Below are positions 1-27,618 of a stretch of 27,618 bases of DNA, one piece after another (positions within the stretch are counted from its first letter, which is position 1; each line of letters starts with the position of its first letter). The stretch spans positions 1 through 27,618 of IMG/VR virus record IMGVR_UViG_3300036792_000285; one strand, given 5' to 3'. A program made the translations under genes and the position numbers. The DNA comes from a virus. The notes beneath the pieces are model-generated. The model had not been told where the DNA came from. It made no database searches and saw nothing but the letters and a program-made list of their open reading frames with translations.

Positions 1-407
1 GGGGTTGAGAACCGCAGCGCTGGCTGGTAGTCGTTCGGCAGGGCTACCCGCCGCAGCAGGTCCTCCAGCCGGGTGGCGCAGGTCCGGCAGAACTCTCGCA
101 CCTGCTGCCGGTCGTCGCGGTGCCGCCACCGGACCACCCCGTCACCCTCGGCGATGACCTGCTGCTCCAGCTCGTCCATGATCTCGTCGACCCGGGCGGC
201 CATCCACCCGGCCGGGTGGTCGGGCATTCCCAGCCACCGGCGCATGGCCTGGTCCACCACGTTGCCGTGGAAGTAGTTGCGCACGTCGGTGTCGGTCGGC
301 TTCTTCCCCTCGGAGACCAGGAACGCCTTCTGCTTGCACTCTTCAGCCAGCCGGATCTTGCTCCAGCTGATCTTGATCAGGCCGGTCTCTTTGTCGTAGT
401 GGCTCAC
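1..407 (-). CDS. Probable PD-(D/E)XK nuclease (RecB/Cas4-like), 5' part only
   Basis: The frame opens with a GTG at 405-407 that overlaps the stop of the phosphatase gene (GTGA) and runs off the left edge, giving about 135 residues. The N-terminus has the pattern seen at the start of RecB/Cas4-type PD-(D/E)XK nucleases: a short strand, then SWSKIRLAEECKQKAFL (residues 14-30), then a helix starting near FHGNVVDQAMRRWLG (46-60). In that helix the family usually has G-x-x-x-H; here the histidine position appears to be D52. A CxxC lies at C107/C110. The catalytic D...ExK residues would be beyond the window, so activity cannot be judged. The neighbours are Mre11-like, Rad50-like and 3'-phosphatase-like genes, which fits a DNA end-processing role. 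Family assignment is an inference from the N-terminal pattern. Confidence 0.55.
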   Translation of the reverse strand, partial: MSHYDKETGLIKISWSKIRLAEECKQKAFLVSEGKKPTDTDVRNYFHGNVVDQAMRRWLGMPDHPAGWMAARVDEIMDELEQQVIAEGDGVVRWRHRDDRQQVREFCRTCATRLEDLLRRVALPNDYQPALRFST

Positions 408-889
408 ACCGATCCCTGCGGCCCGCCCCAGGGCGCGTCCTCCGGGTACCGAGGGTTGACCAGCAGGCACGGCACGCCGGTCTCGGCCTCGACGAACTCA
501 GCCGTCTCCCGCCAGTCCTCCACGAGCAGCTTGACGTTGATGTTCTGCTCCCGCAGCTCCCTGATCCACTGCACCTTGAGCAGCCCGTTCTCGGTGAAGT
601 CGCCCTCCTGCCGGAAGAACAGCCGGTTGTAGGGGAACCGGTGGTCGAGCAGCCACTGCCTGGCCTCGGGGCAGTCGTTCGCCCCGGACATGATGTACAG
701 CGGGTAGTGCGGGGCCAGCAGGTACATCAGCCGCCGCGTAGACTCGATCGGCTTGTCGTCCACGCACGCCCGGCTGTAGTCGGCCCAGGTGTGGCTGCCC
801 TCCTGGAGCTTGATCTTCTCGGCCATCCAGTGCCGCGGCGAGGTATCAGCCAGCGTGCTGTCTTTGTCGAACGCGATAACGTCTGTCAC
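404..889 (-). CDS. HAD-family polynucleotide 3'-phosphatase-like protein
   Basis: The protein has 161 residues and starts at a GTG overlapping the Mre11 stop (GTGA). HAD motif I is FDKDSTLADT (D8, D10), motif II is IMSGAND (S68), followed by FRQEGDFTENGLLK (K105 as the likely motif III lysine) and VKLLVEDWRETAEF (D125 region, motif IV). The arrangement R-x-x-GD-x6-K, then VKL-x3-D-R and G-V-x-C, matches the phosphatase half of T4 polynucleotide kinase/phosphatase as I remember it. That enzyme removes 3'-phosphates from DNA or RNA ends. There is no P-loop kinase domain. A general HAD nucleotidase is the alternative. Its position directly after an Mre11-like nuclease suggests cleaning of ends for polymerase or ligase. 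Confidence 0.75.
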   Translation of the reverse strand: MTDVIAFDKDSTLADTSPRHWMAEKIKLQEGSHTWADYSRACVDDKPIESTRRLMYLLAPHYPLYIMSGANDCPEARQWLLDHRFPYNRLFFRQEGDFTENGLLKVQWIRELREQNINVKLLVEDWRETAEFVEAETGVPCLLVNPRYPEDAPWGGPQGSV

Positions 890-1845
890 TGATGTCCCGC
901 CCAGTCGAGGAGTTCGGCTACCTCGTCTGCTACCGCCGGGTCCATGTCGGGCATCGACCGCACGTGCTCCAGCACCGCCTCCGTGGACAGCACCGCCAGC
1001 TGGGTGGTGCCGACCTGCATAAGGAAGTCGTCCAGCTTCCCGGCCGAGTCGGTGAGCTGCTCCTTTTCCCGCAGCCGGAAGATCTCCTCGGCTGGCTTGG
1101 CATTCAGCGGCACCTCGGTGAACGTCCCGTCCTCGCTGTCCCACACCGCGACCTGCACCGGCCGGGTCATGTTGTACTCGTGCAGGCTGCCGCGACTCAG
1201 CGCGCCGGGGTTGCAGAAGTTGACCCCGCCCGCGACCCACCGGCCGTGCCGCTCGTGCACGTGCCCGTAGACGCAGCTGCCGCGGTTGCCCATCGCGCTG
1301 GCCCACATCACCGCGTCGAAGAACTCGTACGGCAGTTCGTGCCCCGGTGGGTACAGCGGCGCGTGCGCGCAGACCAGGCTGTTGCGCCGGTGCGAGGTCC
1401 ACGTCTCGCGGAACTCGCGCAGCGCCTCCCCGACCGCCTCATTGGTCCAGTCCTGCTGCCACGGCACGCCGTACAGCTCCACGAACTCCGGGCACTGGCC
1501 GTCCAGCAGCCGGGCCCCGGCCCGGTAGAGCACGCCCAGCGGCTGCGTATCGTGGATAGACGCTAGCCGGTCGTGCTGCAGGTCGTGGTTGCCGGGCACG
1601 ATGTACCACGGGCGCTTGTACGCATGGCCGATGGCGATGATCTTCTGCACCAGCCGGTGGCTGTTGCGGGACGGAGCCTTGGAATGGAACACGTCCCCGG
1701 TCCACACCACCGCGTCCACGCCGCGGCTGTGCGCCGCCATGACCGTCTGTTCTAGCAGGTCGAGCAGGTCTTCCAGTGCCGCCTCTGTCTGGCTGGAGGA
1801 CGGCCGGTCGGCCGCGTGGATGTCGTTGACACTCAGGACCTTCAT
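886..1845 (-). CDS. Mre11/SbcD-like metallophosphoesterase nuclease
   Basis: 319 residues, starting at the ATG whose A is the last base of the preceding TGA (TGATG). All calcineurin-like phosphoesterase motifs are present: NDIH (D8, H10), GDVFHSK (D51), GNHD (N86-D88), CAHAP (H161) and GHVH (H195, H197). These residues bind two metal ions in SbcD/Mre11, which trims blocked or hairpin DNA ends together with SbcC/Rad50. The partner ATPase is two genes upstream (1966-2907). A C-terminal stretch of about 90 residues after the nuclease core is rich in charged residues and may be the capping or partner-binding part. The longer open frame to 1947 is out-of-frame coding of its neighbour, so the internal ATG was chosen. 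Confidence 0.9.
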   Translation of the reverse strand: MKVLSVNDIHAADRPSSSQTEAALEDLLDLLEQTVMAAHSRGVDAVVWTGDVFHSKAPSRNSHRLVQKIIAIGHAYKRPWYIVPGNHDLQHDRLASIHDTQPLGVLYRAGARLLDGQCPEFVELYGVPWQQDWTNEAVGEALREFRETWTSHRRNSLVCAHAPLYPPGHELPYEFFDAVMWASAMGNRGSCVYGHVHERHGRWVAGGVNFCNPGALSRGSLHEYNMTRPVQVAVWDSEDGTFTEVPLNAKPAEEIFRLREKEQLTDSAGKLDDFLMQVGTTQLAVLSTEAVLEHVRSMPDMDPAVADEVAELLDWAGHQ

Positions 1846-1976
1846 CAGAACCCCCAGTCGACGTGCCCGTGGATCAGCAGGCTGCCCAGGGCGAAGACCA
1901 GGCTGAACACCACGGCCAGGAACACCAGCGCCATGATCTGCTGCCACCAGGTCATCCGGTACGGGTTACGATCCAT
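1845..1976 (-). CDS. Small single-pass membrane protein
   Basis: 43 residues. It starts at an ATG overlapping the end of the Rad50-like gene by 11 bases and ends in TGATG with the Mre11-like gene. A short polar N-terminus (MDRNPYRMTWWQQ) is followed by one strongly hydrophobic helix, about residues 14-37 (IMALVFLAVVFSLVFALG and onward), and a short HGHVDWGF tail. No family is recognised. Its position between the two subunits of an SbcCD-like pair is curious, but nothing in the sequence shows a functional link. Confidence 0.7.
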   Translation of the reverse strand: MDRNPYRMTWWQQIMALVFLAVVFSLVFALGSLLIHGHVDWGF

Positions 1977-2907
1977 GCGCGTGTTCCTTCTTCACCGGCT
2001 GGCCGCAGGTCGGGCAGACGTCCCACTGCGCGGTGTACTGAGCCAGCTGCTTGTTGGCGTCGTCCTCGCGCCGGGCCTCTTCCATTACCTGCTGGCCCGC
2101 CGATACCCACGCCATATGCGCCGTGTCCAGCTGGCCGAACAGGTGCCGCAGCCGCTGCCGCTTGAGCGCCAGGGCCTCCAGCTGGTCGAGTGACGGCGGC
2201 TCGGGCAGCGCCTGGTCCGCCAGCATGTCCCGGGTGGCCAGCGCCCGCGCCACGGCAGAGGTCAGGTCCCACAGCCGCTGTCGCTGCCCGGTGACCGCCT
2301 GGAGCCGTGCCAGGGCGGCCTCTGCCGCACCGACCGCGGCGTTCTCGGCGGGCAGGGTGGCGTACTGCTGCGCCTGCTCGTAGAGGGCTGCCAGGTCGGC
2401 CTGCCGCGTCTTGAGCAGCTGCCCTGACGCCAGCCGCCTGCGGTTGGCCTCCTGCGCCGCCTTGTACAGCAGGGTGACGTTGGTCAGCTTGCCGAGTACC
2501 CGGGCGACCTCGCTGCCGGTGGTGTCCAGCAGGTAGGGCATGTCGAACTGCCCGGAGAAGTTGACGTCCCCCAGCCGCATCAGGCTGCTGGCCTGCTCGG
2601 GTACCTTGCCCTGCAGCTTGGTGAACACCTGCCCGTCCTGGTGGTCGGGGGTGAAGACCGTGTAGGAGTTCTTGGCTCCGCGGCTGATCTCGATCCGCCA
2701 GTCGTCGCCGTCCATGCCCACGACGACCGTCTTCTCGCCGCGGGTGATGTAGCTGGTGCCGGACGCGTTGAAAGCCAGCAGCCGCACCGCCCGGACCAGG
2801 GCCGACTTGCCGGTCCCGGTCGGCCCGGTGATGACGGTGAAGCGCCCTAGCTCCACCGTCATCTTCCGGAGCGACTGGAAATTGCGAATCACTACCGTAC
2901 TGATCAC
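1966..2907 (-). CDS. Rad50/SbcC-like ATPase, N-terminal half ending at a zinc hook
   Basis: 313 residues, GTG start overlapping the upstream stop (GTGA). The protein opens like Rad50/SbcC: a beta strand with IRNFQSLRK, then Walker A GPTGTGKS (residues 28-35), then FSGQFDMPYLL, which fits the Q-loop region, then roughly 170 residues of coiled-coil-like sequence rich in A, L, Q, R and E. It ends about 12 residues after CPTCGQP (C298, C301), the CxxC of a zinc hook. In full-length Rad50/SbcC the hook lies mid-protein and is followed by a second coiled coil, the LSGG signature and Walker B; all three are absent here. The next gene but one is the Mre11-like nuclease. The two may form a reduced SbcCD-type complex; whether it hydrolyses ATP alone is doubtful. 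Confidence 0.75.
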   Translation of the reverse strand: MISTVVIRNFQSLRKMTVELGRFTVITGPTGTGKSALVRAVRLLAFNASGTSYITRGEKTVVVGMDGDDWRIEISRGAKNSYTVFTPDHQDGQVFTKLQGKVPEQASSLMRLGDVNFSGQFDMPYLLDTTGSEVARVLGKLTNVTLLYKAAQEANRRRLASGQLLKTRQADLAALYEQAQQYATLPAENAAVGAAEAALARLQAVTGQRQRLWDLTSAVARALATRDMLADQALPEPPSLDQLEALALKRQRLRHLFGQLDTAHMAWVSAGQQVMEEARREDDANKQLAQYTAQWDVCPTCGQPVKKEHAHGS

Positions 2908-3446
2908 GACAGCGGTGTGATCGAGTAGAGGACCCCGGCCGCGTCGGCCACAACCTTGCGCCCGTCCTCCGTCCGGTAGGGCACTTCGCGGAACGCTGCC
3001 GTGGCGGGCTTGTGCCGAGCCTCCTGGTTGGCCTGGCCGCGGGCGATAGCCTTGCGGGCGGTGACACGCCCCGGTGTCTCCACCGGCCGCTTGATGCCGC
3101 GCCCCTGCCCGGGGGTGTACATGTACTTCCCGCGGTCTACCCGGTCCACGTCGGTACGGTCGTTGGAGAGGGTGCCCAGGATGTTGGCGCACTGGTCGCG
3201 GGTCAGCCCGGTACCCGCCGCCATGTGGGACGCGGTAACTACCTGCCGCGGGTGGTCCTGCAGGTACATCGCGCCGCGGACGATCAGCGACTCGCCCGGC
3301 GTCCGGTGCGACATCCCGGCCCTGGCTTCGGCCTCGCGGGTGATCTTGGCCAGGTCCTCCGGGTCGTTCGGCGGCGACCACTCCTCGGCCTGCTGGGCCG
3401 CTTGCTGGATCTCTGCGTAGTCCTCGTACACTGCGGCGCTGCTCAT
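2904..3446 (-). CDS. Winged-helix domain protein, function unknown
   Basis: 180 residues, ATG start overlapping the previous stop (ATGA). The N-terminus is acidic and helical. The middle (about residues 53-112) reads as a winged helix: a first helix (LIVRGAMYLQDHP), VVTASHMAAGTGLTRDQCAN as the helix-turn-helix, ILGTLSND as the recognition helix and a wing-like VDRVDRGKYMYTP. The tail is basic (RVTARKAIARGQANQEARHK). This looks like a small DNA-binding protein, but no specific family is recognised. It is translationally coupled to the Rad50-like ATPase downstream. Confidence 0.75.
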   Translation of the reverse strand: MSSAAVYEDYAEIQQAAQQAEEWSPPNDPEDLAKITREAEARAGMSHRTPGESLIVRGAMYLQDHPRQVVTASHMAAGTGLTRDQCANILGTLSNDRTDVDRVDRGKYMYTPGQGRGIKRPVETPGRVTARKAIARGQANQEARHKPATAAFREVPYRTEDGRKVVADAAGVLYSITPLS

Positions 3447-3805
3447 GCCGACCGCCGCCGTCCGCGCTTAGGCAGCTCGGTGACCTTGCTGTGCTCGTTG
3501 CCGGCCCCGGCGAACTGGACGAACACCAGCGCCTTTTCCGATAGCGTCATCCGTCCGCCCTCCTCCAGCAGGTAGCCGGGGCGGTAGCTGTAGCTCCGCT
3601 TCGGAATGAGGAACCCGTGCCGGTCGCGGTAGCGGTAGACCTTGGTGTCGCAGTTCGCGCAGACGAACATCTGCTCGTAACCGCCGTCCCTGGTCCGGTC
3701 GACCACCGGGTAGCCGGGCGCGGGGACGTGGTTGCCCACCACCACCCGGCACATGGAGTCGCCCTCGGGCATCTGCGAGATCTGGTTCCTGCGGCTGGTT
3801 GCCAC
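3443..3805 (-). CDS. Zinc-ribbon-type protein, function unknown
   Basis: 120 residues from a GTG at 3803-3805, chosen because TAGGTGGGAG sits 5 bases upstream; an in-frame GTG at 3817 directly after the preceding TAG would overlap this ribosome-binding site. The centre holds FVCANCDTKVYRYRDRHG, a CxxC followed by a histidine that could complete a metal site, and another cysteine lies near the start (SMCRVV). The C-terminus is very basic (LPKRGRRRSA). No family is recognised. It overlaps the winged-helix gene by four bases. Confidence 0.75.
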   Translation of the reverse strand: MATSRRNQISQMPEGDSMCRVVVGNHVPAPGYPVVDRTRDGGYEQMFVCANCDTKVYRYRDRHGFLIPKRSYSYRPGYLLEEGGRMTLSEKALVFVQFAGAGNEHSKVTELPKRGRRRSA

Positions 3806-3817
3806 TGTAACTCCCAC

Positions 3818-3874
3818 CTAGTAATTAGCCGGCCCTACGAACTCGGGCCGCGTCTGTATGGGCCGCGCGGGCAT
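3818..3874 (-). CDS. Putative micro-ORF, 18 residues
   Basis: An ATG immediately follows the TGA of the 22-residue ORF (TGAATG), and the frame ends in a TAG that is part of the next gene's TAGGTGGGAG ribosome-binding site. The predicted peptide is MPARPIQTRPEFVGPANY. A competing frame starts at a GTG overlapping the upstream stop (3876-3878) and ends at 3825 (17 residues). It could equally be untranslated spacer. Only the tight junctions support it. Confidence 0.3.
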   Translation of the reverse strand: MPARPIQTRPEFVGPANY

Positions 3875-3943
3875 TCACTGCGACGGCACCCCCTGCTGAT
3901 ACCTGGGAAGCAGATCTAGATCCAGAGGCGGATACGTTGTCAT
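3875..3943 (-). CDS. Putative micro-ORF, 22 residues
   Basis: The ATG overlaps the TGA of the zinc-ribbon gene at 3940-4131 (ATGA), the same coupling used by undoubted genes here. The frame encodes a short acidic, proline-containing peptide beginning MTTYPPLDLDLLPRYQQ and ends in TGA. It fills part of the otherwise unusually long gap (3806-3939) in this tightly packed region. No RBS of its own is evident, as expected for a coupled start. Function unknown. Confidence 0.35.
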   Translation of the reverse strand: MTTYPPLDLDLLPRYQQGVPSQ

Positions 3944-4131
3944 CCAGCCTCCGTCCTAAACGTCCACCCGGGCCACTGTTCTTCCTGCACGTGCCCGCAC
4001 GGGCACGTCTGCTCCTGGACTGGAGCCTCTTCCAGGTCTTGTACCGTGTCGGCCGCCGCCTCGATCCACCAGCCGTCGTAGACCGCGCCGCACTGCGCGC
4101 ATTCGACGTTGGCGGTAAGAGCCAGAGCCAC
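3940..4131 (-). CDS. Small zinc-ribbon protein
   Basis: 63 residues. The GTG start overlaps the TAG of the previous gene by one base (TAGTG). ECAQCGAVYDGW provides a first CxxC (about residues 11-14) and TCPCGH a second Cys pair plus His near residue 47, giving a likely four-ligand zinc ribbon. The middle is acidic. Such proteins are frequent in actinophage genomes and usually have no assigned role. Confidence 0.7.
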   Translation of the reverse strand: MALALTANVECAQCGAVYDGWWIEAAADTVQDLEEAPVQEQTCPCGHVQEEQWPGWTFRTEAG

Positions 4132-4412
4132 TACTCCTCGTCGGTCAGCAGCTCGTCGTACGGGTCGTCCTCTACGGTGTCCAGGTCGAAACACTCGCTG
4201 TGATAGCCCGTCATCAGCACCTCCCGCTGGTCCACGGTCAGGTCGGGCAGGGCTCGCTGCACCGACGCGCCAGCCTGCCAGGCCATGAACCCCTCCGTGG
4301 GCACCTTTTTGAGGTACGACGGCTCGCCGCACTTCGGACACACCCGGGTGATGTCGACACAGGGCATCTTCGTCCCCTGGCAGACCTCGACCTTGATGTC
4401 GCTGATCTCCAC
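4131..4412 (-). CDS. Small CxxC protein, function unknown
   Basis: 93 residues, GTG start three bases after the upstream stop. Cysteines at C11, C18, C25 and C28 (VCPKCGEP) suggest a zinc-binding N-terminal half; the C-terminal half is strongly acidic (CFDLDTVEDDPYDELLTDEE). The DNA of the acidic tail is coding in the normal codon style. No family is recognised. Confidence 0.75.
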   Translation of the reverse strand: MEISDIKVEVCQGTKMPCVDITRVCPKCGEPSYLKKVPTEGFMAWQAGASVQRALPDLTVDQREVLMTGYHSECFDLDTVEDDPYDELLTDEE

Positions 4413-4415
4413 GGG

Positions 4416-5585
4416 TCAGTCCTCCGGCATGAGCCGGCGGCACGAGTCACACCGCTTCTCGGCGCTGTGCGCGATGTGGCCGCCGAGCCGCATCAGCTTG
4501 TCCACCGCGGCCGGGGCCACACCGGGACCGTTGGCGACCGCGGTCACCGCCTGGATCAGGGTGTACATCGACAGTTCCCCGCCGGTGTCGGCCATGTTGC
4601 GGATGACCTCTTGCTGCAGCTTGCCGGGCACGTTGTGCTGCCGGAACAAGTCGTCCAGCACCAGGTTCACGTCTGACTCAACAGGAATCGTAGTTGAGTC
4701 CTGCACGCCCTGCAGCACGTGCTCCAGGCCTCCGAGCACGTTGTCGACCGACGCCCGCGCCCACTCGTACACGTCGCCCTCGTCGTGGCCGCTCTGGCGC
4801 CGGTTGTACTTGCCGCTGGTGACCAGCGTGTCGCACATCCCGTTGGTACACCGCCAGCGGAACAGGTAGCCGTCGACCGACACCGGCCGCAGGCCCAGCT
4901 GGCTGTTCCGCCACTGCACCCCGGTCGACCAGTTGTCGGACGGGTCCGCCGTACCGGGGCCGGTGATGTTGCGCAGGTTGCCGGGCACGATCAGCCGCCC
5001 GTGCGTCAGCTCTAGGGAGTGGGTGAACTTGTAGTCCACCAGCAGTTCGTCCTCAGGCACGCGGTACGCCGCGCACAAGCCCTCGGCCAGCTTGTCGATG
5101 ATCCCGATGTTGGAGAACGGGCTGATCGTGCCGGATCCGAACGCGACCATCAGCGGCACGCTGTCCGGGCCGGCCTGGCCGGACACGAACCCCTTGAACT
5201 CCCGGTCCTCCCAGCCGCCGTTGCCGCTGAACCACCAGTCGAGCTGCGGCTGCAGCAGGTGGGCCGGGGTACGCTCCTGCAGCTTGCGCGGGATGCCGAC
5301 CTTGGCTCCCGCCTCCAGCAGGGCGTCTTTGGTCAGCTGGTACTCGTCGCCGCCCGGGTAGAGGGTGACGTAGGAGTCCATCCGGTCGATGCCCTGGGAC
5401 TCCTCGGAGACCTCGTGCCAGTTGTCCTGCAGCCGGAACCGCACGCCGGGCTGCGAGGTGAACTTGAACTCGTTCAGCGGCTCGGTCGTGGCGAGCCGGG
5501 TGCGCGCCTGATCGAGGGTCAGCAGCCGCGGCCGCATCTCCTCGATCGTCGGGTCCATGATGTCGCGTTCTGCCTGCTGGGTCAT
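4416..5585 (-). CDS. DUF932-like phage/plasmid protein
   Basis: 389 residues, ATG start with a GGTGGGG site directly upstream. An N-terminal region of about 90 residues precedes a core resembling DUF932 (phage/plasmid-like TIGR03299) proteins: a central LVDYKFTHSLELTHGRLIVP segment and a conserved-looking NSQLGLRPVSVDGYLFRW followed by RCTNGM, similar to the 'C-x-NG' element of that family. The extreme C-terminus adds RCDSCRRLMPED with a CxxC. DUF932 proteins accompany phage and plasmid replication/recombination genes, but their activity is not firmly known. It follows recA with only a 12-base gap. The assignment is from recall of motifs, so moderate. Confidence 0.6.
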   Translation of the reverse strand: MTQQAERDIMDPTIEEMRPRLLTLDQARTRLATTEPLNEFKFTSQPGVRFRLQDNWHEVSEESQGIDRMDSYVTLYPGGDEYQLTKDALLEAGAKVGIPRKLQERTPAHLLQPQLDWWFSGNGGWEDREFKGFVSGQAGPDSVPLMVAFGSGTISPFSNIGIIDKLAEGLCAAYRVPEDELLVDYKFTHSLELTHGRLIVPGNLRNITGPGTADPSDNWSTGVQWRNSQLGLRPVSVDGYLFRWRCTNGMCDTLVTSGKYNRRQSGHDEGDVYEWARASVDNVLGGLEHVLQGVQDSTTIPVESDVNLVLDDLFRQHNVPGKLQQEVIRNMADTGGELSMYTLIQAVTAVANGPGVAPAAVDKLMRLGGHIAHSAEKRCDSCRRLMPED

Positions 5586-5586
5586 T

Positions 5587-5593
5587 CCCCACC
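5587..5593 (-). promoter_or_regulatory. GGTGGGG ribosome-binding site
   Basis: The minus strand reads GGAGTGGTGGGGAATG, placing GGTGGGG one base before the ATG and a GGAG element about 10 bases upstream. It supports the ATG at 5585 as the start of the DUF932-like gene. Confidence 0.6.
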
Positions 5594-5597
5594 ACTC

Positions 5598-6749
5598 CTA
5601 TTGTGTATCCGGGTCGTTGCCGCCTAGTGGCACCAAGTCTGCCAGTGATCCGGTGCTACCGCCTAGCAAGTCGAGAGGATTGGCCGGTGCCGCGGACACG
5701 ATCGAGCCGCTGGCTACCTGCGCGCCGGTGATCGTACCGGCCAGCCGGGCACGCACCTGCACCTCGATCTCGGCGGCCACGTCCGGGTGCTCCTCCAGGT
5801 ACTGCCGGGCCTTTTCCGCGCCCTGGCCGATCATCTCGCTGCCGTAGGAGTAGTACGCGCCGCCCTTGTGGAGCACGCCCTGCTCAACCCCCAGCTCGAT
5901 CAGCTCAGCCTCTTTGCTGAACCCGATTCCGTAGATGATCTTGGCGATGTACTCGCGGAACGGGGGAGACAGCTTGTTCTTGACGATCTTCACCCGGACC
6001 TTGTGGCCGACCACGACGGTGCCGTCCTTGATCAGCTCGGTCTTGCGCACGTCGATGCGGACCGACGCGTAGAACTTCAGCGCCTTGCCGCCCGCGGTGA
6101 CCTCGGGGTTGCCGTAGAAGACGCCGATCTTCTCGCGCAGCTGGTTGATGAAGATGCAGGTGGTCTTGGTCGACCCGATGGCGCCGGTCATCTTGCGCAG
6201 CGCCTGAGACATCAGCCGGGCCTGCATGCCAGGGTGGCTGTCGCCCATCTCCCCGGCGATCTCGGCCTTGGGCACCAGGGCGGCGACCGAGTCGATCACC
6301 ACGATGTCGACCACCTTGGACCGCACGCAGATGTCGGCGATCTCCAGTGCCTGCTCCCCGCTGTCGGGCTGGGACAGCATCAGCTTCTCGGTGTCCACCC
6401 CGAGACGGCGGGCGTACTTCAGGTCCATCGCGTGCTCAGCGTCGATCATCACCGCCAGCCCGCCGGCCTTTTGCACGTTCGCTATCGCGTGCAGGGCCAG
6501 CGTCGTCTTACCGGTCCCTTCCGGCCCGTAGATCTCCACCACCCGGCCGCGCGGCAGCCCGCCGATACCCAGCGCGTTGTCCACGCCGATCGACCCCGTG
6601 GAGACGGTCTCGACCGGCTCGATAGGCGTGCTGCCCATCTGGATCAGCGCCCCCGGCCCGTGGTCCTTGGTGACCAGGGACATCACCAGCTGGGCCGGGT
6701 CAGTCGCGTCAGCCGGGCCAGGAGCCGCCGCTGCCTTGGCTCTGGGCAT
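5598..6749 (-). CDS. recA: RecA recombinase
   Basis: 383 residues, close to the length of bacterial RecA, ATG start overlapping the previous TGA by one base (TGATG). Diagnostic elements are all present: Walker A GPEGTGKT (75-82), the catalytic glutamate in DAEHAMD (E105), Walker [10 protein letters not shown] (150-158), loop L1 around [20 protein letters not shown], and [17 protein letters not shown] leading to loop L2 and [12 protein letters not shown]. RecA coats single-stranded DNA and drives strand exchange. The long C-terminal tail is Ala/Gly/Leu-rich and ends acidic (GGNDPDTQ). Neighbouring endonuclease VII, candidate SSB and SbcCD-like genes suggest recombination-dependent replication or repair. 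Confidence 0.95.
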
Positions 6750-7132
6750 CAGAACACCATCCTTGCCGATGTCTCGCCGGTGAACGGGTCCTTGATTGAG
6801 TGCTCGATGGCCCGTCCTACCACAGAACTGGTGCCGCAGTTCGGGCACCGGTTCGCGTGCTCCCTGGCCCGCTCGGATGCTTCACGCTGGTTGCGCGCCT
6901 TGGCCTCGGCCCGGGCCGTAGCGTCTGCGCCAAGGAACTCCTCGGTCACGTCCGCCCATCCGCTGGTGGCTTCCATGTCGGTCGCCTCGACCTTGGTCAG
7001 CATGCCGACGCGGTAGCTCCACGATCCCTTGTGCTTCAGGGTGTACGCGGCCGCCGGGCCGACCACCACCCGCGGACCGTACTTGATGGTGCCGCTGTCG
7101 TACGTGAGCCTGAACAGGCGGTCATCCGCCAT
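6749..7132 (-). CDS. Unknown protein with C-terminal CxxC
   Basis: 127 residues starting at ATG 7132, 11 bases inside the end of the endonuclease VII gene, with GAGAGG about 10 bases upstream. An all-beta-looking N-terminal half ([20 protein letters not shown]) is followed by a charged helix ([20 protein letters not shown]) and [11 protein letters not shown], half of a zinc site. It is coupled to recA. No family is recognised. Confidence 0.75.
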
Positions 7133-7547
7133 CCGACAGAACCTCTCTAGCAGGCGGGTGCCGCAGGTACTCCGCGGCCCGCTCGAAGAACTCGGGGTCG
7201 TCACGCGCATTGCCGACCATCCGGTTGCACAGCGAGCACAGCAGGCCGCGCACCGCCTCCCGCGTGTTTCCGATCATGTGATCATGGTCGGTGGCCAGCC
7301 TCTTGGTCTTGCCGGTCGCCCGGCGGCAGATCGCACACCGGCCGCCTTGTGCCTCGTACATCCTTGCGTAGTCGCCAGGGAGCAGGCCGTACAACTTTCC
7401 AGCCATCCGCTCGTGCGTCCTGGCCTTGGCTGCCCGCTTGGCCTTTGCCTCGCATGGTCCGCACTTCCGCTTGTTCTGCTCGATCCGCAGCTTGGTCAGC
7501 GGCCGCCCGCATTCGCCCTGGCAGATGCGGGCGGCCGTGCCTGCCAC
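7122..7547 (-). CDS. Recombination endonuclease VII (HNH/His-Me finger type)
   Basis: 141 residues, GTG start overlapping the preceding TAG by one base (TAGTG). The C-terminal two thirds match the endonuclease VII family: CAIC (C71, C74), the catalytic DHDH (87-90), GLLCSLCNRMVGNARDD with C104, C107 and N108. The four cysteines hold a structural zinc and the His/Asn residues form the metal-dependent active site that resolves Holliday junctions and branched DNA in T4. The N-terminus adds C9, C13, C29 and C32, an extra zinc ribbon. The gene sits between a candidate SSB and recA. Confidence 0.88.
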   Translation of the reverse strand: MAGTAARICQGECGRPLTKLRIEQNKRKCGPCEAKAKRAAKARTHERMAGKLYGLLPGDYARMYEAQGGRCAICRRATGKTKRLATDHDHMIGNTREAVRGLLCSLCNRMVGNARDDPEFFERAAEYLRHPPAREVLSDGG

Positions 7548-9055
7548 TAGCTAGGTCCGGCGAGGTTCTTGAGGTCCTCGAACGTCCACGACTTGCCGGG
7601 CTCCGGCTGAGCAGCGGGCGCGCTCGGCGGCGCCAGCTGGGCCGGGGGAACAGACGGCTGCGCCTCCATGGACGGGTTGCTGGTCGAGCCAGCCATGAAC
7701 TCGTTCAGCCCGTCCAGGCCCTGCGGCGGACCGCTAGAAGGGGGGCTCGCCGGTGTAGGGAACGGAACAGGCGCAGTCGCGGCAGACGGCGCAGAAACCG
7801 TAGGTGCGGCAGGCGGTGCAAGATCCGTCGGCATCGCACCGGTGCCGTTGGTAGGGGGGACGAACGTCGCCGGCGGGGCAGGCGGCGGCATCGGCTGCCC
7901 AGTAGCCGTCTCATACGCCGCCGTGACCGGGTTCTGGCCGAGCTGCGCGGCCTGCTGAGCCGCTGCCATGTAGTCACCCTGCGGCGGCGCGGGAGGGGCC
8001 GGGGGCGGCGGAGGCTGCGGCTGGAAGTTGCCCCCCAGCAGGCCCATGTCCACCCCAGCCGTCTGCGGCTGGAAGCCGCCTCCCTGGCTAGGCTGGCCGC
8101 CGTAGCCGCCTCCGCCGCCAGCTCCCTGCGGCGGTGCTCCGTTGCCGCCGTAGGCGATGTTGTTGCCGCTGCCCTGGCCGCCGTAGCCCTGGGCGTACTG
8201 GTTCTGCAGCTGGCCCATGCCCTGCTGCAGGGTCTCGGCGCCGAACCCCTGGGGCATGACCGGTCCGCCCTGGCCGCGGCTCTCGTACGCCCGCACAACG
8301 TCCCACCGCTGGATGACCCGGCTGATGTCGTCGGCCAGCCAGTCGGCCTTGACCTTTTTGCCGATCGCGGCGGTCAGGTCCTCCGGGGTCGCCCCGTTGG
8401 ACTGCAGGTACTCGATGGTGTACTTGCGGGTGGCCTCGTTGGACAGCCAGATGGCCGGGGCCATAGGCAGGAACTCGCCGTTGGAGTAGGGCTTCTGGAA
8501 GACCTGATCCTTGTCGCACTCCAGCAGCAGGTCCACCGCCCGGATGTCCTCGTACGGGCCGCCCATCGACCGGATGTCAATCAGCTTGTCCATGACCTTG
8601 CCGCCGAACACCCAGATCAGAGCCGACACCCCGAACGGGTTGGCGATGTCGTTCCACCCGCCGCCCGGCCGCAGTCCGTAGCGCAGCACGTTGGCGGCGT
8701 ACTTGGGGGTCGGGTTGCGGAAGATGTCGGGCCGGTCCCGGGCCATCTGGCACGCGTAGCAGTTCTTGTCGTCGACGTGGCGCTCCTGCAGCACATCGAA
8801 ATTGCCCTGGCAGAGCGGCCCGGACACAAACCGGGTGTCCACCACGAACTGATCCTGTCCCTCGCGGTTCTGGATCTTCTTGTACGACGGGGCCATGTTG
8901 ACGATGTTGGGCGCTTCCAGCCGGTGGACGTACTCCACGACCGGCTTGCTGGCTACGAAGATGCGTGCCTTTTCCAGAGCCTGCAGCTTGAGCCGGGGGA
9001 ACCGGCTCTGTCCGCGGTCGCTCCGGTAGTCTCCGGTGATGTCTGCCTGAGGCAT
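7547..9055 (-). CDS. Candidate single-stranded DNA-binding protein with zinc site and long disordered tail
   Basis: 502 residues, ATG start preceded by AAAGTGGGG. Residues 1-255 form an ordered domain with aromatic and basic residues and a possible zinc site C82-x10-H93-x5-C99-x2-C102. Residues 258-480 are low-complexity, rich in Gly, Gln, Pro and Ala (for example QPQPPPPPAPPAPPQG). The extreme C-terminus (KSWTFEDLKNLAGPS) returns to a defined, partly acidic tip. A nucleic-acid-binding core with zinc, flexible linker and short tip is the layout of phage SSBs such as T4 gp32, and the gene lies between polymerase and recA. I see no decisive family signature; another DNA-binding or scaffold protein remains possible. 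Confidence 0.55.
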   Translation of the reverse strand: MPQADITGDYRSDRGQSRFPRLKLQALEKARIFVASKPVVEYVHRLEAPNIVNMAPSYKKIQNREGQDQFVVDTRFVSGPLCQGNFDVLQERHVDDKNCYACQMARDRPDIFRNPTPKYAANVLRYGLRPGGGWNDIANPFGVSALIWVFGGKVMDKLIDIRSMGGPYEDIRAVDLLLECDKDQVFQKPYSNGEFLPMAPAIWLSNEATRKYTIEYLQSNGATPEDLTAAIGKKVKADWLADDISRVIQRWDVVRAYESRGQGGPVMPQGFGAETLQQGMGQLQNQYAQGYGGQGSGNNIAYGGNGAPPQGAGGGGGYGGQPSQGGGFQPQTAGVDMGLLGGNFQPQPPPPPAPPAPPQGDYMAAAQQAAQLGQNPVTAAYETATGQPMPPPAPPATFVPPTNGTGAMPTDLAPPAAPTVSAPSAATAPVPFPTPASPPSSGPPQGLDGLNEFMAGSTSNPSMEAQPSVPPAQLAPPSAPAAQPEPGKSWTFEDLKNLAGPS

Positions 9056-9155
9056 GACTACCCCACTTTTCAGGTGCTGTTGTGTCTGCGCGGTTTGTGT
9101 GTGCCGAAGGTCCTTGGACCATCCACGGTGATAGTACCGCGTGGGTCAGACATTT
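9056..9155 (-). promoter_or_regulatory. 100-base leader of the SSB-like gene
   Basis: A non-coding gap, long for this region. On the minus strand it carries TACTAT (9131-9136) as a possible -10, without a convincing -35 at 16-18 bases, an inverted repeat GGTCC-AA-GGACC (9109-9120), and AAAGTGGGG before the ATG. A 9-base direct repeat (TGTCTGACC) lies at 9144-9152 and again at 9161-9169. A promoter or regulatory leader for a highly expressed protein is plausible but not proven. Confidence 0.4.
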
Positions 9156-9323
9156 CTACCGGTCAGACAGGAACTGCACCCGCTGGCGCTCGGGGTCGAA
9201 CTGGACGTGGGTCACCGGCTGCCGCATGTCCATGTCAAAGGTGTCGTACAGCTCCGTCCCCACGTCGCCGAACTCGTCGTAGACGTCGCGCAGCTCAGCA
9301 ATGATCTCGCTGATTCTTTTCAT
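9156..9323 (-). CDS. Small acidic protein, function unknown
   Basis: 55 residues, ATG at 9321-9323, TAG at 9156-9158. It begins MKRISEIIAELRDVYDEFGD, a predicted amphipathic helix, followed by VTHVQFDPERQRVQFLSD, which reads as a beta hairpin. Codon usage matches the neighbours. The ribosome-binding site is weak. No family is recognised. Confidence 0.7.
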   Translation of the reverse strand: MKRISEIIAELRDVYDEFGDVGTELYDTFDMDMRQPVTHVQFDPERQRVQFLSDR

Positions 9324-9342
9324 GCCGGTTTAATCGTGCCCC

Positions 9343-9585
9343 TCAGTCGCCCTGCGCCGATATCGCCCCGCCCGCGTGCGGCCCGCCGCGCCTCTCGTCT
9401 TTCAGGTTAGCCCAGTAGTGCTTGGAGTGGATGACCTTTACCAGGTGGCCGGTGGCATCGGCTAGCGGCCCGTCCGGCATCTGGTAGCCGAACACCCTGA
9501 CCTCGCCGCCGACCATCCGGTACTCCACCCGCTTGCGCTCCTCCTCGCCGCGGCGGATGTCCCGCTTGCACTGGGCGCACTTCAC
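9343..9585 (-). CDS. Small zinc-ribbon protein
   Basis: 80 residues from a GTG that overlaps the previous stop (GTGA), the commonest junction in this window. It begins VKCAQCKRDIRRGEEERKR, a CxxC next to a basic patch, and continues with YRMVGGEVRVFGYQMPDG and LVKVIHSKHYWANLKDE; the two histidines could complete a zinc site. The same frame is open further upstream, but the junction favours starting here. Confidence 0.7.
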   Translation of the reverse strand: MKCAQCKRDIRRGEEERKRVEYRMVGGEVRVFGYQMPDGPLADATGHLVKVIHSKHYWANLKDERRGGPHAGGAISAQGD

Positions 9586-9948
9586 CGGCGCACCAGCCGC
9601 AGGTCCCCGTCGTACACGCTCCAGAGGTACGGAGAGAACCGGACCATCACGTACTGCTTCATATAGATGACCCGCCCCTCGTCTCCAGGCCGCACCACGG
9701 CGCAGGACCGGCCGGACTTGACCACCCGCCGCGGCGTCACGATGTCGCCCGGCCGGAACGTCTTGTAATTCTCCCGGTCGACCATCGCGCTTCTTCCTGT
9801 GCTCTCTCGCGTAAAGGGAGTCGTCGTCCGGGTCGTGCAGCTCCGGGTTATGGCGGCAGCACGGGTTCTCCGAGGTGCACCAGGCCGCCGCCTCGAAGCA
9901 CGAGCAGTGGTCGTCCGGCACCAGGCAGCCGTCCAGGAACACCGTCAT
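9343..9948 (-). CDS. Open frame spanning a Cys-rich N-terminus, an out-of-frame gene and a zinc-ribbon gene
   Basis: An ATG at 9946-9948, overlapping the upstream TGA (TGATG), opens a frame with no stop until 9343 (201 residues). The first 53 residues look genuine: a Cys-rich MTVFLDGCLVPDDHCSCFE, further cysteines at 24, 30 and 31, then an acidic/basic stretch. The middle (about residues 54-121) is read across the convincing gene at 9582-9785 in another frame and has a shadow-like Arg/Gly-rich composition. The last 80 residues are the gene starting at 9585. Either the first gene lost its stop and truly overlaps the nested gene, or an indel changed the frame. Treat the N-terminal part as real and the full-length product as doubtful. 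Confidence 0.4.
   Translation of the reverse strand: MTVFLDGCLVPDDHCSCFEAAAWCTSENPCCRHNPELHDPDDDSLYAREHRKKRDGRPGELQDVPAGRHRDAAAGGQVRPVLRRGAAWRRGAGHLYEAVRDGPVLSVPLERVRRGPAAGAPVKCAQCKRDIRRGEEERKRVEYRMVGGEVRVFGYQMPDGPLADATGHLVKVIHSKHYWANLKDERRGGPHAGGAISAQGD
9582..9785 (-). CDS. Small beta-rich protein, function unknown
   Basis: 67 residues; ATG at 9783-9785 with AGGAAGAAG upstream. The sequence (RPGDIVTPRRVVKSGRSC, GDEGRVIYMKQYVMVRFSP, WSVYDGDLRLVRR) resembles a small KOW/SH3-like beta barrel. Codon third positions in this frame are strongly G/C, which shows that it, and not the overlapping longer frame, is the coding one here. Confidence 0.75.
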   Translation of the reverse strand: MVDRENYKTFRPGDIVTPRRVVKSGRSCAVVRPGDEGRVIYMKQYVMVRFSPYLWSVYDGDLRLVRR

Positions 9949-10454
9949 CAGCGGTCCAGCGTCGTCTCGAAGGCGTACGCCCGCAGGATGTTGTGCAGGT
10001 CCTCCCGGGTGCCGTTGACCGCCCGGTAGCGCAGCCACATCTCGTCCAGCAGCTCGCCTGCCAGCAGCAGAGACCGCTGCGACTGCTTGTGCATCCGCAG
10101 CTCGGCGAACACCTTGAGGTCGAACTTGGCGTACCGCTCCCGGGCGCCCTCGTAGTCCTCGGCGGTCTGCCGGGTGCGCGCCGCTTCCTGCGCCCACATG
10201 AGGCTGTAAGCCTCCTCGGCGTCGGCCGCGGCCCGGGCCATAGCTCCCTTGAAGGAGATGGCGAACGCCACGTACTCCTCCAGCTGGTCCTGGGAAGCCC
10301 GCACGCTGACCAGCGCCTCCCGGTACGCAGTCGGCTGGTTGACCTGCTGGGCATGCGCGTACTCAGCCTTAACCGCATCCCGCAGCTGGCTGGCGTGCAG
10401 CTTGACCTGGGCTACCTGCTGGTCCATGGTCTGCTGAGCGGCAGGCTCGGTCAC
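9948..10454 (-). CDS. Helical protein, function unknown
   Basis: 168 residues, GTG start overlapping the upstream stop (GTGA). Almost the whole sequence is predicted helical and rich in Ala, Gln, Glu and Arg: QVAQVKLHASQLRDAVKAEY, a second segment around SFKGAMARAAADAEEAYSLM and a third around VFAELRMHKQSQRSLLLAGE. No Cys, no membrane segment and no catalytic motif are visible. It could be a coiled-coil adaptor. The pair with the preceding gene follows the polymerase. Confidence 0.75.
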   Translation of the reverse strand: MTEPAAQQTMDQQVAQVKLHASQLRDAVKAEYAHAQQVNQPTAYREALVSVRASQDQLEEYVAFAISFKGAMARAAADAEEAYSLMWAQEAARTRQTAEDYEGARERYAKFDLKVFAELRMHKQSQRSLLLAGELLDEMWLRYRAVNGTREDLHNILRAYAFETTLDR

Positions 10455-10792
10455 CGCGGCGCCTCCGGAAGGATCACCTTGCGCGTCTCGTCCAGGGTCA
10501 GCCCGGTCGCCGTGGACATGGCAGTGGCGAACGATTCCCGGTTGGCCCGCAGCTGCTCTTTGACCGCGGCCACGTCCCGGCCGAACTTGGGCGCCTGCAC
10601 CAGCACGAACCGCTCGGCCTCCAGGGTCAGCAGCATCATCGCCAGCCAGGTGGGCACCGGCTCTTTGATGATGTCCGGGTCCCCGAACAGCTGTCCGTAC
10701 TCGTGCCGGAGCCGCTGCAGGTCGGTCTCGTCTAGGGTGATGTCCCACTTTTCCTTGGCGTAGTCAGTAGATATGCCCTGCCGTACTTCCAT
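10451..10792 (-). CDS. Unknown protein downstream of the polymerase
   Basis: 113 residues, ATG start just after a GGTGGGG site. It contains WDITLDETDLQRLRHEYGQL near the start, a hydrophobic helix (VPTWLAMMLLTLEAERFVLV) and a charged C-terminal half (VAAVKEQLRANRESFATAM). The hydrophobic stretch contains Glu and Arg and is not a clear membrane segment. No family is recognised. It opens after a 14-base gap, one of the few breaks in overlap in this part. Confidence 0.75.
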   Translation of the reverse strand: MEVRQGISTDYAKEKWDITLDETDLQRLRHEYGQLFGDPDIIKEPVPTWLAMMLLTLEAERFVLVQAPKFGRDVAAVKEQLRANRESFATAMSTATGLTLDETRKVILPEAPR

Positions 10793-10794
10793 TT

Positions 10795-10801
10795 CCCCAC
10801 C
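10795..10801 (-). promoter_or_regulatory. GGTGGGG ribosome-binding site
   Basis: The minus strand reads TTAGAGGTGGGGAAATG. The AGAGGTG core can pair with CACCU of the 16S 3' end and decides the ATG at 10792 as the start. Confidence 0.65.
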
Positions 10802-10806
10802 TCTAA

Positions 10807-13371
10807 CTAGAACGCCAGTCCCTCGGCCAGCGCAGCTGAATCTACCGACTCGGCGGTCCACAGCACCTGAGCGCCCCCCAGCACCAGCGAGATCCGCGCC
10901 GCGCCGTCGTCGGGGGACAGGGAGGTCCCGGTGCTGACCTGGATCGTCCCGTCCGGGGTTTCCATGTCCAATGTGTTGGGGCCGGGGAACTCGCGCAGCA
11001 GGGCCAGGAACCGGCCTACCGCGTCCCGGTCGGGCATCTCCGCGATGCGGACTACCACCCGGCCTGTGTGAGGATCACGATGCTGGCCCACGTCGAGGCC
11101 GCCATCGCCGGCACCACCAGCATTCCCACCCACCCGGTCAGGTGATCCTGCCAGCGCGGCGGCTGCCCTTCCGATGCTAGTCGGCCCGGCCAGGACAGCA
11201 GGCGTGCCAGTCTCGTCTTCATCGTCTTCGTCGTCCTCCTCGGTGCCGATGTCGATGACCGCGCCCACGCCCAGGATCTGGTTGGCCTCGTCTAGCTTCA
11301 GCTCAGTCGGGCTGCCCCACCGCTTCCACAGGTGCCAGTCCGGCTTCATCACCGGCCAGTGCTCGGTCCACGGGGTCTTGGCGGTGATCGCCGGGTACAG
11401 CACGTCGATGACCGACTGCGGGTTGACGTCCTCCCGAACGTAGAACTCGAGCGCGTCGTGGATGTTCATCACCATCCGCACCCGGTCCTTGAGTCCGGCC
11501 TGCCCCAGTGCCTTGTCACAGCGGATCATGATCAGCTTCATCATGTCGGCCAAGGCTCCCTGTATCGGGGCGTTGCCCGCGGTGCGCTCGCCCCCGGCGT
11601 AGATCCACGACTTGTCCGACTCGTACGCCCAGATGGGATGGCGCCGCCCTAGCCTGCTCTGCGTGTAGCCGGTCACCTTGGACTCGGCGACTGTCTTGCG
11701 GGTCCACGCGGCGATGGCCGGGTAGGCGGCGAAGTAGTTGTCCCACGCCTCCTGCGCTTCGTCGACCGAACAGGCCAGCCGGTCGGCCAGGCCCTGCACG
11801 GTCAGCTGGTAGCCCAGGGCGAAGTTCATCGTCTTGCCGAACGACCGGAACCCGCCGGAGTCCGGCGACCACTGCTTGCCGAACAGGTCGCCGCCCGCGT
11901 CCACCTCTTCCACGCTGATGCCCAGCAGCCGCGAGGCGGTCAGCCGGTGCAGGTCCTCGCCGCGGGCGAACGCCTCCAGCATGGCGGTCTCGCCTGCCTC
12001 GGCGGCGATGATCCGCAGCTCGCCCTGGCTGATGTCGAACCCTACTCCGATCCACCCGGACGGCACGATGACCGCATCGCGGAAGTTGAAGTCGAACGTG
12101 TGCCCGTCGACCTCGTAATGGTATTTCTTGGGCAGGTTCTGGTAGTTGAAGTCGGCCGAGCTGAACCGGCCGGTCACGGTGCCGTGCGGCATCAGGTGGC
12201 AGTGCGCCCGGCCGTCCGGGCACCAGCCGAAGTCGCGCCGCCAGTTCTCCAGGTAGGTGCCGAGCAGCTTGGCCATGCCGCGGTAGTCCTGCAGCCGCCG
12301 CACGAACGGGTCGCTGCTGTTGCCCTTGAGGGCGACGGCGTTGGTCGACAGCTGCTTGCCGGACCCGTCCGGCTTGCCCTTGGTCCGCTGCCGGGTGGTC
12401 ATGCCCAGGCCCTGGGGCGGCGGCTCGTACAGCACCTCACGGATCTGCGGGTGGCTGTTGGGGTTGAACGGCTTGCCCTTGAACATAGGCGCCCGGCCGA
12501 GCCGCTCGGTCAGGTGGTTGAGCATCCCGGCCTGCATCTTGATCTGGAAGGCCCGGGCCCGGATCTTGGCCTCGTCGATGTAGTCCCAGTCGAACTCCAG
12601 GCCCTCGTCTTCCATGGCCCAGATCACCGGCCAGTTGTTCATCTCCAGCCAGTAGATGAAATTGTCCTTGACCTGCGGGTACAGCGTGTCGTGCAGCCGC
12701 CAGGTCTGGATGGCGTCGTCGCACGCGTAATCGTAGACACGCGGGTCGGACGGGTCGAGCGGGTTGAAGCGCAGCGTGTTGCGCTTGTTCTGCGCCATTT
12801 TCTTAGCCTGGCCGCCGAAGATGACCTCGTTCACCAGGTCAAGCAGTTCCAAATCGTAGCTGTGCCCCAGGATCTCCTTACACAGGACCTTCAGTTTCAG
12901 CTGCTTCCACCGGGCGAGTGCGTGCGCTTCCATCATCACGTCGGACCGCAGCGGGAAGTAGCCCTTGCTGGCCCGCACCTCGGGGCCGAACTCGCGGTGG
13001 TCGTACAGCAGCCGGTGCATCCACCGGGACAGCCAGCGCTCCTCAGCGTCGGCGTTGTGAACGACGATCCGCCCGGTCCGGCACATCCGCCACAGCGCCG
13101 CGGCGGACGCCTCCGCCTCCACGTTGTAGCGCGTCTCGTCGTGGCCTACCGGTACGTACCGCGCCCACCCGGCCGCGCAGGTGAAGCTGTACCCGGCGAT
13201 CAGGTTCTCTTCCGCATGCAGGGACGGGCTGGCGTTCTTGTACCCGCGGGGCTCGCCCTCGTACCCGGTCTCGCAGTCGAGGGCGATCGGCTGCCCGGAC
13301 TCAATCGCCTGCCCAGTGACCTGCTCCAGCTCGCCTACCGAGCCGATGAACCCGGTATTAGCCGTGGTCAT
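10807..13371 (-). CDS. Family A DNA polymerase with 3'-5' exonuclease and extra C-terminal domain
   Basis: 854 residues. N-terminal DEDD exonuclease: LDCETG (D32, E34), VVHNADAEERWL (N106, D108), YDYACDDAIQTW (Y215, D218/D219). Polymerase: TVTGRFSSADFNYQNLP (398-414), motif A DISQGELRI (D446), motif B R509...K513...F517...Y521, and motif C NIHDALEF (H638, D639). Motif A lacks the usual Tyr and Ile, and motif C has Ala where family A normally has Glu (HDE). The polymerase core ends near residue 690. An acidic linker (EEDDEDDEDE) follows, then a separate domain at about 768-840 (VVVRIAEMP, FLALLREFPGPNTLDMETP, ISLVLGGAQVLW) that resembles the C-terminal domain of bacterial DnaE. The ATG overlaps the zinc-ribbon gene upstream by 14 bases. 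Clamp-loader-like genes lie about 1-3 kb upstream. Confidence 0.92.
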   Translation of the reverse strand: MTTANTGFIGSVGELEQVTGQAIESGQPIALDCETGYEGEPRGYKNASPSLHAEENLIAGYSFTCAAGWARYVPVGHDETRYNVEAEASAAALWRMCRTGRIVVHNADAEERWLSRWMHRLLYDHREFGPEVRASKGYFPLRSDVMMEAHALARWKQLKLKVLCKEILGHSYDLELLDLVNEVIFGGQAKKMAQNKRNTLRFNPLDPSDPRVYDYACDDAIQTWRLHDTLYPQVKDNFIYWLEMNNWPVIWAMEDEGLEFDWDYIDEAKIRARAFQIKMQAGMLNHLTERLGRAPMFKGKPFNPNSHPQIREVLYEPPPQGLGMTTRQRTKGKPDGSGKQLSTNAVALKGNSSDPFVRRLQDYRGMAKLLGTYLENWRRDFGWCPDGRAHCHLMPHGTVTGRFSSADFNYQNLPKKYHYEVDGHTFDFNFRDAVIVPSGWIGVGFDISQGELRIIAAEAGETAMLEAFARGEDLHRLTASRLLGISVEEVDAGGDLFGKQWSPDSGGFRSFGKTMNFALGYQLTVQGLADRLACSVDEAQEAWDNYFAAYPAIAAWTRKTVAESKVTGYTQSRLGRRHPIWAYESDKSWIYAGGERTAGNAPIQGALADMMKLIMIRCDKALGQAGLKDRVRMVMNIHDALEFYVREDVNPQSVIDVLYPAITAKTPWTEHWPVMKPDWHLWKRWGSPTELKLDEANQILGVGAVIDIGTEEDDEDDEDETGTPAVLAGPTSIGRAAAALAGSPDRVGGNAGGAGDGGLDVGQHRDPHTGRVVVRIAEMPDRDAVGRFLALLREFPGPNTLDMETPDGTIQVSTGTSLSPDDGAARISLVLGGAQVLWTAESVDSAALAEGLAF

Positions 13372-13522
13372 GGGAGAACCAGTCCGTTTCCTTATGTCCT
13401 GAGCACCGACCGCAGGTCATGTTCCGGGCGTACGTCTCCCGACCACACCACATGCAGTAGACCTTGACCGGGTGCGGCAACTGCTCCATCTCTGGGCCGC
13501 GCCAGTCCAGCCAGTCGCTCAT
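13358..13522 (-). CDS. Small double-CxxC zinc-ribbon protein
   Basis: 54 residues, ATG overlapping the previous stop (ATGA), TAA at 13358-13360. It has two knuckles, YCMWCGRE (C23, C26) and TCGRCSGH (C37, C40), spaced as in a classic zinc ribbon, and a His-containing C-terminus. It immediately precedes and overlaps the DNA polymerase gene. It may be a DNA-binding accessory protein; nothing more specific can be said. Confidence 0.7.
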   Translation of the reverse strand: MSDWLDWRGPEMEQLPHPVKVYCMWCGRETYARNMTCGRCSGHKETDWFSHDHG

Positions 13523-13677
13523 GCTGCCAGGTCCAGGGCGATCAGGTAGGACAGCAGCGTGCGGGTCGCATGAACATCATCCGGCGGGTTGTCCAGGCAC
13601 CACTGCTTGGCCTCGCTGTCCGGCAGTTCGCCCAGCACCTCGCTGAACTTAACTAGGACGTCCTCCGTCGTTATCAT
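13519..13677 (-). CDS. Small protein, function unknown
   Basis: 52 residues, ATG at 13675-13677 inside the end of the upstream gene (29-base overlap), TGA at 13519-13521. The sequence begins MITTEDVLVKFSEVLGELPD and ends TLLSYLIALDLAA; it is acidic and probably helical. It fills the space between two other small genes and shares ATGA coupling with the following zinc ribbon, which supports it. Confidence 0.6.
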   Translation of the reverse strand: MITTEDVLVKFSEVLGELPDSEAKQWCLDNPPDDVHATRTLLSYLIALDLAA

Positions 13678-13840
13678 CCGTCTCGCCGCCTATTTCCTTC
13701 TTTAGTTCTAGCAGCTGGTCGTCCGACAGCCTTTTCATCGCTGCAGCCGCGAGCCGCTCAGCAAGCGCAGCCCGCTTTTCGGCCTTGCTGGCACGCAGTT
13801 CACCGCGCAGCGCGCGAACCATCCACCGCTGCAGGATCAC
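13649..13840 (-). CDS. Small charged helical protein
   Basis: 63 residues, GTG start overlapping the upstream stop (GTGA). It is highly charged, with basic helices (RALRGELRASKAEKRAALAE) followed by MKRLSDDQLLELKKEIGG and an acidic tail (GETDDNDGGRPS). No family is recognised; it could be a nucleic-acid or protein-binding accessory factor. Confidence 0.7.
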   Translation of the reverse strand: MILQRWMVRALRGELRASKAEKRAALAERLAAAAMKRLSDDQLLELKKEIGGETDDNDGGRPS

Positions 13841-14166
13841 TTGGTCAGCACGCTCTGTCGCCGCTGGAACTCCTTGTCTTCCGCACTGCCCTCGGCGGCC
13901 ACTGTTCCGCCAATTGCAGCTGCATAGCTCTCCGCACCCTCCGGGGTGGTGAACTCGCCCTTCATAACCGGCAAGTGGACCTCCAGCATCCACGGCCACC
14001 GGCCGGGCTCGGTTTCGCTCCACGGGACAATCCTCCAGCTGAGCTGGTCGTCTGCCCCGGACATCTTGGCATCGCATTCCAGGTGCCCCGAATCTCCGTC
14101 CGCATCGCTGACATGCGCTACCGTCCATTCTTCCCGGTAGACACGCCAGAACCCCGTGTCGTTCAT
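13837..14166 (-). CDS. Unknown protein, mixed alpha/beta
   Basis: 109 residues from ATG 14166; a TTG two codons further upstream is a less likely start. Segments such as FWRVYREEWTVAHVSD, SWRIVPWSETEPGRWPWMLE and FTTPEGAESYAAAIGG suggest a small beta-rich domain plus one helix. It follows the clamp-loader delta-like gene after 13 bases with only a weak GGTAGG upstream. Confidence 0.7.
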   Translation of the reverse strand: MNDTGFWRVYREEWTVAHVSDADGDSGHLECDAKMSGADDQLSWRIVPWSETEPGRWPWMLEVHLPVMKGEFTTPEGAESYAAAIGGTVAAEGSAEDKEFQRRQSVLTK

Positions 14167-14179
14167 AGGCAACTGATAC

Positions 14180-15130
14180 CTACCAGGAGACGACCAGAAC
14201 CTCTGCGGCGCCCTCAGAGCTGCCGGACCGGTAAGCGTCCTCCACCGTGGCCAGCGCGCCCCAGCACCGGGCTACCCGGTCCTCCCCGTAGTCTTTGGCC
14301 ACCCCAGCGTACTTCTGCGCCAGGAACGCGGGCACACCCAGCCGGCCCACCACGTCCCGGCGGCTGATGTTGTCCCGCGCCGCGCGGTGCAGTGCTGCCA
14401 AGGTGCCCAGTCGGGACGACAGCAGCCCGATCGAGTACCCCAGCCCGTCATCGCCCAGGGACTCGGCGGCCAGCATCGCGCCCTTGCGGTCGCCGGTGAT
14501 CAGCTTGTCCGCGAAGTCGCCGGGCAGTTCGCTGCACAGCAGGTCCAGCGCCCAGTCGTCCACAGTGCCGCCCAGCAGCCGGGCCTTGGACAGCACGGTC
14601 CGCACCTCGCCCAGGTCGCCGGCCGCCCGCTCCAGCAGGTGCCGGGCCTGCGTGACAGTCAGCCCGGGCATCTGCCGGCACGCCCACGCGGCGGCCTCGT
14701 CGGGGTCCAGCGAGGTGCACCGCACGACCTGCCCGACCGTGGAGTCCCGCAGCCAGGTGCACGGCTCGGCCAGCTTGCCGTCCCCGTCCCGGGGGAAGTC
14801 GTCCGCACCCGAGTCAAAGATCAGGTGACTGCCGCGCAGGGAGTGCTTCTCAGCCAGCCATATGTGCAGCTTCTCCCAGTCCCGCAGCTTAGCGGCCTCC
14901 CGCACCGTCACCAGCCGGACCGGGGTCAACGGGATGGCCAGGACAGACGCCCAGATGTCCCGCTCGCGCACCCGCCCCGCGGTCCAGGTGTCGGCCTCGT
15001 CGGGCGCGATGGCAGCCGCGGTCGTCGCGATGACGTCTGATACCAGGGTGCGCTCCGGGCCGCACACCCACGTGACCCGGTTAGGCCCGTGGGCGGCGAA
15101 CGCCTTGGACCACTGGTTGTACGAACTCAC
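14180..15130 (-). CDS. DNA polymerase III delta subunit-like clamp-loader protein
   Basis: 316 residues, GTG start overlapping the upstream stop (GTGA). The layout follows HolA (delta): an N-terminal AAA-like fold with TWVCGPERTLVSDVI in place of a true P-loop, VRLVTVREAAKLRDWEKL, an SHLIFDSGADDFP segment, and a C-terminal helical collar region containing DRKGAMLAAESLGDD, YSIGLLSSRLGTLAALHRA and LGVPAFLAQKYAGVAKDYGE, a region typical of delta proteins. Delta opens the sliding clamp. The delta-prime-like gene lies upstream, with one gene between them. The length is near that of bacterial HolA. Confidence is moderate to good since the assignment rests on pattern and context. Confidence 0.72.
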   Translation of the reverse strand: MSSYNQWSKAFAAHGPNRVTWVCGPERTLVSDVIATTAAAIAPDEADTWTAGRVRERDIWASVLAIPLTPVRLVTVREAAKLRDWEKLHIWLAEKHSLRGSHLIFDSGADDFPRDGDGKLAEPCTWLRDSTVGQVVRCTSLDPDEAAAWACRQMPGLTVTQARHLLERAAGDLGEVRTVLSKARLLGGTVDDWALDLLCSELPGDFADKLITGDRKGAMLAAESLGDDGLGYSIGLLSSRLGTLAALHRAARDNISRRDVVGRLGVPAFLAQKYAGVAKDYGEDRVARCWGALATVEDAYRSGSSEGAAEVLVVSW

Positions 15131-15588
15131 GGCGTGATCAGGCCGCCCGGGCCGGGCTTCGGCCCGCTTCCGCCGCCGTTGCCGTTCTGCTGGGCCCGCC
15201 AGGCCTTGGCGATCACCGACTGGGGAATGTTCGCTCCCATGCCCAGCTGCATCTTGCGGACCTCGGCCTTGATGCCCTCCAGCTCCGAAGCGATCTTCGT
15301 CTCGAAGGCGACCTCGAACTGCATCCGCATCAGCTCCCTGACCTCCGGGACCACGCCGCCCAGCCGGCCGAACATGAAGTCAATGAACGCGTCCAGCCGG
15401 ATCCGGGTAACGGAGGCGGGGTCAACCTCCCCGCCGAACGCGGCGATCGCCTCCACCTCGCTGTTGTTGTGGGCGGTCAGCCGCTTCTCCTCCTTCCGCA
15501 GCTGCGCGGTGTCCTGCTTGACCTGCTCCAGCTGCCGCGCAGCCTCCAAGTCGTCGATCTCGGACTGCACTGCCTCGTCCTCGTTCAT
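15127..15588 (-). CDS. Coiled-coil protein between the clamp-loader genes
   Basis: 153 residues, ATG overlapping the previous TGA (ATGA). Residues 1-45 form a charged coiled coil (LEAARQLEQVKQDTAQLRKE). The middle contains DPASVTRIRLDAFIDFMFGR, then another helix (LMRMQFEVAFETKIASELEG), and the tail is Gly/Pro-rich (NGNGGGSGPKPGPGGLITP). No catalytic motif is visible. Its place between delta-prime-like and delta-like genes suggests it might be an adaptor, but this is only context. Confidence 0.75.
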   Translation of the reverse strand: MNEDEAVQSEIDDLEAARQLEQVKQDTAQLRKEEKRLTAHNNSEVEAIAAFGGEVDPASVTRIRLDAFIDFMFGRLGGVVPEVRELMRMQFEVAFETKIASELEGIKAEVRKMQLGMGANIPQSVIAKAWRAQQNGNGGGSGPKPGPGGLITP

Positions 15589-16406
15589 CTTGCCTCCATC
15601 AGTGCCCCCGCCAGGGCGCGCACCGCGACCTGGGGACGTGCCCGTCCGCTTGCTGCCAAGAGTGCCATACCGCGGCGCGCGGCGGTACGCCCGATGACCA
15701 TCCGCTCTGTGCTGCTGAACACAGGAGTCGGCCGTCCTGACGCGGCCGCGCCCAGCAGTTCGCGCAGCATCCAGTCCTCGGTATCGCCCCACTCGCGGAC
15801 CGATCTTTCCAGCAGGTCCTTGTCCCGGGTGGCGACCGCCTTGAGCACGTTGAGCACCGCCTGCCGGGCGGGCCGGAACCGCTGGGCCGCCTCCATAGCC
15901 GGGGCAATCCTGCCGCGCCCTATCGGGGCCAGTGCGGCCGCGTCCTTGGGGCTGAACCCCTGCCGGGCCAGTACCTCCGCCACCTGCCGCTCTGTCAGCT
16001 CGCCCAGCCGCCAGATCAGGCACCGGCTGGACACCGTGGCCAGAGGCGACCGGGACGCGACCAGCAGGAACCGCGCGTAGTCCGGCGGCTCCTCCAGCTC
16101 TTTGAGCAGGGCGTGCTGCACCGCCAGGGACTTGGCGCCGTCCAGGTTGACGGTCACCAGCTTGATGCCGCTCCGCGGCGCGGTGTCGAGGAACTTGCGC
16201 ATAGCCCGGATGTCGTCCACCCCGGGCCGGTCGCCGCGCCAGCGGTCCCACTGTCCTGGCACGGCGTGCTCGGCGATGTACTGCGCCAGCAGCCACTTGC
16301 CGGTCGACTCCGGGCCCAGCAGCAGCACCGGCTGAGTCGGCAGTTCAAGCTCCAGCGCGGCCCGGCACCGTTCGTGCCCGATGACCGGGCAGGTGCCCTC
16401 GGTCAC
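15585..16406 (-). CDS. DNA polymerase III delta-prime-like clamp-loader subunit
   Basis: 273 residues, GTG start overlapping the sigma-like gene's stop (GTGA). It reads as a clamp-loader AAA+ protein: GPESTGKW (31-38) as a P-loop in which the usual Ser/Thr after Lys is Trp, VNLDGAKSL (86-94) where Walker B should read DEA, LLKELEEPP (100-108), a hallmark of this family, and VSSRC (125-129), the SRC arginine-finger motif. Degenerate nucleotide-binding motifs with an intact SRC motif are what delta-prime shows in bacteria. It would place its arginine finger against an ATPase subunit not present in this window. A C-terminal helical region follows. A gamma-type motor is unlikely because of the changed P-loop. 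Confidence 0.78.
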   Translation of the reverse strand: MTEGTCPVIGHERCRAALELELPTQPVLLLGPESTGKWLLAQYIAEHAVPGQWDRWRGDRPGVDDIRAMRKFLDTAPRSGIKLVTVNLDGAKSLAVQHALLKELEEPPDYARFLLVASRSPLATVSSRCLIWRLGELTERQVAEVLARQGFSPKDAAALAPIGRGRIAPAMEAAQRFRPARQAVLNVLKAVATRDKDLLERSVREWGDTEDWMLRELLGAAASGRPTPVFSSTERMVIGRTAARRGMALLAASGRARPQVAVRALAGALMEAR

Positions 16407-17311
16407 GCCGGAGTCGGCGCTACGCGCTCTAGGTGGTGGACGACCGCGTTGAGGACGTGCGGGGCAGGCTGGTGGTGGTCACCCGGCTCTAGCTTCAGGT
16501 CGGGGAACATGGCCCGCTCGGCGCGGGCGATCTTGTGATAGTCCATCCCCGCCAGCGGATTGCCCGCCCGCGCCAGTGGCTGTCGCACGTGCGGCTGCCC
16601 CTTGACCGCCCGCAGCAGCGCGGTCGCCTGGCGGGCGTGGGCCATGGTGTAGACCTCGCCGCCGATGGTGATGCGCCGTGACAGTGCTGCCTGCTGCCGC
16701 AGGTTCTGGCGGAGCCACTGCATCCACCGCCCGGTCACCGCCTGCGATACACCCAGGCGCTGCGCCGTCTCAGCCAGCCGAACCTCTCCGGTGACCGCGG
16801 CCTGGCTGATCAGCGCATCGAACAGCCGTACCAGATCGCACGAGTCGCGATCGGACCGCTTGGGGACGATGGCCAGGAACGACCGGGCTTGCCGGATCCA
16901 CTCGGCCGCGTCGATATGCGAGGTGTCGTCTTCCACCCCGCCGAACAGGTCGGCCATCGACAGGCCGCTGTCCTCGTCGGATGACAGCGGCGCGTCGAGG
17001 ACAACTGCCTCGTGCTTGCGCAGCCGCCCCAGCTTGTCGCGCTGCCCCTTGAGGTACAGCTGGATCTGCGCGGTGACGAACGTACGGAACCGCGCCTGGA
17101 TGTCCTTGCCGTCGTGGTGAAACTTCATGCCGGGATCGAACATCCCGATCACGTCGCGCTCGACCAGCCGGGTCATGATGTCCATAGCGACGTCCTCGGC
17201 GTCTTGCGCCGGTATCGCCGGGGTGTTGGCCACCATTTTGCGCAGGTAGCCGTAGTACTGACGGAACAGTTCGTCTGGACCAGAGGGTGCCAGTAGACCG
17301 TCATCACGCAT
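16403..17311 (-). CDS. Sigma-70-family-like protein (divergent, ECF-like layout)
   Basis: 302 residues; ATG 17311 is preceded by GGTGGGGAG at 8 bases, so the longer open frame to 17377 is not used. Residues 14-95 resemble sigma region 2: LFRQYYGYLRKMV, then QDAEDVAMDIMTRLVER, then FRTFVTAQIQLYLKGQRDK. An acidic linker follows (SSDEDSGLSMADLFGGVEDD). A helix-turn-helix at about 176-203 (EVRLAETAQRLGVSQAVTGR) would be region 4, and an extra 100 residues are appended. Sigma factors direct RNA polymerase to promoters. An unrelated DNA-binding protein remains possible. It is the first gene after a 98-base leader, which suggests its own transcription unit. Confidence 0.6.
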   Translation of the reverse strand: MRDDGLLAPSGPDELFRQYYGYLRKMVANTPAIPAQDAEDVAMDIMTRLVERDVIGMFDPGMKFHHDGKDIQARFRTFVTAQIQLYLKGQRDKLGRLRKHEAVVLDAPLSSDEDSGLSMADLFGGVEDDTSHIDAAEWIRQARSFLAIVPKRSDRDSCDLVRLFDALISQAAVTGEVRLAETAQRLGVSQAVTGRWMQWLRQNLRQQAALSRRITIGGEVYTMAHARQATALLRAVKGQPHVRQPLARAGNPLAGMDYHKIARAERAMFPDLKLEPGDHHQPAPHVLNAVVHHLERVAPTPA

Positions 17312-17409
17312 GTGATAACTCCCCACCTGATTGGTAGCCTGGCTCCGGCCAAGAAGACCAGGCTTGTCACTTGTCAATCACCTTAGCAGGCGATAATGCT
17401 TGCGCGTCC
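17312..17409 (-). promoter_or_regulatory. Leader with -35-like TTGACA and hairpin before the sigma-like gene
   Basis: On the minus strand TGATTGACAAGTGACAAG contains a perfect TTGACA (17372-17377) in the same TGATTGAC context as the three repeated promoters further right, but no good -10 lies 16-18 bases on. Downstream, AGCCTGG (17358-17364) and CCAGGCT (17336-17342) can form a 7-base stem with a 15-base loop in the 5' leader. No U-run follows, so it is not a standard terminator. Confidence 0.45.
17321..17327 (-). promoter_or_regulatory. GGTGGGG ribosome-binding site
   Basis: The minus strand reads CAGGTGGGGAGTTATCACATG. It decides ATG 17311 over the in-frame upstream start for the sigma-like gene. 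Confidence 0.65.
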
Positions 17410-17817
17410 TTATCGGCCGCACTGAATACGGTCAGCCGCCACCGCCCGCAGGGCGTACATGGCGTTGTGGCTGACATGGAACTTGTCCCGCAGCACCTTC
17501 TCAGGAACGTGGCGGCCCTCTCGCAGGCACGTCATCAGTTCCTTCAGCAGCTCCTCGTTGAACCGGGACGTCTCGGGCGGCGCAGCCGGGGACACCGGCC
17601 CGCCCAGCGCGTAGCGCCCGGTCGACGGGTGAATCTCCACGGACCTCTGCTTGGCCGCGGCTTCCCTGATGCCCGCCTGGCGGCCCTCCTCGAAGACGAT
17701 CGCGGTCCGCACCGCGTGCCGGGTCAGGCCCAGCTGCTTGACGATCATGCCCTCGGACATGCCGTCCTTGTGCATCCGGACGATCTCGTCCGACACCGGC
17801 CGAGTCTCGTCGGTCAC
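17410..17817 (-). CDS. Protein with two helix-turn-helix-like segments
   Basis: 135 residues, GTG start overlapping the upstream stop (GTGA). The first segment, MSEGMIVKQLGLTRHAVRTA (about residues 20-39), is a resolvase-like helix-turn-helix, and HVPEKVLRDKFHVSHNAMYA (about 103-122) reads as a second one. A Pro-rich linker joins them (GGPVSPAAPPETS). It is probably a DNA-binding regulator. It is the last gene before the break that precedes the sigma-like gene. Confidence 0.7.
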   Translation of the reverse strand: MTDETRPVSDEIVRMHKDGMSEGMIVKQLGLTRHAVRTAIVFEEGRQAGIREAAAKQRSVEIHPSTGRYALGGPVSPAAPPETSRFNEELLKELMTCLREGRHVPEKVLRDKFHVSHNAMYALRAVAADRIQCGR

Positions 17818-18023
17818 GGGGTCACCTCGTACACGTCCTTGCTGCCCGGCCCGTTCGGCATGACCACGATGACCGCGCCGGCCCTGAGGTTGTCGAGGAC
17901 CTCCTTGGCGTACTCCGGGGTCGCCTCCAGGTCCAGCGACGCAGCCAGCGCGTCGATGCCGTCGTAGACCTCCTCGGACGGCTCGTCGTCGCCCTGCTCG
18001 TAGGCCAGTACCTTGATGATCAT
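17814..18023 (-). CDS. Small acidic protein, function unknown
   Basis: 69 residues, ATG overlapping the upstream stop (ATGA). MIIKVLAYEQGDDEPSEEVY is followed by a helix (DGIDALAASLDLEATPEYAK), DNLRAGAVIVVMPNGPGS and YEVTP, a small alpha/beta fold. No motif points to a function. Confidence 0.72.
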   Translation of the reverse strand: MIIKVLAYEQGDDEPSEEVYDGIDALAASLDLEATPEYAKEVLDNLRAGAVIVVMPNGPGSKDVYEVTP

Positions 18024-18415
18024 TTCTCTCCTTCCTTGGTTACTTCCCTGGGCCGCTGCCCGTACGGGCGCTTCGGCATCTCGGCGATGGACCCAGGGAA
18101 CATGTCCGACGCCGCCTTGATCGTTACCCATCCGAACGCTGCCCGGCTAGGGGCGTGCCCTTTGTCGTCCCAGACGTCCATGCCGGTGTCCGGGTTGACC
18201 TCCTGGAGGATGTAGCCGTGAGTGCCCTTGTTGCCGAACGGGGTGCGGAACACCTTGCCGCCCTTGATCCAGAACTCCCCCGCCTCCACCCGCCGGTCGG
18301 CGTCCTCGAACGACAGTTCGCTGGCCACCCTCCACCGGCGGTTCTTGAACCACTCGGCCATCCTGCGCTCCCGCGACGCCTTGAGCGCGGCGGACCGCGG
18401 GGACGGCTCGTTCAC
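18020..18415 (-). CDS. Unknown protein with basic N-terminus
   Basis: 131 residues, GTG start overlapping the upstream stop (GTGA). It has a basic helical N-terminus (SAALKASRERRMAEWFKNRR), then a beta-rich middle (GEFWIKGGKVFRTPFGNKG, GYILQEVNPDTGMDVWDDKG) and a basic tail with KRPYGQRPREVTKEGEK. It could bind nucleic acid, but no family is recognised. Confidence 0.72.
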   Translation of the reverse strand: MNEPSPRSAALKASRERRMAEWFKNRRWRVASELSFEDADRRVEAGEFWIKGGKVFRTPFGNKGTHGYILQEVNPDTGMDVWDDKGHAPSRAAFGWVTIKAASDMFPGSIAEMPKRPYGQRPREVTKEGEK

Positions 18416-18654
18416 AGGCTCTGCACCTCGCCCCACAGTGTGTTGGCCGCGGTGCCCGCGGCGTCTATAGCCTCGTGCAGTTCCTTGGCCAGCCGGTTCA
18501 GCTCCGCGGCTTCCGCAGGTGTCCCGGCCGGTGCCCGCAGGGAAATGTGCTTGATCCGCATGACCAGCAGCACCGCTGCGTCCAGGTAGTCGGCCGTTTC
18601 GTCCGCGTACGGGTACAGCGCCTCTACCTGCTGGGCGCTAAATGTTGATGGCAT
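18412..18654 (-). CDS. Small helical protein, function unknown
   Basis: 80 residues from ATG 18654, preceded by GGAGAG 7 bases upstream, overlapping the previous gene by 17 bases. It appears all-helical: QQVEALYPYADETADYLDAA, VLLVMRIKHISLRAPAG and ELNRLAKELHEAIDAAGTAA. No cysteine or catalytic motif is present. Confidence 0.75.
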   Translation of the reverse strand: MPSTFSAQQVEALYPYADETADYLDAAVLLVMRIKHISLRAPAGTPAEAAELNRLAKELHEAIDAAGTAANTLWGEVQSL

Positions 18655-18853
18655 ATTTGGCTCTCCTTCGTTCTTCCTTCTGCGCGCACACCTCAGCAGT
18701 GTCTTCCCGCCTGTGATCGTGCGGGCAACGCCACCCGTCAGGCAGCGTGCCGTGCCAGACCGGCTGCCGCGGCCTCGGTTGCTGCTTTGACCGCCAGACC
18801 GTGCCGCCCAAATAGAACGGCCCGGGCAGCGGTATGCGCCAGCCTAGTCTCAT
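18638..18853 (-). CDS. Small C-x-H-x-H...C protein
   Basis: 71 residues, ATG overlapping the previous stop (ATGA). Residues 1-40 are hydrophobic/basic without a membrane helix; then RCPHDHRREDTAEVCAQKEE gives C43, H45, H47 and C56, a compact possible zinc site. The C-terminus is basic (EERRRAKYAINI). Confidence 0.68.
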   Translation of the reverse strand: MRLGWRIPLPGPFYLGGTVWRSKQQPRPRQPVWHGTLPDGWRCPHDHRREDTAEVCAQKEERRRAKYAINI

Positions 18854-19008
18854 GCCAGCTGCACCCCGGTGATTTCCCACACCGCGCTGCCGACCGGCAG
18901 ACGGCGCTCTCCAGTCAGGTCGTTGCGCAAGGCGTCCAGGATGTCACGCGGGTCATCGTCCTCGGGCACCGTCACGGTGACCAGCACCGGCACCTCTTTA
19001 GTCTTCAC
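18850..19008 (-). CDS. Small protein, function unknown
   Basis: 52 residues; GTG at 19006-19008 four bases after the upstream TGA, stop TGA at 18850-18852 overlapping the next ATG. VPVLVTVTVPEDDDPRDILD, then ALRNDLTGERRLPVGSAVWE, a strand-helix-strand layout. Strong third-position G/C and tight junctions support it. Confidence 0.65.
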   Translation of the reverse strand: MKTKEVPVLVTVTVPEDDDPRDILDALRNDLTGERRLPVGSAVWEITGVQLA

Positions 19009-19012
19009 ACCC

Positions 19013-19282
19013 TCAGTCCTCCAGTATGTCCGGTGGGGTCGCCCACCGGGCTTTTTGCTCGGCGCGCCTGCGCTCCACCTCAGTTACCGCCGCGTCCCTG
19101 CGGCCAGCCCGGAAGTCAGCCCGGTCATTGTCCCGCCAGCGGATGAATTCCGCCTCCGGGTCCAGTGCCCGGTCCGGGTCGCGGGCGTACAGGTCCTTGA
19201 ACTGCGGGCAGTAGCGGGTGTGCTCCCGCGTCACGTCCGCGTTCTTGTCTGTCCGCCCGCACCCGGGGCACCGTCCGGTCAA
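19013..19282 (-). CDS. Small zinc-finger-like protein
   Basis: 89 residues, probably starting at a TTG that overlaps the upstream stop (TTGA). RCPGCGRTD and REHTRYCPQF provide C5, C8, H21 and C25, a plausible single zinc finger; the rest is a charged helix (EAEFIRWRDNDRADFRAGRR, VTEVERRRAEQKARW). No family is recognised. Confidence 0.68.
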   Translation of the reverse strand: MTGRCPGCGRTDKNADVTREHTRYCPQFKDLYARDPDRALDPEAEFIRWRDNDRADFRAGRRDAAVTEVERRRAEQKARWATPPDILED

Positions 19283-19542
19283 CCGTGGCCGCCGAACAGC
19301 TCCAGCGCCTGCGCCAGCGATTCGTCACTGCGCTTCCGGGCGCTGGTGCGAGGGTCCGTCCGGTCGGCGATCCACGCCTTGGCAAAGGCCCACATGCTGC
19401 GGACCTTCTCCTGCGCGTACCAGTCGGCCAGCAGCGCCTCCCGCAGCTTGGCGCCCTCGGCGACGGGCATCGGCCCGAAGCCGGGGTACATGTCCAGCAG
19501 CGCGGTGAACGCCAGGCTCTCGTCCAGGCAAGTCTTGCGCAT
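19279..19542 (-). CDS. Small protein, first gene after a repeated promoter
   Basis: 87 residues from ATG 19542, with AGAGGTGGGGG just upstream; the open frame to 19608 runs through the promoter and is not used. It is mostly helical with conserved-looking aromatic residues: ALLDMYPGFGPMPVAEGAKL, then LLADWYAQEKVRSMWAFAKA. The function is unknown. It begins a run of nine coupled genes ending at 17410. Confidence 0.75.
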   Translation of the reverse strand: MRKTCLDESLAFTALLDMYPGFGPMPVAEGAKLREALLADWYAQEKVRSMWAFAKAWIADRTDPRTSARKRSDESLAQALELFGGHG

Positions 19543-19545
19543 ATC

Positions 19546-19552
19546 CCCCACC
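19546..19552 (-). promoter_or_regulatory. GGTGGGG ribosome-binding site
   Basis: The minus strand reads GAGAGGTGGGGGATATG; it sets ATG 19542 as the start of the first gene of this unit. Confidence 0.6.
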
Positions 19553-19579
19553 TCTCTGCAGAGACCGCGTTGCCCCTGC

Positions 19580-19615
19580 ACTCTACTATAACGCCTTACG
19601 GTCGTCAATCATTCC
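19580..19615 (-). promoter_or_regulatory. Repeated promoter/operator motif, copy B
   Basis: On the minus strand GGAATGATTGACG is followed after a 17-base spacer by TAGAGT (19580-19585); TTGACG (19603-19608) is the -35. TTGAC and GTAAG form an imperfect inverted repeat with a 4-base centre around the -35. TATAGT (19585-19590) overlaps the -10 but would be too close. The TGA inside GGAATGATT is also the stop of the gene upstream (19609-19611). See copies A and C. Confidence 0.65.
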
Positions 19616-20031
19616 GAGACAGGCTGCCCACGGACTTCACGCACCTTGACTAGCTTGCGGATCTTGTCCCGCGCGGCCACGGACGGGTCGGGAATGTCGC
19701 GCTCGCCGTGGTCGGCCGCCTCGGCGCCGGATCCGAACAGCGGCACCGGAGACTCGTACTCCCAGACCGACTCGTCCAGTTCCCCGGCGTGCAGCCGGGC
19801 GGCGAGGGTGTCGTGCATGTCATGGCACCCGGCCCACCCCGAGCACAGCTTGCCGTCTGCCTGGTGACACAGGAACACGCCCATGGCGCCAGCCTGAGCC
19901 TGCTCCACGATGCTGCCGTCGTAGCCGCGCAGTTTCTCGTACTCGCTCTGGGCCCACACCCCAGACGGCACGTCACGCCGGTACGGGCACGATGCGCACG
20001 GACTGGGCCTCGGCTTCAGTTTCTCGCTCAC
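19609..20031 (-). CDS. DUF6283-like cysteine-rich protein
   Basis: 140 residues, ATG overlapping the upstream stop (ATGA). PCASCPYRRDVPSGVW (C12, C15), FLCHQADGKLC (C55, H56, C63) and GWAGCHDM (C69, H70) match the pattern of the DUF6283 family found widely in actinobacteria and their phages, likely a metal site. Its activity is unknown. The stop codon lies inside promoter motif copy B, so this is the end of a transcription-unit-like block. Confidence 0.75.
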   Translation of the reverse strand: MSEKLKPRPSPCASCPYRRDVPSGVWAQSEYEKLRGYDGSIVEQAQAGAMGVFLCHQADGKLCSGWAGCHDMHDTLAARLHAGELDESVWEYESPVPLFGSGAEAADHGERDIPDPSVAARDKIRKLVKVREVRGQPVSE

Positions 20032-20285
20032 CGGGTGTCCTCCCGCAGCACGTCGGCGCCAGCCTGACGGATGTGGTACGCCACGTGGCCGTTGTCGTCC
20101 TGGTCGGTGTAGACCAGTCCCTTGCGGGCCAGGCTCGCCGCGGTCGCATGGATGCCCTGCGGCGACCGGCCCTCGAACGTGACCGGGTGCGACGACAAGA
20201 TGTCGGCCGGGGTCAAGATCCGCAGGCCGCGGGCGGCGTACAGCACCTCCAGTAGCTGCCGCTCCTTCTTGGTTATCTTCACCAT
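20028..20285 (-). CDS. Winged-helix DNA-binding protein
   Basis: 85 residues from ATG 20285 (overlap of 7 bases with the upstream gene); the longer frame to 20510 is a shadow. MVKITKKERQLLEVLYAARG forms helix 1, TPADILSSHP helix 2, RSPQGIHATAASLARKGLVY the recognition helix, and DQDDNGHVAYHIRQAGADVL a wing and last helix. This is a MarR/PadR-like minimal winged helix, so a small transcription regulator is likely. It is a candidate binder of the nearby palindromic promoters, by context only. Confidence 0.75.
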   Translation of the reverse strand: MVKITKKERQLLEVLYAARGLRILTPADILSSHPVTFEGRSPQGIHATAASLARKGLVYTDQDDNGHVAYHIRQAGADVLREDTR

Positions 20286-20530
20286 GTGACGTCCACCCAC
20301 TCGTAGTCCTCGGCGCTGTCGTCCCGCGTGGTGTCCTGGTGCTTGCCGTCCGGCCGCTCGATGTAGATGTCGGTCAGGAACATGGCCCGCCGGTTGAACG
20401 ATCCCTGCCGCCGCGCCAGCGTGCGCGCGGTGGCCTTGACCTCCTGCTCGGTGCCGGTCGCCAGGATCTCGTCCACCGGCTTGCCGCACACCGCCCGCAG
20501 CAGCGTCCACTCGCCTGCCACCCAGGGCAT
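20279..20530 (-). CDS. Small protein, function unknown
   Basis: 83 residues from the ATG overlapping the upstream TGA (TGATG at 20530). MPWVAGEWTLLRAVCGKPVD, then TEQEVKATARTLARRQGSFN, and a strand-rich, acidic end (AMFLTDIYIERPDGKHQD, SAEDYEWVDVTW). No motif is recognised. Confidence 0.7.
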   Translation of the reverse strand: MPWVAGEWTLLRAVCGKPVDEILATGTEQEVKATARTLARRQGSFNRRAMFLTDIYIERPDGKHQDTTRDDSAEDYEWVDVTW

Positions 20531-20847
20531 CAGAACCCCAGGCGGCGCAGGTCGGCGTTCAGGATGCGGGCCAGGACCCGGCATTTGCTGGTGACGTAGG
20601 TCTTGCCGTCCACGTCCGTGCCGACCCCGAGGTCGGTGAAAACGACCCCCGCCTCGATGGCCGCCTTGAGGCGCTCGGCCAGCCTGCGCCCGCCGTACCC
20701 GCCGTTGACGCCGATGCCGTGCGTGCAGGGGCGGTCAACGCCCTTCCAGTACGTCCACACGGTGAAGTGCCCCGGTGTCCACTGGTCCTCGGCGTCGCTC
20801 CACACGATCTCTACCCGGTCTAGGGCCGGGGTGATGATGTCGCTCAA
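20530..20847 (-). CDS. Probable separate gene at the 3' half of a fused frame
   Basis: 105 residues from a TTG at 20845-20847 that follows AGGTGGGGACCT, the same ribosome-binding-site type found behind the other copies of the promoter motif. The sequence includes RVEIVWSDAEDQWTPGHFTV, HGIGVNGGYGGRRLAERLKA and VGTDVDGKTYVTSKCRVLAR, a single alpha/beta domain of unknown family. The frame is also open upstream without a stop, so the same residues may exist as the C-terminal part of a 232-residue protein. Both products could be made. Confidence 0.5.
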   Translation of the reverse strand: MSDIITPALDRVEIVWSDAEDQWTPGHFTVWTYWKGVDRPCTHGIGVNGGYGGRRLAERLKAAIEAGVVFTDLGVGTDVDGKTYVTSKCRVLARILNADLRRLGF

Positions 20848-21228
20848 AGGTCCCCACCTTTCGTTGCGTCCTACTAGGTATAACACTTGACAGACGTCAA
20901 TGATTCCATGGTACGCCTCGATGACCGAGATGAACCCGGCCTCTCTGTCGTCCCATTTCTTGGAGTCGCCCCACTTCATGGACTTGCGCCAGTGCGGGTG
21001 GCACTTGCCGTCCACCTCGCGGAAGTCCCAGTGCGCGTGCGGGTCGGGGTTGCCCGGCCGAACCCGTCGCGGAACAAACACGAACCCGGCGATCAACGGC
21101 CAGTCGTGCAGGCCGGACTTGCCGAGGTAGCTGATCTCGTACCAGGTGCCCGGCTCCAGGTTGGTCTGCCACGCCCGGGTGACCGCGTAGATCTCGGACC
21201 ACACCGGCGGGACCGGCCGTACGCGCAT
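20530..21228 (-). CDS. 232-residue open frame, likely fusion of two genes across a promoter
   Basis: ATG 21228 overlaps the upstream TGA by one base. Residues 1-110 look like one protein (WQTNLEPGTWYEISYLGKSG, PDPHAHWDFREVDGKCHPHW, FISVIEAYHG). Residues around 110-127 (IIDVCQVLYLVGRNERWGPL) are encoded by promoter motif copy C and the GGTGGGG ribosome-binding site, and residues 128-232 form the second domain with its own TTG start. At the two other copies of this promoter the upstream gene stops within the motif; here the TGA-equivalent is TCA and the frame differs, so the upstream frame continues. The full fusion may be translated, but the join looks like regulatory DNA read as protein. Confidence 0.55.
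   Translation of the reverse strand: MRVRPVPPVWSEIYAVTRAWQTNLEPGTWYEISYLGKSGLHDWPLIAGFVFVPRRVRPGNPDPHAHWDFREVDGKCHPHWRKSMKWGDSKKWDDREAGFISVIEAYHGIIDVCQVLYLVGRNERWGPLSDIITPALDRVEIVWSDAEDQWTPGHFTVWTYWKGVDRPCTHGIGVNGGYGGRRLAERLKAAIEAGVVFTDLGVGTDVDGKTYVTSKCRVLARILNADLRRLGF
20852..20858 (-). promoter_or_regulatory. GGTGGGG ribosome-binding site inside an open frame
   Basis: The minus strand reads AAAGGTGGGGACCTTTGAGC; it supports internal initiation at TTG 20847. Confidence 0.5.
20871..20907 (-). promoter_or_regulatory. Repeated promoter/operator motif, copy C (inside an open frame)
   Basis: On the minus strand GGAATCATTGACG contains TTGACG (20895-20900) as -35, and TAGTAG (20871-20876) lies 18 bases downstream as a weak -10. 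This copy has the most perfect palindrome of the set: TTGAC-GTCT-GTCAA, overlapping the -35. On the plus strand the same palindrome reads TTGACAGACGTCAA. The surrounding DNA is visibly less GC-rich than the flanking coding sequence. Confidence 0.6.
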
Positions 21229-21413
21229 CAGTAGCCCATCCCGTCGCCCCAGTAGTCCTCTGCGTCGTCGCCGCCCTCTTTGTAGGCCAGGCGGCGCACC
21301 TGCTCGGTGATCTTGCGAAAGGCCTCGCGGCGCTCCCGCTCACCGGGGATACGCGCGGCTTCCATCAGCCGGGTGGTCGCCTGGTCCACGGTCAACCCGT
21401 GCCGGCTAGTCAT
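21228..21413 (-). CDS. Small charged protein, function unknown
   Basis: 61 residues from ATG 21413, overlapping the upstream gene by 8 bases. Helical and basic in the first two thirds (TVDQATTRLMEAARIPGERE, RREAFRKITEQVRRLAYKEG) with an acidic end (GDDAEDYWGDGMGY). No family is recognised. Confidence 0.7.
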   Translation of the reverse strand: MTSRHGLTVDQATTRLMEAARIPGERERREAFRKITEQVRRLAYKEGGDDAEDYWGDGMGY

Positions 21414-21603
21414 CTTCCCCCCAGCTGATCCGCTTCATCTGACCGACGCTGAACCGCACGCCGCCGACCGACTTTCCGTCCCGCAAGAGCAGGGCGTACT
21501 TCCACCCCGCCCGCCGCATCTCCTCTGCCAGCAGGCGGGGCCGAAGCATCTCGATCGTCAGCACGCGAGACTCACCGTCCCGGTCGATGCCGACTGCGAT
21601 CAT
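21406..21603 (-). CDS. Small protein, function unknown
   Basis: 65 residues; the ATG follows the previous TAG directly (TAGATG). MIAVGIDRDGESRVLTIEML, then LRPRLLAEEMRRAGWKYALL and RDGKSVGGVRFSVGQMKRIS: strand-helix-strand layout. No motif is recognised. Confidence 0.7.
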   Translation of the reverse strand: MIAVGIDRDGESRVLTIEMLRPRLLAEEMRRAGWKYALLLRDGKSVGGVRFSVGQMKRISWGEDD

Positions 21604-21732
21604 CTACTTGCCCTTTCCGCTCTTGCCCTGGTCGCTGTCCTTGCCCTCGTGCTTGCCGCCCTGGACCGGCACCGGCTTAGGCTCCAGTGGCTTCGGCCTC
21701 GGGTTGCCTGACGGACTTTCGTGCTTGCCCAT
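21604..21732 (-). CDS. Small Lys/Gly/Pro-rich protein, first gene after a repeated promoter
   Basis: 42 residues from ATG 21732, with AGGTGGGGAGGTG upstream, ending in a TAG that abuts the next ATG. It lacks hydrophobic residues almost entirely: MGKHESPSGNPRPKPLEPKP followed by a run rich in G, K, D and S (GGKHEGKDSDQGKSGKGK). It is probably disordered and basic, perhaps nucleic-acid- or RNA-polymerase-binding. The clear ribosome-binding site and position support expression. Confidence 0.7.
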   Translation of the reverse strand: MGKHESPSGNPRPKPLEPKPVPVQGGKHEGKDSDQGKSGKGK

Positions 21733-21742
21733 CACTTCACCT

Positions 21743-21749
21743 CCCCACC
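21743..21749 (-). promoter_or_regulatory. GGTGGGG ribosome-binding site
   Basis: The minus strand reads TTAGGTGGGGAGGTGAAGTGATG; a second GGAGGTG element overlaps it and pairs even better with the 16S 3' end. It marks ATG 21732. Confidence 0.65.
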
Positions 21750-21761
21750 TAATTGACCTTC

Positions 21762-21796
21762 ATTCTATGCAACGCTTGACGTACGTAAATCATTCC
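21762..21796 (-). promoter_or_regulatory. Repeated promoter/operator motif, copy A
   Basis: On the minus strand GGAATGATTTACG leads to TAGAAT (21762-21767) after a 16-base spacer; TTTACG (21784-21789) is the -35-like element. TTTAC-GTAC-GTCAA is an imperfect palindrome at the position where copy C has TTGAC-GTCT-GTCAA. The TGA of GGAATGATT is the stop codon of the SWIM-type gene (21790-21792). Confidence 0.65.
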
Positions 21797-22008
21797 GGCA
21801 GGGACCGGGGCGGGATCACCGACTCCAGCCAGTTGCTGACCGACTTGGCATGGCGGCAGTGGCGGTGGTGGCGGTTGCCGATGCACGGGCACAGCACCCC
21901 GTTGGTCTGCTGCACCGCGGTGACCGGGTACGGGTCGCCACCGCTGGACGACTTCACCGGCAGGATCGTCGTGTAGATGACCCTGCCGAGAGGGAGGGTC
22001 GATCTCAC
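21790..22008 (-). CDS. Small SWIM-type zinc-finger protein
   Basis: 72 residues, GTG start overlapping the upstream stop (GTGA). LCPCIGNRHHRHCRHAKSV gives C40-x-C42-x8-C51-x-H53, the CxCx(n)CxH pattern of SWIM zinc fingers, which bind DNA or proteins and are usually part of larger proteins. Here it is nearly the whole protein. The stop codon lies within promoter motif copy A. Confidence 0.75.
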   Translation of the reverse strand: MRSTLPLGRVIYTTILPVKSSSGGDPYPVTAVQQTNGVLCPCIGNRHHRHCRHAKSVSNWLESVIPPRSLPE

Positions 22009-22217
22009 GGCCGGTGGTGCCGCCCACGCGGGACGGCCGGGTTGTCCGGCCGGGTCTCGGACGGCAGGAACCGCTGGGCCATAGCCTGCCGCGGCCCGTG
22101 ACGGCGCCAGACACTCTTCTGGTACTCGGCCACCGTCTCGGCTCCCAGGGCGTCCCGGGCAGCCCACTCGGCTGCCAGCGCCGCGTACGACGACGTGGCC
22201 AGTGACGGCATCGCCAC
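22005..22217 (-). CDS. Small helical protein, function unknown
   Basis: 70 residues from a GTG overlapping the preceding TAG by one base (TAGTG); an ATG two codons later (22211) is an alternative start. SLATSSYAALAAEWAARDAL and AETVAEYQKSVWRRHGPRQA are helical; the tail is basic and Pro-rich (RPDNPAVPRGRHHRP). No family is recognised. Confidence 0.65.
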   Translation of the reverse strand: MAMPSLATSSYAALAAEWAARDALGAETVAEYQKSVWRRHGPRQAMAQRFLPSETRPDNPAVPRGRHHRP

Positions 22218-22453
22218 TACAGCAGGGTCACCACCTGCTGCGTCTGCCGGGCCAGCGTCCGCGCCTGGCTCTCCTCCACTACCACCGGGTCCGCTGTCCC
22301 CGCTGACGGCACTCTCCACGCACGCAGGCGCCCGTCCCGCGTCATCTGGTGCGCTGTCTGCCGGGTGACCCGCATCAGCTCCGCTGCCTTGCTGATCGTT
22401 ATGTACCCCGGCAGGACCGGCAGCTCCTCCGGTGTCTCCGGTTGGTTCGTCAT
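22217..22453 (-). CDS. Excisionase/MerR-type helix-turn-helix protein
   Basis: 78 residues; the ATG abuts the preceding TGA (TGAATG). YITISKAAELMRVTRQTAHQ then MTRDGRLRAWRVPS is a typical excisionase-fold (HTH_17) helix-turn-helix with the following wing. Such proteins bend DNA in excision or regulate promoters. No integrase is present in the window, so a regulatory role is as likely as excision. Confidence 0.75.
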   Translation of the reverse strand: MTNQPETPEELPVLPGYITISKAAELMRVTRQTAHQMTRDGRLRAWRVPSAGTADPVVVEESQARTLARQTQQVVTLL

Positions 22454-23005
22454 TCATCCTCGCCTCTCAAGAATCGGTCTCATTACTGCTTTACAACCGT
22501 CTAGCCACTCATTTGCTTCCTGAGCCGTGCGAACGAGTGGCAGCAGCCGCAGGCAGTGGCCCAGCGGCTCGGACACCCAGTCCTGGTACTGGGCCTGCTC
22601 CCACACCGGGCCGGTCACACGACGGCACCAGGTCTTCAGTGCCTCGGACAACGCGGCGTGGTCGGGCACCTGCGGCTGCTGCAGCGCCTCCCACCGGTCG
22701 CGCCAGGTCTGCTCGGTGACGCCTGCCATCTCGCACATCTTGCCCGCGGCCTCAGCCCGGCCGCAGTCCCAGTACTCGGCCATCAGGCTGACCGGCGTCC
22801 ACGCCCGGGCGCACGCGAAGCAGTAGCACCCGCCAGTGTCCTCGTACAGCCGGAACGCAGCCTCGATGCCGCCGTCCGGGTGGGTGATGCCGAACGGGCA
22901 CCAGGTCTTCCGGTTGCCGAACCCGTCCGGCACCTCGACCCCGGCCCAGCGGCACGCCTGAGCGATCGAGATGTTCTCGTTAGCCAGCTGGATTATGGAG
23001 GGCAT
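22454..23005 (-). CDS. DnaG-type CHC2 zinc-finger protein lacking a catalytic domain
   Basis: 183 residues, ATG 23005 within the end of the preceding gene (26-base overlap). Residues 36-75 fit the CHC2 primase zinc domain: WCPFGITHPDG (C36, H42), strands carrying FRLYEDTGGCYCFACARAWT with the second cysteine pair, and SLMAEYWDC. In DnaG this domain reads the single-stranded template for primer start. No TOPRIM or RNA-polymerase domain follows; the rest is helical (ALSEALKTWCRRVTGPVWEQ). It lies 0.4 kb downstream of the DnaB-type helicase gene, so a template-recognition part of a split primase is likely. Confidence 0.75.
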   Translation of the reverse strand: MPSIIQLANENISIAQACRWAGVEVPDGFGNRKTWCPFGITHPDGGIEAAFRLYEDTGGCYCFACARAWTPVSLMAEYWDCGRAEAAGKMCEMAGVTEQTWRDRWEALQQPQVPDHAALSEALKTWCRRVTGPVWEQAQYQDWVSEPLGHCLRLLPLVRTAQEANEWLDGCKAVMRPILERRG

Positions 23006-23198
23006 TCTTGTTCAGCCCCTCAATCCATTTCAGTAGTGGCTGGCTGTTGATCGTCATCGACGGCCAGTCGGTCGGCGTGTTGGCGACCAGCTCGTGCGCC
23101 CAGTCGTAGGGGACGAACCCCTGGTACTCGAACGCCAGCCGGCCGCCGACGTCGGTCAGTGTCAGCTTGCCGCCCTTGACCGGGATCTCAACCCGCAC
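22980..23198 (-). CDS. Small protein, paralogue of the preceding gene
   Basis: 72 residues from ATG 23198, overlapping the gene before it by 11 bases. MRVEIPVKGGKLTLTDVGGR, then FEYQGFVPYDWAHELVANTP closely parallels the neighbour at 23188-23397 (MR-x-x-I, G-x-LT-x-T, EY-x-G, P-x-D-x-A, LV). The C-terminal third differs. Function unknown. Confidence 0.75.
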   Translation of the reverse strand: MRVEIPVKGGKLTLTDVGGRLAFEYQGFVPYDWAHELVANTPTDWPSMTINSQPLLKWIEGLNKNALHNPAG

Positions 23199-23397
23199 CG
23201 GGCGCGTCCTTGACTGTCTTCGCGATCAGGTTGGCCACCATCTGCTCCTGCAAGTCCCTCATGGTGTCGCGGTGCCGTTCCACCAGGGCCATAGCCAGGT
23301 CCCGCGGCAGTACGCCGTGGTACTCGCAGCCCACCTGCTCGTTGTCGCCCATTGTCACTGTCAGTTCCCCGTCCGGGAACGCGATGCTCAGCCGCAT
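23188..23397 (-). CDS. Small protein, paralogue of the following gene
   Basis: 69 residues from ATG 23397, eight bases after the helicase stop. MRLSIAFPDGELTVTMGDNE, CEYHGVLPRDLAMALVERHR and a basic amphipathic C-terminus (DLQEQMVANLIAKTVKD). Shares its first 40 residues' pattern with the next gene. It looks like a small beta-sheet domain plus helix; no known family. Confidence 0.75.
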   Translation of the reverse strand: MRLSIAFPDGELTVTMGDNEQVGCEYHGVLPRDLAMALVERHRDTMRDLQEQMVANLIAKTVKDAPGAG

Positions 23398-23405
23398 CCT
23401 GCCTC

Positions 23406-24887
23406 CTAGATCAAGCTTCCGTAGTCAGTACCGCCCGCGGTGAACATGTCAGCGCCCGCCGACGCGTCGCCCTCGTCGCGGAACCAGCTGGTGGCGTAGT
23501 CGATCTTGAGCGGGAAGTCAGTGCCGCGCCGCCCGTCCCGGTTCTTCAGCAGTTCGCCTTTGACCGGGCAGGCGCGCGGGTTCTCGATCTTGGCGGGCTC
23601 CAGCAGGGTCAGCACCACGTCGGGGGTGTTGAACGCCTCGGCCGACCCAGCCAGGTCGACCCCGGCGTAGCTGCCCTCTTTCAGTGCCCGCTCGCGCCCG
23701 GGCCGGTTGACCTGCCACGGGCTGATCAGCGGCACCCCCAGCCCGTTGCTGAACGTGGCGGCGACCGCCTTGGCGTCCTTGATCATCTGCGCGGTCTCCT
23801 CGTGCGCCGCGTCCCGCCGCCGGTCGGCGTGCAGCAGCTGGAGGTAGTCCACGATGCACAGGTCGACGGCGAACAGGTGGCCGATCCGGTCGAGCCGGGA
23901 CCGCACCTGCCCGATCGTCGCCCCGAACGGCACCTGAGCCACGTAGCACCGGCCATATGACTGGTTGTGTGTGAAATCGTGGACGACGCCTTGGAACTGG
24001 GCGACCTCGGGACCGTTCAAGGTAGCCGAACGGATACGGGCGCTGTCCAGCCCGTCCGGCATCTCGGTCTCGAAGACCGCGTGGCGGCTGTGCCGCGCGA
24101 TCAGCTTGTTGATCACCTGGTGCCGCAGCGTCTCGCTGGTGAAGATCACCACGTTCTTGCCCTGCACGACCTTGGCATTCCAGGCAGCCTGCACGCACAG
24201 CGACGTCTTGCCGGAACTGCTGAACCCGGCGAAGATCGCCAGCTCGCCGCGGTTGAGGCCGCCGCCCAGCACCTCGTCTATAGACGGGATGCCCAGGGCG
24301 ATGCCGGGGTTGCCGCCGGCCAGCTTGCGGGCGTAGGAGGTCTTGGCGTAGCGGTCCATGATCTGGTCGGCCTCGGCGTTGACCTCGCCCTCGGGCGCGT
24401 CGGCCTGGTTCAGCTCGGCGTCCAGCGCCGCGAACCGCTCCATGACGTGCAGCCGGGCCGCGTCCGGGCCCACCACCCGGCCGTCCTTGCCGTCCATCCC
24501 CTGCGTGAGGATGGCGTACGCCTCGGTCAGCGCCTGCCCGGTCGCCTGCTCGCTGGCGATCTCCCGCAGCCGCTCGACCGCCCAGGTGAACTGCCCGTCG
24601 CTGACACTGGTAGCCGCGCACAGGTCGTAGGTCTCCAGGTACATAGCCGCGGTCCCGGCCAGCACCTTGCGGTCCTCCAGGAACCCGGCGAGGGCCTGCC
24701 GGGTCATCACCTCGCCGGTCATGTCCAGGTAACGCTGCAGCAGGGAGAACATCTCCGGCAGGACCTGCCCGGTGAAGTGCGGCGTCCGCAGCTTGCGGGC
24801 CGCCTGCTCTAGCAGGTCAGGCCGGTTGGGCAGGATCGCTGCCAGTACCGCGGTCCCCGGATCCGGCTCCGTCTGGTACTCGCTCAA
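23406..24887 (-). CDS. DnaB-type replicative DNA helicase
   Basis: 493 residues from a TTG start at 24885-24887 (GGGCGAG upstream); no better start fits the N-terminal domain. The N-terminal domain (1-110, starting PGTAVLAAILPNRPDLLEQA) matches the DnaB helical domain. The RecA-like core has GIPSIDEVLGGGLNRGELAI, Walker A GFSSSGKT (221-228), an FTSETLRHQV helix, Walker B VDLCIVDYLQLL (341-352), a SPWQVNR segment with the sensor glutamine (Q392), and LLKNRDGRRGT with the arginine-rich C-terminal motif. DnaB unwinds DNA at the fork. The CHC2 protein lies downstream. Confidence 0.93.
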   Translation of the reverse strand: MSEYQTEPDPGTAVLAAILPNRPDLLEQAARKLRTPHFTGQVLPEMFSLLQRYLDMTGEVMTRQALAGFLEDRKVLAGTAAMYLETYDLCAATSVSDGQFTWAVERLREIASEQATGQALTEAYAILTQGMDGKDGRVVGPDAARLHVMERFAALDAELNQADAPEGEVNAEADQIMDRYAKTSYARKLAGGNPGIALGIPSIDEVLGGGLNRGELAIFAGFSSSGKTSLCVQAAWNAKVVQGKNVVIFTSETLRHQVINKLIARHSRHAVFETEMPDGLDSARIRSATLNGPEVAQFQGVVHDFTHNQSYGRCYVAQVPFGATIGQVRSRLDRIGHLFAVDLCIVDYLQLLHADRRRDAAHEETAQMIKDAKAVAATFSNGLGVPLISPWQVNRPGRERALKEGSYAGVDLAGSAEAFNTPDVVLTLLEPAKIENPRACPVKGELLKNRDGRRGTDFPLKIDYATSWFRDEGDASAGADMFTAGGTDYGSLI

Positions 24888-25068
24888 CGATCTCGCCCTT
24901 CAGCTCGGCGGTCTGCGCCGCCGTCAGCTGGGCGGTCATGCCGGTCAGCTGCCTGGTCTGCCGGGCACTCTCGGCCCGTATCAGGCTGGTCTGGATCGTG
25001 TTGAAGATGAAGATGGACGTAGCCGACGTGATCAGGCTGGGCAGCACGTAGTAGACAAACCAATGCAT
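24817..25068 (-). CDS. Small membrane-anchored protein
   Basis: 83 residues, ATG 25068 seven bases after the upstream stop. An N-terminal hydrophobic helix (about 3-25, FVYYVLPSLITSATSIFIFN) is followed by a charged helical part (AESARQTRQLTGMTAQLTAA). The last 70 bases overlap the helicase start, and the C-terminal residues there (PDGAGSGDRGTGSDPAQPA) are shadow-like. It resembles small phage membrane proteins; function unknown. Confidence 0.65.
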   Translation of the reverse strand: MHWFVYYVLPSLITSATSIFIFNTIQTSLIRAESARQTRQLTGMTAQLTAAQTAELKGEIVERVPDGAGSGDRGTGSDPAQPA

Positions 25069-25075
25069 GCCCCTT

Positions 25076-25645
25076 CTAATCGTGGACGCGGAACACCTGC
25101 AGCTGCTCGTCCGGGTCGAACTTGCGCCGCTCCCCCATGATGTTGGTCAGCACCAGCACCGCGCTGGTCGCGGCCCAGACGCCGTTCACCTCTTCGTGGA
25201 TGACCTCGGTGTCCAGTACCTCGATCTTGCCGAAGTCCACCACGATGTCGCCCGCGGCGACCGAGTCGGCCCGGGCGTAGGCCCACGTCTTGCCGTGGTG
25301 GTCGATGTCGATCCGGTGGCGCTTGTACGGCTCAGGGATCGACCGGCGCATGGTCGGGGTCAGGCCCAGCGCCTCCGGGCCGCCGGGGATCACCCCGGCC
25401 CCGGGCACCTTGGACATCAGCTCCGGTGGCAGCGGCTTGAGACCGGCCATCTTCACCGGCTCCTTGGACCGCCGGGCTCGCTCGTCGTTGATCTGCTCGG
25501 CGAAATCGGCCTGCCGGTGCAGCTTCTTGGTGTCGGCTGCGGACACCACCGCCTCGACCGGGACGATCGTCTCGCCCAGCGCGTTCTCCCCGACCCCGCT
25601 GCGGGCGTCTGCGTCCGGCTTGGCGTCCGGGTCGTACTTGGTCAC
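25076..25645 (-). CDS. Unknown protein
   Basis: 189 residues, GTG start overlapping the upstream stop (GTGA). The first 60 residues are acidic and disordered-looking (YDPDAKPDADARSGVGENAL). The second half reads as a beta-rich domain (KRHRIDIDHHGKTWAYARAD, VAAGDIVVDFGKIEVLDTEV, GVWAATSAVLVLTNIMGERR). IDIDHHGK could be a metal or active-site patch, but no family is recognised. Confidence 0.75.
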   Translation of the reverse strand: MTKYDPDAKPDADARSGVGENALGETIVPVEAVVSAADTKKLHRQADFAEQINDERARRSKEPVKMAGLKPLPPELMSKVPGAGVIPGGPEALGLTPTMRRSIPEPYKRHRIDIDHHGKTWAYARADSVAAGDIVVDFGKIEVLDTEVIHEEVNGVWAATSAVLVLTNIMGERRKFDPDEQLQVFRVHD

Positions 25646-25920
25646 GGCTGGCTCCCGTCCTGCTCGTGCAGCTTCTCCCACGCCTGAATCTCCGGGTCGG
25701 TCAGCTCCACCAGCCGCTTTGCCAGCAGGTTCTTGACACGCTCCTGCCGGGCGGCCCGCGTCTGCGCCAGGGACGCTACGGTGCACGCGGCCCACAGGCA
25801 GGCTGCCAGGCCGATCTCCAGCTTACGGCTGGGTGCCTGCCATCCGCCTGCCACGACGACGATGATAGCGATGCAGCAGGCGCTGGACCACAGCCACCTG
25901 AGCAGCGGCTGCCCTCTCAC
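25642..25920 (-). CDS. Small two-helix membrane protein
   Basis: 92 residues, GTG start overlapping the upstream stop (GTGA). Two hydrophobic stretches at about 10-27 (WSSACCIAIIVVVAGGW) and 34-52 (LEIGLAACLWAACTVASLA), then a charged cytoplasmic-type tail (QTRAARQERVKNLLAKRLVE). No family is recognised. The upstream extension of the frame is a shadow. Confidence 0.72.
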   Translation of the reverse strand: MRGQPLLRWLWSSACCIAIIVVVAGGWQAPSRKLEIGLAACLWAACTVASLAQTRAARQERVKNLLAKRLVELTDPEIQAWEKLHEQDGSQP

Positions 25921-26396
25921 TGGTGCTCCCGCAGCAGGCCCGGGGTGGTCCGCAGCAGCTGGCCCTGGCTGAACGACGCCAGGTCGTCCTGCCGCGCCGC
26001 GGGCAGTGGCCGGGCGTCTTTGAACACGCCCTCGCTGATCACCTTGAGGTGGCACCGGGGACACTCACCGGTTTTCCAGTCGTAGCTGAACTTCCCGGCG
26101 AGGATGACCTCGAACTCGACCGGCTCGCCCTTGGCGACCAGCTCCTCCGCCTCGTCCCGGCCGATCACCTTGAGGTCGTCACCGGACCAGGTGACCCAGA
26201 TCTCCGGGGACCGGAACCCCTCCTGGCCCAGGGCGATAGACCGGGTGCGGCCCTCCTGCTCGGCGCACTCGTGCCGGTAGAACGCCACCCGCGGGCTGCA
26301 GGGAGCACAGCCGTCAGCGCGGGCCAGCCGGAACGGCTCCGCCTTGACGTCCCGCCACCACTTCCCGGCGCACTTCTCGAAGTTGGTCAGCGCCAT
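25917..26396 (-). CDS. Unknown protein with Cys pairs
   Basis: 159 residues from ATG 26396, ten bases inside the sigma gene. Cysteines C9, C30, C33 (DGCAPCSPR) and C44 could form one zinc site, C112 and C115 (ECPRCHLKVI) half of another. The middle is beta-rich (PEIWVTWSGDDLKVIGR). No family is recognised. It immediately follows the sigma-28-like gene. Confidence 0.75.
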   Translation of the reverse strand: MALTNFEKCAGKWWRDVKAEPFRLARADGCAPCSPRVAFYRHECAEQEGRTRSIALGQEGFRSPEIWVTWSGDDLKVIGRDEAEELVAKGEPVEFEVILAGKFSYDWKTGECPRCHLKVISEGVFKDARPLPAARQDDLASFSQGQLLRTTPGLLREHQ

Positions 26397-27112
26397 AACG
26401 CCCTGTCCTTTCCCGCGGCGCCGGTCAGTGCGCGGTGCACCGCCAGCGCTCCAGTCTGCTGCATCCGGGCTACCTCGGCGCTGTCCAGCCCCAGCAGGTT
26501 AGCCGCCTGCTTGACGCTCAGCCCAGAGTAGAACGTGAGGATCACCGCGAACTGCACCGGCACGGGCTGGTCCTCCAGGGCGGTGACCGCGGTGTTCAGC
26601 AGGTCGTCCACCACCGCGCGGGACTCCGTATCGGTCTCGTCGCGCACGTCGTGGTCCACCGGGTCGAACTGCACCGGCCGCCGCGCCATGGCGGCCAGGG
26701 TCTGGGACACCTCGTCGCGGGTCAGCCCGGTCGCGGTGGCCATCTCCGCCTCCGTCCGGCCGAGGTCCTGCCCGGCGTCGCGCAGCGCGCGGGCGTTGTT
26801 CCGGGTCTGCCGGCTCACCCAGTCCTGGCTGCGCATGAAATCCAGAATCGAACCAGTCATACGGCGCAGGCAGTACACGCTGAAGAACCGGGTGATCGAG
26901 GGATCGAACCCGTTCTTCGCGCAGTAGACCGGCCACCGGTTGTGCGCCTCGGTCAGCCCTTTGTACGCCAGGCTGACCAATTCGTCGAACTCCAGGACAT
27001 ACGGCGCACTGTGCCAGTGCTTCCACGCCACCGCTCTGGCCTGCGGGATCAGGTGGTCCATCAGCTCGGTGATGGGCCGGTCCTTCTCCGGGTCGAAATC
27101 GTAGTCGGTCAC
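26387..27112 (-). CDS. RNA polymerase sigma factor of the sigma-28 (FliA/WhiG) type
   Basis: 241 residues from the GTG overlapping the upstream stop (GTGA); the longer frame to 27331 is a shadow. Region 2: FDELVSLAYKGLTEAHNRW (42-60) and FFSVYCLRRMTGSILDFMRS (76-95), then QDWVSRQTRNNARALRDAG, matching the region 2.3-3 junction of FliA/WhiG-type factors. Region 3: RTEAEMATATGLTRDEVSQT (119-138). Region 4: LTFYSGLSVKQAANLLGLDS then EVARMQQTGALAVHRAL (192-229), the -35-binding helix-turn-helix. It would redirect host RNA polymerase to phage promoters. All regions are present. Confidence 0.88.
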   Translation of the reverse strand: MTDYDFDPEKDRPITELMDHLIPQARAVAWKHWHSAPYVLEFDELVSLAYKGLTEAHNRWPVYCAKNGFDPSITRFFSVYCLRRMTGSILDFMRSQDWVSRQTRNNARALRDAGQDLGRTEAEMATATGLTRDEVSQTLAAMARRPVQFDPVDHDVRDETDTESRAVVDDLLNTAVTALEDQPVPVQFAVILTFYSGLSVKQAANLLGLDSAEVARMQQTGALAVHRALTGAAGKDRALWR

Positions 27113-27342
27113 CAGTCGTCGACCGCCCGCAGCTCGCCGTGGGCCGCGAAGCAGCTGTTGGCCCCGTTGACCATCCGGGCGATGGTGACGGTCACGCCCG
27201 GGATGTTGTCCGGCGGGTCTACCTCGGTCACAACCCCCCGCACCCAGGTCATAGCCGGGGCTCCCGCACGCCGCCGCGGCCGGGCGTTGTAGTCCGGCAG
27301 GTAGACCTCCACCTTGTCGCCCGGCTTCCACTTGGGGGTCAT
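27109..27342 (-). CDS. Small beta-rich basic protein, function unknown
   Basis: 77 residues, ATG overlapping the helicase stop (ATGA). MTPKWKPGDKVEVYLPDYNA, then a basic loop (RPRRRAGAPAM) and WVRGVVTEVDPPDNIPGVTV, resembling a small SH3-like/KOW barrel. No specific family. It is coupled to the sigma gene downstream. Confidence 0.72.
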   Translation of the reverse strand: MTPKWKPGDKVEVYLPDYNARPRRRAGAPAMTWVRGVVTEVDPPDNIPGVTVTIARMVNGANSCFAAHGELRAVDDW

Positions 27343-27618
27343 CCGGTCACCGCCCGCAGCTGACTCTCCGGGTCCGGCCAGGGGATCTCTTCCTGGCCGC
27401 CGTCGTTCATCACCGCGTTGAACATCCCCAGCTCGCTGCCCAGGGTGGCCGACAGCGCCCGGTCGATCGGGGTGTCGCTCAGCAGCAGCTGTACGTAGCA
27501 GGTCTCGTGGTCGGACCCGTCGCGCTTGATCCGCCCGACGATCTGACTCAGCCGGCCGGCGCTCAGCGGCGGGTCGACGATGATCATCCGCCGGGCCCGC
27601 TGCAGGTTCAGGCCCATC
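27339..27618 (-). CDS. SNF2/SF2-type helicase, C-terminal end only
   Basis: The frame enters from the right edge and shows the last 92 residues. GLNLQRARRMIIVDPPLSAG corresponds to helicase motif V and the strand after it, and SQIVGRIKRDGSD is motif VI (Q-x-x-GR-x-x-R), whose arginines contact ATP. CYVQLLLSDTPIDRALSATL then follows the usual SNF2/DEAD order. The N-terminal ATPase domain is outside the window, so the exact subfamily is open. Confidence 0.75.
   Translation of the reverse strand, partial: MGLNLQRARRMIIVDPPLSAGRLSQIVGRIKRDGSDHETCYVQLLLSDTPIDRALSATLGSELGMFNAVMNDGGQEEIPWPDPESQLRAVTG

Follow-up and report, generated by a model that had tools for sequence, protein, structure and literature searches.

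The polymerase gene and its neighbours

The window, which is the entire 27,618-nucleotide stretch of viral DNA analysed here, carries on its minus strand an open reading frame (10807-13371) encoding an 854-residue family A DNA polymerase (PF00476, E 1.9e-66). Genes for homologues of the δ and δ' subunits of the bacterial clamp loader lie upstream on the same strand, and both subunits are also encoded in related records. The features of this locus are:

11257..13371, minus strand: PolA core, residues 1-705, comprising a 3'-5' exonuclease and a family A polymerase domain (PF00476, AlphaFold, motifs)
11065..11256, minus strand: acidic disordered linker, residues 706-769 (pLDDT <50)
10855..11064, minus strand: domain resembling the C-terminal domain (CTD) of DnaE, residues 770-839 (AF2 model, fold matches in the PDB, profile P 6.6e-5)
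10810..10854, minus strand: C-terminal tip, VDSAALAEGLAF-COOH, residues 840-854 (terminal pattern; disordered in models)
14180..15130, minus strand: clamp-loader δ homologue (profile A7)
15585..16406, minus strand: clamp-loader δ' homologue (PF13177, E 1.3e-7; profile A6)

The full-length AlphaFold model of the polymerase consists of a confidently predicted core (to about residue 705), an unfolded segment (706-769) with the acidic run EEDDEDDEDE (residues ~711-720), a second folded domain (770-839, the tail) and an unfolded end (840-854). The exonuclease (DxE) and polymerase motifs can be read from the sequence, and the residues of family A motifs A, B and C are invariant among relatives; a Pfam scan of the polymerase matches no family within the tail. 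The earlier note had described a family A polymerase continuing through an acidic linker into a domain marked by VVVRIAEMP (residues 772-780), FLALLREFPGPNTLDMETP (788-806) and ISLVLGGAQVLW (827-838), with δ'-like and δ-like genes upstream in the same direction; all of these elements are where it placed them, and profiles A6 and A7 bear out the two loader genes. The linker is ~40-260 residues long and mostly acidic in relatives; in the polymerase of contig L378 the tail domain joins the core almost directly. The pattern [GDNE][LIMV]x[FLV]-COOH closes 28 of 34 tails, against an expectation of ~2% per tip. Judged by its sequence, the tip is a possible sliding-clamp contact or a self-packing peptide.

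Other genes of the window deserve brief mention. A small conserved gene (10451-10861) directly follows the polymerase gene, and L002, the closest relative, has it behind its own polymerase gene. The latter gene (L002:8001-10640) has an intein-like insert of ~340 residues at motif B (FGK/TMNFAL). An SSB homologue (7547-9055; so annotated in Microbacterium phage Magritte) has a long low-complexity tail, and a terminal FxDLLxxL-like peptide of SSB is conserved in nearly all relatives. The gene at 16403-17377 resembles a sigma factor by eye only, and that at 26387-27331 is sigma factor-like, with weak matches to σ70 regions. A metallophosphoesterase gene and an adjoining SMC/RecN-type ATPase gene (886-1947 and 1966-3381) form an SbcD/SbcC-like pair.

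Fold and ancestry of the tail domain

Modeled on its own (AF2, 19 sequences; pLDDT 84.8), the tail domain is a strand-helix-strand-strand-helix-strand structure. When this model was compared by Foldseek with 350,542 PDB chains, the top six were all Thermus aquaticus (Taq) Pol III α, at probabilities of 0.91-1.00; the next chain stood at 0.12. Superposition with VIA-align gives Z scores of 8.4, 7.9 and 7.8 on Taq α (1127-1205/1219), 6.2 (1072-1155) and 5.8 on E. coli α (1072-1160), and 4.7 for the best unrelated chain, KaiB, with the proviso that a Z below 8 may reflect a common arrangement. The E. coli stretch that the tail matches is the τ-binding domain of α (PMC4703070). The likeness to the extreme C-terminal domain of DnaE, which had been proposed from the order of the sequence strings, thus holds at the level of structure, and the profile comparisons described below agree with it. 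A fold search against viral models yields weak matches only, the best of them to a phage DNA polymerase (probability 0.72). The β-α-β-β-α-β fold of the α CTD is present; the PHP-Pol3-HhH-OB context of a C-family polymerase is not. Because it is attached to a PolA core through a disordered linker, the tail is a DnaE-CTD-like domain and not a DnaE.

Sequence comparison provides the second line of evidence. Aligned by hhalign with a reference profile of CTDs from 80 actinobacterial DnaE proteins and that of E. coli, the tail scores 22.7 (P 6e-4), a value reached by none of 400 column-permuted profiles (maximum 20.2, mean 9.9), while the reversed profile scores 10.6. With 35 tails set against the actinobacterial DnaE CTD the match improves to P 6.6e-5 (probability 64), and it lies in the right register. 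An HMM of the DnaE CTD matches phage polymerases at the position of the tail in most of the matches listed, the sole reversed control among them having an E value of 3.4. Single-sequence matches between tails and DnaE CTDs are weak, and the tail of L378, LIKVLKSHPGEVPVVIAL, closely resembles a DnaE CTD by eye. A HMMER search of PDB sequences and Pfam with the tail profile returned nothing usable and no DnaE in the PDB, because the similarity lies below the reach of a single profile. Taken alone, then, the profile likeness to DnaE CTDs is weak to modest, above chance, and agrees weakly with homology; with the modeled fold as first line and sequence as second, homology of the tail to the DnaE CTD is supported. 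The domain would have been derived from a DnaE, in the direction DnaE to PolA.

Distribution of the tail among related phages

Relatives were gathered from viral contigs, which were scanned with both individual sequences and alignments as queries. The polymerase belongs to a clade of ~40, from phages mostly of 100-150 kb, and ~35 of these polymerases, including those of Magritte (L001) and L002, carry the tail domain at the C-terminus. Magritte is the nearest isolated phage (35% polymerase identity); the L002 polymerase is 67% identical in its best segment. Most close relatives have the domain, down to ~20-30% identity. Over all tails the identity to the window copy spans ~10-60%, and most copies keep an MP turn, a PG that ends helix 1, a TPxG hairpin and an LGGA before the last strand. 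Since the domain recurs in most close relatives, it is a genuine protein and not translated noise. In a tblastn search of isolated phages with the 83-residue tail only the match to Magritte carries weight (E 0.01); a match in a fecal contig (L018) was rejected as an unrelated protein.

Among close homologues the tail is missing from L029, L033, L194 and L261. A profile search for a separate gene encoding it in tail-less records (G010, G014, G027 and G059) found no match. On a tree of polymerase cores the tail-less entries require three changes: one for a distant outgroup, one for L029 with L033, and one for L194 with L261.

A phage-encoded clamp loader and the C-terminus of its DnaX

The δ profile matches δ of PDB entry 3zh9 (E 1e-13) and E. 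coli δ (E 9e-5), and the δ gene is kept in all related phages tested. The δ' profile matches E. coli γ (E 1.7e-16) and δ' (E 8.7e-9). The δ' homologue has a Walker A motif (GPxSxGKW) and retains an SR(C/A) arginine finger; since the Walker B acid is absent, it is unlikely, on sequence, to be the motor of a loader. In whole-record searches a DnaX of the phage's own (TIGR02397, down to E 4e-94) and a β clamp (TIGR00663, down to E 6e-39) turn up in almost every related record that offers sufficient sequence. The phage DnaX has intact Walker A and Walker B motifs and an intact arginine finger, and its best PDB match is E. coli τ/γ (E 2e-72). Neither DnaX nor a clamp is encoded within the 27.6 kb window, while its relative L002 (record G021) encodes both, and the phage from which the window comes presumably shares the DnaX and clamp of its relatives. 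The components of a bacterial-type loader are accordingly distributed between the window (δ and δ') and related phages only (DnaX). The DnaX gene of one tail-less phage (L155:361-2529, record G010) has an intein-like insert in its Walker B region (DEA...VTHN CHG).

The phage DnaX is a γ-length protein that ends ~35-75 residues past the start of the last shared helix, soon after domain III. The τ domains IV and V (Pfam tau_4 and tau_5) do not appear among the matches listed for three phage DnaX proteins that were scanned, and the full-length τ arrangement, in which they follow domain III, is not seen. What follows domain III in the DnaX of tail-bearing phages is a linker and then a terminal motif, for example PRKLSLSDIRQRKN, PTKKLTLADLTNI or GHRKATMNDITALIGS, typified also by KATMNDITALIG. 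Scored by a single regular expression within the last 26 residues, this motif is found in 29 of 32 tail-bearing and 2 of 7 tail-less phages (Fisher P 0.0017, kinship ignored); the expression was written after the motif had been seen, so that its absolute rate is flattering and it is the contrast between the two groups that matters. The background frequency is 3.6% in shuffled C-termini and 3.4% in DnaX bodies.

The co-distribution of tail and motif is partial. In three tail-bearing phages the motif is degenerate. Of the four close relatives without a tail, three have lost it, and the fourth is a genuine counterexample: L261 (record G059) has a polymerase without the tail and a DnaX that nevertheless ends in GLTASEMAAMVRN. 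Distant PolA phages that have DnaX (L386, L392 and L420) possess neither a tail nor a credible DnaX motif, a match of the expression in L392 having been rejected because it lies in an apparently folded part of the protein. L261 and L392 are the two tail-less phages counted above among those with the motif. In a smaller sample the motif changes on the same two branches of the tree as does the tail; in a larger one the expression changes state seven times. When relatedness is allowed for, the association is not significant: the tail changes only about three times on the tree, and two or three transitions are too few for a formal independent-contrast test to reach significance. A likeness of the phage motif to the end of E. 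coli τ was considered and is too weak to claim. A second group of DnaX proteins (L353, L354, L356, L358 and L368) has a variant of the motif, ASxxxMxxxLG, at its end; where a polymerase was found in these records, it is a tail-bearing PolA.

Candidate partners for the tail

The reading that we favour, and hold to be somewhat better than an even bet, is that PolA docks on the clamp loader that the phage itself encodes, with its DnaE-type tail bound to the C-terminal peptide of DnaX. The tail would be a copy of the τ-binding CTD of DnaE (Pol III α), the bacterial replicase, placed on a family A polymerase, and is predicted to grip the short conserved peptide (~10 residues) at the end of DnaX. 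DnaX itself, a γ-length protein with an added hook, would serve as a minimal τ; the loader (DnaX, δ and δ') would place the phage β clamp, to which the tip pattern [GDNE][LIMV]x[FLV]-COOH could provide a further contact, and the disordered tether would keep PolA at the fork. The more inclusive proposition, of a replicase with a family A catalytic part, a docking part and loader of the Pol III holoenzyme type, and self-encoded DnaX-δ-δ' and β clamp, is one on which we are evenly balanced.

The notion that the tail recruits PolA to a clamp loader, as the earlier note suggested, is plausible and gains indirect support from the distribution of the DnaX motif; the note's choice of host τ as the partner is probably wrong. 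Hijacking of the host clamp loader through host τ is suggested by the tail's having the fold that bacterial τ recognises and by the loader genes inside the window being limited to δ and δ', without a motor. Since related phages encode δ, δ', DnaX and β clamp, the DnaX of the phage itself is the likely partner; that nearly all sufficiently complete related records specify DnaX and clamp, and that the terminal motif of DnaX tracks the tail, leaves the host-τ reading quite improbable. The absence of the tail from close homologues with the same loader genes, which the earlier note had set down as telling against docking, does occur, in the four relatives named above; yet three of the four have also lost the DnaX motif, and this joint loss fits a matched pair rather than a refutation. 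The one exception, L261, with its DnaX motif retained in the absence of a tail, lends something to the view that the tail, as a DnaE-CTD homologue, contacts some other protein of phage replication (DnaB helicase, primase or SSB) and that the DnaX motif is used for a different contact. Phage SSB also ends in a conserved peptide, FxDLLxxL. However, that peptide occurs in tail-less phages too and is therefore not tied to the tail, so that it was rejected as the tail's partner; with the joint losses likewise against it, we consider a partner of this kind unlikely.

Two further readings bear on the domain itself. Its β-α-β-β-α-β topology is simple, a Z below 8 can reflect a common arrangement, and HMMER alone finds no DnaE in the PDB; the tail might thus share with the DnaE CTD only a widespread α/β ferredoxin-like arrangement of unrelated origin. 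Against this, the only chains clearly above the rest are those of DnaE, from two species (Z 8.4-5.8 vs 4.7), the profile match is in the right register and better than all permutations, and the tail ends a replicative polymerase adjoining clamp-loader genes, which makes fortuitous resemblance highly improbable. Alternatively, the tip might be the part that matters, as a sliding-clamp peptide, with the folded domain mainly a spacer. The terminal pattern of 28 of the 34 tails and the possession of a β clamp by these phages are in keeping with this; however, the glutamine typical of bacterial clamp motifs is not conserved and L378 has the domain without the tip, and we give the idea very little credence.

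Comparison with known replisomes

The phage tail shares with the CTD of Pol III α (DnaE1; Taq 1127-1219, E. coli 1079-1160) its fold, the order of its elements and a PG turn after helix 1, as well as its location at the very C-terminal end of a replicative polymerase, with clamp-loader genes nearby (PMC4703070). It differs in its setting, on a family A polymerase at the end of a long disordered linker and with no OB domain; in its MP/TPxG/LGGA signature, which DnaE does not show; and in the terminal peptide that comes after it. In a survey of Pol III α proteins, the CTD is a feature of DnaE1 and DnaE3 but of no DnaE2 (PMC3919608). The 3'-5' exonuclease and polymerase core and the phage origin are common to PolA3 and other family A polymerases of phages, whereas the account of A-family groups in PMC12926913 names no C-terminal docking domain. 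With bacterial γ the phage DnaX shares its AAA+ module and arginine finger; unlike τ it lacks domains IV-V, having only the short linker and C-terminal motif. As in the T4 replisome (gp43/44/62/45), a phage polymerase is accompanied by its own loader and clamp; T4-like phages, in contrast, have a family B polymerase with a loader and clamp of the RFC/PCNA type (PMC7824862), which is also the type described in that overview of jumbo phages, and here they are of the bacterial DnaX/DnaN type.

The bacterial fork owes its coordination to the coupling between polymerase and clamp loader. In the literature searched, coupling through τ was found only for C-family polymerases, and no report of a docking domain on a PolA was found; coverage of the τ C-terminus and of viral replicases was incomplete, so that an earlier mention is possible. 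These phages look like the owners of a hybrid replication machine assembled from two unrelated polymerase families, with a near-complete holoenzyme of the bacterial type around a different polymerase family. The τ tail of E. coli is disordered and was omitted from the cryo-EM model (PMC4703070); the tail domain and the ~10-residue DnaX peptide would constitute a minimal and testable system for the interaction that rests on it. If a single 70-residue domain plugs PolA into the loader, docking would be modular and independent of the fold of the polymerase.
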